From Candidatus Buchananbacteria bacterium (GTDB taxonomy: Bacteria > Patescibacteriota > Patescibacteriia > 2-01-FULL-39-33): a stretch of 53,345 bases of DNA. Position 1 is the stretch's first letter. Every line of letters begins with the position of its first letter. The notes under the pieces are model-generated. The model was not told the DNA's origin, searched no databases, and worked only from the letters and a program-made list of their open reading frames with translations. Positions 1 through 53,345 of this stretch are shown here, piece by piece. The DNA lies in assembly GCA_030650095.1 (NCBI GenBank), contig JAUSEE010000039.1:1-53345 (forward strand), read 5' to 3'. The translations under genes were made by a program, and so were the position numbers.

Positions 1-239
1 ATGTTTGAGACATTTTCGACTTATCTAAAATAAGAGAAAATGGCGAGTTTGGAAATTAATGAGCCCGAAGCTGATTTTACCGGCGAAGTAATTCGCTGGC
101 GAGTTTTGGGGAAACCTTTTGCGGCCAAAAGGTTTCAAGAATAAAAAGTAACAAGAGAAATTATATATTAGTAAGATTGCTTCTCCGCCCTGGGCGGATC
201 GCCATGATAGCAATAATAGGCTCGCCATGAAAAATAAAA

Positions 240-269
240 AGGGATTCCTCCACTGCGGTCGGAATGACA
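240..269. repeat. Right-arm fragment of a dispersed palindromic repeat
   Basis: This AT-rich stretch before thyX contains GGGATTCCTCC followed by GCGGTCGGAATGACA. The latter resembles the right arm (GTCGGGATGACA) of the intact element near 24.0 kb. No left arm TGTCATCCCGAG is present, so it is a decayed or partial copy. The rest of positions 1-289 shows no convincing gene. Confidence 0.5.
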
Positions 270-288
270 AAAAATAAATAACAACAAA

Positions 289-315
289 TAAAAAAGCCTG
301 ATAATTTTATCAGGC
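289..315 (-). terminator. Intrinsic terminator after thyX
   Basis: GCCTGATAA and TTATCAGGC form a 9-bp stem with a 2-nt gap. On the minus strand the stem is followed directly by a run of T. It lies 13 bases past the thyX stop codon and would end the thyX transcript. Confidence 0.8.
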
Positions 316-328
316 AAATTACTAATCT

Positions 329-1114
329 TTAGACTTTACGGTTGACCGTCCTATACCAAGGCAAACCCTCAACCATTTCTATTTCATAATCGGCAAAGAT
401 ATTGGGGTAGCGCCTTTGGCAGATTTCTGCCACTTGGCCGAAAACCAGTCTAATTTCCTCTTCGGCTACCGGTTCGGTGCGCATCTCTATTAAGTGTCTT
501 AGGGCGCGCATATTAGCCGACCAGCCGATGGAGGTGGAGAGTCCAATGGGAGCTATCCGGCGCATAGCCGAAGTGATGATTTTCTTTTGGGCAAAAGGCA
601 TTTTTTCGCCGTCAAGATCAAAATGCTCGGCCAGTTGCAATTGGAGTTCTTCCAACTGCTCGAAGGTTTTAACAAATATTTCTGTTGCTTGTTCGTCTTC
701 CCTGATTACTGTTGGCAACCATTGACCCAAATCATCCAGCCGGACAAATCTCAAGCTTTCTTGGGAAATGGCCGTGCCAGCTCGGTGTCGAACCAGCTCG
801 TGGGTAAGGACTCGGGAGACATCAGCGAAAATAAAATTAACTACAGTATGTTCTAAAACAGATCCATGTTTTACTGCCACGACATTTTGCAGATAAGTTC
901 TGTTGCCTTCGCGTACTCTCTTGACATTCGGGTTTAGGCCGGCGCCAAAACTGCGATAGCATAACCTGCCCATTATTTCCTCTATTTTCTCGGAATCGGA
1001 TGGAGCATCTGTTTTCCAATCAGGCGCTCCAATGTGTTTTAGAAAATCATTTATACCTTCTTCAACTGCCGTGGTTTCTCCGACTAAAAATATTTTAGGC
1101 TGTGTTTTGTGCAT
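329..1114 (-). CDS. thyX: FAD-dependent thymidylate synthase ThyX
   Basis: ThyX makes dTMP from dUMP using methylene-tetrahydrofolate, FAD and NADPH. The 261-residue protein has the family signature around residues 109-125: R109-H110-R111, then AGTAISQES and LRFVR. The signature serine sits one residue further from RHR than in the textbook RHRx7S motif. The C-terminal part (SMRR..PIGLST, NMRALRHLIEMR) also fits ThyX, with conserved arginines for nucleotide binding. The ATG directly abuts the stop codon of the upstream thymidylate kinase gene, so the two are almost certainly co-transcribed, coupling dTMP synthesis to its phosphorylation. A terminator follows. Identification is secure; only the motif spacing is unusual. 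Confidence 0.95.
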   Translation of the reverse strand: MHKTQPKIFLVGETTAVEEGINDFLKHIGAPDWKTDAPSDSEKIEEIMGRLCYRSFGAGLNPNVKRVREGNRTYLQNVVAVKHGSVLEHTVVNFIFADVSRVLTHELVRHRAGTAISQESLRFVRLDDLGQWLPTVIREDEQATEIFVKTFEQLEELQLQLAEHFDLDGEKMPFAQKKIITSAMRRIAPIGLSTSIGWSANMRALRHLIEMRTEPVAEEEIRLVFGQVAEICQRRYPNIFADYEIEMVEGLPWYRTVNRKV

Positions 1115-1831
1115 TTAGTCTTCTCCTGAAATAGTTGCTATTTTTTTGATGATTTCCAAGTGTATTTCTTCTATGTCCCTATTTCCGTCTATGATTACAA
1201 ATCTATCCGGTTCTTCTTTGGCTATCTTAAAATATTCGCATCTGGCTCTGTCAAAAAAATTCCTATCGCAGGTTTTTTCAAAGTAGGCGTCTTTTTGGGC
1301 CGCCCTGTTTCTGCGGGCAATCATTTCATCAACGGTAATATCCAAAAAGAAAGTTATTGCCGGCTTCAAGCCTTGAAGGACAAATTTGTTCAATTTATTG
1401 ATCATGGCAACGACTGTTGGATTGCCTAAAAAGCGGCCGCCGCCTTGGTAAGCGCGCGTGCTGTCATAGAATCTGTCGATGATATCAATTTCGCCCCTGG
1501 CTAAAGACGGTTTGATTGATTTAGCCACAAATTCAGCTCGAGCAGCCAAAAACATCAGCAGTTCGCAATAATCAGAACGGTAAAAACCTTCGGAGATGTC
1601 GATATCTTTGGGAAAATCTTCATGACCAGCAAAAGCTTTTATGATACTGCCTATGGCAATTTCCGGATGTTTAATCATAGCTCTCAGGGCCTCGCCATAG
1701 GGAGTGCCCCCAGGTTCTCTGGTTAAAATAGCCGGTTGATTTAATTTCTTAAAATAAGCCAAAAGCCTTTTTGATTGTTCGCCTTTGCCGGAGCAGTCTA
1801 TACCCTCAAAAGTTACGATATAATTTTTCAT
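1115..1831 (-). CDS. tmk: Thymidylate kinase (dTMP kinase), copy 1
   Basis: Phosphorylates dTMP to dTDP in the cytosol. At 238 residues it is slightly longer than usual for Tmk. Seen: P-loop EGIDCSGKGEQ (residues 9-19), the TREPGGTPYGE substrate segment near residue 37, and the DRFYDSTRAYQG motif. The Walker A lysine (K16) is present, but the following Ser/Thr that normally coordinates Mg is glycine (K-G-E). Its ATG overlaps the stop of the upstream kinase gene by 4 nt and its stop abuts thyX, so the three genes form one translationally coupled unit. A second, diverged Tmk-like gene lies about 0.7 kb upstream. This copy is the better candidate for the housekeeping enzyme. Confidence 0.9.
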   Translation of the reverse strand: MKNYIVTFEGIDCSGKGEQSKRLLAYFKKLNQPAILTREPGGTPYGEALRAMIKHPEIAIGSIIKAFAGHEDFPKDIDISEGFYRSDYCELLMFLAARAEFVAKSIKPSLARGEIDIIDRFYDSTRAYQGGGRFLGNPTVVAMINKLNKFVLQGLKPAITFFLDITVDEMIARRNRAAQKDAYFEKTCDRNFFDRARCEYFKIAKEEPDRFVIIDGNRDIEEIHLEIIKKIATISGED

Positions 1832-2394
1832 TTAACTCTCCTTTTTATCTGCAGTATTACTTCTTTTATCTGTTTGATTAAATCGTCTTCACTGGTGTCA
1901 TTTTTAACGGTAAATTGAGCTTGCTTGCCTACTTCTCTAATGGTGACTTCCGTGGGCAAGTTGGCATCATTTAAAAATTCTTCCCAAGTTTTGGTAGCAT
2001 CGTCGGTATTTTCACCTCTTTTTCTAAGGCGCTGGTATCTTATTTGGGCATCAGCTTTGATTTTTATCAAATAAAAATAGGGCAGAGTGCCCAAAAGATT
2101 TATGTCGCCCTCTAATCTTATATTAGGCAGGCAAATCATGGCAGCTTGGCTTTTTTTAACCATATTTAAAACTGCCTTGGCTAAAATATCTTGCCCGAAT
2201 CTCTCCCGCAGATCCACTCCCAGCCAAACCATATTTTCCCGGCTTTGGGGCAGATTTAAGATATCTAAAATATCCCTAAGCGGTTGAGAAAAACTGGCTG
2301 TTTCGGAGTTGAATTCTTTCTCTAAAAACTCCGCCACAGCGCTTTTACCGCTGGCAATTTCACCGACTAATCCCAAAACTATCTTATCTGTCAT
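1828..2394 (-). CDS. P-loop nucleotide kinase-like protein, copy 1
   Basis: A 188-residue cytosolic protein with an N-terminal Walker A motif (GEIASGKSAVAEFL). This is followed by SFSQPLRDILDIL and a region with conserved Asp, Arg and Gln (LRERFGQDILA), an arrangement typical of deoxynucleoside-monophosphate or dephospho-CoA kinase-like P-loop proteins. It is clearly paralogous to the protein at 3836-4405: SFSQPLRDILD, LPQ, FGQD, CLPN and TKTW are shared. A good AAGGAG ribosome binding site precedes the ATG. It lies upstream of tmk and overlaps it by 4 nt. From context I infer phosphorylation of a (deoxy)nucleotide; the substrate cannot be read from sequence. Confidence 0.7.
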   Translation of the reverse strand: MTDKIVLGLVGEIASGKSAVAEFLEKEFNSETASFSQPLRDILDILNLPQSRENMVWLGVDLRERFGQDILAKAVLNMVKKSQAAMICLPNIRLEGDINLLGTLPYFYLIKIKADAQIRYQRLRKRGENTDDATKTWEEFLNDANLPTEVTIREVGKQAQFTVKNDTSEDDLIKQIKEVILQIKRRVK

Positions 2395-2463
2395 CTTTAC
2401 TCTCCTTGTTTTAAAAGTACTGTTTTGTCATTTAAAATTATCAAAATAAAGACAATATGTCAA

Positions 2464-2488
2464 AAAAAGCTATAATTTATAGCTTTTT
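2464..2488 (-). terminator. Intrinsic terminator between the two kinase sub-operons
   Basis: AAAAAGCTATAA and TTATAGCTTTTT are perfectly complementary around one unpaired base, giving T runs on both strands. It lies just past the stop of tmk copy 2. It should end the AAA2-methyltransferase-tmk2 transcript before the next kinase gene. Confidence 0.75.
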
Positions 2489-2499
2489 GACTGATAATT

Positions 2500-3114
2500 T
2501 TATTTTATGATTTTATCAATTTCTTTTTGAATATCGCTGAAAACTTCATCCTCTGACTTCTCGCCGTCAACTACTGAAATATTGGGATATTTTTTTGAGA
2601 GCATTTCATAATTATTCCAGACTTTTTTCAACTTGTCTTCGTTTTCAAATAGTTCCACTCCCAAACGATTAGCCTTTATTCTTTTGACGCAAGTTTTGGC
2701 CGAGGTTTTTATTAAAATAGTCAAATCGGGTATTAAGAATAAATCATTGATGTTATAAAGCCAACCGTCATCGGCTATATTTAAGGCGCCATAAGCCAAG
2801 GAAGAAAGAAAATACCTGTCGGTTATGACGTTAATGCCACCCTTAAGATTGGGTATTATTTCCTGTTCCAAATGGTTGGCCCGATCAGCGGCGAACAAAA
2901 GCTGAAGAGAGGCCGGGCTGGTTAATTTTATATCGCCTTCCACGTAAGCTTTGATTATGCCGCCAATGACATTGTTGGTCGGTTCGTTTGTCACTAGATA
3001 AGGTTTTTTGATTTTTTTCAAATAATTCTCTATTCTAAGAGTTTGAGTGGTTGAACCGCAACCGTCTAAGCCTTCGATGGCGATGAATTTGCCTTTAAAT
3101 TTGTTTTTGAACAT
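2500..3114 (-). CDS. Thymidylate kinase-like protein, copy 2, with altered Walker A
   Basis: A 204-residue member of the Tmk fold. Seen: EGLDGCGSTTQ (P-loop, residues 14-24), NEPTNN in place of REPGGT, LLFAADRANHL, and the DRYFLSSLAYG motif. The Walker A lysine, which contacts the ATP phosphates, is replaced by serine (G-S-T instead of G-K-T); the codon is clearly TCA. The rest of the fold is intact and undamaged by stops, so it is not an obvious pseudogene. It may use another residue for phosphate binding, have weak activity, or be regulatory. Its start follows the methyltransferase stop by 10 nt. The Tmk family call is solid; activity is uncertain. Confidence 0.8.
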   Translation of the reverse strand: MFKNKFKGKFIAIEGLDGCGSTTQTLRIENYLKKIKKPYLVTNEPTNNVIGGIIKAYVEGDIKLTSPASLQLLFAADRANHLEQEIIPNLKGGINVITDRYFLSSLAYGALNIADDGWLYNINDLFLIPDLTILIKTSAKTCVKRIKANRLGVELFENEDKLKKVWNNYEMLSKKYPNISVVDGEKSEDEVFSDIQKEIDKIIK

Positions 3115-3124
3115 AATAATTTGA

Positions 3125-3835
3125 TTATTTCTTCGCTATAACAATAAAATAGGTCGGCTCATAACCATTCTTAATGGGCAAGACCTCCGGTCCGCTGGCC
3201 TCGTCGTATATTTTAAAATGTATTTTATTAAACCAGCCAAGAAGATAAATAAATTTTCTGACTAAAAAATAGCTGAATATTTTTTTTATTTGTCTTTGGC
3301 CGTAGATGCTTTTAATTTGAAAATTATTCTTGGTTAAAATATCTTTTAATTCGTTCAGTTTGTATTCTCGAAAGTGGTATTTATTTCGTGGTTTATCGCG
3401 TCGAGGCGAGGTTACTAGCTTGTTGGGAGTTGAAATTATAAGTTGAGCGCCTTCTTTCATGGTTCTGTAAAGCTCTTTTAAATAATTATTCCTAGTTTTA
3501 TCGTCTAGGTGTTCAATGGTTTCAAAAGATACCACTAAATCGAAATAAGCCTTGTTAAAAGGCAAATCATCGGCCGGCCGGCAAACAAATTCTATATGGT
3601 CATTATTAAATTTATTTTTGGCGTAATCAATGGCTTCGGACGATATATCCACTCCTATAACATGGTTGGCCCCGCCGGATTTGATTATTTGACTGCCATA
3701 ACCGGTGCCGCAGGCGATATCCAAAACAATCTTGTGGTTGGAAAAATTTTTAGCGAAGTGATATCTCTGGAGATGATCTTCTTCAATTATTTTCCTGGTT
3801 TCTCCTGGAATGTATCTTTCTCCGGTGAATTTCAT
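3125..3835 (-). CDS. Class I SAM-dependent methyltransferase
   Basis: A 236-residue protein with a methyltransferase_11-type core: motif I VLDIACGTGYGSQII (from about residue 37), acidic motif GVDISSEAIDYA, and FDLVVSFETIEHL as motif IV. The N-terminus MKFTGERYIPG is typical of methyltransferases found in glycan clusters, so a sugar or polysaccharide substrate is likelier than a nucleotide. It sits between tmk copy 2 and kinase copy 2; its ATG is the base next to the stop of the latter, which implies one operon. Its presence in a nucleotide-kinase operon is unexpected and its role there is unknown. Confidence 0.8.
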   Translation of the reverse strand: MKFTGERYIPGETRKIIEEDHLQRYHFAKNFSNHKIVLDIACGTGYGSQIIKSGGANHVIGVDISSEAIDYAKNKFNNDHIEFVCRPADDLPFNKAYFDLVVSFETIEHLDDKTRNNYLKELYRTMKEGAQLIISTPNKLVTSPRRDKPRNKYHFREYKLNELKDILTKNNFQIKSIYGQRQIKKIFSYFLVRKFIYLLGWFNKIHFKIYDEASGPEVLPIKNGYEPTYFIVIAKK

Positions 3836-4405
3836 TTATTTTAATATTTTAGGCATTATTTCATTCACTTGAGAATATAAGTTTCGGCGATCTCCATTAT
3901 TATCAATGGTGAATTTAGCCCCTTTAGCTATTTTTTTTATTTCTGTTTCGGTGGATAATTTGGAGTCTTTTAAAAATTGTGCCCAAGTTTTGGTTTTATC
4001 GTCTTTGTTTTGTGATCTTTTTGTAATCCGGTGATAGCGCACTTTGGGATCGGCTTTTATATAAATTAAGACGAAATTACTTAGTTTTTTAATATGAGCC
4101 ATGTCAGATTTTAATCTAACATTGGGCAGGCAAATAAGCTTATTGGAACTGGCTTTGATTTCACTAGTGATTGTTTTAGACAACATGTCTTGGCCGAATT
4201 CCCGCCTTAAAATAATGCCCAAATGAGCCATATTTATTCTGGTCTGAGGCAAATAGAGCCGATCCAGAATATCTCTTAAGGGCTGGGAAAAGCTGATGGT
4301 TTTTGATTTGTATTTTTTTGACAAATAATCAGCCACCGTGTCCTTGCCGCTGGCCATTTCTCCTATTAAACAGATGATTATTTTGTTTTTGGCTTTTTTA
4401 ATCAT
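3836..4405 (-). CDS. P-loop nucleotide kinase-like protein, copy 2
   Basis: A 189-residue paralogue of the protein at 1828-2394, with the same order of motifs: GEMASGKDTVADYL (Walker A), SFSQPLRDILDRLYLPQ, REFGQDML, CLPNVRL and KTKTWAQFL. The GKDTVA form of Walker A is typical of deoxynucleoside-monophosphate-kinase-like proteins. The two copies have diverged considerably, so the duplication is not recent. It is the first gene of a three-gene unit (kinase, methyltransferase, tmk copy 2) after the rplA terminator. Substrate unknown; (d)NMP is the inference from context. Confidence 0.7.
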   Translation of the reverse strand: MIKKAKNKIIICLIGEMASGKDTVADYLSKKYKSKTISFSQPLRDILDRLYLPQTRINMAHLGIILRREFGQDMLSKTITSEIKASSNKLICLPNVRLKSDMAHIKKLSNFVLIYIKADPKVRYHRITKRSQNKDDKTKTWAQFLKDSKLSTETEIKKIAKGAKFTIDNNGDRRNLYSQVNEIMPKILK

Positions 4406-4447
4406 AATTTATCTTTAATTACATTTTATCACAAATGTTCCAGCTAA

Positions 4448-4475
4448 CAAAAACAGCCCGCCAACGGCGGACTGT
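4448..4475 (-). terminator. Intrinsic terminator after rplA
   Basis: On the minus strand ACAGTCCGCC pairs fully with GGCGGGCTGT (one G-U pair) around GTT and is followed by five T. This strong GC-rich hairpin lies 18 bases past the rplA stop and separates the ribosomal operon from the kinase block. Confidence 0.9.
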
Positions 4476-4492
4476 TTCTCTGGTAATAACTG

Positions 4493-5194
4493 TTATTTTG
4501 ACAAATCAATTTTAATGCCTGGGCCCATGGTGGTTGAAAGATTAACACCCTTGATGTAATTGCCCTTGGCGCTGGATGGTTTGGCTTTATTTATGCTATC
4601 CATTAAGGTCGAAAAGTTTTCCAGTAATTTTTCTTGGTCGAAAGAGACTCGGCCTATCATAACATGCAAGTTGCCGGAATCATCATTTTTAAAGCCAACT
4701 TTACCTTTTTTTAGATTAGCTACGGCTTCAGAAATATTTTGAGTAACAGTGCCGTCTTTAGGGTTAGGCATTAAGCCTTTCGGACCTAGTATCTTGGCTA
4801 CTGGCGCCAGTAACTTCATAGTTGAGGGTGTAGCGACCAAAACATCAAAATCTATTTTTCCTTTTTTAATTTCTTCAATCAGATCGGCTTCGCCTACCAG
4901 GTCAGCTCCGGCGCTTTTAGCGGCTTTTTGCTGATCACTATTGTCTGTTATCACGGCAACTTTAACTGTTTTACCGGTTCCATGAGGCAGAGTGGTTGAA
5001 CTTCTTACCTGTTGTTCGCTTTTCTTAGGATTGATGCCCAATTTTACATGAACCTCTACCCCAGCATCAAATTTAACAGTGGAAGTGGCTTTGGCTAAGT
5101 CCATAGCCTCGGCTATGGAATAAGTTTGCTTGGGATCGATTTTTTTCTTGGCTTCCTTGAATCTCTTAGAAGCAGGATGATCTACTTTTTTCAT
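4493..5194 (-). CDS. rplA: 50S ribosomal protein L1 (uL1)
   Basis: L1 binds 23S rRNA at the mobile L1 stalk and helps release deacylated tRNA. The 233-residue length is canonical. Family segments seen: FDAGVEVHVKLGINPKK, LPHGTGK, the GPKGLMPNPKDGTV loop and GNLHVMIGR. It follows rplK in the usual order, but the 222-bp gap between the two genes is far longer than normal and contains a palindromic repeat. uL1 is missing from one Parcubacteria subgroup, so its presence is taxonomically useful. Confidence 0.97.
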   Translation of the reverse strand: MKKVDHPASKRFKEAKKKIDPKQTYSIAEAMDLAKATSTVKFDAGVEVHVKLGINPKKSEQQVRSSTTLPHGTGKTVKVAVITDNSDQQKAAKSAGADLVGEADLIEEIKKGKIDFDVLVATPSTMKLLAPVAKILGPKGLMPNPKDGTVTQNISEAVANLKKGKVGFKNDDSGNLHVMIGRVSFDQEKLLENFSTLMDSINKAKPSSAKGNYIKGVNLSTTMGPGIKIDLSK

Positions 5195-5213
5195 AATGTT
5201 ATTGTGTTTATAC

Positions 5214-5293
5214 TGTCATTGCGAGGTAGCGGAGCGGACGAAGCAATCTTATGTTTAGGGCTCATTAGATTGCTTCGCAGGCTCGCAATGACA
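5214..5293. repeat. Dispersed palindromic repeat, TGTCATTGCGAG type
   Basis: An 80-bp two-part hairpin element. The termini TGTCATTGCGAG and CTCGCAATGACA are perfect inverted repeats of 12 bp, and an inner pair CGAAGCAATCT / AGATTGCTTCG adds 11 bp. A related copy lies at 13446-13524. It sits in the rplK-rplA gap, so it must be transcribed with the ribosomal operon and would fold in that mRNA. Confidence 0.9.
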
Positions 5294-5310
5294 TTTTAAT
5301 GAAATATCAT

Positions 5311-5327
5311 TAATGAATTCTTCATTA
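5311..5327. other. Small inverted repeat in the rplK-rplA spacer
   Basis: TAATGAA and TTCATTA flank a TTC loop. It lies upstream of rplA beside the larger repeat. It could be part of an rplA leader structure, but no known L1-binding site was recognised. Confidence 0.3.
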
Positions 5328-5416
5328 AGTCTACTTTTCAAAATGACAGTACAAACCAAGTTACGCGGTTTTGGCGAACTAATATTTTAGCTCTCCCGCC
5401 TTAATTAATTTATTCT

Positions 5417-5848
5417 TTATTTTTCGCCTTCAACATCCAAACCCATTTGTTTGGCTGTGCCGGCAATAATTCGGGCAGCCATTTTAACATCTTTGGTGTT
5501 TAAATCAGGCATTTTTATCTGGGCGATTTCTTCTAATTGTTTCTGGGTGATTTTGCCCACCTTTTCTTTTAAAGATTTGCCGGAGCCTTTTTTAAGACCT
5601 AAGGCCTTTTTTATCAATTCGCTGGCCGGAGGAGTCTTTAAAATGAAATCATAAGATCTGTTATCGTAAACCGTTATTTCTACCGGGATAATATCGCCTC
5701 TTTTGTCGCTAGTGGCATCATTGAATTTTTGGCAAAATTCAGCGATGTTTAAGCCGTGTTGGCCCAAAGCTGGTCCGACTGGTGGAGCGGGATTAGCTGA
5801 ACCGCCGGGGATTTGTAGTTTTATTACTGTTTTTATTTTTTTTGCCAT
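5417..5848 (-). CDS. rplK: 50S ribosomal protein L11 (uL11)
   Basis: L11 binds the GTPase-associated region of 23S rRNA and supports factor-dependent translation. The 143-residue length is normal. Seen: the N-terminal segment [20 protein letters not shown] with its conserved prolines, then [10 protein letters not shown], and the RNA-binding C-terminal domain ending in [11 protein letters not shown]. It lies between nusG (142-bp AT-rich gap) and rplA (222-bp gap) in the standard order. Confidence 0.97.
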
Positions 5849-5859
5849 ACTTTTATAAA

Positions 5860-5887
5860 TTATAAATTCAAAATCTCAAGCTCCAAA
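5860..5887 (-). repeat. Core of an AT-rich dispersed repeat, copy 1
   Basis: The reverse complement of this 28-bp core (TTTGGAGCTTGA followed by an ATTTTGAATTT-like tail) matches 16863-16890 at 26 of 28 positions. The whole nusG-rplK gap (5849-5990) is AT-rich and contains several ATTTTGAATTTGT-like segments in both orientations, suggesting a larger imperfect hairpin element. Confidence 0.55.
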
Positions 5888-5990
5888 CAAATTATAATGA
5901 CCAAAATCATAAAATAGTTATATGGTGTTTTGGATTTGTAATTTGATATTTATTTGTTTTTTGTAATTTTGAATTTGTTATTTTTTATAT

Positions 5991-6536
5991 TTATATTTTC
6001 TTAATCTGTAAGAAGTCCAATTCTACCGGAGTTTCCCGACCGAACATGGAAATCATCACTTTTACCTTGCCTCTGGTTTCATCAATGCTGGCCACTTTGC
6101 CTTCCATACTTTTAAACGGCCCATCAGAAATTCTAACCGGATCATTTTTAGCGACATCAATCTGGTATTCCGGCTCGTTAACGCCCATTCTCTTTTGCAA
6201 TGATTTTATTTCTTCATCGGAAACCGGGGTGGGAGTTGTGCCCGAACCGACGAAACCGGTTACATGGGGGGTGTTTCTGACAACATACCATGATTCATCG
6301 GTTACGACCATTTCCACCAGCACATAGCCGGGATAGATTTTATCTTCTACGACTTTCCTTTTGCCGTTCTTGATTTTGATTTTTTTCTCCTTGGGAATCA
6401 AGACATTGAAGATTTTATCTTCCATGTCCATTGATTCGATACGTTGCTTTAGATTATGCTCCACCGCCTCCTCAAGGCCAGAGTAGGTGTGCAGGACGTA
6501 CCAACGCCTGCCCAGGTTTAATGTTTGTTTGGCCAT
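5991..6536 (-). CDS. nusG: Transcription termination/antitermination factor NusG
   Basis: NusG binds RNA polymerase and couples transcription to translation or Rho. The 181-residue protein has the NGN domain (RRWYVLHTYSGLEEAVEHNLKQ, then YPGYVLVEM and VRNTPHVTGFVG) and a C-terminal KOW domain (VRISDGPFKSMEGKV..., residues about 128-181). It follows secE by 8 nt in the standard secE-nusG-rplK-rplA order. Confidence 0.96.
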   Translation of the reverse strand: MAKQTLNLGRRWYVLHTYSGLEEAVEHNLKQRIESMDMEDKIFNVLIPKEKKIKIKNGKRKVVEDKIYPGYVLVEMVVTDESWYVVRNTPHVTGFVGSGTTPTPVSDEEIKSLQKRMGVNEPEYQIDVAKNDPVRISDGPFKSMEGKVASIDETRGKVKVMISMFGRETPVELDFLQIKKI

Positions 6537-6544
6537 ATATTTGG

Positions 6545-6733
6545 TTAGATAATCTTTTCTATTACTTTAGTTAAAAAGAAATCAACTACGCCAAGAAAAA
6601 GGGCTACTGACAGGGAAATAAAGATAACCAGAATGGTATGTTGTTTAACTTCCTTTCTTGTTGGCCAAGTTACTTTTTTAACTTCATTTTTTGAGTCCAC
6701 AATGTATTGGACTAGTTTATTTATTTGACTCAT
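6545..6733 (-). CDS. secE: Preprotein translocase subunit SecE
   Basis: SecE clamps SecY in the SecYEG translocon. This is a short single-helix form of about 62 residues: an amphipathic segment with the conserved KKVTWPTRKEV motif, then one transmembrane helix (TILVIFISLSVALFLGVVDFFL). I chose the ATG giving MSQINK. An in-frame TTG six codons upstream (6751) is possible but less likely. It is the first gene of its operon, 12-30 nt downstream of a leader hairpin and behind a sigma-70-like promoter. Confidence 0.92.
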   Translation of the reverse strand: MSQINKLVQYIVDSKNEVKKVTWPTRKEVKQHTILVIFISLSVALFLGVVDFFLTKVIEKII

Positions 6734-6763
6734 TTCGTTTAATTTTAGCAAAATAAAAGTATT

Positions 6764-6783
6764 TTAAAACCCCCTCTCGGGGG
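6764..6783 (-). terminator. Terminator-like hairpin in the secE leader
   Basis: On the minus strand CCCCC-GAGA-GGGGG is followed by TTTT. It lies downstream of the predicted secE promoter and upstream of the secE start. It may end readthrough from the upstream HTH gene, or act as an attenuator in the 5' leader of the secE operon. Confidence 0.6.
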
Positions 6784-6802
6784 AAATTCAATTTACAAAT
6801 GA

Positions 6803-6831
6803 ATTATATACTAATTTAAAATAAAAATCAA
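6803..6831 (-). promoter_or_regulatory. Sigma-70-like promoter for secE-nusG-rplK-rplA
   Basis: On the minus strand TTGATT is followed after exactly 17 bp by TATAAT. Predicted transcription starts roughly 60 nt before the secE ATG, so the GC-rich hairpin falls inside the leader. Confidence 0.65.
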
Positions 6832-6857
6832 GTTTCTTTGGTAACTACCCATCTTTC

Positions 6858-7175
6858 TCATTTTTCGTCGTCTTTAGCTATATTTTCAGCAAATTGCGGG
6901 TTGGGGGAGTAGAGCTTGTTTTTTATCTTCCATTTGCTGGTTTTAGGCTCATTATCCAGGTATTGGCCAATGCCGTCGTTATTGAATTTATTTTTAACTT
7001 TAACCTTGGTTTGGGACCATTTTAACAAGCTGTCAAAATTGATCTTATACACACCTCTTACCACGATATATCTTAACTCGCCATCTTTTATGGCTCGTCT
7101 AACAGTTTTTTCACTTACTCCAAAGAGGTTGGCAGCTTGTGACGGGGTAATTCTAATTGGCTGGGTTTGAGCCAT
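6858..7175 (-). CDS. Small helix-turn-helix (excisionase/MerR-type) DNA-binding protein
   Basis: A 105-residue protein. Residues about 8-55 form a HTH_17/excisionase-like winged helix: ITPSQAANLFGVSEKTVRRAIKDG, then a wing ending in YKINFDSLLKWSQ. The rest is a charged, likely flexible tail with no recognised domain. It is transcribed away from the ECF sigma gene and towards secE. Its promoter overlaps a perfect palindrome, so autoregulation is likely. No phage or plasmid genes are nearby, so a role in excision is not supported; a transcription factor is likelier. Confidence 0.75.
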   Translation of the reverse strand: MAQTQPIRITPSQAANLFGVSEKTVRRAIKDGELRYIVVRGVYKINFDSLLKWSQTKVKVKNKFNNDGIGQYLDNEPKTSKWKIKNKLYSPNPQFAENIAKDDEK

Positions 7176-7206
7176 ATTTATGTTAAAAATTGTTGTGGAT
7201 AAGTCG

Positions 7207-7236
7207 AGATTTGTCTAGACATGTCTAGACAAATCT
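7207..7236. promoter_or_regulatory. Perfect 30-bp palindromic operator
   Basis: The two 15-bp halves (AGATTTGTCTAGACA and its reverse complement) are perfectly complementary. The centre is two adjacent copies of the 10-bp palindrome TGTCTAGACA. It overlaps the -10 box of the promoter for the HTH gene, an ideal place for a repressor. It starts 32 bp upstream of that gene's ATG. Confidence 0.8.
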
Positions 7237-7261
7237 TATCATTATTGATTTTTAATGTCAA
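7233..7261 (-). promoter_or_regulatory. Promoter of the HTH gene
   Basis: On the minus strand a perfect -35 TTGACA is followed after 17 bp by TAAGAT. The last four bases of the -10 lie inside the 30-bp palindrome, so occupancy of the palindrome should block RNA polymerase. Confidence 0.65.
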
Positions 7262-7405
7262 TATAAATATGAGAGATAATTAGGATAAATATTTTAATGT
7301 AATCGGCAAATAATATTCATAGAATATTTTTTTTGATTATTTATTAATTAGTATATTTATCATATTTTGTCAAGTATGATGTTATTTTTAGTTATGATTT
7401 TATTG

Positions 7406-7434
7406 TTGACATTATATTTTATTTCTACTATAAT
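7406..7434 (+). promoter_or_regulatory. Consensus sigma-70 promoter for the ECF sigma gene
   Basis: TTGACA, 17 bp, TATAAT: a full match to the consensus at both boxes and in spacing. The sigma gene ATG lies 84 bp past the -10. The remaining bases between the two divergent genes (about 7262-7405) are AT-rich with nothing recognised. Confidence 0.8.
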
Positions 7435-7518
7435 TTAATTTGTTTACTAATTTTACACTAATTGTTATAGCTGGCTGGAAACAACTGTAACAAATTACTA
7501 ATTTTCTCGTCATAATAA

Positions 7519-8064
7519 ATGATGAATCCCTTGAATCTAAAGATTCTTTTTTTGAAGGTAAAAAATCAGGATCCGGAAGCTTTTGGCAAGTTCTACGATT
7601 TATATGTTACACGTATATATCGTTTTGTTTTTTTTAAGATAAACTCGGTTTCTGACGCCCAAGACATAACTTCAGAGGTATTTTTGAAACTTTGGCAATA
7701 CGTTAAGGCAGGCAAGGATATTAGGAATTTAAACGCCCTTACCTACATGATTGCCCGCAATATGGTTATAGATTTTTACCGCCGGAATAATAAACTTGAT
7801 GATCCGATATCCGACGAGCACTTCAATATACCAGACGAACAGAAGGATATATTGAGGCAGCAAATCATGGATTCTGAATTAAACGATGTTTTAAAGGGGA
7901 TTGAAAATTTAAAAGATGAATATAAAGAAGCTATCATATTGAAATATTTGGATGAGTTATCTATTTCCGAGATAGCTAAAATACTTAATAAGTCCAATGG
8001 CGCTGTCAGGGTGCTTTTGTACCGCGCCACCAAGGCTTTGAAAGAAAATATAAATGACCAATAA
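7519..8064 (+). CDS. ECF-family RNA polymerase sigma factor
   Basis: A 181-residue sigma-70-family protein with only regions 2 and 4. Region 2 (about residues 22-90) contains FYDLYVTRIYRFVFFKI, the DAQDITSEVFLKLWQ segment for core binding, and ALTYMIARNMVIDFYRR for -10 recognition. Region 4 (about 122-172) has LKDEYKEAIILKYLDELSISEIAKIL and KSNGAVRVLLYRATKAL for -35 recognition. It is followed with an 11-nt overlap by a membrane-anchored DUF5667-like protein, the usual place for an anti-sigma factor. Its own promoter is a perfect housekeeping consensus, so it is not obviously autoregulated. Confidence 0.92.
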   Translation: MMNPLNLKILFLKVKNQDPEAFGKFYDLYVTRIYRFVFFKINSVSDAQDITSEVFLKLWQYVKAGKDIRNLNALTYMIARNMVIDFYRRNNKLDDPISDEHFNIPDEQKDILRQQIMDSELNDVLKGIENLKDEYKEAIILKYLDELSISEIAKILNKSNGAVRVLLYRATKALKENINDQ

Positions 8065-9196
8065 GGAACTAATAGAAAAATTAAACCAGGTTAAGGATTT
8101 CAGATCAGGCGGACAGCCCGACCATGATTGGGTTGTGTCCAATAAAGCCATAATGATGAGCCAACTCCAGCCGGCCAGCCAAAATGAATCACCAGTCAAG
8201 AAAATTGGTGAGGGTTTTTATTATGGCCAATATTTTAACAATATCTTTAGGCAAAGCTTTTTAAAGCCGGCTGTGGCCACTTTAGGTTTGGTTTTTATCA
8301 TATTAGGTTATTCGGCCACATTAAGCGTTGCCAATGCCAGTTTGCCGGGCGATATGTTCTACCCGATTAAAACCACCAAGGAAAGGGTTCAATTAGCTCT
8401 TACTTTTCAAGAAGAAGAAAAGGTTAAGTTGCAAATGACTTTTGTTTCCAATAGAGCTGATGAATTACAACAACTAGTTAAAACAACCAGTGATATAAAT
8501 GACAATACAGAAGCTGTCAAAAAAACAGCCCAGCAGATAACTAAAGATGTTGGCATTGTCAAAGATCATCTTAATGAAATAAATATAGCAACTGTTAATT
8601 CTGATAAAACCAAAGTTATTGAGGCCGCCAAAGAGATTGATACCAAGACTATGGAAGTGAAACAGGGACTAGTGGAAACTCACAGTATTTTATCCCAAGA
8701 TGTTAAAAAAGAAGTTGGCGGCGATCTAAAACAAGCCATTAGCACCACTGAAGAAACAGGCACCAGCGCTTTAAATATCATTATTAAGAAATATGAGAGC
8801 GGGGAAACATCAATAGACAGCCAAGAAGTGGCTTCCCGAGTAGCTGAAAGAATAAAGGATGCCGAAGGCAATATTAAGGGAGCTACCAAGATTATTGAAA
8901 ACGTCAATACTTCCACCCCGGTTATTTTAAAACCAAGCATTACCTCTTCTGGTTCCGCTTCTACAACACCAACATTAAATGAAATCAAGGATCAGCCTCA
9001 AGTGGCTCAAGCGGTGATTAGGGAAGCTAAGGATTTGCTGGATCAAAAGGATTTTTCTTCCGCTTTGGAAAAAATCACCGAAACAAATAAAATAACCAAT
9101 ACTGTAGAAGAAAATATTAGAGTGATAGTAAGTGAATCGGATAAGGCCGAAAATACGAATTCCACAGCTTCCACTAGCACAAGTAAATCATTATAA
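8054..9196 (+). CDS. DUF5667-like membrane protein, putative anti-sigma factor
   Basis: A 380-residue protein with an N-terminal cytoplasmic part of about 70 residues, one transmembrane helix (about 72-92: PAVATLGLVFIILGYSATLS), then a long extracytoplasmic helical region. Just after the helix, NASLPGDMFYPIKTTKERVQLALTF matches the DUF5667 pattern often seen beside ECF sigma factors. The outer part is rich in Lys, Glu, Thr and Val and probably coiled coil; the C-terminus is a Ser/Thr-rich tail. The 11-nt overlap with the sigma gene implies translational coupling. Anti-sigma function is inferred from context and topology, not from a ZAS motif, which I do not see. Confidence 0.75.
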   Translation: MTNKELIEKLNQVKDFRSGGQPDHDWVVSNKAIMMSQLQPASQNESPVKKIGEGFYYGQYFNNIFRQSFLKPAVATLGLVFIILGYSATLSVANASLPGDMFYPIKTTKERVQLALTFQEEEKVKLQMTFVSNRADELQQLVKTTSDINDNTEAVKKTAQQITKDVGIVKDHLNEINIATVNSDKTKVIEAAKEIDTKTMEVKQGLVETHSILSQDVKKEVGGDLKQAISTTEETGTSALNIIIKKYESGETSIDSQEVASRVAERIKDAEGNIKGATKIIENVNTSTPVILKPSITSSGSASTTPTLNEIKDQPQVAQAVIREAKDLLDQKDFSSALEKITETNKITNTVEENIRVIVSESDKAENTNSTASTSTSKSL

Positions 9197-9217
9197 GATA
9201 GAATGTATAAGATTTCA

Positions 9218-9570
9218 GCCGAAGGCGATATTTCATAAGTTTATCGATGGCATCTGAAAAAGCCGGCGAGGTTTATCTGCCGATTAGGCAGGCCAAGTAA
9301 TTTTAATAATTGGTGTCAGTAAGCAGGCTTGCCTGCCGGAGGCAGGGAGCCACCGCCGAGCACAGTTTTCGGCCAATGGTCGAAAAGAGCGCTTAGCGGT
9401 AGTTCCATGCACGGACATACCAATTCGGATGTTCATTAAATTTTGGGGCAGAAATGGAGCAATAGTTCTCTATCTGCTATTTGGTAAAGGTTGAACTGTT
9501 TTAGAAAGCAGGGCCTTTAGCCGGGTAGAGTTTAGGAAATCTCTTTGTAATCAAAGAGGTTCTAACTCTT
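9218..9570 (+). ncRNA. Candidate structured RNA / leader upstream of the S-layer gene
   Basis: The 429-bp gap is more GC-rich than other spacers and dense in hairpins: CGATA/TATCG (about 9225-9247), GCAGGC/GCCTGC near 9325, a 9-bp stem with AAT loop (9366-9386), GGACAT/ATGTTC near 9413-9434, GCAG-ATAG/CTAT-CTGC near 9450-9478, and CTCTTTG/CAAAGAG within an outer AGAGTT/AACTCT stem (about 9527-9569). No convincing open reading frame is present. I could not match it to RNase P RNA, tmRNA, SRP RNA, 6S RNA or a known riboswitch. It could be a long 5' leader, an independent RNA, or a cluster of decayed repeats. Confidence 0.35.
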
Positions 9571-9625
9571 GTTTCCATCCCATTTTTTAAAAGAACATTT
9601 TAATAAATAAAAATCTAATTCATTT

Positions 9626-12600
9626 ATGAGAAAATTAGTAACTTACGTTGTAGTAGTTGCTACTATCGTTTGGTCTTTGGGACTAGCCGCTGTTGTTCCA
9701 GCTTCAGCCGCTTACACACCAGTTGCTGGTGATTTGATCAAAACATCAACCGATAGCGCAGTTTACTACATCGACGCAGGTGGCAAACGAAATTTGTTTG
9801 TCAATGGCGTTACTTTCTGGACATGGTACAGTGGCAGTTGGTCAGCTCTTAAAATGGGCAATAAAACACCAGTTGTTAAAATTCTATCCCAGGGAGATTT
9901 TGATGCCCTAACCAACGGCACTCATGTGGCTGTTAGAGCAGGCGTCAAATTAATCAAATTCCAAAACAGCCCTAAGGTTTATGTTGTTAGCACAGGCAAT
10001 GTCTTAAGAGAAGTAAGCGATACACTCGCTAAGTCTCTTTTTGGCGCTGACTACGCTACCAAGAAATTAATCACCATCCAAAATGGTTTTGAAGGTGATT
10101 ATACCAAAGGCGCAGCTTTAGCTAGCGGTGATAAGCTACCTGACGGTTCTTTAATTAAGTATTCAGGCAGCGAGGACATTTTCTACATCCAAGATGGCCT
10201 AAAGAGAATGGTAACCAGCGACGCTTTCATTGCTAACGGTTTTTGGGCTAGTTCAGTTGTGACTGTTCCTGCTACTATGGTTTATACCGCCGGAACTTCA
10301 ATCACTGGTGAAGAAGCAGCACTTACAACTATTGTTGGTACGGTTGTTCCTCCAGGACCTACTGCTGGATCCGTAACTGTTGCTTTAGCTTCTGATACTC
10401 CAGCTGCCGGATTGGCTTTAACCAGTGCTCAACGAGTTGGCTTTACCAAAGTTAACTTCACCGCTTCTAATGACGGCGATGCTATTATTGATAGCATGGT
10501 TGTTCAGAGAACCGGTATCGGAGCTGATACAGATTTTTCCACTCTTATTTTAATGGATGCTAGTGGTAATGTTATTGGCAATTCACAAACTTTGAATTCA
10601 GTACACCAAGTAACCTTCTCAACTGATTTAACTATTCCAAAAGGCACCACCAAGTCTTATACCTTAGCAGCTAATATGGCTACTACTGGTTTAGGCGGCG
10701 GTAACTTGCCTTCTTTGTCATTAGTTTCAGTTGCAGCTAAAGGTTCAACCACTGTTGTTGGCACTTTGCCAATTGTCGGCAATGTTATGACAATTAACAG
10801 CGCTTTGACTATCGGTACTGTTACCGTTACTCAAGTTGGAGCTTCTTATAATCCAACCAATGCTACCAAGCAAGTTGGAACAGAGAACTATATTTTTGCT
10901 TCTTTGAAAGCCACTGCTAATTCAACTGAAGATATTCAGATTGAATCAATCAGATGGTACCAAGCTTCCACAACTGCTGACACCGATATCACCGGTCTTG
11001 AATTATTGCAAGATGGCGTTACTGTTGTCGGCACAGGCAGTTTAGTTGACAGAGAAGTGATCTTTACTTTTGCCACTCCAGTTAAGATTTTGAAAGGCAA
11101 CACTAAAGAGTTCAGTATCCGTGGCGATATCGTCAATGGTTCTGGACGAGTAGCTTCTTTTGGTCCTAGCAAGATAACAGACTGGAAGGTTAAAGGTTTG
11201 ACTTATAGTGCTTACCTTAACCCGACTTATGATGCAACTACTGAGCCAAATCTAGTCCCTGATCAAACAGAGACAACTATTGGCAGCGGTTCCATTACTT
11301 TCTCCAAGGCTGTTATCAATAGCACTAATGTTGCTCCATCTGTGGCTAACCAGGAGTTGAGCGCTTTTTACGCTCAAGTTATTGGTGAACCAATTGTTAT
11401 GACCAGAATCGTAGTTGATGTAGCTACTTCCAGCTCTAAGATCACCAATGTTAAAATTGTTGATGAAAATGGCAATACTGTTGCTGGTCCAACTGATCCA
11501 GGAGCAGGCGGAGGTTATGCTACTTCTACCGATACCATCACTTTCCCAGTAGGTACTCACAAGTACACTATTAAGGGAGATTTAGTCTCTGCAGCTCAAT
11601 GGGCAGCTAGTGCTTCATTGGCTATTAGACTTGATGGCGCACATTTGACGGCTAAAGGTCAAACTACTAATTTGACCATTACACCTTCACCAAGCACCTT
11701 CTTGTCTTTGGATACATTGACAGTTAGGACCGCTTCCTTGACGGTGGGAACTTCAGCTTCACCAGCCGCTCAAAGCGTAGTTAAGGGAACATCTAATTAT
11801 GTTTTTGCCAACTTTACTCTTAGCACTTCCGGTTCAGGCGAAGATATAAAAGTTACCCAATTGACTATTAAGCACACTACCACTGCTGAAGGTAATTTTG
11901 ACGATATCCAAAATATAACTTTATATGATGGCACTACCGCCTTAAATACCCCAGTTCAGGGCACTTCCGAAACTGCTGATAGCGCCTTTGGTTCTACAGC
12001 TACCACTACTATCACTCTTTTAACTGCCTTAGTTATTCCTAAAGATACGGTTAAGACTTTGACTTTAAAAGGTGATATTTCCGGTTCGGCTGCTGCTGTT
12101 GGCCATGCTTTCGGTATTGTCAGAGCAGGCAATGTTGTAGCTCAAGGTTCAGGCACAGGCACAACAGTCACTCCGACTGTAACTGTCAGTGATGGACAGC
12201 TTCAAACTGTCAATTCTTCTGGTACTCTAAGATACTACGCCGCTGGTAATAACCCTGGCAACCAAATAGTTGTTGGTAATACTACCGGTAATATCGTTGG
12301 TCAAATCACTCTTGACCCTCTATATGAGAGTATTGAAATCACCAGCATTGGCATGACCTTCAATGATGCTGCAGGCGCAAATGATGTGTCTAGCATTGAC
12401 ATCACTGACGGCACTAATACCTGGAATGTTCCAGTTAGCGGACAATATGCCACAGTTTCTCCAGTTGCCGGTTCACTTATCGTTGTTCCAGTTTCTTCTG
12501 GTGGAGCGCTTAAAACCTTAACTGTTAAGGCTAATACCAGCCGATCCGGTTTGAATCAAGCCGCTGTTTCCGGTGATAGTTTCACTATTACCTTCACTAA

Positions 12601-13318
12601 CATCGTGGCTAAAGGCAAATCATCTGGTATAACTGGCGGTGATGGCGGTGACATGACTATTACTGGTCAAACCACTGCTACCAACAGCAACTACATCTAT
12701 GCTTCTAAGCCAACTGTCGGTAACTTTACTTCCGCTTTAGGCACTGGCAATGGACGTACTCTGTTCCAATTCACTGTTTCAGCTGATGCCAAGGGTGATG
12801 TCGGTTTCTATAAAGTAACCTTTGATATCACTACCGGAGCTAACAGCGGTGTTACAACCACTAATTTGAGGTTTATTGAAAATCCAGGTAGCAGCGAGGT
12901 AGATCTATCTTATAGAGAAACCAATTATGCTCTGCCTGATTTTGATAGCCGTCCAGAACTTATCGTTGCTGGCGAAGGCGGTACTCTTCGTTACAACATC
13001 ATCTTTAACACCCAAGCCTATACAGCTAGCCCAAGTTGGGAATATAGAACTGTAGGAGCAGGACAAAGCAAGACTTTTGCTTTGAGAGGCGATGTAGGCA
13101 AGAGTACAACAGGCAGCTTCAACTATTCTATTGCTTTGATTGGTGATGGCGCAGCCGCCGCTATGGGCGATGCGACCACGACCGATGCTTTAGCTAATGA
13201 TAGTTTCATCTGGTCTGATTTGAACTATGGTAATAACACCGGTACTGCTACAGCCACCAATGAGTGGACTAACGGTTACCTCTTGTTTACTACCTCAACT
13301 CAATCAGCTAGTTTCTAA
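9626..13318 (+). CDS. S-layer-like surface protein with tandem beta modules
   Basis: A 1230-residue secreted protein. Residues 1-28 are a signal peptide ending ASA. Residues about 35-220 contain three copies of a repeat with consensus G-x-LIK-x4-S-x2-VYY-x4-G-x2-R (starting near 35, 112 and 175); two of these units recur in the protein at 19994-21268. From about 245 to the end are several Thr/Ser/Val/Gly-rich beta-sandwich modules of about 110-170 residues (recurring NYIFA/NYVFA, EDI and IPKGTTKSYTL-type motifs). There is no LPXTG motif or C-terminal anchor helix, so the N-terminal repeats may bind the wall or a glycan. Codon use is biased to GCT/ACT/GGT-type codons, consistent with very high expression. 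A strong terminator follows. Most likely the S-layer or a major surface protein. Confidence 0.8.
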   Translation: MRKLVTYVVVVATIVWSLGLAAVVPASAAYTPVAGDLIKTSTDSAVYYIDAGGKRNLFVNGVTFWTWYSGSWSALKMGNKTPVVKILSQGDFDALTNGTHVAVRAGVKLIKFQNSPKVYVVSTGNVLREVSDTLAKSLFGADYATKKLITIQNGFEGDYTKGAALASGDKLPDGSLIKYSGSEDIFYIQDGLKRMVTSDAFIANGFWASSVVTVPATMVYTAGTSITGEEAALTTIVGTVVPPGPTAGSVTVALASDTPAAGLALTSAQRVGFTKVNFTASNDGDAIIDSMVVQRTGIGADTDFSTLILMDASGNVIGNSQTLNSVHQVTFSTDLTIPKGTTKSYTLAANMATTGLGGGNLPSLSLVSVAAKGSTTVVGTLPIVGNVMTINSALTIGTVTVTQVGASYNPTNATKQVGTENYIFASLKATANSTEDIQIESIRWYQASTTADTDITGLELLQDGVTVVGTGSLVDREVIFTFATPVKILKGNTKEFSIRGDIVNGSGRVASFGPSKITDWKVKGLTYSAYLNPTYDATTEPNLVPDQTETTIGSGSITFSKAVINSTNVAPSVANQELSAFYAQVIGEPIVMTRIVVDVATSSSKITNVKIVDENGNTVAGPTDPGAGGGYATSTDTITFPVGTHKYTIKGDLVSAAQWAASASLAIRLDGAHLTAKGQTTNLTITPSPSTFLSLDTLTVRTASLTVGTSASPAAQSVVKGTSNYVFANFTLSTSGSGEDIKVTQLTIKHTTTAEGNFDDIQNITLYDGTTALNTPVQGTSETADSAFGSTATTTITLLTALVIPKDTVKTLTLKGDISGSAAAVGHAFGIVRAGNVVAQGSGTGTTVTPTVTVSDGQLQTVNSSGTLRYYAAGNNPGNQIVVGNTTGNIVGQITLDPLYESIEITSIGMTFNDAAGANDVSSIDITDGTNTWNVPVSGQYATVSPVAGSLIVVPVSSGGALKTLTVKANTSRSGLNQAAVSGDSFTITFTNIVAKGKSSGITGGDGGDMTITGQTTATNSNYIYASKPTVGNFTSALGTGNGRTLFQFTVSADAKGDVGFYKVTFDITTGANSGVTTTNLRFIENPGSSEVDLSYRETNYALPDFDSRPELIVAGEGGTLRYNIIFNTQAYTASPSWEYRTVGAGQSKTFALRGDVGKSTTGSFNYSIALIGDGAAAAMGDATTTDALANDSFIWSDLNYGNNTGTATATNEWTNGYLLFTTSTQSASF

Positions 13319-13359
13319 TGTAGCTGTCCTAACATGGTTGGATAATTGTTGAAATAGAA

Positions 13360-13389
13360 AATACCGCACCCATTAATGGGTGCGGTATT
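13360..13389 (+). terminator. Strong terminator after the S-layer gene
   Basis: A perfect 30-bp palindrome: AATACCGCACCCATT and its exact complement. It is followed by GATTTTAAGCCG and a run of eight T. It lies 41 bp after the stop codon of the surface protein gene. Confidence 0.85.
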
Positions 13390-13416
13390 GATTTTAAGCC
13401 GTTTTTTTTGTATAAT
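13388..13416 (+). promoter_or_regulatory. Promoter for the O-antigen-ligase gene
   Basis: TTGATT, 17 bp, TATAAT. The -35 begins in the last bases of the preceding terminator stem. It gives a leader of about 180 nt that contains the palindromic repeat at 13446-13524. Confidence 0.6.
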
Positions 13417-13445
13417 TATTCTAAATATTATTGCGTTTATTATAC

Positions 13446-13524
13446 TGTCATTGCGAGGAACGAAGCAATCTCGTGTTTGAAATGGGATTGCTTCCACCGC
13501 ATCAAGTGCGGTGTCGCAATGACA
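13446..13524. repeat. Dispersed palindromic repeat, TGTCATTGCGAG type
   Basis: A 79-bp element with TGTCATTGCGA and TCGCAATGACA at its ends, an inner CGAAGCAATCTC / GGATTGCTTC pair, and a local CACCGCATCAAGTGCGGTG hairpin. It is the same family as 5214-5293. It lies in the predicted 5' leader of the next gene. Confidence 0.9.
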
Positions 13525-13530
13525 ATAGGG

Positions 13531-13584
13531 TGTCATTGCAAGGGAGCTTAAGCGGATCCTCGCGAAGGCGGGGAAACAATCTCA
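13531..13584. repeat. Partial copy of the TGTCATTGCGAG repeat
   Basis: TGTCATTGCAAG and a terminal AACAATCTCAT resemble the left half of the adjacent intact element, with a diverged middle. It reads as a decayed tandem copy immediately before the next gene. Confidence 0.5.
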
Positions 13585-13599
13585 TTTTAATATAAACTT

Positions 13600-16035
13600 A
13601 TGAAATTACAACTGGAAAAATACATTATTTTAGCAATAAAAATAAGCTTGACAGCTGTTTTATTTTTGCCGCTTTTAGCTGATGGCTCCTTTTATTTCCC
13701 TTTTATCTTTTCGCGTGATGTGGCTTTTAGAATTTTAAGCGAATTAGCTTTTGTCCTCTATCTTTATTTGGCCCTGTCTAATACTGGGTATAGGCCAAGA
13801 TTTAACTTACTGGCTAAAGTGGTTACCGCTTTTTTTGTGGTGTTGCTCCTGGCTTCTATTTTCGGCGTTAATTTTAAAGCTAGCTTGTGGGGCGATTATG
13901 AAAGAATGGGCGGATTATTCCATTTAGCCCATGTTTATTTGTATTTCTTAGTCTTGATTAATATTTTTAAAACCAAAGAAGATTGGCTCAAAGCCATCAC
14001 AATTTCTTTATTTGTCAGTTTAATGACCTGTTTTATCGCCTTAGCGCAATATTTAGATACCGGTGTTATTTCTAAAGCCGGCAGCGGCGAGAGATTGTCC
14101 AGCAGCATTGGCAACGCTTCTTTTTTTGCCGGCTACCTGCTGATAAATTTATTATTGGGCTTCTATCTTTTTTGGAATAAGCAATTCAAAATAAAAATAT
14201 TTTTTTATACTTTGTTATGTTTTGATGTGTTTTTGATTGGTTATGAAACTTATTCTCGCCTAACTATCGGCCGCGGTTTTCTCTTGCCTATGCTGTCTAA
14301 TAAAATTTTTTTAGCAGCCGTTATTTTTATTCAATTAATGGCCGTTTTGGCTTACTTTTATAAAAATAAATATCAAGCTACTCGTCTTTTTCTGGGCGTT
14401 ATTCTGCTATTTGAAAGTTTTATTTTATTTTCTACCCAGACTCGCGGCGCGGTCTTGGGTGTTTATATCGGCTTGATTATTTTGGCCATCTTGAATTTGT
14501 TTTTCAACAGATCTTATGAACAAAAAATAAAAAAGAGATTATCACTTTGGCTGTCTTTAATTGTTTTATTTTTACTTATCGCCTCGCCTTTGATTATCTA
14601 TTTTAATCGCGATGCCAGTTTTATACAAAACCAGCCTACCCTAAGAAGATTAGCTACCATTTCAGCCACTGATATTACCACCCAGTCTCGTTTGGTAACT
14701 TGGCGTGGCAGTTTTAGGGGTTTAATGGACCGGCCGGTTTTAGGTTGGGGCGTGGAAAATTATAAAGACGCTTTCAATAAATATTTTCCTACGGAAATAT
14801 ATCTGGATCGCGGTTCGCAATTGTGGTTTGACCGGGCGCATAATGTGGTGGTGGATGTGGCTGTTAGTTCCGGTTTTGTCGGTTTGGCTGTTTATTTGTC
14901 GATTTATCTGGTGGCTTTTTGGCAGATTTTTAAAGTTTATAGACAAAAACACGATTTTAGCATTTTGATTATGGCGGTTTTGGTTGTGGCTTATTTTATC
15001 CAAGATCTTTTTGTCTTTGACACTTTAAATACGGAATTAATGATTTTTTTGGTCTGGGGCTTTATTGTTTTCTCGTCTCAAATGCCTCCAGACGATCAAA
15101 TTGTTAAAAATAAAATATCGGACAATAAAAAATATTCTTTGGTTCCACTCGTTTTCCTTTTGGTTATTTTTGTCATTTTTACTTATTTGTTTAATATCAA
15201 ATCGGCCCAGGCCAATCTTTTGCTGGCTAAGCAACTAGCTCTTCGTTCCCAAGCCGCTGCTCCTTATTACGATCCAAGGGTGGAAGTCATAATTATGGAT
15301 TCGATCAATTTAAGCCCCATAGGCCGTTTTGAGGCCAGACAGCAGTTGGCTAATTATTTAATGTCTTTGGCTAAAAGTGATACCAATCCCCAGCAATTAG
15401 CCGATTTGGCCGAATTAACGATCGGTGAATTAAAAAAGAGCATTGACGAAGAACCACAAAATGTTAGGAATTATCTTTATTTGGCTACAGTTTATAACTC
15501 CATTTATAGCCTCAACTCCCAATATCCTAAGGATGCGGTTAAACTCCTGACCGATTCCATACCTCTTAGCCCGACTCGTCCTCAAATTTATTCAGAAAGA
15601 TGCCTGGCTTATTTGAATCAGAAATTATATGATGAAGCCATAGCTGATTGCCAGAAATCTTTGGATTTAAGCCCGGGAGTGATGGAATCTCATTGGAATT
15701 TGTTCTCGGCTTACATTTCTGCCGATAGAAACGAAGAAGCTGACAAGGAGCTGGCTATAGCCAGAGAAATAGGGGATAAAATAGGCAATCCGGTTATATT
15801 AGATAAATTGATGAATGTTTACATCCAGTTTTCCAAATGGCCTAAATTAATTGATCTTCTGAAGCAGGAGATAATTAAAAACCCCAATGATGTCGGCTGG
15901 CATGTTAAATTAGCCGTAGCTTATAAAGAAAACGGCCAAAAAGATCAAGCCAGATTAGAAGCGCAAAAGGCTTTAGAATTAGATCCCAGCCTTAAGGAAG
16001 AAGTGGATATGTTTTTAAAACTTTTAAACGAATAA
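13600..16035 (+). CDS. O-antigen ligase/polymerase-type membrane protein with TPR tail
   Basis: An 811-residue protein. About the first 550 residues are hydrophobic, with some 10-13 transmembrane helices. The Wzy_C/WaaL-type loop lies around residues 360-420: TQSRLVTWRGSF, then RPVLGWGVENY and FDRAHNVVVDV. The soluble C-terminus (about 600-811) contains tetratricopeptide repeats such as RPQIYSERCLAYLNQKLYDE. The family polymerises O-antigen, ligates glycan to lipid A core, or transfers glycan to protein; with no LPS expected here, polymerisation or protein O-glycosylation is more plausible. It is paralogous to the protein at 16908-18974 and shares an operon with a TPR protein. Confidence 0.85.
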   Translation: MKLQLEKYIILAIKISLTAVLFLPLLADGSFYFPFIFSRDVAFRILSELAFVLYLYLALSNTGYRPRFNLLAKVVTAFFVVLLLASIFGVNFKASLWGDYERMGGLFHLAHVYLYFLVLINIFKTKEDWLKAITISLFVSLMTCFIALAQYLDTGVISKAGSGERLSSSIGNASFFAGYLLINLLLGFYLFWNKQFKIKIFFYTLLCFDVFLIGYETYSRLTIGRGFLLPMLSNKIFLAAVIFIQLMAVLAYFYKNKYQATRLFLGVILLFESFILFSTQTRGAVLGVYIGLIILAILNLFFNRSYEQKIKKRLSLWLSLIVLFLLIASPLIIYFNRDASFIQNQPTLRRLATISATDITTQSRLVTWRGSFRGLMDRPVLGWGVENYKDAFNKYFPTEIYLDRGSQLWFDRAHNVVVDVAVSSGFVGLAVYLSIYLVAFWQIFKVYRQKHDFSILIMAVLVVAYFIQDLFVFDTLNTELMIFLVWGFIVFSSQMPPDDQIVKNKISDNKKYSLVPLVFLLVIFVIFTYLFNIKSAQANLLLAKQLALRSQAAAPYYDPRVEVIIMDSINLSPIGRFEARQQLANYLMSLAKSDTNPQQLADLAELTIGELKKSIDEEPQNVRNYLYLATVYNSIYSLNSQYPKDAVKLLTDSIPLSPTRPQIYSERCLAYLNQKLYDEAIADCQKSLDLSPGVMESHWNLFSAYISADRNEEADKELAIAREIGDKIGNPVILDKLMNVYIQFSKWPKLIDLLKQEIIKNPNDVGWHVKLAVAYKENGQKDQARLEAQKALELDPSLKEEVDMFLKLLNE

Positions 16036-16056
16036 TAAAATAATAAATCAACCAAT

Positions 16057-16761
16057 ATGAATCTATTAAAAAACAAATTTGTTATTATTGGGCTTATCTT
16101 CGTTGCTTTAGTGGTCATTCTTTATTTTTCTGGCTGGCAGAAAAAAGATGATCAATCGCCAAACAATGATAAAGTTACTTTAGAGAGCGTTTTAGATTTT
16201 AAAATAGTTAGGACTGATCTAACATCGGAACTCCAGGATAGATACAAAAACGAAATAGAATTAGCCAAAAAGGTGATTTTGGATTCGCCGGACAAGTTTA
16301 ATTTCAATGCCCTTATGAGCATTGGCATGATTAAATATACAGTTAGTGATTACGACGGAGCTCGCGACGCTTGGCTTTATGTCTCCCAAGTTCGTCCTCA
16401 AAACAGTCCGGCGTATTATAATCTTGGTAATTTATACGCTGATATTTACAAGGATTGCGCTAATGCCGAAAAATACTTTAAAATGGCCATAGAAAACGAT
16501 CCTAATGAAATTAGTTATTTAAGGAATGTTTTTGATTTATATAACACCAAATGCCCGGATAAGTCTAAGGCGGAAGAAATTCTAAAAAAAGCCCTGACTA
16601 TCAAGGCAGACAATGTTGATTTTATGGTTTTAAGCGCCGAATTCTATCGCGATCAAGGCAATAAGGCCGAAGCGACTAAATTTTACGAAGCAGCCATAAA
16701 ACTGGCTCCGCAGAATCAAGCTTTGAAAGATGAATACAATCGTTTTAAGAGCGGATTATAA
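16057..16761 (+). CDS. Membrane-anchored TPR protein
   Basis: A 234-residue protein with one N-terminal transmembrane helix (about residues 7-24: FVIIGLIFVALVVILYFSG), a linker, and tetratricopeptide repeats from about residue 90 to the end (SPAYYNLGNLYADIYKDCANAEKYF; then ISYLRNVFDLYNTK; KAEATKFYEAAIKLAP). The repeats would lie outside the membrane. It sits 21 bp after one O-antigen-ligase-like gene and before the second, so a scaffold or partner role for those enzymes is the natural inference. No catalytic motif is seen. Confidence 0.8.
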   Translation: MNLLKNKFVIIGLIFVALVVILYFSGWQKKDDQSPNNDKVTLESVLDFKIVRTDLTSELQDRYKNEIELAKKVILDSPDKFNFNALMSIGMIKYTVSDYDGARDAWLYVSQVRPQNSPAYYNLGNLYADIYKDCANAEKYFKMAIENDPNEISYLRNVFDLYNTKCPDKSKAEEILKKALTIKADNVDFMVLSAEFYRDQGNKAEATKFYEAAIKLAPQNQALKDEYNRFKSGL

Positions 16762-16862
16762 TAAAATTACCAATTAAAATTATAAATAACCAATAAATTA
16801 CAATAACTAAAATTACCAGTTATAAGTTGTTTTTATATTTATAATTTAGTATTTGAGATTTA

Positions 16863-16890
16863 TTTGGAGCTTGATATTTTGAATTTGTAA
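16863..16890 (+). repeat. Core of an AT-rich dispersed repeat, copy 2
   Basis: TTTGGAGCTTGATATTTTGA and the following bases match the reverse complement of 5860-5887 at 26 of 28 positions. The surrounding 146-bp gap is AT-rich with similar AATTTGTAATT-like segments. This is a second, non-coding repeat family unrelated to the TGTCAT elements. Confidence 0.55.
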
Positions 16891-16907
16891 TTTATACATC
16901 ATTTATT

Positions 16908-18974
16908 ATGAATAATAAATTTGTTACTAATTGTCTTAAAGCTATTATCTGGCTTTGTCTGACTGTTATTTTATTTTCCCCCCTTTATTTGGACAGTCAT
17001 TTATTTTTTCCTTTCATTATTACTAAAACAATCGCCTTTAATGTGGCGGTGGAAATAATGTTTTTAGCCTGGCTATTTTTGTGTTTTAAGGATAATAATT
17101 ACAAAATAAAATTTAATTTGGCCGTGGTTTTGATGGCCGTTTATATTTTGATAATATTCATCTCGTCTCTTTTAGGTGATAATTTTTATCATAGCTTCTG
17201 GAGCAACAACGAAAGGAGCGAAGGCATACTACTTTTATTGCATCTTTTCGTTTTTCTTTTAGTTTTAACCAATTTTTTCCGCCAATTTAAGAATTGGCTT
17301 TATATTTTTGACATTTTTCTGGCGGCCAGCTTACTGGTAAGCCTCTATGCCATCGGGCAGTTTTTTCACTTGTCTTGGCTGCCGGAATCAAGCGGCGGTA
17401 TCAGGCTGGCCGGAACCATAGGCAATGCCGGTTATATGGCCGGTTATATGATTTTTGGCATATTTTTCGGCTTGGTTTTATTTTTTAATCGCCGAAATAT
17501 TTATCTTAAACTTTATTACGCGGCGACAATAGCTTTGGAAATTTTCATTGTTTTCAATACCTATACCCGCGGCGGCATTCTGGCCCTGCTCTTTTCCGGC
17601 CTGTTGTTTGTCTTATATATTTTATTCTATTTCTTTAAAAATAAGGCTTTAAAAATTGCCGGTTTGGTGGTTATAGCCATAGCATTGTTATTAACAATAT
17701 TGTTATTTCAGAATAAGGATTCTTCTTTTGTCCAAAATAATCAAGTTTTAGTTAGAATAGCCTCTATATCCACCAAGACCACTACTGCTCAAACCCGTTT
17801 GATGGCTTGGAACAGCGCTTTTCAGGGTTTTAAAGAAAGGCCAATTTTGGGTTGGGGTTATGAAAATTTTTATCAGCCGTTTGACAAGTATTTCAACCCC
17901 AATATGTATGAAGATGTCGGTTCGGTGGTTTGGTTTGATCGGGCCCATAACATCATTTTTGATCGTCTTTTAACCGGCGGTCTACTTGGTCTTCTAACTT
18001 ATTTGTCATTATTGTTTTTGCCTTTTTATTGTTTTTGGCGCCATTATTTTGAAATAGAAAATAAAAACAAATACTTCATGCCCTTTATCTTCACTTTAGT
18101 AATTTTATCTTATTTTATTCAGAATCTATTTATCTTTGAAGCCCTGGTTACTTATATACCTCTGTTTTTGGCTCTGGCTTTTGCTTCACTATTTACGCCC
18201 CATTATAATTTTAAGGTTTTTAATGGTAGAAATTTTAAATTAGGCTTATTGATATTTTTCCTAGTCTTATTTTTACCTATTTTGTATTTAGTCAATATAA
18301 AGCCGCTTCAAGCTAATGTTGATTTGGTTACAGTTTTAACTGATTCCAAAATGAATGCTAGTCAGCGTATTGATTTGTTTAAATCTCTTTTAGCTAAAAA
18401 TACTTATGGCAATCCGGAATACCGCTTGCAATTGTTTAACTTTTTAAACAATGTCATTTCTAGTAAGTCGGCTGATCAAGATGTTCTAGTGGATTTGGCT
18501 AAATTTACAGATATAGAGATAAATAAGCAGGTTACAGAAAATCCTTACAGCGTTAGCAATTATCTGCTCTTAATGCGTTTTAATAATTTTTTGTTTAATT
18601 CTACCGGCAGTATTGATTATGTGATGAAAAATATTGATGTTTTAGCGGAAAAAGCCAAGATATTGGCTCCTAATCGCCAGCATGTTTACTTTGAAATAGG
18701 CTATTCTTATTTTAATTTAGCCAATTATTTTAAAAAGACAGATAATGATGCTAAGTTTAAAGAAGCTTTTCAATTGGCTGTTAGCCAGTTTGAGAAAGCC
18801 GTGGCCTTAAATGAGAAAAGCGCCGAGCCTTATAAACAATTGGCTACTGTTTTATCTTTGGGCGGCCAAAATGAGCGAGCTATTGAAATGGCTCAAAAGG
18901 CTGGTGCGCTTCATCCTACTTATGCCACCTGGGCAGAAAGTTTTATTAAAGATCTTCAAGTTAAAGCCAAATAA
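16908..18974 (+). CDS. Second O-antigen ligase/polymerase-type membrane protein with TPR tail
   Basis: A 688-residue paralogue of the protein at 13600-16035. It has about 10-12 transmembrane helices over residues 10-475. The conserved Wzy_C region starts near residue 293: TTAQTRLMAWNSAF, then RPILGWGYENF and WFDRAHNIIFDRLL. A soluble C-terminal tail of about 200 residues includes TPR-like segments such as EKAVALNEKSAEPYKQLATV. It has the same architecture as the first copy but a shorter TPR region. Two such proteins suggest separate polymerase and ligase duties, or two glycan types. Exact reaction unknown. Confidence 0.83.
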   Translation: MNNKFVTNCLKAIIWLCLTVILFSPLYLDSHLFFPFIITKTIAFNVAVEIMFLAWLFLCFKDNNYKIKFNLAVVLMAVYILIIFISSLLGDNFYHSFWSNNERSEGILLLLHLFVFLLVLTNFFRQFKNWLYIFDIFLAASLLVSLYAIGQFFHLSWLPESSGGIRLAGTIGNAGYMAGYMIFGIFFGLVLFFNRRNIYLKLYYAATIALEIFIVFNTYTRGGILALLFSGLLFVLYILFYFFKNKALKIAGLVVIAIALLLTILLFQNKDSSFVQNNQVLVRIASISTKTTTAQTRLMAWNSAFQGFKERPILGWGYENFYQPFDKYFNPNMYEDVGSVVWFDRAHNIIFDRLLTGGLLGLLTYLSLLFLPFYCFWRHYFEIENKNKYFMPFIFTLVILSYFIQNLFIFEALVTYIPLFLALAFASLFTPHYNFKVFNGRNFKLGLLIFFLVLFLPILYLVNIKPLQANVDLVTVLTDSKMNASQRIDLFKSLLAKNTYGNPEYRLQLFNFLNNVISSKSADQDVLVDLAKFTDIEINKQVTENPYSVSNYLLLMRFNNFLFNSTGSIDYVMKNIDVLAEKAKILAPNRQHVYFEIGYSYFNLANYFKKTDNDAKFKEAFQLAVSQFEKAVALNEKSAEPYKQLATVLSLGGQNERAIEMAQKAGALHPTYATWAESFIKDLQVKAK

Positions 18975-19160
18975 TTAACTGTTACTATAAGGAGTTCTTT
19001 TTGTCACTACTTAAGTACCAAGCAATCTCATTTATCTAATTTTAGCTAAAATAAAACTAATTACTAGTTTCTTATTTCTATTTTAGTGTTTTTATGTTTT
19101 AGTGTTTTTTGTGATTTAAGTTATCCACAACATTGATTTTACTTAATTTTACTTAATATG
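18975..19160. other. AT-rich spacer with a possible weak terminator
   Basis: The 303-bp gap before the next gene is AT-rich. CTAAAATA-AAACTA and TAGTTT...TATTTTAG (19046-19086) form an imperfect hairpin followed by TGTTTTT, possibly ending the ligase operon. A duplicated TTTAGTGTTTTT lies just beyond. An AAGCAATCTCAT fragment near 19020 looks like a repeat remnant. No gene is supported. Confidence 0.35.
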
Positions 19161-19169
19161 TGCTATAAT
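19161..19169 (+). promoter_or_regulatory. Extended -10 promoter for the secreted-protein operon
   Basis: TGCTATAAT is a perfect extended -10 (TGnTATAAT) with no good -35 at the right distance. It lies 108 bp before the ATG of the 226-residue secreted protein and could drive the 19.3-23.9 kb genes. Confidence 0.5.
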
Positions 19170-19277
19170 TTAAGAAACATGTTAAGTTAACGATTTTAAC
19201 TTCTCTTTACATAATTAATTAAATTTATTAATTTCTAATCTTAAAATTAAAAAGATTGGATAATAATTAAAAACTTT

Positions 19278-19958
19278 ATGAACAAACAAGGATCACGTTC
19301 CGTAACTGCCATTAAATTTTTAGTAGTGGTTATAGGATCATTGTTTATGTCTGTGGGCATCATATATGCCGCTACTACCATAGGCACTAACATCAGTACC
19401 ACCGGTACTACCACTTTGGGTGATGCCATAGGTGATACAATCACTGTTAATGGCCATATTGCGGCTGCTACCACAACCGGCAATTTAGTTGTTGGTATTG
19501 CTGAACTAGCAGCTCCAACATCAACATTGTCGCTTTATGGCACTCTCCATGTTTTCAGAGGCACAGTCACTACTTCCGATGCTCTTTGGGTTGGTTCGGC
19601 CGGAACAGTTAATACTCTAGATCTTCAAGGCGGCGATCTGTATGTCCAGAATGGCGCCGAAATCGATGGCAACGTAACTATTGGCGGTTGGGCTTCCACC
19701 ACCGGTGATTTGATTATAAGCGGCGGAACTGTGGATGTTACCACTTCTACTGCTACCACAACCGTAGGTATATTTGCCAGAACCAGAACTGGTGGTGTTG
19801 CTACTTCTACTTTAGGAGTAGGCGACATGGATCATGCTACGGGCGTGTCAGTTGGTTGTTTAGAATTGGTTATGCCTGACGGTAATTATGGCCATTGTTA
19901 CTTGCCAAATGGCGCAACTGCTTTAGTTTGTGCTGTAGGCTTATGCGTACCGAGATAA
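19278..19958 (+). CDS. Secreted beta-repeat protein with four C-terminal cysteines
   Basis: A 226-residue protein. The N-terminus has a basic start, a hydrophobic stretch (FLVVVIGSLFMSVGIIYA) and a probable cleavage site, so it is exported or anchored. The middle is Thr/Gly-rich with repeating motifs (TTGTTTLGDAIGDTITVNG, GNVTIGGWASTTGDLIISGG) suggesting a beta-solenoid or trimeric stalk. The tail, residues about 192-226, holds four cysteines (GCLE, GHCY, VCAV, LCVP) that could form two disulfides. No enzymatic motif. It is followed after 35 bp by another secreted beta-rich protein. Probably a surface appendage or pilus-like component; function unknown. Confidence 0.75.
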   Translation: MNKQGSRSVTAIKFLVVVIGSLFMSVGIIYAATTIGTNISTTGTTTLGDAIGDTITVNGHIAAATTTGNLVVGIAELAAPTSTLSLYGTLHVFRGTVTTSDALWVGSAGTVNTLDLQGGDLYVQNGAEIDGNVTIGGWASTTGDLIISGGTVDVTTSTATTTVGIFARTRTGGVATSTLGVGDMDHATGVSVGCLELVMPDGNYGHCYLPNGATALVCAVGLCVPR

Positions 19959-19993
19959 TTAATACCTAAAGTAGGTCAAATATTATAAATATT

Positions 19994-21268
19994 ATGAGAA
20001 AAATATCTTTAACAATTTTTCTGACGACACTTGCTTTGGTATTCGTTTTTTCGGTTGCTGTTCAAGCGGCCAATGATGATTTCACAGCCAGTGGCGATGT
20101 CACTGTTGAACTTACGGGCGGTAATGTTACTATTTTATCCGGTTCTACAGCTGAAAGCGTTATTATAACCGATGGAGTTCTAACTGTTAGCAATCCGGGG
20201 TCTACTTCTACGCCTCTTTTTCAATTGCAACCGGCTGGAGGCGGTACAGTTTCTATTAAAGCAACTATAGGCGGAGCTGATGCTGGATGTAGCGGTTCCA
20301 CTCTTATTTTACCAACCACACCAGGCACATATACTATTGTGGCGCAAAATGGCCAATGCGGCGGTTCTGGCGGAGCAGGCAGTGGCGGAGGTGGAGGAGG
20401 AGGCGGTACGACTACACCACCACCAACTACTCCCACTCCTACTACTACACCCACTACCACACCTCAAACTTCACCTGCTAGTATTGGAGCTTTAGGTAGC
20501 GCTGTAAAGAGTATTTTCACTACTCTTAATACACTTACTAAATTTACCACTCCCTTGAGTAAGGAGGCTACAGATCTTAATCACAGCATTAAGGTTTCCA
20601 GTTTAGATACGGTTAACAAAAAGATGCAAGTTATTTTGCAATCTGATCCGGTAACAGTCGATTTGGCTTTAGGTGAAACTAAAAAAGTTGATTTGGATAA
20701 AGATGGCGTTTACGATTTGAGCGTTAAGTTTAATAACTTAATAGGTGAAACAATAGATTTAACCTTAGCTAATATTGTTATTTTGGAAAAAACCGGACTA
20801 CATGTCGGTGATTTGATTAAAACTGCCAAAGACAGCGCAGTTTATTATGTTGATGCCAGTGGCAGGAGGAATTTATTTGTTAATGGTGTGACTTTCTGGA
20901 CTTGGTATACCGGCAGCTGGTCTAGCATTGCTTATAAGGGCCAGGCTAAAACAATTAAAATTATGTCTCAAACTGATTTTGATGGTTTAGCTATGGGCGC
21001 TCATATTACTGTTAACCCCGGGGCTAAATTGATAAAATTCCAAAATAGCCCGCGTGTTTACACTATTACTTTAGGAAAAGTTTTACGCGAGGTGGTAAAG
21101 AGCGGTGGTGATGATGCTGTAGCGAAGGCGCTTTACGGCTCTACTTACAAGAGCAAGATTATTACCATTCAAAACGGCTTTGAAGGTGATTATACTAGGG
21201 GAGAGGCTTTAACAGTTAGTTCACCAGTGCCCACAGCTACGGCCGAAATAGAATCAACAGTTAATTAG
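19994..21268 (+). CDS. Secreted protein carrying the S-layer LIK/FQNSP module
   Basis: A 424-residue protein with a signal peptide (cleavage near VQA/AN, residue 26). Residues 27-125 are beta-rich with two cysteines. Residues about 125-165 are a Gly-run then Pro/Thr linker. Residues about 190-265 form another beta domain with DLDKDGVYDLSV, an EF-like calcium loop pattern. Residues about 270-410 hold two units of the same repeat as the S-layer protein (DSAVYYVDASGRRNLFVNG; KLIKFQNSPRVY), highly similar in sequence. The module is C-terminal here and N-terminal there. Likely a cell-surface protein that uses this module for attachment. A terminator follows. Confidence 0.78.
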   Translation: MRKISLTIFLTTLALVFVFSVAVQAANDDFTASGDVTVELTGGNVTILSGSTAESVIITDGVLTVSNPGSTSTPLFQLQPAGGGTVSIKATIGGADAGCSGSTLILPTTPGTYTIVAQNGQCGGSGGAGSGGGGGGGGTTTPPPTTPTPTTTPTTTPQTSPASIGALGSAVKSIFTTLNTLTKFTTPLSKEATDLNHSIKVSSLDTVNKKMQVILQSDPVTVDLALGETKKVDLDKDGVYDLSVKFNNLIGETIDLTLANIVILEKTGLHVGDLIKTAKDSAVYYVDASGRRNLFVNGVTFWTWYTGSWSSIAYKGQAKTIKIMSQTDFDGLAMGAHITVNPGAKLIKFQNSPRVYTITLGKVLREVVKSGGDDAVAKALYGSTYKSKIITIQNGFEGDYTRGEALTVSSPVPTATAEIESTVN

Positions 21269-21279
21269 TTTATCTATAA

Positions 21280-21318
21280 CTCAAAAAGCGCTCCGATCAA
21301 AATCCGAGCGCTTTTGAG
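21280..21318 (+). terminator. Terminator-like hairpin after the 424-residue gene
   Basis: CTCAAAAAGCGCTC pairs with GAGCGCTTTTGAG (one bulged A) around a 12-nt loop. The T run is inside the 3' arm, so termination may be partial and the next gene may be read through. Confidence 0.65.
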
Positions 21319-21342
21319 GGATTAGAGAGCATTTTATATATC

Positions 21343-23511
21343 ATGAAAAGAAATTTTTTCCAGTTTTTAATCCTGATGATTTTCTTATTGTCAGGTTTTT
21401 TTATTTTAAGTAGGCCCGCTAGCGCCGTTTATGCCACAACTACCAATCCTTATTATAGCGGTTATAATTTTCAAGATGTTAGCGGTACTTTTGTGGCCGA
21501 TGAGCGGTTTTGGTTTGATGGCGGAAATTACCGTTATTCCTTTACGCCTGCCAGGGACTTTTATACTTCTTGGATTAATTATGGAGATCGTATAGCCAAA
21601 GGACCAATTTATTCCACTTGGTTAAATGCCAGTTATTTTTTTAATAACGGAGGTGGCGGCGGTAGTGGCGCTTATTTTGTGGAAAATTTAACTGATTTAA
21701 ACGGCTACAAATCGGGGGATAATATTTTTTTCTTGTGGGAAAAAGATCAGAGGTATGACACTTATATAATCCAAGGAGACATACCAAGCAGCGGTATCAC
21801 AAGTGACAATTTATTCTTGAACTGGCATTTTAAGGATTATCCGGATGATCGGCTGGTTAGAGAATACAGCCATATTAAGTTTATGGTTAGGTATAACAAT
21901 AATATCAATTATAGCCACGGGCTTAATTATATTGATTATGGCTATTTACCCGCTCTAGATCCGGTTGTTATTATTCCGGGGATTTTAGGCAGTTGGAATC
22001 TCGGCTTTGGCTGGGAGCTTGATCCGATACTTAATACTTACGATAATCTGTGGGCGTCTTTAAAATCAGCCGGCTACAAAGAAGGTGAGACCCTGTTTTC
22101 TTTTCCTTATAATTGGCGCTTGCCCAATGTTTACAGCGCACAGCTGTTAAAAGAAAAAATAGATGAAATTAAAAATATTTGCCAATGCGCTAAGGTGGAT
22201 GTTATTGGGCATTCCATGGGCGGTTTGGTCGCCAGAGCTTATGTGGAAATGGGCAATTATGATAATGATATAGATCAGTTGATTTTTTTGGGAGTACCGC
22301 ATAGGGGAACGCCCAAAGCTTATTTGACATGGGAATCTGGTGATTTAGGACAAACAACAAGAGATTTTATATATGAAAGAATATTTAAAGTTGAGTCAGA
22401 ACTTAACGGCTATGGCAGTGTTTTTGATTATATTCGTCAATTACCCATGAAATCAATCGAAGAGCTTTTGCCGGTTTACAGTTATTTGAAAGATAAGGAT
22501 ATCAATAACGACTGGCAAATCAGAAATTACCCCAATGATTATCCGCCAAACTTATTCTTGAAATTATTAAACGAACCAAGCCAGTTGGCCAAGTTGAATG
22601 GTATTGATATTACCAATATTATTGCCGATAGCGGTGAAAGCAGTACTATTAGATATTTAAAAGTAATAGAAAAGGATTTTGTGGATGGAGAATGGGAGCA
22701 TGGCTATCCGGACGGTTTTAATTCTATTTTTGGCGATCACGGTTTGGAATACGGGCCTGGCGATGACTCATCCCCACTAATTAGCAGTCAAGACTTTTCC
22801 AATTTTAATGATACTGTTATTTCCAGCTCTCATAATGCCATGGTAACCGATGCGCAAAAAATAATTATTAAAGAATTAACCGGCCAAGAGTCAGAGCAGG
22901 AGTTTAGAAAAAATATTTTTTCCAAATATCTGATGATCAGGATATTTTCTCCGGCTGATTTTGTGGTTGTCTCTCCCAATGGCCAAAGGGTGGGCAAAGA
23001 TTTTATAAACAACACCAGTACCAATGAAATTGACGGCGCTTTCTATAGCGGGTTTTTAAATGGCTCGGAGTTTGCTCTTATTCCCGATCCGGTAGGTGGC
23101 GAGTACAGGGTAGAACTCCAGGGAACAGGCGATGGGGAGTATAAATTAAGCGCCAGCCTTATTGGTGATGATTCAGCCATAGACAGCGATTATGGGGGTT
23201 TGATCTCTTTAGGTGAGATGGATAATTACAGCGTTAGTTTAACAGCCGGAGACATAGCCGATTTAAACCCGGATATCAGTAGCCTAGGTGAGCTGTCTAA
23301 AGAAATAGAGGAGATGTATCAAAAAGGCTGGCTGAATCATTTTGGCAGTAAAAACGCTTTACTATCGCAATTAAAGAACGGTAATAAAAATAACAAGCAA
23401 TTTGAGCAACTTAATAAATTTATAGATAATATGTTGGAAAAAGACAGGATTAATCGGCGCTCTTATGATATAATTAAATCAGCTTTAATAAATATTAGAA
23501 ATAATTATTAA
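21343..23511 (+). CDS. Secreted alpha/beta-hydrolase (LCAT/lipase-like)
   Basis: A 722-residue exported protein with signal peptide (FLILMIFLLSGFFILSRPASA). The hydrolase domain spans about residues 200-520: oxyanion-side segment DPVVIIPGILGSW, nucleophile elbow GHSMGG with Ser291, and the late SSHNAMVTD with the likely catalytic His. The spacing fits lecithin:cholesterol-acyltransferase/PGAP1-like esterases. The N-terminal 200 residues are aromatic-rich and unrecognised. The C-terminal about 200 residues contain a beta-sandwich-like region (FVVVSPNGQRVGKDF) and a helical end. It would act outside the cell on lipids or acyl esters. Its substrate is unknown; the surface-gene context suggests envelope or host lipid processing. 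Confidence 0.8.
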   Translation: MKRNFFQFLILMIFLLSGFFILSRPASAVYATTTNPYYSGYNFQDVSGTFVADERFWFDGGNYRYSFTPARDFYTSWINYGDRIAKGPIYSTWLNASYFFNNGGGGGSGAYFVENLTDLNGYKSGDNIFFLWEKDQRYDTYIIQGDIPSSGITSDNLFLNWHFKDYPDDRLVREYSHIKFMVRYNNNINYSHGLNYIDYGYLPALDPVVIIPGILGSWNLGFGWELDPILNTYDNLWASLKSAGYKEGETLFSFPYNWRLPNVYSAQLLKEKIDEIKNICQCAKVDVIGHSMGGLVARAYVEMGNYDNDIDQLIFLGVPHRGTPKAYLTWESGDLGQTTRDFIYERIFKVESELNGYGSVFDYIRQLPMKSIEELLPVYSYLKDKDINNDWQIRNYPNDYPPNLFLKLLNEPSQLAKLNGIDITNIIADSGESSTIRYLKVIEKDFVDGEWEHGYPDGFNSIFGDHGLEYGPGDDSSPLISSQDFSNFNDTVISSSHNAMVTDAQKIIIKELTGQESEQEFRKNIFSKYLMIRIFSPADFVVVSPNGQRVGKDFINNTSTNEIDGAFYSGFLNGSEFALIPDPVGGEYRVELQGTGDGEYKLSASLIGDDSAIDSDYGGLISLGEMDNYSVSLTAGDIADLNPDISSLGELSKEIEEMYQKGWLNHFGSKNALLSQLKNGNKNNKQFEQLNKFIDNMLEKDRINRRSYDIIKSALINIRNNY

Positions 23512-23515
23512 TCTT

Positions 23516-23878
23516 ATGATTTTAAGAAATAAAAATTGGTTGCCTTTGTTGTTATTTTTTGTGGCTATTATTTTATCTTATTTTTTTAGATCAATATTTG
23601 GTGTAATGAGTTATAATATTTTAAATCCAGTGATTGGATTAGGACCAGTATCTACTTGTCCCGAATGCGTTGATGGTTTTATATTAAGTTATTTATTTTT
23701 TATTACATTATTATTAAATTTAGTAATTAATAAAAAATACTGGTTAGTATTTTTATTACCAATAATGTTATTTATTAATCCACCATTTGGTTTTCTTTTT
23801 TTTGGTATTCTATTAATTATCATCGCCTGGCTGCTTGCTCAAATTATTCTGTTTCTCTACAAAAAAATCAAAAAATAA
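23516..23878 (+). CDS. Small hydrophobic membrane protein, unknown function
   Basis: A 120-residue protein with about four predicted transmembrane segments (WLPLLLFFVAIILSYFF; GFILSYLFFITLLLNLVI; WLVFLLPIMLFI; GILLIIIAWLLAQIILFL). A short loop between the first two contains CPEC. It begins 4 nt after the hydrolase stop and has no recognisable domain, so it may assist or protect against that enzyme or be unrelated. A clear terminator follows. Confidence 0.65.
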   Translation: MILRNKNWLPLLLFFVAIILSYFFRSIFGVMSYNILNPVIGLGPVSTCPECVDGFILSYLFFITLLLNLVINKKYWLVFLLPIMLFINPPFGFLFFGILLIIIAWLLAQIILFLYKKIKK

Positions 23879-23892
23879 ACATTGTTTTCATT

Positions 23893-23921
23893 AAAAAACT
23901 CCCATAGTTCGGGAGTTTTTT
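23893..23921. terminator. Bidirectional intrinsic terminator
   Basis: AAAAAACTCCC and GGGAGTTTTTT form an 11-bp stem around ATAGTTC with T runs on both strands. It ends the surface-protein block just after the small membrane protein gene. Confidence 0.88.
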
Positions 23922-23980
23922 GTTAACTAAACCAAGGCGTAAGTCCTGGGTACTTTGTCCTCCTCTCGTCTCCATTTATT

Positions 23981-24041
23981 TGTCATCCCGAGCGCAGTTG
24001 AGGGATCCCTCCATTTCGCTTTCGCTTCAGTCGGGATGACA
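23981..24041. repeat. Dispersed palindromic repeat, TGTCATCCCGAG type
   Basis: A 61-bp element with TGTCATCCCGA / TCGGGATGACA ends (11 bp, perfect). Its first 30 bases match 28537-28566, inside a coding region, at 26 of 30 positions. It is a sister family of the TGTCATTGCGAG repeats. Confidence 0.88.
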
Positions 24042-24095
24042 AAATAAAATATTAATCAAGAAAACAGCGGGCAAGTGAAGCTTGAAATATAAAAT

Positions 24096-24116
24096 ACCGA
24101 GCCCTTACGGACTCGG
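24096..24116 (-). terminator. Terminator of the minus-strand glycosyltransferase
   Basis: On the minus strand ACCGAG and CTCGGT enclose a GC-containing loop and are followed by ATTTT. It lies 3 bases past the stop of the glycosyltransferase gene. With the preceding terminator it insulates the surface block from the glycan block. Confidence 0.7.
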
Positions 24117-24119
24117 TTG

Positions 24120-25250
24120 TTATTGGTACTGCTGGAAAGTCTTTTGGATCATTTTGTCTTTAGAAAATTTTTCTTTGACATCTTTCTTGGCTTGTTTGCC
24201 CAGCATTTGAGCCGTTGGCTTGTTGTCAACCAAATATCTTATCTTTTCTGTCAGAGCTTTATAATTTTTAGATTCAACTAGTAGTCCGTTTTTATCACTT
24301 GCAATCATTTCGCCAATACCGCCCACGTTGGTGGAAACTATCGGCAGTTCTGCTGACATAGCTTCCAAAATAGAATAAGGGAAACCCTCTTTCACCGATG
24401 AAGAGATATAAACATCAAAACCTTTTAAATATTTTACGGCCTTGTCTTTCTTGCCCAAAAGTAAAAATTTGTTTTTTAGTTTTAAATCATTTATCAATTT
24501 TTCCAACTCCGGCCTTAAGTCGCCATCGCCGATAACTGCGCCGACAATATTTTCATCATTTAATTCAGAAATGGCTTTGATAAAATAGGCCAAGCCTTTG
24601 GTTTTATAAAAATTAGCCACCGTGCCGACAATAATCTTGTCCTGGGGCAGATTAAGTTCTTTTCTGGCTTCTTCTTTGGTTAAAAATGTTATAGCATCAC
24701 TATCCAAGCCGTTGTGTATGGCTACCAATTTTTTGGGCTTGGCTATTTTATAAGCCAAAGCTGTCTGATAATCAAATTCTGACACGCAAATTATTTTATC
24801 TTTGGGACGCGAGGTTATTTTTTCCAAGCTCCAATATAATATTTTTTTAATCTGGCTCATTGGCTCGTTAAAAACCCAGCCGTGCGCCGTGTAGACGACA
24901 TTGTAAGAAATTTTAACCAGAGAGTGGTTGGCCAACGAGCCTATCACACCGGCCTTGCTGCTGTTTAAATGGATAACATCCGGCTTTATTTGTTGGTATA
25001 TCTTTCGCAGTTCAAAAACAGCCAGAATATCGTTAAGAGGGGAAATAGGCCTAACCAAGTGCTTTATTTGGTAAATAGGGATGTTTTTTTGGTTCAATTC
25101 GCTAATAAGCGACTTATCCTGGCTTTCGCCCACGGCGACGCTGATATCGTAATTTTGAGCCTCAAAACTAGTGGCTAAATCATAAATATAGCGCTGGGCT
25201 CCGCCCATTTCCGTTTGGGTAATCACATACAAAATCTTCTTCTTTTTCAT
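24120..25250 (-). CDS. Glycosyltransferase family 4
   Basis: A GT-B fold glycosyltransferase of about 376 residues. The N-terminal domain begins KKILYVITQTEMGGAQRYIYDLA, with the GGAQ loop of GT4 enzymes. The C-terminal donor domain has VGTVANFYKTKGL, and EGFPYSILEAMSAELPIV with the E-x7-E motif. It would transfer an activated sugar to a lipid-linked acceptor at the inner membrane face. I chose the ATG giving MKKKKILYV over an in-frame TTG nine codons upstream (25277). It is a lone minus-strand gene with its own terminator, divergent from the epimerase gene. Confidence 0.9.
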   Translation of the reverse strand: MKKKKILYVITQTEMGGAQRYIYDLATSFEAQNYDISVAVGESQDKSLISELNQKNIPIYQIKHLVRPISPLNDILAVFELRKIYQQIKPDVIHLNSSKAGVIGSLANHSLVKISYNVVYTAHGWVFNEPMSQIKKILYWSLEKITSRPKDKIICVSEFDYQTALAYKIAKPKKLVAIHNGLDSDAITFLTKEEARKELNLPQDKIIVGTVANFYKTKGLAYFIKAISELNDENIVGAVIGDGDLRPELEKLINDLKLKNKFLLLGKKDKAVKYLKGFDVYISSSVKEGFPYSILEAMSAELPIVSTNVGGIGEMIASDKNGLLVESKNYKALTEKIRYLVDNKPTAQMLGKQAKKDVKEKFSKDKMIQKTFQQYQ

Positions 25251-25315
25251 AATTGACTTTTCATCTAAAATATACAATAATATTAAAGTATATTTGATTA
25301 TTTATCAAGTCTTAA

Positions 25316-26266
25316 ATGGCCATTTTATTAACCGGGATTGCCGGTTTTATTGGTTCAAATACGGCCCAGAAACTTCTGGCCAGGGGAGAGGAAATCATTG
25401 GGATTGATAATTTCAATGATTATTATGATCCCACGCTTAAAGAAAGAAGAATAAGCCAATTTTTGGGCGGTCACGATTTTAAGCTTTATCGGTTTGATAT
25501 AGCCAACAGCCATGATCTGGCACAGGTTTTTGCCGAAAATAAAATTGATAAGATCTGTCATTTGGCGGCTCAGGCCGGGGTGAGGTATTCTTTTTCTAAC
25601 CCTGATATTTATTTGCAGTCAAATATAATCGGCACCAATAATTTATTGGAACTGGCTCACAAATATGGCGTAAAGGATTTTGTTTTTGCTTCTTCGTCTT
25701 CGGTTTACGGCGGCAATAAGAAAGTTCCTTTTTCGGAAACTGATAATGTTGATCATCCGATTTCTTTGTACGCGGCGACAAAGAAATCAAACGAACTCCA
25801 GGCCTATGTTTATCATCATCTTTACGGCTTAAATTGTTTCGGCTTAAGGTTCTTTACCGTTTATGGCCCTTGGGGTCGGCCGGATATGGCTTATTATAAA
25901 TTTACTGATAGTATTCTAAATGATCGGCCGATAGATGTTTTCAATGGCGGCCAGCATAAAAGGGATTTTACTTATATTGATGATATGGTCGCGGGTATTA
26001 TTTCCGCTTTGGATAATTGTAAGGGCTATGAAATTTTTAATTTAGGCCATAGCCAGCCGGTGGCCTTGGAATATCTTATTTCTATCATTGAAGATAAATT
26101 AAATAAAAAAGCCATAAAAAATTATTTGCCGCTGCAAGCCGGAGATGTGCCGGAAACATATGCCGATATCACCAAGGCTAAAAAGTTTCTGGGTTATAAT
26201 CCCCAGATAAGCATAGAGGAGGGCTTGGATAAATTTTTGATGTGGTATATTAGGTATATTGTCTAA
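25316..26266 (+). CDS. NAD-dependent nucleotide-sugar epimerase (UDP-glucuronate 4-epimerase-like)
   Basis: A 316-residue short-chain dehydrogenase/reductase of the GalE/CapI type. Seen: TGIAGFIGSNTAQKLL (NAD-binding, residues 6-20), GIDNFNDYYDP, HLAAQAGVRYS, and the catalytic YAATK (Y-x3-K), plus FFTVYGPWGRPDMA. The NFNDYYDP and AAQAGVRYS segments favour UDP-glucuronate 4-epimerase over UDP-glucose 4-epimerase. It would supply UDP-galacturonate-like donors to the glycan cluster. It lies before a nucleotide-sugar dehydrogenase-like gene, which could supply the uronate substrate. Confidence 0.85.
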   Translation: MAILLTGIAGFIGSNTAQKLLARGEEIIGIDNFNDYYDPTLKERRISQFLGGHDFKLYRFDIANSHDLAQVFAENKIDKICHLAAQAGVRYSFSNPDIYLQSNIIGTNNLLELAHKYGVKDFVFASSSSVYGGNKKVPFSETDNVDHPISLYAATKKSNELQAYVYHHLYGLNCFGLRFFTVYGPWGRPDMAYYKFTDSILNDRPIDVFNGGQHKRDFTYIDDMVAGIISALDNCKGYEIFNLGHSQPVALEYLISIIEDKLNKKAIKNYLPLQAGDVPETYADITKAKKFLGYNPQISIEEGLDKFLMWYIRYIV

Positions 26267-26299
26267 TATCATTTTGGCTGCAATTATTATATTTTGGTT

Positions 26300-26362
26300 A
26301 AATTTTTATAAAAATTTTTCGACTTAGAATTATCTAGGTCTCGAAATCTTTATAAAAATTTT
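26300..26362. repeat. AT-rich palindrome and direct repeat
   Basis: AAATTTTTATAAAAATTT (26300-26317) is a perfect 18-bp palindrome. TTTATAAAAATTTT occurs twice, at 26305-26318 and 26349-26362, with an imperfect TCGACTTAG...CTAGGTCTCGA hairpin between. This fills the epimerase-dehydrogenase gap. It looks like another small repeat element; function unknown. Confidence 0.5.
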
Positions 26363-26437
26363 CCTCAAAATCTAAAAATTTCGCTACAAAAGCATATTAG
26401 ACAACATACCTAAGAATATTATAAAAATAACTAAACT

Positions 26438-27364
26438 ATGGAAAGTAAAAAAATAGGATTTATCGGTCAGGGGTGGATTGGCAAAAATTATGCCGATGAC
26501 TTTGAAAGTAGAGGCTTTGAAGTGGTGCGCTACGGCCTGGAAGAGCCTTATGTTAATAATGAAAGCAAAATTGCCCAGTGCGATATTGTTTTTATCGCTG
26601 TGCCTACGCCCACCACGCCTAGCGGTTTTGATGATTCTATTTTGCGGCAAGTGGTAAAAAAAGTTGGTTTGGGTAAGACAGCTGTCATTAAATCCACTAT
26701 TTTGCCTGGCACTACCGATTCCATTCAATTGGAAAATCCGGATATTTTTGTTTTGCATAGTCCGGAATTTTTAACCGAAGCCACGGCGCAGTATGATGCG
26801 GCTAATCCGGTTAGAAATATTATCGGTCTAACCGAAGATAATGAAACTCTGCGCGCTAAAGCCGAAGAAGTGATGGCTGTTTTGCCACGGGCTTTGTATG
26901 AGCGTATCTGCTTGTCCAAAGAGGCCGAGCTGATAAAATACAGCAACAATAATTGGTTTTATTTTAAGGTGATTTTTGTCAATATGCTTTATGATTTGGC
27001 CAGCGCCTTGGGTTGTGATTGGTCGGTGATACGCGATTCTATGGCAGCTGATCCGCGGGTGGGCTCTACTCATTTGAATCCCATGCATAATTCAGGGCAA
27101 AGCGGGGGTGAGACAGGGCCGAAATTAAAGTTTAACGAACTTCATTTGGAACCTGTCCATAAATCAGGACGTGGCGCCGGCGGACATTGCTTTATCAAGG
27201 ATTTTGCGGCTTTCAGCGAGCTCTATAACAAGACAGTCGGCGATGATTTAAGCCGGGAAGTCTTAAACGCCATGAAAAACAAGAATATTGATTTGCTGGT
27301 TAAAAGCCATAAGGATCTGGATCTTTTAATCGGCGTTTACGGCGAAGATATAATAAAAAAATAA
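26438..27364 (+). CDS. Short UDP-glucose/GDP-mannose dehydrogenase-family protein
   Basis: A 308-residue protein with the NAD-binding and central domains of the family: GFIGQGWIGKNYADDF, IVFIAVPTPTTP, STILPGTT, SPEFLTEATA, the lysine helix ELIKYSNNNWFYF, and the catalytic-cysteine motif GAGGHCFIKD (Cys251). The family normally has a third, UDP-sugar-binding C-terminal domain; here the protein stops about 55 residues after the cysteine, so that domain is missing. It may oxidise a nucleotide sugar (to UDP-glucuronate or a related uronate) with altered substrate binding. It lies between the epimerase and a glycosyltransferase fusion. Confidence 0.8.
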   Translation: MESKKIGFIGQGWIGKNYADDFESRGFEVVRYGLEEPYVNNESKIAQCDIVFIAVPTPTTPSGFDDSILRQVVKKVGLGKTAVIKSTILPGTTDSIQLENPDIFVLHSPEFLTEATAQYDAANPVRNIIGLTEDNETLRAKAEEVMAVLPRALYERICLSKEAELIKYSNNNWFYFKVIFVNMLYDLASALGCDWSVIRDSMAADPRVGSTHLNPMHNSGQSGGETGPKLKFNELHLEPVHKSGRGAGGHCFIKDFAAFSELYNKTVGDDLSREVLNAMKNKNIDLLVKSHKDLDLLIGVYGEDIIKK

Positions 27365-27400
27365 TTGTTACGTAGCTTGCTACATAACAAAGCGATACTC

Positions 27401-30400
27401 ATGGAAAACCACAAACCAAAAATTTTAATTTTTTCTTTAGCCTACCACCCATATGTCGGCGGAGCCGAAGTGGCTATAGGCGAAATTACTAAGCGGCTGG
27501 GTAATGATTTTGAGTTTCATCTGATTACCGCTAACCTGGACGGCCAGCAAAGGGCTCAAGAGGAAAATTTTAATGGCATTGGTAAAATTTATAGAGTTGG
27601 CAAAAACAAATTAAGCAAATATCTTTTCCCTTGGCTGGCTTATAAAAAAGCCATTGAACTCCAGAAAGAAAATAATTATTCCATTGTTTGGGCGATGATG
27701 GCCAATCAAGCCGGCTGGGCGGCCCTAAAGTTTAAGAAAAAATTTCCGCAGGTTAAATATTTATTGTCACTTCAAGAAGGCGATAGCGAGTTGGATATTT
27801 GGCTGAAAACATTTTTTATCCGGCCGATTTATAAAGCGATTTATCGCCAAGCCGATTGCATCCAGGCTATTTCTAATTTTTTAAAAAATCGAGCTATAAA
27901 TTTAGGAGCCAAATGTGAAATTGAAGTGGTGCCTAATGGAGTGGATATTGCCATAGCAAGCGAAGCCAAACAATCCCATGACATAAAAAAAATAATTACC
28001 ACATCCAGATTGGTTAAAAAGAACGCTGTTTCTGATTTAATAAAATCAATTAATTTACTGATTACCGGTTACCAATTGCCAGTTACTCTGATAATTGTTG
28101 GTGATGGTAAATTAAGGCATAAATTAGAAAAGTTGGTTAATCAATTGAACTTAAAAGATAAGATTGAATTTTTAGGCCAGGTTGAGAGTGATCAGGTCTA
28201 CAAATATCTAAACCAAGCTGATGTTTTTTGCCGGCCGTCGTTATCTGAAGGATTGGGCAATTCTTTTTTAGAAGCTATGGCAGTTAAGGTGCCGGTAGTG
28301 GCGACCGAAGTTGGCGGTATTGTTGATTTTTTAAAAGACAGAGAGACGGGCTGGTTTTGCCAAATTAAAAATCCTCAAAGCATTGCCGCTAGAATAAATT
28401 ATATTTTAGATCCTAAAAATAAAGAAGAAGTTGAGAGAGTAGTGGATAAAGCTTATAATTTAGTGATAGAAAAGTATAATTGGAATAATATTGGAAGTAA
28501 GATGAAAAATATTTTTAATAAACTGACAGCGTCAGCTGTCATCCCGAGCGAAGTCGAAGGATCTCTTTCTAAAAAACCAAAATTCAAGGAAGGCAAATTA
28601 AAATCCGGCATTGTTTACCCGGAATTTTTTCCTCTCTCTAAAGATGAGACAGTTTTAAATGTCGGTTGTGGCGATGGCGTGCAAGCCATAACTTATCAGC
28701 ATAATTTTAAAAAAATGGTTGGCGTGGATATAGACGGCCCCAGTTTGGCTATGGCTAAAGAAGTTGCCAGCTATTATAAAATTGATAATTTGGAATTAGT
28801 GGAGGCCAATGTGGAACAAATCCCTTTAACCGAGCAGTTTGATAAAGCCTTGGCTATTGATATTATTGAACACGTTATTCATCCTGATTTACTGGTTAAA
28901 GAAATTCATCGCTTGCTTAAAGATGGGGGAGAGTTACTGATAACTTTTCCGGCCATGCATGACAAGTGGGAGCATCTTTTCCAATTTGTCGGACGAAAAA
29001 TACTGCGCCGAAAAAGCCGGACTGTTTATAAGGCCGGCTGGGATCCCAGGCAGCATCAATATGATTATCCTCTAAAGAAGTGGCTGGCTATTTTAGAGGC
29101 CAGTGGTTTTGTTTTGGTTAAATCGCGCGCTACCACCATGTTCCCCCCACTTCATTATTTAGGCTTGCCCAGGTTTTGGTTTACCAATAAATTAATCCAT
29201 AAAATCGACCGGTTTTTTTGCCAGTGGTGGGTTTTAAAAAATTACGGCCAAGCCTTGGTGGCTGTGTTTAAAAAAGATGAGCCATCAGATTCAACTAAAA
29301 ATCCGGCCAAGGGCAAAAAAGTATTAATTGCCACCGGCATTTATCCGCCCGATATCGGCGGGCCGGCCACTATTTTAAAAGCTTTGACCAGTGCTTTGGA
29401 AAATAATAATTTTGATATAAAATTAATAACTTATTCTAATGTTAACAAGCAAAAGGCTGACGGCGATAATATATTCAGGATTAATAGGAATAAGTTTTTA
29501 AATCAAGCCCATTATTTTTTGAAGATGTACCAATTGGCCAAATGGGCTGATTTGATTTACGTTACTGATACTTATAGCGTGGGTTATTTTGCTTATTTGA
29601 TCAAAAAAATATTGAACAAAAAATACCTGGTCCGTTTTGTCGGCGACAGCGCTTGGGAAACGGCCGTAGGCAGCGGCTGGACTGATGATTATATTGTTGA
29701 TTTTCAAAAGAAAAAATATGATACTAAAATCGAAAGATTAAAAGAGCGCCGCCGGAAAATTCTAGTTAAAGCTGATAAAATTATTGCTGTCAGTCATTTT
29801 ATTGCCGGCGTGGCCGAGCAGATAGGAGTCAAATATGATAACATAAAAATTATTTATAATTCCATTGATTTTATTGGCAGTTCAATTAACGATAAAGAAG
29901 TTGAAAATATCAGGCATAAATACGGTCTAGAAACTAAAATAATTATTACTGCCTGTCGCTTAACTTCTTGGAAAGGCGTAGACGGACTTATTAAAATAAT
30001 GCCGATCCTAAAAGAAAAATTCGGCCAGGTTGTCCTTTTGGTTTTGGGTGATGGTCCGGAAATGGAAAATTTGAAAAATTTAGCTAAAAAATTAGGCGTG
30101 GAAAATAAGGTTGAATTTTTAGGCCGGGTAAAACATGAGCAGGTTGCCAATTATTTCGTCGCCGCCGATTTATTTATTTTAAACACCAATTATGAGGCGA
30201 TGTCGCATACCCTCTTGGAAGTCATGAGGGCGAAGACGCCGATTATCGCTACTACCTCAGGCGGCAATCCGGAAGTTATTGATGATCAAAAAAACGGCTT
30301 GCTGGTTTCTTATAATAATTTAGAAGAGCTGTCATCAGCGGCCATAAAGATATTAAGCGATAAGAATTTAGCTGATAATTTATCCGGCCAAGCCTTGGAA

Positions 30401-30466
30401 AAATTAAAAATATTCAATTGGGATAAAACTATTTTAGAAACAGTGGAATTATTAAATCAAATATAA
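27401..30466 (+). CDS. Three-domain glycosyltransferase-methyltransferase-glycosyltransferase fusion
   Basis: About 1021 residues. Residues 1-375 are a GT4 enzyme (FSLAYHPYVGGAEVAIGEI, VVPNGVD, EGLGNSFLEAMAVKVPVVATE). Residues about 415-600 are a class I SAM methyltransferase (VLNVGCGDGVQ, VDIDGPSLAMA, IDIIEHVIHPD). Residues about 638-1021 are a second GT4 enzyme (TGIYPPDIGGPATILKAL, ACRLTSWKGVDGL, EAMSHTLLEVMRA). Two segments are translated repeat DNA: IASEAKQS at about 187-194 and AVIPSEVEGS at 379-388, the latter exactly at the first domain junction. I chose the ATG giving MENHKPK over an upstream TTG (27365). It likely adds and methylates sugars in sequence on a growing glycan. Confidence 0.88.
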   Translation: MENHKPKILIFSLAYHPYVGGAEVAIGEITKRLGNDFEFHLITANLDGQQRAQEENFNGIGKIYRVGKNKLSKYLFPWLAYKKAIELQKENNYSIVWAMMANQAGWAALKFKKKFPQVKYLLSLQEGDSELDIWLKTFFIRPIYKAIYRQADCIQAISNFLKNRAINLGAKCEIEVVPNGVDIAIASEAKQSHDIKKIITTSRLVKKNAVSDLIKSINLLITGYQLPVTLIIVGDGKLRHKLEKLVNQLNLKDKIEFLGQVESDQVYKYLNQADVFCRPSLSEGLGNSFLEAMAVKVPVVATEVGGIVDFLKDRETGWFCQIKNPQSIAARINYILDPKNKEEVERVVDKAYNLVIEKYNWNNIGSKMKNIFNKLTASAVIPSEVEGSLSKKPKFKEGKLKSGIVYPEFFPLSKDETVLNVGCGDGVQAITYQHNFKKMVGVDIDGPSLAMAKEVASYYKIDNLELVEANVEQIPLTEQFDKALAIDIIEHVIHPDLLVKEIHRLLKDGGELLITFPAMHDKWEHLFQFVGRKILRRKSRTVYKAGWDPRQHQYDYPLKKWLAILEASGFVLVKSRATTMFPPLHYLGLPRFWFTNKLIHKIDRFFCQWWVLKNYGQALVAVFKKDEPSDSTKNPAKGKKVLIATGIYPPDIGGPATILKALTSALENNNFDIKLITYSNVNKQKADGDNIFRINRNKFLNQAHYFLKMYQLAKWADLIYVTDTYSVGYFAYLIKKILNKKYLVRFVGDSAWETAVGSGWTDDYIVDFQKKKYDTKIERLKERRRKILVKADKIIAVSHFIAGVAEQIGVKYDNIKIIYNSIDFIGSSINDKEVENIRHKYGLETKIIITACRLTSWKGVDGLIKIMPILKEKFGQVVLLVLGDGPEMENLKNLAKKLGVENKVEFLGRVKHEQVANYFVAADLFILNTNYEAMSHTLLEVMRAKTPIIATTSGGNPEVIDDQKNGLLVSYNNLEELSSAAIKILSDKNLADNLSGQALEKLKIFNWDKTILETVELLNQI
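27947..27982 (+). repeat. Diverged TGTCATTGCGAG-type repeat inside a coding region
   Basis: ATAGCAAGCGAAGCCAAACA and the next bases resemble the left half of the intergenic element (GCGAGG..CGAAGCAATCTC). It is read in frame as IASEAKQSHD, right after the PNGVD motif between the two Rossmann domains of the first glycosyltransferase. It is diverged, which suggests an old insertion. Confidence 0.6.
28537..28566 (+). repeat. TGTCATCCCGAG-type half repeat inside a coding region
   Basis: The 30 bases starting TGTCATCCCGAGCGAAG match 23981-24010 at 26 of 30 positions. They are read in frame as VIPSEVEGS between the glycosyltransferase and methyltransferase domains. Only the left arm is present. 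Confidence 0.85.
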
Positions 30467-30468
30467 AT

Positions 30469-31914
30469 ATGCCTAAAACCTTGCTTATCAATCCGCCTTT
30501 TAATATTGCCAAGGAAAACTATGACAGCTCTATTTCCGTCGGCCTTTTAAGCATTGCTTCTTATTTGGACGGCTTGGGCATAGATGTGGAAATTATCGAT
30601 GGCGCCAGAGAGAAGGATTATTTGGAGAGGATTAAAAATAAAATAGCCGATTGCCAGTATGTCGGCTTGTCGGTTATGACGACTCAAATCGCCAATGCTT
30701 TGGCCATCAGCCGGCTGATTAAGGAAATAAATCCCCAGTGCCAAGTGGTCTGGGGCGGATCGCACTGTACTTTTTTCATAGATCAGACCATCGCCCACCC
30801 GCTGGTTGATATTGTCTGTTTTGGCGAAGGAGAAATCACTTTTTATGAATTAGTTTCCGGCCAGCCCCTGGAAGAAGTGAAGGGGATTGTTTATAAAAAA
30901 GATGGCCAGATAATAAAAAACCCGCCCAGAGAACTTCACGATCCCACTAAAACAAAATTATTTAATTGGGATTTAGTCTCGCCGGAAATACTAAATAAGT
31001 TAGAATTAATTCCTTCTTTGACTTCCCGTGGCTGCCCTCATCGCTGCACGTTTTGCATTAATGCCATTGCTAAAAATCGTTGGCGAGCTAGAACAGTGGA
31101 TCAAGTTTTGGAAGATTTGGCCATTATAAAAAGCCAGGATTATTTTGCCGGCAAATCATTAAGATTTTGGGATGAGAATTTTTTTGTGGATATAAATCGC
31201 TCCCAGGGCATTGTCAGCGGCATGATAGAAAAGAATATAATCATACCATGGGAAACAACCGTGCGGGCCGACTATATTAAAGAAGGCATGATTGATGACG
31301 AATTTATGGCCAAGTTAAAAGCTTCCGGCTGCTATCTTTTGTCTTTTGGCGCTGAATCAGGCAGCCCGATAATTTTAAAGAAAATCAAAAAAGATATTGA
31401 GCCGGATCAAATTGTTTATTCGGCCAAAATGTGCTTGAAACATGGTATCATACCACAGTATTCATTTATGATAGGACTACCCGGAGAAACCAAGGCGGAT
31501 ATGATGCTAACTTTGAAAGTCATTGATCGATTGGTAAAGTTAAGCGATAAGGTGCAGATTTTGGGCCCCCAGGCTTTCCGGCCCTATCCCGGTTCGGAAT
31601 TATACCAGGAATGTTTGGCTTCCGGCTGGCGAGCGCCTCAATCTTTGGATGAGTGGGCCCATTTGGTTGAAAATGAGTTGAGTTATTTGACGGTGCAAAA
31701 TTTCCCTTGGGTTAAATACAAGGATTTTGTGGAATCAATGGAAGCCTATGTCCGGTTTGGCGCTATGAGTTTAAAGAGCGCCATGGGCTCCAGCGTGAAG
31801 GCTCAAAAATTGCTTAAATTAATTTTTGTCTTATTTTGCGAATTGCGTTGGAAATTAAAATTTTTCTACTTTCCGTTCGAATATAAATTAGCTAAAAAAT
31901 TCGTTGTTAAATAA
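30469..31914 (+). CDS. B12-binding-domain radical SAM protein 1
   Basis: A 481-residue protein. Residues about 1-130 form a Rossmann-like B12-binding domain (LLINPPF, SVGLLSIASYL, VVWGGSHCTF, CFGEGE); the cobalt-ligand DxHxxG motif is not seen. The radical SAM domain has RGCPHRCTFC (Cys189, Cys193, Cys196 for the 4Fe-4S cluster), then SFGAESGSP and MIGLPGET. A C-terminal helical extension follows. The class includes methyltransferases and ring-forming enzymes of lipids and natural products; the substrate here is unknown, but the operon position, 2 nt after the GT fusion, points to glycan or lipid-carrier modification. Confidence 0.87.
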   Translation: MPKTLLINPPFNIAKENYDSSISVGLLSIASYLDGLGIDVEIIDGAREKDYLERIKNKIADCQYVGLSVMTTQIANALAISRLIKEINPQCQVVWGGSHCTFFIDQTIAHPLVDIVCFGEGEITFYELVSGQPLEEVKGIVYKKDGQIIKNPPRELHDPTKTKLFNWDLVSPEILNKLELIPSLTSRGCPHRCTFCINAIAKNRWRARTVDQVLEDLAIIKSQDYFAGKSLRFWDENFFVDINRSQGIVSGMIEKNIIIPWETTVRADYIKEGMIDDEFMAKLKASGCYLLSFGAESGSPIILKKIKKDIEPDQIVYSAKMCLKHGIIPQYSFMIGLPGETKADMMLTLKVIDRLVKLSDKVQILGPQAFRPYPGSELYQECLASGWRAPQSLDEWAHLVENELSYLTVQNFPWVKYKDFVESMEAYVRFGAMSLKSAMGSSVKAQKLLKLIFVLFCELRWKLKFFYFPFEYKLAKKFVVK

Positions 31915-31916
31915 TT

Positions 31917-32612
31917 ATGAAAAAAACTAACGAGGAGTTAAAAAAAATAATTTTAGAGAAAGGTTTGGCTGGCCCAGCAGAAAATGAAAGAATTTATAAA
32001 AAGTTTTTTAAGGATTGGCCAGATAAAAATTCTTATATCTATAATAGATTTAATTTAGACTTTAAGGCTAAAATTCTGGATATTGGCTGTACTTATGGTC
32101 ATAATCTTATTAATTTTGCAAAAGATTCTGTAGGCATAGAAAAAAATACCCAGGCAGCAGAATTTGCCAAGTCACTGGGTTTGAATGTCGTTGATATAAA
32201 TGCCGAAGATGATTTAGAATTAATTCATGAACAATTTGATTTGATTTGGTGCACTGATTTTTTGGTTCATATGATAAGTCCCTATAAATTTTTATACGAT
32301 TGCCGGCAGCTGCTTAAATCTGATGGACGGTTTGTTATTCAGATACCGTTAATGTCATTTTTAAATAAACATCGGGCGCATTGCCATTTTTATGCTTTTA
32401 ATAAAAAAGCCCTTGTTTATTTACTGGAAATGGCTGGCTACAGGGTAGTTAAAACATCCGGGCTAATAAGAAGTTTGCCGGTGTGGCTTAATCATCTTAT
32501 GGAGCCAATTTTACAACTCTGGGGAGGCAATATTTGGCTACTACTTGAAAAAAATGAACAGATACCTGTTAATTTAAGTAAAGTTTATTTGCCTAAGTGG
32601 TTTAAGGTTTAA
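31917..32612 (+). CDS. Class I SAM-dependent methyltransferase
   Basis: A 231-residue protein with motif I ILDIGCTYGHNLINF (near residue 57), GIEKNTQAAEFAKSLG as the acidic strand, and FDLIWCTDFLVHM / LLKSDGRFVIQIP as later motifs. It resembles glycan-cluster methyltransferases in which only the SAM fold is conserved. It starts 2 nt after the radical SAM gene and is 12 nt before a glycosyltransferase, so it belongs to the same operon. The acceptor is unknown, most likely a sugar hydroxyl or lipid-linked glycan. Confidence 0.82.
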   Translation: MKKTNEELKKIILEKGLAGPAENERIYKKFFKDWPDKNSYIYNRFNLDFKAKILDIGCTYGHNLINFAKDSVGIEKNTQAAEFAKSLGLNVVDINAEDDLELIHEQFDLIWCTDFLVHMISPYKFLYDCRQLLKSDGRFVIQIPLMSFLNKHRAHCHFYAFNKKALVYLLEMAGYRVVKTSGLIRSLPVWLNHLMEPILQLWGGNIWLLLEKNEQIPVNLSKVYLPKWFKV

Positions 32613-32624
32613 ATTAAAATAATC

Positions 32625-33731
32625 ATGAAAGTTTTAATAATATCAATAGATAAAGGGCTGTTAGGTCGAGGCCAATTGGGGGATGCTCTAGAACGCCATA
32701 AAAAATACGGCGATTTTTGCGATAAATTGGATATAATCGTTATGTCTAAAAAGGGCTTTGATAAATATAAGATATCCGATAAGGTAACGGCTTATCCCAC
32801 CAATTCTTCTGTTAAACTGAAATATATCCATGATGCCTATAAAATTGGAAAAAATTTATTTAAAGAAAATAATTATGATTTGATAATCACTCAAACGCCC
32901 TTTGTTGACGGTTTAGTCGGTTGGCGGCTTAAGAGCAAGTTCAAATCTAAATTATTAGTTCATTTTCATGGCGACTTCTGGGACAATATCAAATGGCTGC
33001 AGGAAAGCGGACTTAATTATTTTTTATTGCCCTTGTCTAAATTAGTTGTCAAGCACGCTGACGCTGTTAGGGTAATGAGTAGCGGGCAAAAAGAAAAAAT
33101 AATAAAAGTCGGCGTTAGTGAAAAAAAAGTCAGGGTTATTTCTACCCCCATTGATTTGAGCAAATATTTAAGAATAAGTAATGAGGTTAACCATAGAAAT
33201 ATTTTGCACATCGGCCGTGATGATGAAGTTAAAGATTACAATACTTTAGTTAAGTCTTTTAAGTTAGTTAAAGATAAAATAAGCGATGTTAATTTTATTC
33301 AAGCCGGTGCTGATACTGATCGCGAAATAAAAAAGGCCATGGTTAAGAATAATTTTTCCGCTATCGATATCAGAGGCAAGATTAAACATAACGAATTAAC
33401 TGATTTATACAGCCAAATTGATTTTCTGGTCTTATCGTCAACTTCAGAAAGTTTCGGCAAAGTTTTAGTCGAATCCAATGCTTCGGGCAAACCGGTTGTT
33501 TCCACCGCTACCACCGGTGCCAAGGAAATTATTGAAGACGGCAAAAACGGCTTTTTAGTTCCTATTGGCGACGCGGAAAAATTAGCCGAAAAAATTATTT
33601 GGTTATTACAAAACCAGGAGGAAGCTAAAAAGATGGGCGCATATGGCCGGGAATTAGCCAAAGAAAGATACAGCGATAACACCAATAAAATAATTAATTT
33701 TTGGACTGATATTATTAATAATAATTTATAG
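32625..33731 (+). CDS. Glycosyltransferase family 4
   Basis: A 368-residue GT-B enzyme. The N-terminal domain starts MKVLIISIDKGLLGRGQLGDAL, without the usual GG loop. The donor domain has ILHIGRDDEVKDYNTLV, and STSESFGKVLVESNASGKPVVST with the E-x7-E motif, then GAKEIIEDGKNGFLV. A positively charged segment (LKSKFKSKLLVHFHGDFW) may touch the membrane. It probably elongates a lipid-linked glycan. Operon spacing is tight on both sides. Confidence 0.88.
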   Translation: MKVLIISIDKGLLGRGQLGDALERHKKYGDFCDKLDIIVMSKKGFDKYKISDKVTAYPTNSSVKLKYIHDAYKIGKNLFKENNYDLIITQTPFVDGLVGWRLKSKFKSKLLVHFHGDFWDNIKWLQESGLNYFLLPLSKLVVKHADAVRVMSSGQKEKIIKVGVSEKKVRVISTPIDLSKYLRISNEVNHRNILHIGRDDEVKDYNTLVKSFKLVKDKISDVNFIQAGADTDREIKKAMVKNNFSAIDIRGKIKHNELTDLYSQIDFLVLSSTSESFGKVLVESNASGKPVVSTATTGAKEIIEDGKNGFLVPIGDAEKLAEKIIWLLQNQEEAKKMGAYGRELAKERYSDNTNKIINFWTDIINNNL

Positions 33732-33734
33732 CAT

Positions 33735-34439
33735 ATGAAAATCGCCATGGTCATACCGGCTTATAATGAAGAACAGCATATTGAAAATGTGGTTAAAGGA
33801 GTCAAGAAAATTTCTTTAATCGATACGGTTTATGTGGTTGATGACGGCTCCAGCGACAAAACAGTGGCATTGGCCGAACAGGCCGGCGCGGTAGTGGTAA
33901 AACACGAAAAAAATTTAGGCGTGGGCGCCGGCATCAGGGATGGTTTTATCAGGGCCAAAGCCGATGGCATGGATATTATTGCGGTTATGGGCGGAGATGA
34001 TCAAGATCCGCCGGAGCAGATTCCCAGAGTAGTAGAGCCGATTTTAAGCGGTGATTATGATTTAGTCCAAGGTTCGCGTTGGCTCAAAGGCGGGGACGTG
34101 GAAAATATTCCTCTTTTTAGGCGGGTTACTACCAGAGCCTATGGAATATTTATTCGGCTGTTTACCGGCTTTCCTTTTACCGATGGCACTAACGGTTTTC
34201 GCGCTGTCAGGGTTTCGCTTTTAGACAAGATAAACTTAAATCAGGAGTGGCTTAACCACTACGAGCTAGAGCCTTATTTGCTTTGCCAAGCTGTCCGTAT
34301 TAACAAAGAGAGAGTGAAAGAAGCGCCGGTGACCAAGCGTTATTTTAAAGAAAAAGGTTACACTAAAATGGTGCCGTTGCGAGATTGGTGGCGAATTTCC
34401 AAACCGGTTATTTATTTGAGATTTGGGATTAAGAAATAG
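33735..34439 (+). CDS. Glycosyltransferase family 2 (DPM1-like)
   Basis: A 234-residue GT-A enzyme without transmembrane segments. Seen: VIPAYNEEQHIENVVKGV, VVDDGSSDKT, NLGVGAGIRDGF, and MGGDDQDPPEQIPRVVEPI for metal and nucleotide binding. The fold and length match polyprenyl-phosphate mannose/glucose synthases of the DPM1 type, which load a sugar onto a polyprenyl phosphate carrier. Last gene of the operon starting at the fusion protein; it starts 3 nt after the previous stop. Confidence 0.87.
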   Translation: MKIAMVIPAYNEEQHIENVVKGVKKISLIDTVYVVDDGSSDKTVALAEQAGAVVVKHEKNLGVGAGIRDGFIRAKADGMDIIAVMGGDDQDPPEQIPRVVEPILSGDYDLVQGSRWLKGGDVENIPLFRRVTTRAYGIFIRLFTGFPFTDGTNGFRAVRVSLLDKINLNQEWLNHYELEPYLLCQAVRINKERVKEAPVTKRYFKEKGYTKMVPLRDWWRISKPVIYLRFGIKK

Positions 34440-34467
34440 CTATGTTTTTTAGTTATTTTTACTACTA

Positions 34468-34496
34468 TTGACAATTTACTAATAATTTGTTATACT
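34468..34496 (+). promoter_or_regulatory. Promoter of the 76-residue gene
   Basis: TTGACA, 17 bp, TATACT. It lies between the GT2 gene and the small gene, giving a leader of roughly 55 nt with an AAGGAAGG ribosome binding site (34541-34548), 8 nt before the ATG. Confidence 0.75.
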
Positions 34497-34556
34497 AGCA
34501 TTTGAGTTTTTGTACTTTAATAAAACCAATTTAAACAGACAAGGAAGGCAGGAGAA

Positions 34557-34787
34557 ATGGTCCAGAAAAGCAAGACTTTTTTTATGCTAGCTAATGACGA
34601 TAATGAATTTGACACAGAAATTTCTAAATTTTTGGCTGACGGCAAGAAAGTTATTCATCTAAGTTCTGCAATAGCACAGAGACAAAATGGCCTCCTTTCT
34701 GGACATGTTACTTATATAGTAACTATTATTTATGAAGATCTGCCAACAGAAATACATATGAGCGGTCCCGACTGTTTAAAAGCATAG
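34557..34787 (+). CDS. Small cytosolic protein, possibly Cse60-like
   Basis: A 76-residue protein. It has no signal peptide or membrane segment. The layout (N-terminal beta strand FFMLAND, acidic helix EFDTEISKFLADG, then VIHLSSAIAQ and a final strand HVTYIVTIIYED) is reminiscent of the small Cse60-type fold, but this is a weak resemblance. It is insulated: its own near-consensus promoter and strong Shine-Dalgarno upstream, and a bidirectional terminator downstream. That arrangement is rare in this window and suggests strong, independent expression. Function unknown. Confidence 0.72.
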   Translation: MVQKSKTFFMLANDDNEFDTEISKFLADGKKVIHLSSAIAQRQNGLLSGHVTYIVTIIYEDLPTEIHMSGPDCLKA

Positions 34788-34802
34788 AAATAATCATTAA
34801 AT

Positions 34803-34835
34803 AAAAAAACCAGAGTGTTTACCACTCTGTTTTTT
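34803..34835. terminator. Bidirectional intrinsic terminator
   Basis: CAGAGTG-TTTAC-CACTCTG is followed by six T on the plus strand and by seven T on the minus strand (AAAAAAA before the stem). It serves both the small plus-strand gene and the convergent acetyltransferase gene. Confidence 0.92.
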
Positions 34836-34847
34836 GTTTGAAAAAAA

Positions 34848-35321
34848 TTATTTAAGCCTGGCTGGAACTCCAACAACAGTTGCTCCCATGGGCACATCTT
34901 TGGTTACTACCGCTCCTGCCCCGATAACCGCTTTTTCGCCAATAGTTACTCCGCCCATAATAATGGCTCCGCTGCCAATGGAAGCGCCTTTTTTTACCAA
35001 AACAGGAGAAAGCGTCCAAGTTTTATTTAATGTCTTTTCCATGTCAGGATGATTATCATTGATAAACATCACGCCGTGTCCGATGAAAACATCGTCTTCA
35101 ATGGTGACTCCCTCGCAAATAAAAGTGTGGGATTGAATGTGGCACCTTTTGCCGATTTTAGCTCCGCGTTGTATTTCGACAAATGTGCCGATTTGGGTTT
35201 CATCATCTATTTCACAGCCATAAAGATTAACAAAGTCGTATATCTTAACATTCTGGCCAACTGTAACATTGTTGACATTCTTTTTAGGCTCGTTGATATT
35301 TAAGTTTTCTTTGTTTTCCAT
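34848..35321 (-). CDS. Hexapeptide-repeat N-acetyltransferase (WbpD-like)
   Basis: A 157-residue left-handed beta-helix protein, with hexapeptide repeats throughout: VTVGQNVKIYDFVNL, TQIGTFVEIQRGAKIG, VFIGHGVMFINDNHPDM (likely catalytic His), GASIGSGAIIMGGVTIG, AVIGAGAVVTKDV. It resembles acetyl-CoA-dependent acetyltransferases acting on 3-amino nucleotide sugars (WbpD, FdtC-like). Co-directional with and 28 nt after the aminotransferase-dehydrogenase fusion, it would acetylate the 3-amino group that fusion makes. A terminator follows. Confidence 0.87.
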   Translation of the reverse strand: MENKENLNINEPKKNVNNVTVGQNVKIYDFVNLYGCEIDDETQIGTFVEIQRGAKIGKRCHIQSHTFICEGVTIEDDVFIGHGVMFINDNHPDMEKTLNKTWTLSPVLVKKGASIGSGAIIMGGVTIGEKAVIGAGAVVTKDVPMGATVVGVPARLK

Positions 35322-35349
35322 GTTTTTCCTTTTAAAAGAACATCGGTTC

Positions 35350-37509
35350 TTAAATTTGTATATGAGCTGAATTATTATCCAATGATTTTTGAATGGCGGC
35401 CAGCACTTTTACCACCGCCAGTCCATTTTCACCGTCGGTGAAAGGTTTTTTGTCATTCTTAAGGCAATCAATAAAATGGCTGATTTCTTCCTTAAGCGGT
35501 TCGTTGGATTTGATAGCCGGAATGGAAATATCGCCGCCATGGATATTGATTTGGTATTCGCCAAAAGAAACATCTTTGGTATTTTCAATGATGTTGGCGT
35601 TTTTATCAAAAACTTTTATTTTTTCCAATGGGCTGACATCATCAAATAAAATCATTTTTTGATCGCCGACGATGGTTACATCCCTTATTTTTATCGGATC
35701 CATCCAGCTGAAAATCATATTGACCACTATATTGTTGGTGAATTTCATGGTGGCTGAAACTACATCATAATTATTGTTGTTGTTTTGCAAAAAAGTTTCC
35801 CCGGAAGCGATCACCGAGGTTGGCATTTGGCCGATAAAATACAGAGCCATGGAAATATCATGAGGCGCTAAATCCCACATCACATTAACATCTTGTCGAA
35901 TCGGCCCTAAATTCCTTCTTTGAAAATGCATATGGCGCAATTTTCCTATTTGGCCCAAATCAATAGATTTTTTAATGTAATCAACGGCCGGATTGAAAAG
36001 GAAAATATGGCCCACCATAAGTTTAACCTTATTTTCTTTAGCCAAAGCCACTAATTCGACAGCTTCCTCGGTGCTGTAACACATCGGTTTTTCCACAAAA
36101 ACATGCTTCTTAGCTAAAATCGCTTCTTTGACAATCTGGTAGTGGGTCTTAGTTGGCGTTACCACGGCTACCGCGTCAACATCCTTATCGTTTAAAATAT
36201 CGTGGTAATCATTTGTCACTATAGTCGAAGGATATTTAGCTTTTACTTTAAGCAGGCTGTTAACATCCAAATCGGCGCAGTATTTAAGCTGGCTTTCCGG
36301 ATTGGCTTCTATGTCTCTGGCAAAATTAGGGCCCCAATAGCCATAGCCGATCAAGCCGAAATTAATCTTGGCTTTTTTTATGGTGTAGTCGGCAGTGGAT
36401 TGATTGTTTTGGTAGAAATTTCTTATGAGACTTGTCACTTCATCAATTTGCTCTGCAGTTAATTCGGCAAACATCGGCAAAGAAATTATTTCCTTAGACA
36501 GTTGTTCGGTTACTGCAAAATCAGATTTGTTTAAATTAAGATTAGCATAAGCTTCTAGGGCATAAATAGGAATAGGATAGTGGATGCCGGCCTGGACGCC
36601 GTTGTCATTTAGATATTTCAAAAGCTCGTCTCGCTCTTTCGCTCTGATAACATACAAATGAAAAACTTGGCGGTTAGATTCGTCTGTAATCTCCGGCGTG
36701 ATTATTTCTTTTAAGTCTTTTAATTTCTCATTATATAATCGGGCGTTATGCAAGCGTTTAATATTCCAATCATTTAAATACTTGAGCTTAACATTTAAAA
36801 TGGCTGCTTGAATAGTGTCCAGTCTTTTATTGTAGCCGATGATATCATGATGGTATTTTATTTTAGAACCGTAATTTCTTAACATTTTTATTTTTTCATA
36901 AATGAGTTCATTGGAAGTTACAACCGCGCCGGCATCTCCGTAAGCTCCTAAATTTTTTCCCGGATAAAAAGAGAAACAGCCGATGAGTCCGTATGAACCG
37001 GCTGGTTTATTATTCCAAGTCGCTCCGTGCGCTTGGCAAGCATCTTCGATTACCGGCAAGCTGTATTTGTTGGCTATAAACATCAATTTATCCATATCAA
37101 TCATCCGGCCGTATAAATGAACCGGAATAATAGCTTTGGTTTTACTGGTTATTTTAGACTCTAGTTTATTCAAATCAATGTTAAAAGTCTGGAAATCAGC
37201 ATCAGCTAAAACAGGAGTGGCGCCCACTTGGGACACGGCATTGGCCGTAGCTACAAAGGTATTAGCCGGAACAATCACTTCATCACCCTCGCCTATGCCC
37301 AGGGCTTTTAAGGCCAAATAAAGGGCGTCGGTGCCTGAAGATACGCCTACGCTGTATTTGGCATCGCAGAATTTGGCAAAATTTTCCTCAAATTCAGCTA
37401 CCGGTTCGCCTAGGATGAAGTTGGTTTTTTCCAAAACTCCGGCTATAGCCTCGTTAACTTCGTTTTTTAGTGTTTGGTACTGGGTTTTTAAATCGACAAA
37501 GGGGATCAT
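35350..37509 (-). CDS. Fused DegT-type aminotransferase and Gfo/Idh-type dehydrogenase (WbpE-WbpB-like)
   Basis: A 719-residue protein. Residues 1-368 are a DegT/DnrJ/EryC1 sugar aminotransferase (VGVSSGTDALYLALKALGIG, VIEDACQAHGA, FSFYPGKNLGAYGDAGAVV with PLP lysine K185). Residues about 385-719 are a Gfo/Idh/MocA oxidoreductase (INFGLIGYGYWGPNFARDIE for NAD, VVTPTKTHYQIVKEA, VFVEKPMC, MWDLAPHDISMALYF). In Pseudomonas WbpB oxidises UDP-GlcNAcA at C3 and WbpE aminates it; the two reactions share a glutamate/2-oxoglutarate cycle. The fusion, followed by a WbpD-like acetyltransferase, fits synthesis of UDP-2,3-diacetamido-2,3-dideoxyglucuronate. Other 3-amino sugars cannot be excluded. Confidence 0.88.
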   Translation of the reverse strand: MIPFVDLKTQYQTLKNEVNEAIAGVLEKTNFILGEPVAEFEENFAKFCDAKYSVGVSSGTDALYLALKALGIGEGDEVIVPANTFVATANAVSQVGATPVLADADFQTFNIDLNKLESKITSKTKAIIPVHLYGRMIDMDKLMFIANKYSLPVIEDACQAHGATWNNKPAGSYGLIGCFSFYPGKNLGAYGDAGAVVTSNELIYEKIKMLRNYGSKIKYHHDIIGYNKRLDTIQAAILNVKLKYLNDWNIKRLHNARLYNEKLKDLKEIITPEITDESNRQVFHLYVIRAKERDELLKYLNDNGVQAGIHYPIPIYALEAYANLNLNKSDFAVTEQLSKEIISLPMFAELTAEQIDEVTSLIRNFYQNNQSTADYTIKKAKINFGLIGYGYWGPNFARDIEANPESQLKYCADLDVNSLLKVKAKYPSTIVTNDYHDILNDKDVDAVAVVTPTKTHYQIVKEAILAKKHVFVEKPMCYSTEEAVELVALAKENKVKLMVGHIFLFNPAVDYIKKSIDLGQIGKLRHMHFQRRNLGPIRQDVNVMWDLAPHDISMALYFIGQMPTSVIASGETFLQNNNNNYDVVSATMKFTNNIVVNMIFSWMDPIKIRDVTIVGDQKMILFDDVSPLEKIKVFDKNANIIENTKDVSFGEYQINIHGGDISIPAIKSNEPLKEEISHFIDCLKNDKKPFTDGENGLAVVKVLAAIQKSLDNNSAHIQI

Positions 37510-37688
37510 ATTAATGGTTGAATTTATCTTAATTTATTGGTAATATTAAGTGGTAAATATAGTTTATTTTGACAAATAAATTGGCCAAATAGCGGTTTAT
37601 TTTTAACTCGCTTATTCTATCATAGCAGTTGGACAAAATCAATAGATTGGCTTTAACTAGTGATTTAGTAAATTATCAGTATTGTTTT

Positions 37689-38825
37689 ATGGCTATAAAT
37701 TATAAAAAAATCGTTAAATCACCATATTTTTGGCTTTTTGCCTTGGCTGTCGCTAACTTGCTTATAGCCCTGTTTTTTGTCCGCTACCCCTTGGAATTAA
37801 ATGGTGATTCTCCCTCTTATTTAGGCGCTATGCAGATTATCCAAGGCCAGGACTATGATCACAACCTTTACGGCGGCGAAACGGAAAAAATGTTAAAAAC
37901 CAGAATTTTAACCACTCCTTTGATGCTTTATTTTTCTATCGCTGCCGGACAATTTTTGGGCGGTGGATATGCCGGCATGTTTTTTATCAATTTGATTTTT
38001 TATTTTTTGATCATTTTGGTTTTCTACGAACTGGTCAAGGCTATTTATCAAAGCCATAAAGTGGCTTTAATTGCCAGCGTCCTATTTTTTGCCAATTACT
38101 GCTTCACTAATTACGGCCCAACTTACCGCACCGATATTGGCGGCTGGTTCTTTTTTCTTTTGACAGCTCTTTTGGCAGTAAATTATTTTAAGACCAGGCA
38201 AAAGAAATTTTTCTGGCTGGCTATCTTAGCTTCATCGGTCGGAGTTTTATTTAAAGAATACGGCGCCTTGGGCTTAACCACTTTGGGCATCTTGATTTTA
38301 TTTTTGCCTCTAACTCCCTGGCAGAAAATAAAAGAATTAATTAAAACAGCAATTTTATTTTCCATTATCCCTGTTCTTTATTATATTTTTGTTTATCTTA
38401 AATTCGGCTTTTCTTACATTGATAGGTATTTGTATGCAGTTGACGCCACTATTTTAAACACAGCTGATCCGGGCATTAATTGGAGCATTATTTTACTTAT
38501 TAAGGTTTTGGGCTGGCTCTTTTTAGCCGGCTGGCCGATTTTTGCTTATGGCCTTTATCAGGAATATAAGAATTTTGATTTAAAGAGGTTTAAGATTTTG
38601 CTGGCTCTTTTGCCGGCTTCCATCGCTTTTTTGGCTTGGCCCGGTTTAACCCAGAGGATTGCTTTTATTTTTGTGCCGCTTCTGTCTATGGTCAGCGCTT
38701 TCGGCTTATCTAAGTTAAAAAATAAATATGTCATAATTTTGATTTTGATTGCTTACGCGGCTGTTGGTTATCTGATTAGAAATTCATTCTTGCCTTGGGA
38801 TTTATTAAAAGTAATTAATTTTTAA
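37689..38825 (+). CDS. Polytopic membrane protein, probable GT-C glycosyltransferase
   Basis: A protein of about 378 residues with around 8-10 transmembrane helices. An early outer loop contains ELNGDSPSYLGAM, the acidic residue expected of GT-C (PMT/ArnT-like) enzymes, and later TYRTDIGGWFFFL. It would use a polyprenyl-phosphate sugar donor outside the membrane. I chose the ATG giving MAINYKK; the longer version from an upstream TTG (37629) is less likely. It opens the long plus-strand operon that runs to the window edge. Confidence 0.75.
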   Translation: MAINYKKIVKSPYFWLFALAVANLLIALFFVRYPLELNGDSPSYLGAMQIIQGQDYDHNLYGGETEKMLKTRILTTPLMLYFSIAAGQFLGGGYAGMFFINLIFYFLIILVFYELVKAIYQSHKVALIASVLFFANYCFTNYGPTYRTDIGGWFFFLLTALLAVNYFKTRQKKFFWLAILASSVGVLFKEYGALGLTTLGILILFLPLTPWQKIKELIKTAILFSIIPVLYYIFVYLKFGFSYIDRYLYAVDATILNTADPGINWSIILLIKVLGWLFLAGWPIFAYGLYQEYKNFDLKRFKILLALLPASIAFLAWPGLTQRIAFIFVPLLSMVSAFGLSKLKNKYVIILILIAYAAVGYLIRNSFLPWDLLKVINF

Positions 38826-38830
38826 GAGCT

Positions 38831-40234
38831 ATGTTGGATGTCTTATTTATAAATCCCACTTTATTTAAAAAAGAAAGTAATATTTGGCAAAAGATAGATT
38901 CGTCTTTTCCTTCCTTAGGTTTGGCTTCTATTGCCGCCTATGTCAGATCCAAAGGTTTTACGGTTAAAATTATTGATGCGCCGGCTGAAAAAATTTCCAT
39001 TGAGGGCTTTGAAAATTATTTAAGGCATAATTTAGAGAACTTCAGAGCCAAATATGTCGGCTTTACATCAACCACCGCGGCGGTAAAAAATGCTTACGAG
39101 ATGGCCAAAATTATAAAAAAAGTTTATCCGGAGACCATAATTGTTTTCGGCGGAGCCCATTGTGCCGCTCTGCCAGCCGAAGTAATTTCCCAATCCACTA
39201 TTGATCTGGTGGTTTGCGGAGAAGGGGAAATTACCATGAGTGAAATTTTAGCTGGCCTGCCGCTATCAGAAATAAAAGGCCTGATTTATAAAAAAGACGG
39301 ACAAGTGATTACTAATCCAGCTCGTCCCAGAATAAATAATTTAGACGATTTGCCTTATCCGGCTTATGATTTGCTGCCGATGGATAAATATTATCCGGCT
39401 AAAGGCTCTTATGAAAAATTGCCGGCCATTAGCATGTTAACCAGCCGTGGCTGTCCTGGCCGGTGCACTTTTTGCAACAAGACTTTGGGCACCAGTATGG
39501 TTTTTCGCTCGGCCAAATCGCTCATAGAAGAAATAAAAATGCTGCAAAAAGAATATGGGATCAAACAGATAATGTTTTATGACGATACTTTTACCACCTA
39601 CAAAGACAATGTCAGAAAATTCTGCCAAATGCTCTTGGAAAATAAAATGGATATTTCTTGGTGCTGCTTTTCGCGCGTTGATTTCATCGATCTGGATCTT
39701 TTGAAGCTGATGAAAAAATCAGGCTGCCATCAAATCATGTATGGCATTGAAAGCGGCAATCAAGATGTCTTAAATTCCATCAATAAAAACATAGACATGA
39801 ACTTGGTCAAAAAAATTGTTCAATTAACCAAACAAGCCAAGATAGATGTCCGAGGCGCTTTTATGATCGGCAACCCAATTGAAACCAAAGAGACTGTTTT
39901 AGAAACTTTGCGTTTTGCCATTGAGCTCAATCCGGAGATTGCTATTTTCAATATTACCACTCCTTACCCCGGCACGCAGATGTTTGATGAAGCCAAAAGC
40001 CATGATCTGATTATGACTTACGATTGGGATGATTATGACTTGTCCAAGCCGGTTATGAAATTGCCCCACATAACACAAGATGAAATTTCAAATTTATACC
40101 ACTACTGCTATAAGAAATATTATTTTCGTCCCAAATATATTCTGATGCGCCTTAAAAGGCTGTTTACACACCCGGCAGAAATAAAATCGGCCGTTGATTC
40201 TCTTAATGCTGTTTTTTCTTTTTTAAAAAATTAA
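38831..40234 (+). CDS. B12-binding-domain radical SAM protein 2
   Basis: A 467-residue protein. The N-terminal B12-type domain (LFINPTLF, SLGLASIAAYVRS, VVFGGAHCAALPAE-like region, CGEGEITMSE) is followed by DDLPYPAYDLLP. The radical SAM core has RGCPGRCTFC (Cys208, Cys212, Cys215), MYGIESGNQDVL and MIGNPIET. It has the same architecture as the three other copies and is closest in layout to the one at 50830. It lies 5 nt after the GT-C gene and 10 nt before a glycosyltransferase. Substrate unknown; glycan or lipid-carrier modification inferred. Confidence 0.87.
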   Translation: MLDVLFINPTLFKKESNIWQKIDSSFPSLGLASIAAYVRSKGFTVKIIDAPAEKISIEGFENYLRHNLENFRAKYVGFTSTTAAVKNAYEMAKIIKKVYPETIIVFGGAHCAALPAEVISQSTIDLVVCGEGEITMSEILAGLPLSEIKGLIYKKDGQVITNPARPRINNLDDLPYPAYDLLPMDKYYPAKGSYEKLPAISMLTSRGCPGRCTFCNKTLGTSMVFRSAKSLIEEIKMLQKEYGIKQIMFYDDTFTTYKDNVRKFCQMLLENKMDISWCCFSRVDFIDLDLLKLMKKSGCHQIMYGIESGNQDVLNSINKNIDMNLVKKIVQLTKQAKIDVRGAFMIGNPIETKETVLETLRFAIELNPEIAIFNITTPYPGTQMFDEAKSHDLIMTYDWDDYDLSKPVMKLPHITQDEISNLYHYCYKKYYFRPKYILMRLKRLFTHPAEIKSAVDSLNAVFSFLKN

Positions 40235-40244
40235 TTTGCCAGCC

Positions 40245-41279
40245 ATGAAATTATTAATGATAACCAGAAAAATTGACAGCCGTGATGCCTTAGCCGGCTT
40301 TGCTTGGAATTGGGTTAAAAAAATAGGGGAGAATACTAGTAAACTCTATGTCATTTCCTGGCAAGCGGGTGATGCCAGCGGACTGGCTAAAAACATTGAA
40401 GTTATTTTTTTGCCTAAGTCGGGCAGGATAAAAAAAGTTTTTACTTTGTGGTCTAGATTGATTAAGGTTTTGCCTAAAGTTGACGGCTTATTTTGCCATA
40501 TGAACCCGGAGTACACTATTTTGTCAGCGCCATTGGCTAAAATATACGGTAAAAAAGTTGTTAGCTGGTATACTCATAAGCAAGTCAATTGGCGTCGCCG
40601 TTTGATGGAATTATTAGCTGATAAAATAATAACCGCTTCCGCCTCTAGTTTCAGGCGGCCGTGGTTTTCTAAGAAAGTTCTGGCAGTCGGACACGGCATT
40701 GATACCAATCTTTTTAAAGAAATAGAAAACAAAAATAAGCCGGCTGATTTTAAAATTATTTCTGTCGGCCGTATTTCACCGACTAAGGATTATGAATCAA
40801 TTATCAAGGCTTTGGATATTTTGAAAGATAAAAATATCAAGTTAAAAATAATCGGCGATGTCATATTAGAATTCCAACGGCAGTATTTGGCTAGTTTAAG
40901 GCAAATGGTTAAAGCCATGTCTTTGGATGATCAGGTAGAATTTATCGGCTGGATAGCCAATCAAGATATGCCGGTTTATTACCAAGGAGCTGATTTGTTT
41001 ATCAATATGAGCGGTACAGGCAGCGTGGATAAAGTAGTTTTGGAAGCGATGAGTTGCGGCTGCTTGGTTTTAACCTCTAACGAGGCTTTTGAAGAGATAT
41101 TGCCAAGTGATTTTATGGTGGCCAAAAACAATCCGTATCAACTGGCTGAAAAAATAAAATGGCTGAAAGATTTATCCGACGATAAAAAAATAAAAATCAG
41201 GAAACAGCTTAGGGAAGAGGTTGTTAAAAATCATAATTTGGATGAATTGGCTGTTAAAATAATAAACCAGTTTAAATAA
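40245..41279 (+). CDS. Glycosyltransferase (GT4-like)
   Basis: A protein of about 344 residues with a GT-B fold. Seen: AVGHGIDTNLF after the first domain, ISVGRISPTKDYESIIKAL, IIGDVILE, and GSVDKVVLEAMSCGCLVLTSNE as a variant donor-binding motif. The N-terminal domain is shorter and diverged from classical GT4. I chose the ATG giving MKLLMITRK over TTG three codons upstream (40236). Its stop codon overlaps the next ATG by 1 nt, so it is translationally coupled to the following glycosyltransferase. Confidence 0.85.
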   Translation: MKLLMITRKIDSRDALAGFAWNWVKKIGENTSKLYVISWQAGDASGLAKNIEVIFLPKSGRIKKVFTLWSRLIKVLPKVDGLFCHMNPEYTILSAPLAKIYGKKVVSWYTHKQVNWRRRLMELLADKIITASASSFRRPWFSKKVLAVGHGIDTNLFKEIENKNKPADFKIISVGRISPTKDYESIIKALDILKDKNIKLKIIGDVILEFQRQYLASLRQMVKAMSLDDQVEFIGWIANQDMPVYYQGADLFINMSGTGSVDKVVLEAMSCGCLVLTSNEAFEEILPSDFMVAKNNPYQLAEKIKWLKDLSDDKKIKIRKQLREEVVKNHNLDELAVKIINQFK

Positions 41280-42394
41280 TGAAGATAGGATATTTTACCG
41301 ATAATTTTCCGCCGCGCATAGGAGGCGTTGCCACTTACAGTTTTCAGTTGCCTTACTTTTTTAAAAAAATCCACTCGGAAGCTGAAGTGGAAGTTTTTGT
41401 TTTTGGCTCCGGTATCCGGCCGGAAAATGCCGGTGATTTAAAAATCGATCTATTACCTCAAAAATCGATTTTTAGTTTGGCTGTTAATATTTTTAAAATA
41501 ATTAAAAACGGTAATTTTGATGCGGTGCATACTACCACCTTTTTTCCAGTCGGTTTTTTTGTGGCTCTGTTTGCTAAGTTGTTTAAAGTAAAGTCCTGCC
41601 TCACGGTTTATGGCACGGAAGTCGTCACAACTAGTGGCAGTTTAATCACTAAAATAGTTCAAAGCTTTACTTTAAGATTGATTGATAAAATTTTAGCTTT
41701 CAGCAGTTCCACAAAAAATTTGATGCTCAAAAGGCATAAAATGGCGGAGAATAAAGTAAAAGTGATTTATCCTGGCATATCACAATTAGAATTAAGCCGG
41801 TCTTATGATGTAAGAGAAAAGTTTAATATCCAGCCGGATGATTTTGTGGTTTTGTTTGTCGGGCGGTTGGTTGAAAGAAAGGGAGCCTTGGATCTGATCA
41901 AAGCTATAGGCCAATTGCCAGACAATAATATTAAATTAATATTAGTCGGTGGCGGCGACAGGCAGGAGTTGGAAAATTATGTTAAAGAAAATAATTTATC
42001 AAGTTCGATTATTTTTGCCGGAGCTGTTAAGCGTGAAGAAATATTGAATTATTATAAATCAGCCCAGGTTTTTTCCATGCCCTCTTTTTTTGACGCTAAG
42101 AATGATGATGTGGAGGGTTTAGGCATTGTTTATTTGGAAGCCCAAATCAGCGGCTTGCCGGTTCTAGGCACCAGCAGCGGCGGCATACCGGAAGCTATTG
42201 GAGCTAATAAATCAGGTTTTGTGGTTGAGCCCAGAGATATTTCGGCCTTATCGAACAAGATTAAATTATTAAAGACCGATAAAGATTTATATGAAAAAAT
42301 GAGTCAACGGGCGGTGGATTTTGTCAGTCGTAACTTTAGTTGGCAAAAAAATATAGAGAGCCATTTTAATATTTATCAAAATAATCAAAAATAA
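41279..42394 (+). CDS. Glycosyltransferase family 4
   Basis: A 371-residue GT-B enzyme. Seen: YFTDNFPPRIGGVATYSFQL (N-terminal glycine loop), TVYGTEVVTTSG, VIYPGISQ, LFVGRLVERKGALDLIKAI, and GLGIVYLEAQISGLPVLGTSSGGIPEAIGANKSGF at the donor site. The best-preserved GT4 in this part of the operon. Both ends overlap neighbours by 1 nt (TAATG), indicating coupled translation from the preceding glycosyltransferase to the following radical SAM gene. Confidence 0.9.
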   Translation: MKIGYFTDNFPPRIGGVATYSFQLPYFFKKIHSEAEVEVFVFGSGIRPENAGDLKIDLLPQKSIFSLAVNIFKIIKNGNFDAVHTTTFFPVGFFVALFAKLFKVKSCLTVYGTEVVTTSGSLITKIVQSFTLRLIDKILAFSSSTKNLMLKRHKMAENKVKVIYPGISQLELSRSYDVREKFNIQPDDFVVLFVGRLVERKGALDLIKAIGQLPDNNIKLILVGGGDRQELENYVKENNLSSSIIFAGAVKREEILNYYKSAQVFSMPSFFDAKNDDVEGLGIVYLEAQISGLPVLGTSSGGIPEAIGANKSGFVVEPRDISALSNKIKLLKTDKDLYEKMSQRAVDFVSRNFSWQKNIESHFNIYQNNQK

Positions 42395-43905
42395 TGACAG
42401 AAGAAAACAAGCCGATAATAGATATTTTGTTAATTAATTTTGGACGAGTTAATAAAGTCGGTATTTTTACCTTGGCCGGCTATTGCAGGTCTCAGAATTT
42501 TAAGGTCAAAATTATTGACGGGGGATATGAATCCATCCTGTCGCAATTTGAAATATTAAATCAGGATAATAAGATTTTATCCGTAGGCTTTACCGCCACC
42601 ACTGATGTTATAGATTCTGTGTCCAAGCTGGCTACGGCCATAAAAAATATAAACAAAGACATTTTTTTGATTTTAGGCGGTTATCACGGGACTACATTAC
42701 CGGAAGATATTTTGTCAAAAAGCGATTTTGATCTAGTGGTGGTACGAGAGGGCGAAATTACACTTTCTCAGATACTAAGTAAATTAAAAGAGAAGATATT
42801 TCCTACCCAAGAGTCTGGTTGTTATGAAAAAGTTAACGGCCAAATAATTTTTAACGGCTATCGGCCGTTTATAACCGATCTGGATATTTTACCCTATCCG
42901 GCCTATGATCTGGTGGATATGAAAAAATATTTTCATGGCATTAGATTGGAAAATGAATTAAAGAAGGTCGTGGTTCTCTTAATATCACGCGGTTGTCCCT
43001 TTGATTGTGTTTTTTGCGGCTCTAAAAATATGTGGCAGCGACGGTTTAGAATACACAGCGTTGATTATGTCATGGGGCTGATAAAATGGCTGATTGAAAA
43101 ATATGACATCGAAGGAATTTCTTTTTTAGACGATGAACTGGTGACCAATAAGAAATACATTTCTGACCTTTGCGATAGATTTATAGCTGAAGGCATAAAT
43201 AAAAAAATAAAATGGTCTTGTCATGCCCGCGTTTCTTCTGTGGATGAAGATATACTTATAAAAATGAAGAAAGCCGGCTGTATTTTGGTGCGTTTTGGCG
43301 TTGAATCGGGTTCGCCTAATATGCTGGCTTATTTAAAAAACAATTCGGTTAAGATCTCCCAATCTTACCAAGCCGTGGCTTTATGCCAAAAAGTCGGTTT
43401 GCCGTCTTTTGGCTCTTTCATTATCGGCTCTCCCGATGAAACGGTGGATGACATAGTCCAGACCATTGATTTTATACAAAAATCAGGCTTGGCTTACGTG
43501 GATGTTTTTAGCATGGTGCCTTATCCTGGCACTGATATTTATGATTTGGCCAAATCAGATCATCTAATTAAAGAAAACACCACCTGGGATGATTTTAAGA
43601 TAGAGGGTGATAATTGCCGGGCTATTTTAAGAAGCCGTAATTTTGATTTTGATCAAATAGATAATCTTAAATCATATGTAAATCTTAATGTGGTTTATCC
43701 TTTAAATCATAAGATTCCCAGGCCTTTTAAATTAAATCATAAAGTAGAATTGGAAAAGGTTTTATCAGGTAATTTGTCTCATACTGAATTTTCTAAAGCC
43801 GGACAATATCAAATGAAATTAATGAAATTATATGATAAGATGATTAGAGTGATTAAAGATCCAAAACTGCTACTTGTTTATTTAAATAAAAAATTCATAA
43901 GTTAA
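42394..43905 (+). CDS. B12-binding-domain radical SAM protein 3
   Basis: A 503-residue protein. The N-terminal domain (ILLINFGRVNKVGIFTLAGY, VGFTATTDVIDSV, LILGGYHGTTLPED, VREGEITLSQ) is a B12-binding type. The radical SAM core has RGCPFDCVFC (Cys201, Cys205, Cys208), FLDDELVTNKKYI, FGVESGSPNML and IIGSPDET. The tail after about 420 is unique to this copy and basic. The first two B12-domain residues differ from the other copies (NFG rather than NP), a sign of diverged cofactor binding. Same operon as its neighbours; substrate unknown. Confidence 0.87.
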   Translation: MTEENKPIIDILLINFGRVNKVGIFTLAGYCRSQNFKVKIIDGGYESILSQFEILNQDNKILSVGFTATTDVIDSVSKLATAIKNINKDIFLILGGYHGTTLPEDILSKSDFDLVVVREGEITLSQILSKLKEKIFPTQESGCYEKVNGQIIFNGYRPFITDLDILPYPAYDLVDMKKYFHGIRLENELKKVVVLLISRGCPFDCVFCGSKNMWQRRFRIHSVDYVMGLIKWLIEKYDIEGISFLDDELVTNKKYISDLCDRFIAEGINKKIKWSCHARVSSVDEDILIKMKKAGCILVRFGVESGSPNMLAYLKNNSVKISQSYQAVALCQKVGLPSFGSFIIGSPDETVDDIVQTIDFIQKSGLAYVDVFSMVPYPGTDIYDLAKSDHLIKENTTWDDFKIEGDNCRAILRSRNFDFDQIDNLKSYVNLNVVYPLNHKIPRPFKLNHKVELEKVLSGNLSHTEFSKAGQYQMKLMKLYDKMIRVIKDPKLLLVYLNKKFIS

Positions 43906-43908
43906 TCG

Positions 43909-45561
43909 ATGTTGATAATTAATAAGCTAAAAATCATTATAAAAAATAATTACGTTATTATTTTAATTTTATTGTTAGCTTTTGTTTTGCGCATCTGGGG
44001 GGTGGCTTATGGCTTGCCCGGATTGTTTGTGGGCGATGAAAAATCAATCGTGGGCGGAGCTCTGAAAATGATGTATCAGAAAAATATTTTTCCAGTTTTA
44101 GAACCGAATGTTTTCCGTCTTTTGTATTACCCGGTCTTGGTTCCTTGGATTCTTTTGATTTTCTTTGTGCCTTGGGCTATTTTTGTTTATTTTTCAGGTA
44201 ATTTTTCTTCCCTAGCTTCTTTGCGCGATTATTTTATCCTTAATCCGGAAAATTTTTTCTTGATCGGCCGAATTGTTAATGTCTTCTTTGCCGTGGCCAT
44301 AGTCTTTCTTATGTATAAGGTGGGCCAAAAGATCTTTTCTAAAAGAATTGGTTTATTTTCGGCTTTGCTTTATGCTGTCAGCTGGCTGCCGATTCATCAA
44401 GGTCATTTTGTTAAGCATTGGAATGTCGGCGCTTTTTTTGGCTTATTAGTTTTGTATCTGGCTTTTTCCATTTTAAAGAGTCCCAGCAAAAGAAATTATA
44501 TTTTAGCCGGCTTGATGGTCGGTTTGGCTGGATTTGCCGATTATATTTTTGCCATCTACGGCCTTATCTTAGCCGCCATCCATTTTCTATTCTTAAGGAA
44601 TTCTTGGCGGGTAAAGTTTACCGATCGTCGTTTCTGGATTTTTGTTTTACTGTCCATTTCAATATTCATCCTATCTGTGGCTGCTTACCCCCAAGAGTTT
44701 TATCGTATGGCACTGGGGGAAGATTCAACTGCCACGGCCGCTAAGACCCTGGCTGGCTTCTGGCAAGTTATAAAGGAAATAATCCTAACTCTTTATCATT
44801 TGGAAACGGCTGTTCTCGTTCTGTCCTTGATTGGCGGCTTTATCTTATTTTTTAAAAACAGGAAGTTATTCTTTTTGCTTATTTTTATTCCGTTAATCTC
44901 TCCCTTTTTGTATTATTTCCTGCTTCATTTTGAAGCGCGTTATGTCTTGCTGTTTTTACCGTTTCTTGTTATAATAGCCGGTTATGGCTTGGACCAGGCA
45001 GTTAATTTTTTGAAGATAAAATCAGGTTTTTGGCTGTTTATCATCTGTTTGGCCTCAGTACTGCTGCCATTGAAAAATGCCGTTATTTTTGATATCATAC
45101 TAACTCAAACCGATACCAGGATTTTGGCTAAAAACTGGATAGAAAATAACCTGCCCTACGGCTCTAAAATTGTTGTTAATTCCTGGGAATTTGATTTAAT
45201 GAAGAACACTGAGTGTCTTTACGAGCAGCAGCAATTTAGGAACTTAAGTCTAAGAAGCCAGGATTATGTTATGTGGGAGAAAAATGATCCAGAAAGTTAT
45301 TGTGTTTGGCCTCTGGATTTGATTTTAGATCTGCCCCCTAATATTTTAGAGTATCAATATTATATCATTGATTCTTATACCGCCAGACGTACTTCTGCTT
45401 TAGGTAAGAATTTAGAGCCACGACTTAAATTAGTAAAAGAATTTAAAGGCTCGCCTTATGCTATTGTAGAAACTTGGCCTGATAATTTCGTCCATCAGAT
45501 ACTGAAGAATCGCCAAGCCGGACCCGATGTCCAAATTTATAAGTTAAATACGATTAAATAA
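43909..45561 (+). CDS. GT39/ArnT-like membrane glycosyltransferase
   Basis: A 550-residue protein with about 11-12 transmembrane helices in the first 400 residues and a soluble extracytoplasmic tail. The first outer loop has LFVGDEKSIVGGALKMMYQ, with the D-E pair typical of the PMT/ArnT/Agl GT-C family. This family takes sugar from polyprenyl phosphate and transfers it to lipid or protein outside the membrane. The DPM1-like genes in the region could make that donor. The next gene, a GT2 with membrane helices, is 5 nt downstream. Confidence 0.82.
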   Translation: MLIINKLKIIIKNNYVIILILLLAFVLRIWGVAYGLPGLFVGDEKSIVGGALKMMYQKNIFPVLEPNVFRLLYYPVLVPWILLIFFVPWAIFVYFSGNFSSLASLRDYFILNPENFFLIGRIVNVFFAVAIVFLMYKVGQKIFSKRIGLFSALLYAVSWLPIHQGHFVKHWNVGAFFGLLVLYLAFSILKSPSKRNYILAGLMVGLAGFADYIFAIYGLILAAIHFLFLRNSWRVKFTDRRFWIFVLLSISIFILSVAAYPQEFYRMALGEDSTATAAKTLAGFWQVIKEIILTLYHLETAVLVLSLIGGFILFFKNRKLFFLLIFIPLISPFLYYFLLHFEARYVLLFLPFLVIIAGYGLDQAVNFLKIKSGFWLFIICLASVLLPLKNAVIFDIILTQTDTRILAKNWIENNLPYGSKIVVNSWEFDLMKNTECLYEQQQFRNLSLRSQDYVMWEKNDPESYCVWPLDLILDLPPNILEYQYYIIDSYTARRTSALGKNLEPRLKLVKEFKGSPYAIVETWPDNFVHQILKNRQAGPDVQIYKLNTIK

Positions 45562-45566
45562 AAAAT

Positions 45567-46517
45567 ATGTATCTATCGTTAATAATTCCATTTTATAATG
45601 AAGAGGAAAATTTGCCTCTTCTGGTGGAAAAATTACATAAATTATTGCCACTGGTTGATAAGCCAACGGAAATTATTTTTATTGATGACGGTTCCACCGA
45701 TAATGGCTTCGAAGTCTTAAAGAATTATATTAAAGATGAAAAGGATTGGCGTCTTATCAGATTTAGGAAAAATTTCGGCCAAACCGCCGGTTGGGCGGCC
45801 GGCCTAGAAGCGGCTCAAGGCGATGTTGTTATTTTCTTGGATTCTGATTTGGAAAATGATCCGGCTGATATTCCCTTGCTGTTATCTAAAATAGATGAAG
45901 GCTATGATTTGGTTTCCGGTTGGCGTAAAAATCGTTGGCAGGGCCAATTTTTAAGTCGCCGGCTTACCTCGCGCATAGCTAATTGGCTGATTGCTAAAAT
46001 AAGCGGAGTTAAAATACATGATTTTGGCTGCAGCTTAAAAGCTTATCGCAAAGAAGTTATTAAAAATGTAAAGCTTTATGGCGAGATGCATCGTTTTATC
46101 GCTGTTTTAGCTTCTTGGCAGGGAGCTAAGATTGCCGAAGTGGAAGTTAGTTTTTCTCCGCGCAAATTCGGCTCTTCCAAATATGGCATGGAAAGAATTT
46201 TAAAAGTCTTTTTGGATTTGGTTGTCATTAAATTTTTAAGCGGTTATTCGACTAAGCCGATTTATTTTTTTGGCAAAGCCGGCTTTTATTCCATTATCAT
46301 TAGTTTCTTGGCTTTTGCCTTGGCTATTTATTATAAATTCTGGGGCGGTAAAAGCTTTATCGAAACGCCATTGCCTATTTTGATAGCTTTATTTTTCATA
46401 GTCGGAGTTCTTTTGGTTTTAATCGGCCTACTGGCCGAAATGATCATGCGCATTTATCATCAGTCGCAAGATCAAAAAACTTATATAATTAAAGAAAAAA
46501 TTAATTTTTATGAATAA
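45567..46517 (+). CDS. Polyprenyl-phosphate glycosyltransferase (GtrB/ArnC-type GT2)
   Basis: A 316-residue protein. GT-A domain: LIIPFYNEEENLPLLVEKL, FIDDGSTDNGF, KNFGQTAGWAAGLEAAQGDV, and FLDSDLENDPADIPLLL with the catalytic/metal aspartates. Two C-terminal transmembrane helices (about 232-252 and 266-290) anchor it. The family loads a sugar onto undecaprenyl phosphate on the cytoplasmic side, the donor for GT-C enzymes like the preceding gene product. The pair is therefore a likely donor-transferase set. Its end overlaps the next gene by 8 nt. Confidence 0.9.
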   Translation: MYLSLIIPFYNEEENLPLLVEKLHKLLPLVDKPTEIIFIDDGSTDNGFEVLKNYIKDEKDWRLIRFRKNFGQTAGWAAGLEAAQGDVVIFLDSDLENDPADIPLLLSKIDEGYDLVSGWRKNRWQGQFLSRRLTSRIANWLIAKISGVKIHDFGCSLKAYRKEVIKNVKLYGEMHRFIAVLASWQGAKIAEVEVSFSPRKFGSSKYGMERILKVFLDLVVIKFLSGYSTKPIYFFGKAGFYSIIISFLAFALAIYYKFWGGKSFIETPLPILIALFFIVGVLLVLIGLLAEMIMRIYHQSQDQKTYIIKEKINFYE

Positions 46518-47103
46518 ATTGAATCTTGGCGCCGGCGGATTGCCAAAGCCAGATTATATTAATATCGACTGGAATATCTTAACTAATCCGGATGTGCAGC
46601 ATGATTTAAATATTACTCCCTATCCTTTCTCTGATAATACTTTTGATTTGGTTGAAGCTGATCATGTTCTGGAGCATTTGGACAGGCCGTTTAAAGTTAT
46701 GGCGGAAATCCATCGTATTTTGAAACCGGGTGGACAATTGATAATCAAAGTGCCTCATTTTAGCCGTGGCTTTACTCATGCCGAGCATAGCCATGGGTTT
46801 GATGTAACTTTTCCGCTTTATTTCAATAAAAATTTTATCAGGCATGGTTACTTTGGAATTGATTTTAAATTAAAGAAAATGGAATTAAGTTGGCTGGCAT
46901 TTTTCCACTTGTTGCCTAACATGGGCTATGGCCAGAACACAATTTCATATTTGAAAACAGTAAATAAAGTCATTTCTAAATTGGCCAACTTAAATCCTAA
47001 TTTTTGCAGTCGCATTTGGTGTTACCTAGTCGGCGGGTTTGATCAGATTGAATTTGATTTTATCTGCCTGAAAAATAATCAGAATACCGATAGCAATAAT
47101 TAA
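46510..47103 (+). CDS. Class I SAM-dependent methyltransferase
   Basis: A 197-residue protein with a compact fold: LNLGAGGLPKPDYINID as motif I, FDLVEADHVLEHL and RILKPGGQLIIKVPHF as later motifs. A short insertion (RGFTHAEHSHGFDV) is His-rich. It overlaps the preceding GT2 gene by 8 nt and precedes the AsnB-type gene by 18 nt. It is distinct from the methyltransferases at 31917 and 50175. Likely acts on a lipid-linked glycan or its sugar donor; acceptor unknown. Confidence 0.83.
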   Translation: MNKLNLGAGGLPKPDYINIDWNILTNPDVQHDLNITPYPFSDNTFDLVEADHVLEHLDRPFKVMAEIHRILKPGGQLIIKVPHFSRGFTHAEHSHGFDVTFPLYFNKNFIRHGYFGIDFKLKKMELSWLAFFHLLPNMGYGQNTISYLKTVNKVISKLANLNPNFCSRIWCYLVGGFDQIEFDFICLKNNQNTDSNN

Positions 47104-47121
47104 GCATCAAACTATAAACAT

Positions 47122-48999
47122 ATGTGTGGCATTGCCGGCTTTCATGGTTCTGGCAATCATGAAATTATAAAAAATATGACTAGAAGTCTGGCTCATCGTG
47201 GTCCCAACGATGAGAATTTTTATAATTTTGAGAATCTTTATTTCGGCTTCAGGCGCTTAAGCATTATTGATTTATCAACCGGAGGCCAGCCTATGTCCAA
47301 TGAGGATGATACGGTTTGGATAATTTTCAATGGCGAAATTTATAATTTTTTGGAATTACGATCTGATTTGGAAAAAAAAGGACATCGTTTTAAAAGCAAG
47401 ACAGACACGGAAGTTATCATTCATCTTTACGAAGAAAAAGGAGAGGATTTTTTAGCGAGCTTAAATGGCATGTTTGCTTTGGCGCTTTGGGATCAAAAGC
47501 GTCGTAAATTGATTGTAGTCAGAGACCGGCTGGGCCAGAAACCGCTTTATTACAGTGTTGTAAATAACACTTTTATTTTTGCCTCGGAATTAAAAGCGAT
47601 GTTCCAGCATAATCTGATAAGGAAAGATCTTGATTTTGATAATTTAAATAAATATTTTATTTATGAGTATATTCCAACTCCGCAAACCTTAATCAAAGGA
47701 GTCCATAAATTAGAGCCTGGCCATTTCTTGGTTTGGCAAAACAACCAATTGGTGAACAAACAGTATTGGGATGTAACCTTTAAAAAGCCGTCAATTGACA
47801 CTAGCGATAAAGCCATGGTTTTAAAAACATTCGATGACCTGCTATCGGGTGCAGTTAAAAGAAGGCTGATAGCCGATGTTCCTTTGGGAGTTTTTCTCTC
47901 GGGTGGGATTGATTCCTCGACTATCACTTATTATGCTAGCCGCAATTTTGACCAGCAAGTAAAAACGTTTTCCATTGGTTTTGATGATAAATCATTTGAT
48001 GAATCAATTTATGCCCAAGAGGTGGCTGATATTCTAAAAACAGACCATCATCATCTTAACTGTTCTCCCGCTGATTTGCTGGGGGCTATGTCTGATGTGG
48101 CTCAAATAAGCGACGAGCCTTTTGCTGATGCCTCTATTTTCCCCACTCATCTTTTGTCTAAGTTCACCAAAAATAGCGTTACCGTGGCTTTAGGCGGTGA
48201 TGGCGGAGACGAGCTTTTAGCCGGTTACCCCACTTTTCAAGCCCTTAAGTTGGCTAAATTGATTAGGCATTTGCCGGTTTCTGGTATTACTGCTCTACAA
48301 AAAATGATTAATCTGCTTCCCGCGTCATATAATAATTTCAGTTTTGATTTTAAACTCAAAAGATTAATGTCCGGCTATGAATATAAAACAGAAATTCAAA
48401 ATCAAATTTGGCTGAGTTCATTTAACATCAAAGAAAATAAAAATTTATTATCCAATGATATTTTATCAATCACAGATTTCAGCAAAAGTTTTTTCGAGTT
48501 GGATAATCTGCTTTCTAAGGTTAAAGGCCAGCCCCTAGAGAATAGATTAATTTATTTGTATTTAAAGCAATATTTGGCCGATGATATACTGGTTAAAGCT
48601 GATCGAGCTTCCATGTATAATTCCCTGGAGGTGCGGGCGCCGTTTATGGATTATCATTTGGTTGATTTTATAAACTCCCTGCCTTACAAGTTAAAATTAA
48701 ATGGCTTTACTACCAAGTATATTTTAAAAGAGCTTATGAAAGATAAGCTGCCGGCTAATATCATAAACAGATCCAAAAAAGGTTTTGGCGTGCCGGTGGC
48801 TAAGTGGCTCAATAGCGAGTTAAAAGATTTTACTGATGATTTGCTCAGTACAAGTCATATTAAGAATCAGGGTATTTTTAATCCCGTTTATGTTAATAAA
48901 ATTTTAACGGAGCATAGGCAGAAAAAAGTCGATCATCGCAAAAAAATATGGACACTCTTAATGTTTCAAGTCTGGTATAATAATTGGCTAACGCAATGA
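47122..48999 (+). CDS. asnB: AsnB-type glutamine-dependent amidotransferase/asparagine synthase
   Basis: A 625-residue protein. N-terminal class II glutaminase domain with nucleophile Cys2 (MCGIAGFHG), RHL-type HRGPNDENF, and NGEIYNFLELR. The synthetase domain has the ATP-pyrophosphatase motif SGGIDSS (residues 260-266), FSIGFDDKSFDES and ALGGDGGDELLAGY. Classical members make asparagine from aspartate, but AsnB homologues in glycan clusters amidate uronic acids; a cluster with uronate enzymes makes that a serious alternative. Full-length with all key residues. Its stop overlaps the next ATG (ATGA). Confidence 0.9.
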   Translation: MCGIAGFHGSGNHEIIKNMTRSLAHRGPNDENFYNFENLYFGFRRLSIIDLSTGGQPMSNEDDTVWIIFNGEIYNFLELRSDLEKKGHRFKSKTDTEVIIHLYEEKGEDFLASLNGMFALALWDQKRRKLIVVRDRLGQKPLYYSVVNNTFIFASELKAMFQHNLIRKDLDFDNLNKYFIYEYIPTPQTLIKGVHKLEPGHFLVWQNNQLVNKQYWDVTFKKPSIDTSDKAMVLKTFDDLLSGAVKRRLIADVPLGVFLSGGIDSSTITYYASRNFDQQVKTFSIGFDDKSFDESIYAQEVADILKTDHHHLNCSPADLLGAMSDVAQISDEPFADASIFPTHLLSKFTKNSVTVALGGDGGDELLAGYPTFQALKLAKLIRHLPVSGITALQKMINLLPASYNNFSFDFKLKRLMSGYEYKTEIQNQIWLSSFNIKENKNLLSNDILSITDFSKSFFELDNLLSKVKGQPLENRLIYLYLKQYLADDILVKADRASMYNSLEVRAPFMDYHLVDFINSLPYKLKLNGFTTKYILKELMKDKLPANIINRSKKGFGVPVAKWLNSELKDFTDDLLSTSHIKNQGIFNPVYVNKILTEHRQKKVDHRKKIWTLLMFQVWYNNWLTQ

Positions 49000-50150
49000 A
49001 AATAATATACATCGCTAATGCGCGTATTCCAACTGAAAAAGCCCATGGCTGGCAGATTATTAAAATGTGCGAATCTTTCTCTGACAGCGGCGCTGATTTA
49101 GAATTGGTTTTGCCAACGCGTATTAATACCAAAAAATTAAAAGAAACTAATCCCTGTGATTACTATAAAGTCAGGGATAATTTTAAGATCACAACTCTTA
49201 AGACATTTGATCCTATTTTTTTAGTTGATTTTGTATCCGGTTTTTATATTAAGTTTCAAATATTGTTTTTTATTTTTGGGCTTTTGTTTTATCTCTTGTT
49301 TAAAAAACATAAATCAGATTATATATTCTACTGTAGAGATGAACAACTCTTGCCTTTTTTGCAGATGTTTTCCAAAAAAGTTGTTTGGGAAGCCCATAAT
49401 CTGCCCAAAAATAAAAAGAGCTATTTAAAGTATTGGCAGAAATGCCACAAGATAGTGGCTATCACCAAAGGATTGAAAAATGAATTGATGGCTATCGGAT
49501 TGCCAACTGATAAAATCATGGTTTCGCCGGATGCCGTTGATTTAAATCAATTTCTATCTACTAGTGAATCAAAGGATGAATTAAGAAAAAAATTAAATTT
49601 GCCAATTGATAAAAATATAATTCTTTATACCGGCCATCTTTATAAGTGGAAGGGAGTTGAAACTTTAATTGAAGCCTCGTCTTTTTTAAGCGACCAAGAA
49701 TTGGTTGTGATTGTGGGAGGCACCGCCAAAGATATTTTGGATTTTAAAAATAAAACCAAGAGTTTAAAGAATGTTGTGATTGTCGGTCATCTGCCTCAAC
49801 ATGAAATACCGGCTTATTTAGCCTCCGCTGATATTTTAGTTTTGCCCAATTCAGCTAAAAGCGATATTTCTAAAACCTATACTTCGCCACTCAAGCTCTT
49901 TGAATACATGGCGGCGCAGAAACCTATTGTGGCTTCTGCTTTACCCAGTATCACCGAGATATTAAACGCTAATAATGCTATTTTAGTAGAGCCGGATAAT
50001 CCGCAAAAATTGGCTGAAGGCCTAAAATTAATCTTGCAAAACAAACTATTGAGTGATAAGATATCCAAACAATCTTATAATGATGTTCAAGCTTATAGCT
50101 GGCATAAAAGAGCGAAATCAATAATTGATTTTATTTCGCTTAATTTTTAA
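48996..50150 (+). CDS. Glycosyltransferase family 4
   Basis: A GT-B enzyme of about 384 residues: IIYIANARIPTEKAHGWQI (N-terminal), VVWEAHNLPK, MVSPDAVDLNQF, ILYTGHLYKWKGVETLI, and SPLKLFEYMAAQKPIVASALPSI at the donor site, with E in the right place. A hydrophobic stretch (residues about 78-96: FQILFFIFGLLFYLLFKK) in the first domain is unusual and may insert in the membrane. I chose the ATG that overlaps the preceding stop by 4 nt, rather than the TTG 12 bases upstream (48984). Confidence 0.88.
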   Translation: MKIIYIANARIPTEKAHGWQIIKMCESFSDSGADLELVLPTRINTKKLKETNPCDYYKVRDNFKITTLKTFDPIFLVDFVSGFYIKFQILFFIFGLLFYLLFKKHKSDYIFYCRDEQLLPFLQMFSKKVVWEAHNLPKNKKSYLKYWQKCHKIVAITKGLKNELMAIGLPTDKIMVSPDAVDLNQFLSTSESKDELRKKLNLPIDKNIILYTGHLYKWKGVETLIEASSFLSDQELVVIVGGTAKDILDFKNKTKSLKNVVIVGHLPQHEIPAYLASADILVLPNSAKSDISKTYTSPLKLFEYMAAQKPIVASALPSITEILNANNAILVEPDNPQKLAEGLKLILQNKLLSDKISKQSYNDVQAYSWHKRAKSIIDFISLNF

Positions 50151-50174
50151 ATAAAGGGCAGTTTAATATAAATT

Positions 50175-50771
50175 ATGTGGTTAAAAAAACAGTTCAGGAG
50201 AGATGGATTATTTCATCCAACTAAAAATTATAACAAAATAAAAATCAGTGGCGATAAAGTAATCAATGTGGGTGCTGGCAGTCATAAAATTGCCGGCACA
50301 ATAAGTATTGATCCTTATGCCCCAGCCGACATCAAAGCTTTTGGCAATAATTTACCTTTTGAGAGTGGTAGTATTGATATGGCTATTTGCGATGCTGTTT
50401 TAGAGCACGTTGGGAATCCGCAGGAAATAGTGGCTGAAATGTACAGAGTTTTAAAAATAGGTGGCAAGATCTATATCGGTGTGCCATTTTTACAACCCTA
50501 TCATGCTGCTCCAGATGATTATCAGAGATGGACTGTCAGCGGCTTAAGGGTTTTATGCAAGGATTTTAACGAAATTGAGGTTGGCGTAGCAGTTGGAGCC
50601 GGATCATCGCTGGCTTGGCTGATTGTTGAGTGTGTCCAAATATTTACCAAAAATAAAATTATAAAAAATTTAACTAAAATAATTGTTAGTCCCCTAAAAT
50701 ACATTGATAAGTTTATTTTAAACAGGAGCATCAATGTAGCTAGTGGCATTTATTTTTACGGCCAAAAATAA
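50175..50771 (+). CDS. Class I SAM-dependent methyltransferase
   Basis: A 198-residue protein: VINVGAGSHKIAGTISID (motif I), SIDMAICDAVLEHVGNPQEIV and RVLKIGGKIYIGVPF as later motifs. It then has QPYHAAPDDYQRWTVSGLRVL, a signature of methyltransferases found in surface-polysaccharide loci. A mildly hydrophobic C-terminal region follows. It is 24 nt after a glycosyltransferase and 58 nt before a radical SAM gene. Acceptor unknown. Confidence 0.85.
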   Translation: MWLKKQFRRDGLFHPTKNYNKIKISGDKVINVGAGSHKIAGTISIDPYAPADIKAFGNNLPFESGSIDMAICDAVLEHVGNPQEIVAEMYRVLKIGGKIYIGVPFLQPYHAAPDDYQRWTVSGLRVLCKDFNEIEVGVAVGAGSSLAWLIVECVQIFTKNKIIKNLTKIIVSPLKYIDKFILNRSINVASGIYFYGQK

Positions 50772-50829
50772 GTAACAATTAAGTTAATTTTTTAGACTAA
50801 TAAAACAGCTAATTAATTATTTATAAGTC

Positions 50830-52206
50830 ATGAAAATATTTATCTTAAATCCATGTTTGTTTACTGGTAAATTAAATAGACTGGCTCGCAAGCGTCAGCC
50901 GCTTAGTTTGGCTTACATTGCCAGCCTACTTAGAACAGAGCATGAAATCAAATTAGTTGATGCTAATGCTATTAATTTAACCCTAGAAGAGACTATTAAA
51001 GAAATTAAGGATTTCAATCCTGATATTTTTATTTTAACCTCTACGCCCATTGATCGTTGGGAAGTGCCGTCTCACAGCCATATCAAACTTTTGATTAGTA
51101 ATTTAGTCGAGATTATTAATAACATCAATATACCTCAGACGATCATAACTGGTTCTCATGGCACGGTGATGCCCGATTGGATTTTGCAAAATAGCCAGAT
51201 TAATTTTGTCGTCAGGGGAGAGCCGGAATTAATTGTCGTAGAATTAGTCCAGGCCCTAGTCAGTGGTAGTGATATCTCTAAGATAGCCGGCATTTCTTAT
51301 TGGCAAGGTAATAAGGTGATAAGTAATCCAGATGCGCCACGCAATGCTAACTTGGATGATTTGCCTTATCCCGCTTATGATTTACTACCCATGGATAAAT
51401 ATCGCTACACCTTTACCGATATTCCACAGCCCTTCGCCTTGATGATGTCTTCGCGTGGTTGTCCCTTTAATTGTATTTACTGTCTTAAAGAAATGATGAA
51501 GGGGCGTTATATTACTCGTACTCCGCAAAATGTGGTTGCAGAAATGAAGTATTTGGCCGAAAAATTTAAAATCAAGGGTATTTATTTTCAGGATTGGGAG
51601 TTTTTAATTGTCAAACAAAGAGTCATAGAAATTTGTGACTTAATAAAAGAAAATAATTTAGATATTAAATGGGGCGGTAATGCCAGAGCGTCTGATGTCA
51701 CAGAAGACGTGGCTCTAAAAATGAAAGAAGCCGGCTGTGTGAGAATTAATATTGGTTTTGAAACTGGTTCGCAAAAGGTGTTAGATATAGCTAAAAAGCA
51801 AATAAAATTATCCGAAGTCAAACATGCTATTAGTGTTTGTAAAAAACTAGGCATTAATATGGGTCTCTATTCTATTTTAAACTTGCCGGGAGAGACCAGG
51901 GAAACCATCAAAGAAACCGAGAAATTTTTAGCCGATAATAATTTAAAGGTGATGTGCGCCGCTAGCTTGCCTGTGCCTTATTTTAAAACTAAGCTGTATG
52001 AAATGTTAAAAGATCAAGAAGGTAAGGATTTTGATTGGGATAATTTGGAAAAATTTGCCGGTAGAGTCGGAGTGGCTCAACCGCCCTGGCTAGCTAAAAT
52101 ATATCGTTTCCATTATAAGTATAAATATGTTATGGGCACTTATTATTTTTTGATGCCCAAATTTTACTTACAATTCCTTAAGTTAATTAAAGCCAAGGTG
52201 TCATGA
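50830..52206 (+). CDS. B12-binding-domain radical SAM protein 4
   Basis: A 458-residue protein. B12-type domain (FILNPCLF, PLSLAYIASLLRT, TSTPIDRWEVPSHSH, ITGSHGTVMPDWI, RGEPELIVVEL), the DDLPYPAYDLLPMDKY linker shared with copy 2, then a radical SAM core with RGCPFNCIYC (Cys211, Cys215, Cys218), FETGSQKVLD and LNLPGETRET. The tail is rich in aromatic residues and may lie on the membrane. Copies 2 and 4 share the PMDKY linker and look more related to each other than to copies 1 and 3. Its stop overlaps the next gene by 4 nt. Confidence 0.87.
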   Translation: MKIFILNPCLFTGKLNRLARKRQPLSLAYIASLLRTEHEIKLVDANAINLTLEETIKEIKDFNPDIFILTSTPIDRWEVPSHSHIKLLISNLVEIINNINIPQTIITGSHGTVMPDWILQNSQINFVVRGEPELIVVELVQALVSGSDISKIAGISYWQGNKVISNPDAPRNANLDDLPYPAYDLLPMDKYRYTFTDIPQPFALMMSSRGCPFNCIYCLKEMMKGRYITRTPQNVVAEMKYLAEKFKIKGIYFQDWEFLIVKQRVIEICDLIKENNLDIKWGGNARASDVTEDVALKMKEAGCVRINIGFETGSQKVLDIAKKQIKLSEVKHAISVCKKLGINMGLYSILNLPGETRETIKETEKFLADNNLKVMCAASLPVPYFKTKLYEMLKDQEGKDFDWDNLEKFAGRVGVAQPPWLAKIYRFHYKYKYVMGTYYFLMPKFYLQFLKLIKAKVS

Positions 52207-53345
52207 AAATAGCGATTTTTTCTTTTGATTTTGACCGGACATATGGTACAGGTAATTTTACCTATGAGTATTGTAATGTGCTTTATAAAAAAGGTATTGA
52301 TTTTGTTCTGTTTCTTCCAAGTGTACCTGGTGATGGCAGATCAACCAGTCGTGAAGATCTACCGTTTAGTGTTAAATATATTTTACCCAGGCCAATATTG
52401 AGTTTTAGGGAATCTAATAGACCAATGTGGATTATTTGGCAATGGTACATTTGGCAATATTTTAAGACCATCGACTTAACTGGCTTTAGTTTGGTTCATT
52501 GTCTTTTTGAATACCCGCTGTCTTTTATGGCTGCACGTTGTGCTAAAAAAAATAAATTGCCATTTATTATGGGGGCGCAAGGGACTTATGCTATAGCACC
52601 TTTAACTCAGTGGCCAGCCAAATATTTACTAAAGTGGTCATATAATCAAGCCAAAGAAATAATTGTTCCTAGCCAGTTTACTAAAGATAAAATTATAGAA
52701 TATGCCAAAAAAGATTATAATATTTCCATTATCCATAATGGAATAGATTTTTCTAAGTTTGAAAATGAGCTTGATATTTCAGAATTAAAGAATAAATATG
52801 CAAATAAAAAAATATTAATCACAGTGGGCAAATTGATTTCTCGCAAGGGCCATGATTTAGTGATCAAGGCTCTAGCTAAAATAAAAGATCAATATCCAGA
52901 TATTAAATATCTAATTATTGGTGATGGGCAGAAAGCAGATTTTCTAAAAAAAATAACAGAAGATTTAAAACTAAACAACCAGGTTGATTTTTTGGGAAGA
53001 ATTGAGCATGATAATATAATAAAATATTTTCATTTGTGTGATATTTATGTGCATACGCCAAAATTTTCTAAAGATTTAAAATTTGAAGGCTTCGGCATAG
53101 TCTATTTGGAAGCTAGCGCTTGCGGCAAGCCTATTGTGGCTTCCGATGCCGGTGGCATTAGGGATGCTGTAATTGATGGCAAAACCGGTTTAATTGCCAG
53201 AAATGAAGATGTTGATGATATTGCAGATAAAATTGTTCAACTTCTAGATAATGACAATTTAAGATTAGAGATGGGTAAAGTTGGCAGGGTTTATGCCAAG
53301 GAACATGATTGGTCGAATATCGTTGATAAATTTATTGATAAATAT
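52203..53345 (+). CDS. Glycosyltransferase family 4, truncated by the window edge
   Basis: An open frame of 381 codons running off the right edge with no stop. It starts at ATG overlapping the preceding stop (ATGA). Seen: the N-terminal KIAIFSFDFDRTYGTGNFTYEY, MGAQGTYA, IIHNGIDFSKF, TVGKLISRKGHDLVIKAL, and FEGFGIVYLEASACGKPIVASD at the donor site, then AVIDGKTGLIARNEDVDDI. It is nearly complete and a regular GT4 member of the operon. The end beyond the window cannot be seen. Confidence 0.88.
   Translation, partial: MKIAIFSFDFDRTYGTGNFTYEYCNVLYKKGIDFVLFLPSVPGDGRSTSREDLPFSVKYILPRPILSFRESNRPMWIIWQWYIWQYFKTIDLTGFSLVHCLFEYPLSFMAARCAKKNKLPFIMGAQGTYAIAPLTQWPAKYLLKWSYNQAKEIIVPSQFTKDKIIEYAKKDYNISIIHNGIDFSKFENELDISELKNKYANKKILITVGKLISRKGHDLVIKALAKIKDQYPDIKYLIIGDGQKADFLKKITEDLKLNNQVDFLGRIEHDNIIKYFHLCDIYVHTPKFSKDLKFEGFGIVYLEASACGKPIVASDAGGIRDAVIDGKTGLIARNEDVDDIADKIVQLLDNDNLRLEMGKVGRVYAKEHDWSNIVDKFIDKY

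Follow-up and report, generated by a model that had tools for sequence, protein, structure and literature searches.

How a short palindromic repeat came to be read in frame between two complete enzymes, and whether it joined them, is the question raised by this locus. Most discussion of palindromic repeats that code for protein has concerned Rickettsia and some Proteobacteria. The locus lies in contig C19 (the window, 53,345 nt), which belongs to the 1.16-Mb genome of a tiny uncultured bacterium of the Patescibacteria (CPR). An ORF of 1021 aa without internal stop (27401..30466, + strand) encoded, by Pfam, a GT4 domain (residues 1-378; 27401..28534, + strand; also delimited by alignment with nine orthologues), a methyltransferase (MT) domain of the Methyltransf_11/23 type with an intact motif I, VLNVGCGDG (28571..29287, + strand), and a second GT4 domain (29315..30463, + strand). 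The fusion of MT and second GT was common to the sister species. The first GT reached its natural C-terminus at approximately NIFNKLTASA, and in the alignment this end coincided with that of nine orthologous stand-alone GTs; the MT began near residue 391, at KKPKFKEGKLKSG.

Between these two ends (GT4, residue ~378; MT, residue ~391) we observed an ATCCC-type REP arm, GTCATCCCGAGCGAAGTCGAAGGATC (28538..28563, + strand), read as VIPSEVEGS (residues 380-388, nt 28538-28564). The original prediction had matched 28537-28566 to 23981-24010, part of an intergenic ATCCC-type repeat dimer, TGTCATCCC...GGGATGACA (23981..24041, + strand), and had placed VIPSEVEGS in frame exactly between a complete GT4 and the MT. 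The match was reproduced at 26 of 30 positions, and the placement was confirmed by Pfam and by alignment. Within the window, the 26-nt arm was found at only two places (the regions of 28538 and 23981), and none of 100 shuffles gave a match. The junction arm was one of approximately 12 copies in the genome (≤3 mismatches to a degenerate pattern). The idea that no repeat is involved, and that the match arose by chance or reflects a conserved protein motif, could be argued from its shortness and from nothing else; chance was ruled out by the shuffles and the genome copies, and a protein motif by the absence of VIPSEVEGS from all orthologous GT and MT proteins, so that the probability left to this explanation is negligible. 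At the left edge of the arm, a small inverted repeat could be read in the sequence, TGACAGC-GTCA-GCTGTCA (28524..28541, + strand), and it formed a hairpin in the predicted fold of 28501-28600.

Beside the ATCCC-type family, the genome held a sister TTGC-type family, GTCATTGCGAGCGAAGCGAAGCAATC (11 copies). The tip common to both types, GTCATYSCGAG, occurred 84 times, compared with once for the reversed control, and the 84 tips grouped into 52 clusters. Approximately 20 of the 52 clusters were head-to-head pairs (opposing tips, zero mismatches) folding into long hairpins. Only five clusters overlapped ORFs of at least 150 aa and the remainder lay outside such ORFs, as would be expected if selection removes other coding insertions. 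Each arm was stop-free in five of six frames, so that the gene often stays open when a copy preserves the frame. Relatives differed sharply in repeat number: compared with the window genome, tips numbered 23 in the sister G002, 8 in G001, 28 in G008, and 0 in both G004 and G005. The 26-nt TTGC arm was present in 59 of 286 genomes of the class, and its reversed control was absent among the matches listed.

REPs of the CGTC type carry an unpaired CGTC tag at one end, often TGTC, and a stem of 8-9 bp that starts with AT and encloses a loop of 4-5; they are listed for five phyla, Patescibacteria not among them, and no dedicated transposase has been reported for them (PMC3733652). The tags of the arms described here (TGTCATTGC... 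and TGTCATCCC...) were the TGTC variant of this unpaired tag, also at one end, and were followed by stems starting with AT, as in CGTC REPs. Head-to-head dimers (~20/52 clusters), a dispersed and mostly intergenic distribution, some copies in frame, including copies in tRNA synthetase genes, and the lack of an evident dedicated transposase were further points in common. The stems closed with AT, and five contiguous pairs plus interrupted inner pairs were predicted, a contiguous stem of 5 bp in contrast to the 8-9 bp reported; these repeats therefore likely, rather than securely, belong to the CGTC class. A REP or REPIN mobilized by a RAYT would be expected to flank the Y1 transposase gene itself. 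Two Y1_Tnp genes were found in the window genome, one with a repeat dimer ~320 bp upstream and the other without. Both adjoined their own unrelated hairpins, as in IS200-type elements, so mobilization by a dedicated RAYT is unproven, neither Y1_Tnp gene showing a firm link to the repeats.

In a structure model of GT plus MT (15 sequences, mean pLDDT 86), both enzymes were well folded, and residues 381-395, covering most of the repeat, formed a coil between two helices (pLDDT ~34 at residues 381-390). A coil of very low confidence between two good folds suggests that the repeat-encoded segment is a flexible, unstructured linker of the two enzymes. Upstream of the MT, the last in-frame ATG (residue 368; 28502..28504, + strand), a possible internal start, lay inside the C-terminal helix of the GT, with GGAAG readable four bases upstream. 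No in-frame ATG, GTG, or TTG occurred between the junction repeat and SAM-binding motif I, and the next in-frame GTG after the repeat (28679) fell within that motif. As the frame reads, the repeat is translated whichever start is used, the ATG at 28502 included. The open frame might be fortuitous, with reinitiation or internal initiation at the ATG of 28502 yielding the MT, and little or none of the 1021-aa protein made; the MT alone could then carry a repeat-encoded N-terminal tail. The in-frame ATG with its upstream GGAAG, the translational adjacency of GT and MT in relatives, and the openness of the arms in most frames anyway are consistent with this, but the GT has no stop, so that a GT without MT is impossible and the full-length product is the default reading, and translation of the repeat is common to both cases. 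We regard a fortuitous frame as quite improbable. Lineage-specific changes in the MT numbered 14 here and 11 in G002, with third codon positions the most variable. With no acceleration, the MT showed no sign of pseudogenization; the domain is still constrained, which implies that it is translated. We infer that the 1021-aa protein is produced. A base error in the draft assembly may have removed a stop, though the surrounding frame was conserved over 1000 codons.

The original prediction held that the repeat could have joined separate genes and was a candidate cause of the fusion. Alignment of homologues showed that repeat-free relatives had GT and MT as separate genes. In Komeilibacteria (L073/L081), GT, MT, and GT were three genes in the same order, and the GT|MT junction had no repeat; the GT ended in TAA, and the ATG of the MT followed after two bases in another frame. 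In a Chloroflexota MAG (L083), the order was also kept, the genes were separate, and this repeat was lacking. The MT was present in 9 of 381 genomes of the class and was fused to anything only in the window genome and in G002; among these nine, GT and MT were joined in the window genome only. G002 (Candidatus Buchananbacteria bacterium RIFCSPLOWO2_01_FULL_39_33, MHIM01000038.1) was the closest relative with the locus. Its MT and second GT were fused as in the window, and its first GT and MT were split. The GT of G002 ended in VIARERK, a TTGC-type arm read in frame to TGA. The junction thus carried a repeat cluster of its own at the same place, with GT and MT in the same frame, two TGA between them, and a fresh ATG for the MT. 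Past the TTGC arm stood ATCCCGAGCAAAGCGATGAACCT, an ATCCC-like sequence matching the window arm (local score 13; equaled by 3 of 1000 shuffles).

The split repeat-free genes of the relatives, together with the stop-bearing repeat cluster at the same junction of the sister, argue that a dispersed REP-type arm is the bridge of a lineage-specific GT-MT fusion. We consider this the best reading and a probable one, although sequence cannot prove cause. The proposal of joined genes was thus borne out as far as the split relatives and the restriction of the fusion to one lineage are concerned, and qualified by G002, which is unfused despite its junction repeats. Insertion alone is therefore insufficient as a cause; the copy must also be stop-free. 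In the repeat-bridged history, repeat material would have landed, in an ancestor, in the short gap between GT stop and MT start of a conserved GT-MT-GT operon. The likeliest order would be separate genes, then the MT-GT fusion in the ancestor of the genus, then the arrival of repeats at the GT|MT boundary, with two outcomes, one bearing stops (G002) and the other free of them and fused (window genome). In the latter, the surviving arm, in frame and stop-free, would have replaced the old stop and start. The fusion may have been caused by the insertion itself or by insertion and subsequent loss of a stop-containing piece, and the junction repeats of the two species could represent one insertion event or two.

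Alternatively, ordinary loss of stop and start may have fused the genes, and the repeat may have been inserted later into an existing tolerant linker. In-frame insertion into existing proteins does occur here, in loops of LeuRS, CysRS, and Tgt; the downstream MT-GT fusion, which is older, showed no clear repeat in the window genome; and an Anaerolineae MAG (ACE_NR_CHLO5, L085) had a GT4-MT fusion with a repeat-free joint. This history, however, requires two steps, a fusion and a later, separate insertion exactly at the joint; the normal GT C-terminus stands directly before the arm; and the nearest relative is unfused, yet already has repeat material where the old stop stood, and so comes near a repeat-bearing, still split junction. 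We consider such a late insertion unlikely. The fusion in L085 resembled that of the window in its MT, which was of the same family (50% identical), and in having a GT4 domain on the N-terminal side of the MT. Its GT, however, belonged to a different subfamily and did not match the first GT of the window significantly, so that the fusion is convergent. The original prediction had named, as a finding that would speak against it, the same fusion without the repeat in distant lineages; L085 is such a case in its MT but not in its GT, and indicates that the repeat is not required in general and that MT fusion is possible otherwise. A Peregrinibacteria locus (L092) was rejected as a further fusion: its 703-residue frame consisted of a stand-alone MT preceded by a long, GC-rich open stretch, and no recognizable domain sequence was found in that upstream part.

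Repeats were also seen at the other junction of the operon. In G002, the MT-GT linker PSSLSATAKPG (L056 6510-6550, minus strand) was encoded by a small palindrome, CTTCGCTTTCAGCTACGGCGAAG. The older MT-GT fusion may also have been bridged by a repeat, of which no trace was visible in the window genome. In Komeilibacteria (L073 1376-1500, minus strand), a CCCTTCGACTCC...GTCGCTCAGGG repeat lay between MT and second GT; it was flanked by a 35-bp direct duplication including the GT start codon and extended the MT reading frame.

A second repeat piece had been proposed in the first GT, in the loop after PNGVD. This stretch, IASEAKQS (residues 185-192; 27953..27976, + strand), corresponded to a degenerate TTGC-type arm, with 18 of 22 positions matching at 27954-27975. 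Neither the 200 simulated windows nor the 2000 codon shuffles of the ORF yielded a match with four or fewer mismatches, and IASEAKQS was also encoded by an intact repeat copy in the LeuRS of the window genome. At the level of the nucleotide match, the stretch is a weaker but real repeat match. The loop was not longer than in relatives, and G002 had a repeat-like KNYELRIKNN of equal length, so that the piece looks like replacement or decay in a variable loop and not like a clean extra insertion. The first GT of G002 (L056 8400-8460, minus strand, and 7990-8040) contained a further in-frame palindrome, CCTGCCTGCCGGTAGGCAGG, read as ACLPVGR, and a ATTAAGAATTATGAATTAAGAATT repeat at the loop corresponding to IASEAKQS.

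Other in-frame copies, for which a genome search had been suggested, were present. Four of the 52 clusters were in frame inside conserved genes (GT-MT-GT, LeuRS, CysRS, and Tgt, assigned by Pfam); a fifth overlapped an open frame at its 5′ end, where it probably precedes the true start. In the window genome, the inserts of LeuRS and Tgt were whole repeat dimers and, in family alignments, were missing from most relatives. Compared with solved homologues, the insert sites measured ~32 vs. ~6 residues in LeuRS and ~28 vs. ~3 in Tgt. Different repeats occupied the same site in three species in both genes: at the Tgt site, G002 had a CCTCCTTACC-type palindrome and G008 a TTGC/ATCCC dimer, and at the LeuRS site both carried yet other palindromes. 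In CysRS, a repeat stood at one site shared by the window genome and G002. Among 30 repeat loci sampled across the class, in-frame copies occurred, besides the Tgt of the window genome, in LysRS, LeuRS, a penicillin-binding transpeptidase, a GT4, and a GT28 (MurG-like) protein, all from other genomes.

The LeuRS family (L136 2667-5561 in the window genome; L192-L200) varied in length from ~810 to 1182 residues. Extra domains, named by eye, stood at fixed sites: one, ASCH-like or alpha/beta-hydrolase-like, after RQRYWGEPIPLVHC, and a NUDIX-like segment, VGGVESGENAIEAGLREIQEETGY, in or near the editing region; the LeuRS of L224 had a hydrolase fold by Pfam. The Tgt family (L183-L191) was without the Cys-x-Cys-x2-Cys zinc ligands that precede YSRAYLHHL in solved bacterial Tgt.

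In-frame palindromic repeats are known from the Rickettsia palindromic elements (RPEs) and from other REPs inside genes, including those of tRNA synthetases (PMC3733652, PMC10969869, PMC2229807). The mechanism is like these and already known; what is new is the host, Patescibacteria, and the bridging of two enzymes by a repeat. The comparison with Rickettsia drawn at the outset proved apt. As with RPEs, short palindromes in a reduced genome were both intergenic and in frame in unrelated conserved genes, each dimer adding ~20-30 residues, and in-frame inserts absent from relatives, the mark of RPEs, were found in LeuRS, CysRS, Tgt, and GT-MT-GT by comparison with relatives and solved structures. 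At the sequence level, only the CGTC tag class was shared, RPE-4 and RPE-6 being CGTC-type REPs (PMC3733652). Unlike RPEs, the repeats described here come from a different phylum, have arms of ~26 nt, and include one copy between two complete enzymes that are separate in relatives. In-frame fusions of the MITE/ERIC/RU type in enterobacteria have been proposed as a source of new proteins (PMC2229807). These likewise fuse a mobile-repeat peptide in frame to host ORFs, but they are 100-170 bp long and add a terminal or internal peptide, whereas here a single 26-nt arm forms an inter-enzyme linker. PMC2229807, PMC10969869, and PMC3733652 describe repeat peptides within single genes or at their ends, and no case of two whole genes fused by a repeat was found there; literature searches with the repeat DNA or peptide strings returned nothing relevant.

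More broadly, the palindromic repeats of Patescibacteria might be recurrent ready-made, mostly stop-free linkers that insert, in different species, at the same permissive positions of essential enzymes and, at gene boundaries, turn adjacent operon genes into multidomain enzymes, GT-MT-GT and its split sister being two stages of one such fusion; we put this forward tentatively, at somewhat less than an even chance. Within one Patescibacteria class, several families had such repeats in essential enzymes, and sister species display the states before and after. Inserts such as VIASEAKQS or LSLRGSR in Patescibacteria proteins call for caution, as they derive from repeats and are no conserved domains. 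A natural series of a rare kind is available at the GT|MT junction, from three genes, through two genes with a stop-bearing repeat between GT and MT, to one gene with a stop-free repeat, and with it the idea that mobile repeats build multidomain proteins becomes directly testable.
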